This document shows, in pieces, positions 1 through 7,273 of a DNA stretch of 7,273 nt. The DNA lies in the NCBI GenBank assembly GCA_017470045.1, contig JAFUFG010000193.1, forward strand, positions 1 through 7,273, written 5' to 3'. Position 1 is the first letter of the stretch. Every line of letters starts with the position of its first letter. The DNA is from Bacilli bacterium (lineage in GTDB: Bacteria; Bacillota_I; Bacilli_A; RF39; UBA660). The translations under genes were made by a program, and so were the position numbers. The notes beneath the pieces were generated by a model. It was not told the DNA's origin, ran no database searches, and worked only from the letters and a program-made list of their open reading frames with translations.

Positions 1-3000
1 TCAACAACACTTGCAGATTTGCAGGGAAGTGACTTTGATATTGATAAGCTCTATTTTATGCGTTATGGGTTTACGGAAGACGGTAAATTAGCAACCTTCT
101 CAGACTTAGATCGTTATTTTAATCCTGAAAAGGTTCTCGATCTTCCTATTCCAGATGGAAAACAGATTAAAATAGAATCCTGAACAGCAGAATCAAGATT
201 ACTGTCTGCAATTTTTGGAGAAAATGTAGCAGAGGAAGACACCCTTGTTATTGATTCTGGAAAAGGTGGAATTGAATGTATTCAAAAAATTTTAGAGTCT
301 GGAAAGCCGCATATTTATATTTCTCCAAGCGTATTAGCGGATGAAAATTGATACTTGGATTCCATTGATCAATATAATAAAGATTTTCGTCGGGAACCAA
401 TGACTATTGAAAAATTACAAAGATTGATCAATATTCATCAACGTTCGAAACGGAGTAAGTCTTTAAAAAACATAGCTTTGCGTAATACAGTTGTTAGAGG
501 AATTTTAAATGTACTTACAGATGCAAGCACGCAATATAACCTCCAGATTCCAATTTCAATGAAAGAACAACAAGCTGCGGCTGGACTTTCTACAATGGCG
601 TCTGAGGAAAAATATCTAACTGCTGATAATCCTAGCGCCAAATTTGTGATGCAGGGACAAAATATGGTCGGACGTGATGTTATTGGAATTGGTGCTGCAT
701 CTCTAAAAGCTTTCTTTGCCGCATCAACGTATTACAATTTACAAGCTAATAAAATAGCAGAATTGTTAAAACAACCAGAATCATTAGAAAGAAATAACGC
801 AATATGAGAAGCAATTAAAACTGTATGCTTTAATGCCAAATTTGGAAACAGAATGCTTGTCACATTAGCTAATATTAATTGGGATGAAGCGATCGCTGCA
901 TTAAATGGCGTACAAGTTATTGAAGTTTCTGAATTAGGCTTGAATAATGTAAACAGTTACCTTGGTGATGAAAATAATGGATATGTTGTAAAAGGTTATA
1001 ATACTAATTTGATCAATATAGCAAAATTACTTGAAGATTTAAATACTGCTGCGAATGGAACGTGGCAAAGTCCAATAGATGCCGCATTTAGTTTATCTGG
1101 ATTAATTTCTGCAGCTACTGATAACGCTAAAGAGCTTATCTTAGCCAAAATCAATGCAACAAGTAAGTTTGCAGATATCTATACTTATTTGTTAAGCGCT
1201 GGAGAATCTTTTTCAAACATTGCTAAATTTATGACATCTCCTGTATTTTCAGTCGTTGCATCTTTTGCAGAAGGTAATATGATGGATTCCTCTACTAGAT
1301 TCTTTGATCTGGAACACGCTCTTGACTTTGTACTTGATGAAAAAACACTTCCAAATGTTGATAATGATATATTCATGTGAATACTTACTAATATGAAGGA
1401 AGATAACTTTATTAGTAGATTAATATATAAATCAAGAAGTGAAGCAAATATGGATTGAATTAGAGGTTTTGCTGAAAATGTTGCAGATGTTAGAACCGCC
1501 AGTGATGTTGAAAATGTAATTCGGTCCATTGTAAGTAATGCAAAAACAAATGAAAACGAATACACTGCAGCATATAAAGCGCTCGTAGCATATGTATATA
1601 AATCTTTAAGAGAAAATCCACAATATGTAGATTTATTACTTAACTACCTTCGCAATAAAGTGTCTATAACAAAACCACAAAATGACGATTATGATGAAAC
1701 GGTAGAGTACGATTTAATGATGGACGAAGATTACTTTATGGATGCTGAAGATGAAGATAATACAACAAAATCATATACATTTAATTATTCAAATTTAAAG
1801 CATCAAGACTGAATCAATTTCTATAGTTATGTAAAGAGATACTTGTACCCTAAAAACCAACAACTCATCGGAATATCTGATTTATCAGTTTTATCTAAGC
1901 TTAAAACCGATATAATTCCTGCGTTAAAAGAACAACGAATTCTATCTAAAATTTTGGGTATTAATCAGGGTTTAAATACAAAAGATTTTGATGAATATAA
2001 GTGAATCCGAGATATTGAGTCATTTGTTAATGAACGATATATCAATTCACCTTTTGCAGAAACATTTGAAGAATTTGATTTTGTTCAATTCGTTTCAGAT
2101 ACATCTGACGATCCAAATGGTTATCGTGCTAGACAAATAAAACAGTACGAACAGGTCAAATCTACATACAATATATTAGACATTGCAACATCTGTTAAAC
2201 AGTTTGGATCAATGATTGAATTAGCTGGAGTAAATAGAAAACTTATAGAAAAAGCATATGTTTTAAAAGCTGAACGTAGATTAGCAAAACAAATTCTTGA
2301 AGATAACAAAAAGAAGGTTGGTAGTTTATCAAGAGGACTCGTACAAAAATTTAATGATAAAGAGTATCAAGTACTTAGAAATTTTGTACAGGATCTTGTT
2401 ACGATGAATTGAATGAGAACACTAGACGATGTGTCTATTAAGATTCCATTTATAGAAAACAATCCACTTAAATTTTATTATCAAGGAACTTTAATTCCGC
2501 ATACATCTAGTACAGAGGAAAAAACAATTCCTTTAAGTAGCGCTGATGGAATGGCAACATTTAAATGAATGATGGAACACTATATTGTTGATAAATTAAA
2601 ACAAATGTATCCAAATAATCCATTTTTAGATGCACTTTCCGAATCATATCGAATCGATAAAGATACTGAAACGGCGATTACGTTTTTAACATTACCAATT
2701 GATTTAGGTCACGCAGATGAAAATTCAAAAACAGAACAAATGTACAATCTCTATCTGTCTGGTTTTAATAAGATTTGAAAAGATACTGTTCCTAAAGAAT
2801 TAGGTATTGGTGACTGAACAATAGGCGACTTATTCTATTTATATAACTTGTACGTTCACAAAGATGGATTTGGGCAAAACGCACTCACTCGTATATTTGA
2901 CAACGTTGTTCTTTCAGATGATGATAATACATTATTAAATCGGTACTATAAGTATATATCCAGACTCGATTCAGGAAGTGAAAAAATTGATGATGTAGAA

Positions 3001-4044
3001 AATGGAAGTAAGTCTTTATTAAATGAACTTCGACTTGCGTTATCTAGACAAAATTCAGCTGCTTCTAAATTTAGAGTGGAGTATGTGCCTGCTACAGATC
3101 GCAAACAAGCAGAATATAAATTAATGAATGCTGATTACAGTACTCAAGAAATTATTCCTGTAAGTACTTTGAATAAATCAGATTACGTATTTGGATTTAG
3201 TAATAGATATAATCCTATTAAAATTAATGTCACTGGTGATAATGCTCGAACTTTACAGGGTAAGAATAAACAAAAACGTAGAGTATCTGGTAGAGAAGCA
3301 ATGGAGGTTGTAGTAAAAGAACTTCAAAAAGCATTTGGCGAAAGATTACCAATTAGAATTATAGACAATGCTTGATTTGATGCTGCACCAGAATCTTTCA
3401 AAACAAGTGCAATAAAAAATGCAAAAGGTTTTATTAAAAATGGTGCAATTTACATCAATATTGATAATGCTACAGCTGGTACTTTGATACATGAATTTAT
3501 GCATGTGATTTTGGCAAAAATGAAATATAGTGACGATCAAAACGAAAGAGATCTTTATTATAATATGCTGAAGTCTATTAAATCTCAGGTTACTTCTCAA
3601 AGCGAATTCTGAACCAAATATTGGAATCAGGTAGAAAGTAGATATGGTGATTATGCAGTTGGTTCTGATTTTGAAGAAGAAGTTTTTACAGCAGCCGTTG
3701 AAGACTTACTGAGTACTGGTTTTTATAGAAACATGGGGGTTCGCACTGAAGAAGGTGCAGTAACATCGACATTTAAAGATTTTGCAGATAAAGTTGGACA
3801 AGCTGTTGCTAAATTATTTGCAGTTCCACCACAAGCGGATGGTGCTACACTTTTAAACATGAGTCTTGGAGATATCATTGTTAACTTAAGTAGTGGCTTG
3901 TTTAGTTTATCTGGAAGTGTATTTATGCAACACTATGTTCCAATTAATCAAAAACTAGCGGCTTTTAAACGAAGCCTTATCGTAGATTCAACAGAAGGGT
4001 TAGAACCAGATGAAGATTATATAACTATTGTTGGAGATTGTTAG
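1..4044 (+). CDS. Giant crAss-like virion RNA polymerase, C-terminal part, with fused zincin domain (5' partial, TGA = Trp)
   Basis: The frame is open from the window edge to TAG at 4042-4044, giving 1347 visible residues; the start is upstream. Thirteen in-frame TGA codons (181, 349, 805, 1378, 1456, 1810, 2002, 2410, 2566, 2776, 2815, 3373, 3610) are read as Trp, alongside three TGG (880, 1063, 3622). Visible residues 9-16 are GSDFDIDK, the DxDxD metal-binding loop of DNA-dependent RNA polymerases in the DFDID form known from crAss-like phage virion polymerases such as phi14:2 gp66. Residues 221-246 are a possible bridge helix. Residues 373-385 (TDNAKELILAKIN) look like a conserved helical block. 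Residues 562-585 are strongly acidic, and residues 750-780 are Lys/Arg-rich and helical. Residues 1097-1245 form a zincin-like domain. In the known family the enzyme is packaged in the virion, enters the cell with the DNA and transcribes early genes. No signal peptide or clear membrane segment is seen. The polymerase call rests mainly on one motif plus size and context; the coding call is nearly certain. Confidence 0.78.
25..48 (+). other. RNA polymerase catalytic metal-binding loop (DFDID)
   Basis: These codons read G-S-D-F-D-I-D-K, visible residues 9-16 of the first gene. In multisubunit-type RNA polymerases and their single-chain relatives, three aspartates in a DxDxD loop of the second double-psi beta-barrel hold the catalytic magnesium. 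Here they would be visible residues 11, 13 and 15. The cellular form is usually NADFDGD; the DFDID variant with Ile in place of Gly is typical of crAss-like phage polymerases. The preceding LADLQ and following KLYFM fit a strand-loop-strand. The first barrel and the rest of the core should lie upstream of the window. Confidence 0.75.
661..738 (+). other. Possible bridge-helix region of the RNA polymerase
   Basis: About 205 residues after the DFDID loop, visible residues 221-246 begin NMVGRDVIGIGAASLKAFF. The segment has closely spaced glycines and then a long, small-residue-rich helix. In this polymerase superfamily the bridge helix and trigger loop follow the metal-binding barrel, so position and composition fit. 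There is no decisive catalytic residue to confirm it. The TDNAKELILAKIN block at visible residues 373-385 is another candidate for a conserved active-site element. This is inference from position, not a motif match. Confidence 0.3.
3289..3735 (+). other. Zincin-like metalloprotease domain at the polymerase C-terminus
   Basis: Visible residues 1161-1169 read TLIHEFMHV, an HExxH zinc-binding motif with H1164 and H1168 as ligands and E1165 as catalytic base. It follows a block reading KNGAIYINIDNATAG, a predicted strand leading into the helix, as in zincins that have an edge strand before the HExxH helix. About 60 residues later the segment DFEEEVFTAAVEDLL offers a third ligand (E1226 or E1227) in a helix. 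This pattern recalls the gluzincin and ImmA/IrrE arrangement and the protease domains found in large multidomain phage proteins. One in-frame TGA (3373, W1125) lies inside the domain and another (3610, W1204) lies between the two zinc motifs, so the domain can be made intact only if TGA is read through. Possible targets are the giant protein itself, other ejected proteins or a host protein; none can be chosen from the sequence. Confidence 0.72.
4033..4036 (+). promoter_or_regulatory. Ribosome-binding site GGAG for the second gene
   Basis: GGAG lies inside the last codons of the polymerase gene, with nine bases between it and the ATG at 4046-4048. This supports ATG 4046 over the in-frame TTG at 4028, which would overlap the upstream gene by 17 bases. 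The site also encodes Gly-Asp, so its use as a Shine-Dalgarno element is likely but not proven. Confidence 0.6.
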
Positions 4045-4045
4045 T

Positions 4046-7000
4046 ATGGCGTGTGAAATAAAATTTAAATTTGGAAATATTAATAAAACATTTGAATCGA
4101 ATGAAGAACTGGATGGTTGGCTTTACGACCATCCAGGTCTCATTCGTTTAAATGAGATACAAGGAGATGTACAATTCTCTTTAGGCAATAAAACTGAGGC
4201 TCAAAAAGAGACAATTGGAAGAATCAATAAAGCTGTTGCAGATAGAGCTAAAATACAAAACTCTAGAACAAATACAACATTTTTGCCAAATTTAGGTGCT
4301 AGTGCTGTTCCGATTGGCCCAACAACAGCTTTTCAGTATATGGGAGCTCCATCTGGAAATAGTTTTACTGCACCAGTAGTAACATATAAGAATGCGGGTA
4401 ATGAAAATCTTAAAAAGTTTTATACGGGCATAGGTAATGATTTTGAAAAAGCCTTTGAATATTGTTTATATGGTACTGAATATAAAGGTAAAATTATAAA
4501 AAATCCTACAAAAAGAGACGAATTAATAAATGTTGCACAACGTATATTAAAAGCAATTAAAGATAAACACGGAAACGATTGTTATATAATGCTTCAAACT
4601 AAAATTAGTGCTTCAGATATTTCTTCATCTTTCTTAGATGCTGTCCATGCTACAATGGGTCAACGTCGAGATAAAGCTGGTAATATTATTCCAGCAATAC
4701 CAATGGTTGATAATTCTGGAAATCAATACTCTATAATGGTGGATGCATCTGGAAATCAACATGTTGCAACTGGAGCGGATGTTAATAGTTTTGTTGGAGA
4801 TATTGATTTGCTTGTAATTGATTCATCCGGTAAAGCGTTTGTTTATGATTTTAAAACATCTGGTAGAGATATAACGGTTGATAATCATCCAAATTATGCT
4901 TTGCAAATTGCTGCATATCGTCAGATATTAAAACAATATGATGTTGATGTTGCAGATGATTGTTATCTTATTCCCGTTAAAATTGATTATCAAGGAAATG
5001 TTAATCCTGATTTGGAAGATGACAATATTAAAGGCTTTTCCATAAATATAAATAATTGAAGAATTCCTGTAAACGAAGGAAGTGATTATGCACGTAGGGT
5101 TTCAAAGTGATTTCCATCTAAAGTAAATGTTAACTACGATGGATACGCCAAAGTACACGAAGTAATGGAAAAATGTTTTCCGACTGCTAGTGTGCAGACC
5201 CAAACTCGCATAAAAGAAGCTACCGTTGAAAAAGAGATGGAAGAAAAGAAGCGTATTCCTGAAAATGATCCTGATTATAAACTTGGTTTTAGATGAAAGT
5301 ATTGAAAGAAAGGGTTTGTTGCCTCTGGCGAATCTAAAGTAATTGTGGCTACATCTGAAGACGAACTTAAAAATAAAATCTCTGAATGAATTGTTAAATA
5401 TAATGAACGTGCGGCTGAAACCAATACATTATTTGCAAAGAATTTACAATATGCTATGCGTATGCGTAGTAAATCAGAGTTAAAAGAAGCTGCAATAAAT
5501 TATAATCAGTCTAACACAGATTATATAGTTTCTGCATTCGGAAGATATGTTACTGGAAATTGAGAGTTGGTTTCTAACGACTTGATGATTGCAAATGGGT
5601 TTTTCCTTTTTCAAAAAGGTGATATTGTTGAATTGGTTGTTCTTTCTACACACAATTTGTTTAATAGGTTAAATTTTGATCACGGTAAAACAACTAGACC
5701 GTATAATTCAATTTTAGGATTCTTTGCTTCTGATGAAGAGGGTTTGGATTCAAGGTGAGTTCTTCCAAATTTCTTTGGAAATATAGAAATGATGAAAGGA
5801 ATGATCTTTCTTAGTCAACATCCTGAACTATTTGTAGATAAAAAAATAAATAAGGTGTCTGCACTTAGTTTGATGAGCCCTGGATACATGGAGGAATCTA
5901 ATGAAAAACTTATTGAGAATTTTAAATTATTAAATAAGTATTATAAACAAACATATAAGGAAGATCTTGGTGTATTTAGCACAGAACGAGAGTTTACAAA
6001 AGACGTTGATTCGTATGTACGTCAAGCTATGGATCTTATGGAACATAGTGAAGAACTTCGTCCAATGTTGCAAAAACCTGCATTCGAAGATGTATCAAAT
6101 CCAGACATAAAGCAATTAATGCGAATGATTAATACCCTTCGCAATAGACGAGGTGATAAACTTTATAAAATAAGTTCTGCAAACTGATCTGATCCTGATT
6201 GGGTTGCATTACAATATTTAGATAGGGCACTTCTTAGTAAAATCGCGTATCAAATATCTCCAGAATTACGAACCGGTGCATATACGTCTGGAGGCCTGGC
6301 ATTAGATGGATTGTATGCTAGATCTTTTGCAGATTCTAAATCAGCAATAGCAAGAACACTGCATGAAGCTACATACAGTTGAGTCAGAATTTGTCAAAAT
6401 GAATTTGTACAATATACGAATGCTTGAAAAAAGGCAATTCGCGATTTATATGTAGAAAGCGGGCACAGTATGTTCTGAGGAGGAGAATGAAATTTCTTTG
6501 AACAATTCTTTTTAAAACAAGATGGTAAACTAGATTCTCGATTCATATTAAAGCCAAGAGGATCTATGCAAACAAGTAAACAGAATAAAGTTTTATCTTT
6601 ATTTTATGATGCGATAGATCGTTTTAAGTATGGAAACGATGAAGATAAAATTAATGCTGCTATTGCAAATGGAACATATGGAATCGTTCCTCTGATAAAG
6701 AGTCATTTAAATGAAAAACTTGGAAAAATGAATCCAATTAAAGCAATTGGTGATAAATGATCTACGGATTGAAACGTATTTAAAGACTTTTTACTTGGAA
6801 TTGATATTTCAGAAGCTCGTGTAAGAGAGTTAAATGACATCGATGCAGGAAAATTACCAAGTTTTGTTTTCGATGATGAGTTTAGAGAACAAAAGTTAAC
6901 GGCTAAAGGAGATGAAGATCCTACTGCTAAATATACAACGGACATTGATTTGATTTTTAATATGATGGTTGCAGAAGGTATAAAACGCGAAAGAAGTCCA

Positions 7001-7273
7001 CAAATGCTTATGACGGCTTCTGCAATTCGTGCTGTAACATCTTATATGATTAATAGGGGCCTTGATAGAACTGGTAACTGACAAGAATTTTCTGAAGGTA
7101 TTGACGATTATGTTAAACGTAAAATCTTTAATATGCCTATTATCAATGAAAGTAATACTAACTTGCAACGAGTAATAAATATAATCAAAGGTATTACTTC
7201 TGTTACTACGTTGGGTGCTTCTGTTAAAGCGTTTACACGAGAAACAATCACTGGCATAGAGAGAGCTTTCGCA
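4046..7273 (+). CDS. Giant phage protein with N-terminal PD-(D/E)XK nuclease domain (3' partial, TGA = Trp)
   Basis: The gene starts at ATG 4046, one base after the TAG of the polymerase gene, behind GGAG. It stays open to the window end, giving 1076 visible residues. Fifteen in-frame TGA codons are read as Trp (5057, 5108, 5294, 5303, 5387, 5561, 5756, 6185, 6380, 6425, 6476, 6488, 6758, 6770, 7079), with two TGG (4118, 6200). Residues 1-115 include a short ubiquitin-like-looking start (MACEIKFKFGN) and a low-complexity Ser/Thr/Pro/Gly linker. Residues 118-315 are a PD-(D/E)XK nuclease of RecB/Cas4 type. The stretch around residues 388-403 is Lys/Glu-rich and probably helical. From about residue 340 onward I recognise no family; it is mostly helical and polar, with an aromatic-rich block at residues 779-825. 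No signal peptide or membrane segment is evident. Placement directly behind the virion polymerase suggests co-expression and possibly co-packaging, which is inference. The coding call is very secure and the function of the C-terminal two thirds is unknown. Confidence 0.9.
4397..4990 (+). other. PD-(D/E)XK (RecB/Cas4-like) nuclease domain
   Basis: The active-site motifs appear in the canonical order. Residues 129-139 (IGNDFEKAFEY) form the N-terminal helix, where E134 could be the first acidic residue. Residues 250-259 (VGDIDLLVID) give the D252/D254 metal ligand on a core strand. Residues 266-272 (VYDFKTS) give the D-x-K pair D268 and K270. Residues 287-293 (QIAAYRQ) are the Q-x-x-x-Y helix typical of RecB-family nucleases. 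A final strand (residues 306-314, CYLIPVKID) completes the fold. All expected catalytic residues are present, so an active metal-dependent DNA nuclease is plausible. The domain has no TGA codon. Whether it acts as an exonuclease, a DNA end processor or a host-DNA-degrading enzyme cannot be read from the sequence. Confidence 0.82.
4703..4759 (+). repeat. Short direct repeat inside the nuclease domain
   Basis: Two 24-base copies (4703-4726 and 4736-4759, period 33 bases) match at 20 of 24 positions. They encode MVDNSGNQ and MVDASGNQ at residues 220-227 and 231-238 of the second gene. The copies sit just before the GDID strand and could form a beta-hairpin or a small insertion between the first helix and the core strand. 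The length and near identity suggest a local 33-base tandem duplication, although convergence of a hairpin motif is possible. Confidence 0.6.

Follow-up and report, generated by a model that had tools for sequence, protein, structure and literature searches.

Second anticodon arms in suppressor tRNAs among the relatives of a crAss-like phage locus with predicted UGA tryptophan codons

Reading of TGA as tryptophan has been published for crAss-like phages by Yutin et al. 2021 (PMC7886860) and for the Lera phage (PMC12386605), so that the original prediction was right to call this recoding already known in phages. The available parts of these papers describe TGA as Trp in RNAP and TerL genes, a phage-encoded UCA suppressor tRNA, related lineages with TAG recoding or the standard code, and incomplete agreement between recoding and the tRNAs detected. 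All of this recurs here, the recoded TerL and the suppressor tRNA in relatives of our locus. The same parts make no mention of a second anticodon arm, unlike the tRNAs of those relatives. The window, by which we mean the whole 7,273-nucleotide stretch of DNA analysed, is by itself a further member of this published class of TGA-recoded crAss-like phages. A parallel is offered by amber-recoded phages with a suppressor tRNA-Gln such as phAss-1 (PMC10607447), in which a stop codon is likewise reassigned via phage suppressor tRNAs, although codon and amino acid differ from those of the window; the available part of that paper says nothing of a second arm.

Reading frames of the window and the meaning of TGA

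The features on which the analysis rests are the following.

1..4044, plus strand: ORF1, 3' portion of a giant crAss-like RNA-polymerase-type protein, 5' open, with 13 in-frame TGA codons
31..45, plus strand: DFDID (DxDxD) motif of ORF1, within GSDFDIDKLYFM
3490..3504, plus strand: HEFMH (HExxH) motif near the end of the ORF1 protein
4042..4044, plus strand: TAG stop of ORF1, from the codon recount
4046..7273, plus strand: ORF2, 5' portion of a protein of about 1,500 aa, 3' open, with 15 in-frame TGA codons
4769..4942, plus strand: PD-(D/E)XK nuclease domain in ORF2 (PF12705, E 3.5e-5)
5108..5110, plus strand: ORF2 TGA codon, column Trp in 16/16 aligned proteins
5561..5563, plus strand: ORF2 TGA codon, column Trp in 16/16 aligned proteins
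6425..6427, plus strand: ORF2 TGA codon, column Trp in 16/16 aligned proteins

A recount over both genes returned the numbers of the original prediction, 28 in-frame TGA against 5 TGG and no internal TAA or TAG (3 TGG in ORF1; 2 in ORF2, which stays open to position 7273), and the TAG of ORF1 is, as had been claimed, the sole gene end. With TGA and TGG both counted, Trp makes up 33 of 2,423 codons, which reproduces the earlier figure of about 1.4%. The three minus-strand frames contain 120, 81 and 107 TAA and TAG codons, and the stop-free frames of the window are therefore not a product of chance. Under table 4, ORF1 encodes 1,347 aa and ORF2 1,076 aa from the ATG at 4046, a start that matches those of the homologues P0001/P0002, of which P0002, listed on a 162,519-base contig, shares 74% identity with ORF2; table 11 breaks both genes into fragments.

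ORF1 has the DxDxD motif of a giant RNA polymerase in the crAss arrangement, GSDFDIDKLYFM standing against GSDFDVDKLYIM in crAss001 gp50, and the ORF1 family gives a weak profile match to gp50 over 67 columns. Family members in L004, L006, L007 and L017 are 3,050-3,447 aa long, the copy in L005 being split, and the same four share the HExxH of ORF1, which we take to be a zincin-type metallopeptidase motif. Proteins P0017-P0019 are homologues of ORF1. ORF2 did not match gp49 significantly in hhalign (probability 2.5%, E 0.018), and a PDB sequence search with A2 yielded no match below E 0.26.

In homologues of ORF2, W fills 131 of the 210 non-gap cells in the columns of its TGA codons. A more demanding comparison is with standard-code relatives, in which TGA is a stop: at the window's TGA columns they have W in 14 of 75 cells, all encoded by TGG, against 44 of 6,990 cells elsewhere. 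W is the commonest residue there, followed by F (12), L (8), Y (7) and I (7), with Gly in 2 cells, Arg in 1 and Cys in none; the assignment to Trp thus passes the alignment check put forward in the original prediction. The W signal is weaker in TAG-recoded relatives, for which TGA is also a stop (5/88 against a background of 72/10,242); here Y is commonest (20/88), and Y and F together fill 30 of the 88 cells. Comparison of these columns shows TGA in the window to be a tryptophan codon. That UGA is instead read as Gly, Arg, Cys or Sec, or is merely subject to leaky chance readthrough, seems to us hardly credible: ARAGORN does call the UCA tRNAs of relatives SeC, but that label depends on the anticodon alone, the residues of the standard-code relatives speak against it, and leaky readthrough would be improbable for 28 UGA codons across two giant genes.

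Relatives of the window and their suppressor tRNAs

No near-identical relatives of the window were found in phages by megablast, and none that were near-identical or full-length among genome contigs or, with single-sequence queries, among viral contigs. Searches of phages with the two ORFs gave two weak matches for ORF1 and none for ORF2; several of the back-translated patterns used in these various searches held Trp, probably written TGG, so that recoded kin may have been missed. Searches with alignments reached further, that of ORF2 finding one distant locus and that of ORF1 45 loci. The same protein family spans standard-code, TAG-recoded and TGA-recoded phages. In the tree, the window falls within a 16-row clade (support 100/100) of which all 12 loci are TGA-recoded, and within it in an 8-row subclade in which all four records of at least 140 kb encode a UCA tRNA, two-armed in three of them and one-armed in the fourth.

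These relatives are distant from crAss001. TerL is homologous to that of crAss001 in 10 of 16 relatives' records (crAss001 excluded) at 25-31% identity, and the crAss001 protein was a better probe than PF03237, which gave weak matches in 3 of 46 records; the crAss001 major capsid protein was matched in 0/16 records by a single-sequence search, which is insensitive. In-frame TGA codons also occur in TerL, 4-6 of them in five of the six matched TGA-recoded records; the sixth, G010, gave two partial matches, one with a single TGA and the other with 2.

The window itself contains no tRNA gene in an ARAGORN scan, as the original prediction had noted of a suppressor, and its guess that the phage brings such a tRNA is supported in the relatives. 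Of their TGA-recoded records, seven reach 140 kb or more, and five of these encode a UCA tRNA; in the other two, G008 and G010, none was found. In four of the five tRNAs the variable loop gives way to a second anticodon arm, which presents the tryptophan anticodon as U33-CCA. The second arm is not indispensable, since the UCA tRNA of G003 is one-armed. No domain of the TrpRS (PF00579) or release-factor (PF00472) type was detected among 17 TGA-recoded relatives, a set that includes many fragments.

An alternative is that the host, rather than the phage, has changed its code. A host using code 4 as mycoplasmas do, to which the phage has merely adapted, would suit the lack of a suppressor tRNA in the window and in the records of G008 and G010, but it sits poorly with a protein family shared among phages of three codes and with UCA tRNAs in most of the large TGA-recoded records. 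Furthermore, Bacteroidetes are given as the hosts of crAss-like phages (PMC7886860), and the standard code is reportedly retained by many bacteria that recoded phages infect (PMC12386605). We consider adaptation to a recoded host improbable.

Architecture of the two-armed tRNAs

A wider survey found 39 distinct two-armed UCA tRNAs, in which the second stems covary. Arm 1 (UCA) adjoins the D arm and arm 2 (U33-CCA) adjoins the T arm at a distance of 3-5 nt, and the discriminator is G73, the last two features being present in 39/39. The parser assumed an acceptor/T domain of 7+5 bp. A density rule that made no TGA call in any of 102 control loci classes 23 of the 35 records with such a tRNA as TGA-recoded, controls being one stretch per locus and carriers one to three; the other 12 have no clear recoding in the stretches examined, and two of them, G029 and G056, lean towards TAG. 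In the 38 records with a one- or two-armed UCA tRNA, TrpRS was found in none, and the ORF1 family had no matches in a search run without a positive control. When clustered at 65%, the tRNA bodies fell into a single large group with L123 alone beside it, which is uninformative on separate origins.

TAG-recoded relatives present a parallel, with CUA in arm 1 and a Gln anticodon in arm 2. Their second stems are short, with 57 of 80 cells paired, and a looser parse of CUA tRNAs adds the one-armed L148 and two doubtful cases. The examined stretch of phAss-1 (OQ749652) contains two CUA tRNAs, of which one has a second arm bearing a Gln anticodon.

Long variable arms are normal in tRNA-Ser, Leu, Tyr and Sec, and arm 2 might be one of these, its anticodon-like loop arising by accident or from the search pattern. 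Two of the scans fixed the loop sequence in advance; the scan with 68 hits demanded TCCAAAR in the arm, so that pattern-free support for the loop comes from fewer sequences. Linkers before arm 2 are shorter in 6 of the 39 UCA sequences, and the D arms of some of these look Ser-like by eye (L069, L075), which, like the short amber stems, would fit an ordinary variable arm. Against this, the pattern-free ARAGORN predictions show the cognate anticodon in arm 2 of 4/5 UCA and 2/3 CUA tRNAs, compared with 0/28 other long-variable tRNAs of the same loci, and a scan that relied on just the D arm and arm 1 recovered a second arm in 14 of 17 tRNAs, all of them with U-CCA and one with a loop that the first pattern does not cover. 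We therefore regard an accidental resemblance as unlikely.

Folding predictions are mixed. The energies of seven tRNAs are modestly better than those of shuffled sequences (z -1.3 to -3.6), and the minimum-free-energy folds of L060, L106, L123 and L093 contain both anticodon arms, that of L093 with a mis-paired T arm; the folds of L079 and L271 do not contain both, and that of L139 does so only with a shortened second loop. The best Rfam match of the two-armed UCA tRNAs L316 and L318 is RF00005, plain tRNA, which accommodates the second arm as an insert; a Sec model was the best match of neither. The idea that the second arm causes the SeC/Pyl labels was also dropped, as these labels depend on the anticodon.

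As far as titles, abstract openings and term counts allow one to judge, we recognised no description of two-armed suppressor tRNAs in phages. The UCA anticodon and enlarged variable region are shared with tRNA-Sec and other non-canonical tRNAs as covered in the available part of PMC7609411, from which the two-armed UCA tRNAs differ in their constant G73 and in a second anticodon-type arm with U33-CCA. The tRNA-Trp(CCA) with a 4-bp anticodon stem (PMC13092985) is likewise a Trp tRNA altered such that UGA yields Trp, but it is described in the available text with a single shortened CCA arm, whereas here UCA and CCA lie on separate arms. A precedent for two anticodon arms as such is a published claim for a chloroplast tRNA-Ser, one arm of which matches a stop codon; in the part of that work available, this long tRNA is proposed to read through stops. 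The phage tRNAs differ in that arm 1 has the stop anticodon and arm 2 the sense anticodon belonging to the residue inserted, in being many, in their covarying stems and in the role proposed for a synthetase.

A proposed division of decoding and charging between the arms

The best explanation, and one we hold to be very probable as a whole, is that the window covers a portion of the RNA-polymerase gene block in a crAss-like phage with UGA as a Trp codon. Comparison of homologues shows the meaning of the codon, and the relatives' tRNA sequences suggest how it may be read. By analogy with these relatives, a UCA tRNA is most likely produced by the phage itself; it would be charged with Trp by the host TrpRS and, once charged, would outcompete release factor 2. 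Arm 1 would serve the ribosome in decoding the stop codon, while arm 2 may keep the anticodon needed by TrpRS, whose identity elements include the anticodon bases and the discriminator base according to the available part of PMC9976931.

Two other functions for the second arm have to be weighed. Both heads might decode, UGA via arm 1 and UGG via arm 2, in two alternating folds. No separate tRNA-Trp(CCA) was detected in the tRNA regions of G002, G006, G011 and G012, and the constant spacing of arm 2 from the T arm is that of a true anticodon arm. A UCA anticodon, however, is usually able to read UGG as well, by wobble, and in the amber case the second anticodon would serve a codon already read by the host; dual decoding is a possibility, if a rather unlikely one. 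Phages also carry tRNAs against anticodon-cutting nucleases, and arm 2 could be a decoy that presents a false cut site to such defences. This would leave unexplained why a cognate second arm turned up solely on stop-anticodon tRNAs (0/152 others), and we find it very improbable.

Retention of an identity anticodon on arm 2 may extend beyond tryptophan. We speculate, with about even confidence for and against, that stop-reassigning phages, in the UGA-Trp and UAG-Gln cases if not more widely, have evolved a tRNA in which arm 1 reads the stop on the ribosome while arm 2 retains the sense anticodon checked by the host TrpRS or GlnRS, allowing the code to change without a synthetase of the phage's own. 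Stop reassignment carries a conflict, as an anticodon that reads a stop loses an identity element used by TrpRS and GlnRS (PMC9976931, available part). This conflict between decoding and charging would find a simple natural solution in a second anticodon arm, which would also help explain how UCA tRNAs are charged in phages with no detected TrpRS (0/17 and 0/38 records). If true, the ribosome and the synthetase would each read an anticodon of their own on one and the same tRNA.

The reading frames and the meaning of TGA

Two giant reading frames run through the window in the same direction:

1-4044, plus strand: ORF1, 5' end open, 13 TGA and 3 TGG codons, terminating at TAG
3490, within ORF1: HEFMH, an HExxH motif
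4046 (ATG) to window end, plus strand: ORF2, 3' end open, 15 TGA and 2 TGG codons

Neither frame holds an internal TAA or TAG and, because the minus-strand frames are full of them (120, 81 and 107 TAA plus TAG), this absence reflects selection, not composition. The recount agrees exactly with the 28 TGA and 5 TGG codons of the original prediction, which held that TGA is reassigned to tryptophan throughout. The 15 homologues of ORF2 that were compared (P0001-P0015; about 1,500 amino acids, 99% of ORF2 covered, 38-77% identity; a sixteenth, P0016, is partial and was excluded) carry tryptophan in 131 of the 210 non-gap cells of ORF2's 15 TGA columns, followed by tyrosine (23) and phenylalanine (19), and at columns 5108, 5561 and 6425 tryptophan stands in all 16 rows; in the ORF1 TGA columns it occupies 14 of 36 non-gap cells (3 proteins).

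Because homologous proteins may themselves stem from recoded genomes, the comparison was repeated at the DNA level with loci sorted by code (14 standard, 15 TAG, 17 TGA; six near-identical copies removed). In standard-code relatives 14 of the 75 cells aligned to TGA codons of the window hold tryptophan, every one of them TGG, against 44 of 6,990 at non-tryptophan positions, with a Fisher p of 5e-16 that treats cells as independent, which those of related phages are not. Glycine, named originally as an example of a contrary residue, is rare at these positions (2/75), and arginine occurs in 1/75. The TAG-recoded relatives have tryptophan in 5 of 88 cells (72/10,242 elsewhere) and tyrosine or phenylalanine in 30; the TGA-recoded ones have tryptophan in 40 of 279 (23 TGA, 17 TGG) and tyrosine or phenylalanine in 75. 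TGA in the window is therefore best read as tryptophan, as had been proposed.

Affiliation with crAss-like phages

The window is crAss-like, without formal placement in Crassvirales. ORF1 starts with GSDFDIDKLYFM, whose counterpart in gp50 of Bacteroides phage crAss001, annotated as a putative RNA polymerase, is GSDFDVDKLYIM; downstream of this motif in both proteins lies a 67-column profile match (pairwise E 8e-4, 25% probability). Whole ORF1-type proteins at the related loci L004, L006, L007 and L017 measure 3,050-3,447 amino acids, with the HExxH motif close to the end; at L005 the frame is split. ORF2 contains a PD-(D/E)XK domain, and its comparison with gp49 was not significant. Homologues of crAss001 TerL occur in 10 of 16 other phage records (25-31% identity), with 4-6 in-frame TGA in five TGA-recoded records, 1 in one partial match and 2 in another in TGA-recoded G010, 3 and 4 in-frame TAG in two TAG-recoded records, and no stop codons of these kinds in two standard-code records; the single-sequence crAss001 MCP search matched none of the 16.

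A scan with the ORF1 alignment gave 45 loci. In the ORF1 tree (38 rows) the window falls inside a 16-row clade (support 100/100), which otherwise comprises three proteins of unknown code and 12 loci, all of the TGA group; a starred 8-row clade groups the window with L004, L005, L006, L014, L017, P0017 and P0018; the deep order is unsure because some branches are long and row filling is uneven. The window adds one more case, ordinary in kind, to the crAss-like phages that read TGA as Trp, so that the recoded-phage reading first offered for it stands.

Suppressor tRNAs with two anticodon arms

The 7,273-nt window yields no tRNA gene with ARAGORN, in line with the original prediction, which placed no suppressor tRNA in it. 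Among the TGA-recoded records, 10 of 17 have tRNA genes, and five of the seven of at least 140 kb have a UCA tRNA (G002, G003, G006, G011, G012), none being detected in G008 and G010; in the window's 8-row clade all four records of that size have one (G002, G003, G011, G012). A search for TrpRS-type and release-factor domains gave no match in any of the 17, many of which are fragments (controls positive in 14/14 and 10/14 genomes). Two reports (PMC7886860, PMC12386605) give the same decoding picture for published crAss-like phages, in which TGA means tryptophan, suppressor tRNAs with UCA occur, and recoding does not always coincide with a detected tRNA.

Four of these five UCA tRNAs are 93-94 nt long by ARAGORN and that of G003 is 72 nt. 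The additional nucleotides form a second stem-loop (arm 2) between the first anticodon arm (arm 1) and the T arm, whose loop, CUCCAAA or GUCCAAA, is U33-CCA-A37, a tryptophan anticodon loop (in L060, CCGGU CUCCAAA ACCGG). In blastn against phages the 3' half, from arm 2 to the end, matches mostly annotated tRNA-Trp genes, and the 5' half, searched separately, tRNA-Trp and some tRNA-Arg genes, as would be expected had an anticodon arm been duplicated.

A pattern scan of viral_contigs, requiring a UCA loop, TCCAAAR and a T loop, returned 68 stretches, of which 51 parse as tRNAs (at least 6/7 acceptor pairs, UCA arm, T arm, TCCA inside a long variable region) and 17 fail. Distinct two-armed UCA tRNAs number 39, including one sequence added from an independent scan. 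All 39 have G73, a spacing of 3-5 nt from arm 2 to T arm, and at least 4/5 stem pairs around the second loop, though this stem was not a scan requirement; the linker between the arms is 4-6 nt in 33. Of the 195 cells of the arm 2 stem 183 are paired; 2,000 permutations averaged 119 paired cells and peaked at 137, and sliding the stem gave no more than 96. In the alignment both partners vary in four of the five pairs of this helix, and 88.9% of its cells are paired. MFE folds contain both anticodon arms in L060, L106, L123 and L093, not in L079. Two UCA tRNAs, L069 and L075, with apparently Ser-like D arms, other linker lengths and TCCAAA in the variable arm, may be tRNAs of another kind that the pattern picked up.

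Because this pattern fixes the second loop, a second scan used only the D arm and arm 1. It found a second arm in 14 of 17 stretches, with U-CCA in all 14; 13 of these had already come up in the first scan, and L136, the only addition, has the loop GTCCATA, which the first pattern does not cover (L134, L135 and L137 are one-armed). R1, a covariance model of the 39, run on 35 crAss-like records, scored four known two-armed UCA tRNAs at 94-102 bits, ahead of two two-armed CUA tRNAs (63, 57), a one-armed UCA tRNA (54) and other tRNAs (51 or less).

In a control set of 178 tRNAs from 30 loci picked without a tRNA pattern, the parse retained 161, of which nine have stop anticodons (5 UCA, 3 CUA, 1 UUA) and 152 have other anticodons. 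A long variable region occurs in six of the nine, and in all six the second arm carries the cognate anticodon (five under a strict 7-nt-loop rule; in the sixth, L059, the stem encloses 9 nt; with CUA the rule allowed Gln, Trp or Tyr, and both cases are Gln), against 0 of 28 other long-variable tRNAs in these loci (8 class I, 20 Ser/Leu/Tyr; Fisher p 7e-7 for 6/6, 2e-5 for 5/6). By a density rule, taking the best of one to three stretches, 23 of 35 records carrying two-armed UCA tRNAs are TGA-recoded, none TAG-recoded and 12 unclear, G029 and G056 among these leaning to TAG; among 102 further loci, each represented by a single stretch, 0 are TGA- and 2 TAG-recoded. The two-armed tRNA of the relatives is a recurrent, covarying architecture, of which a literature search, mostly at title and abstract level, found no description for phages or suppressor tRNAs.

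Single phages show further peculiarities. L006 (G003) and L017 (G012) are sisters in the ORF1 tree; the UCA tRNA of G003 is the one-armed 72-nt form and that of G012 is two-armed with a different body, so that the suppressor tRNA was perhaps recently exchanged. G003, a TGA-recoded phage whose genes end at TAA, also has a tRNA with a UUA (ochre) anticodon (L051:4960-5034), and TGA-recoded G011 has a one-armed CUA tRNA (L058:4394-4466) beside its two-armed UCA tRNA.

The amber parallel and a proposed mechanism

The TAG-recoded relatives G020 and G022 have CUA tRNAs of 90 and 88 nt, detected without a tRNA pattern, whose second-arm loop, UUCUGAG or CUCUGAA, presents U33-CUG, a glutamine anticodon; a third two-armed CUA tRNA, in TAG-recoded G068, came from R1 and again from a pattern scan. 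A looser CUA pattern scan gave at least 120 stretches, at least 18 with two-armed CUA tRNAs, and there are at least 16 distinct ones in all. In the published TAG-recoded phage phAss-1, to which a blastn search with a pattern-found tRNA led, two CUA tRNAs are adjacent, one of them one-armed and the other two-armed (L271:417-488 and 495-582); L058, L112 and L148 have one-armed CUA tRNAs. Arm 2 stems of 16 distinct CUA tRNAs are paired in 57 of 80 cells against a permutation maximum of 51; the amber second arms have shorter stems, and the evidence for them is weaker than for the UCA set. By density on short stretches, 5 carrier loci among the matches listed look TAG-recoded, 2 look TGA-recoded and 13 are unclear. 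The two that look TGA-recoded, L161 and L173, have two-armed CUA tRNAs of the Gln type, and their appearance may be a short-stretch effect. L138 (G020) also holds tRNAs with Glu, Gln, Lys and Arg anticodons and long variable arms (495-737, 10590-10675, 14256-14341) and, in the same region, a tmRNA call (2444-2840).

According to PMC9976931, TrpRS reads anticodon bases, as well as G73 in E. coli and B. subtilis, GlnRS identity elements include U35 and G36, and amber tRNA-Trp is mischarged with glutamine. Because these synthetases check anticodon bases, a suppressor tRNA whose anticodon reads a stop codon forfeits part of its identity. In the mechanism we propose, arm 1 would stack on the D arm and face the ribosome, and arm 2 would present the sense anticodon to the synthetase, in a putative geometry in which it probably swings into the anticodon position. 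Because one-armed suppressors exist, arm 2 would improve charging rather than permit it.
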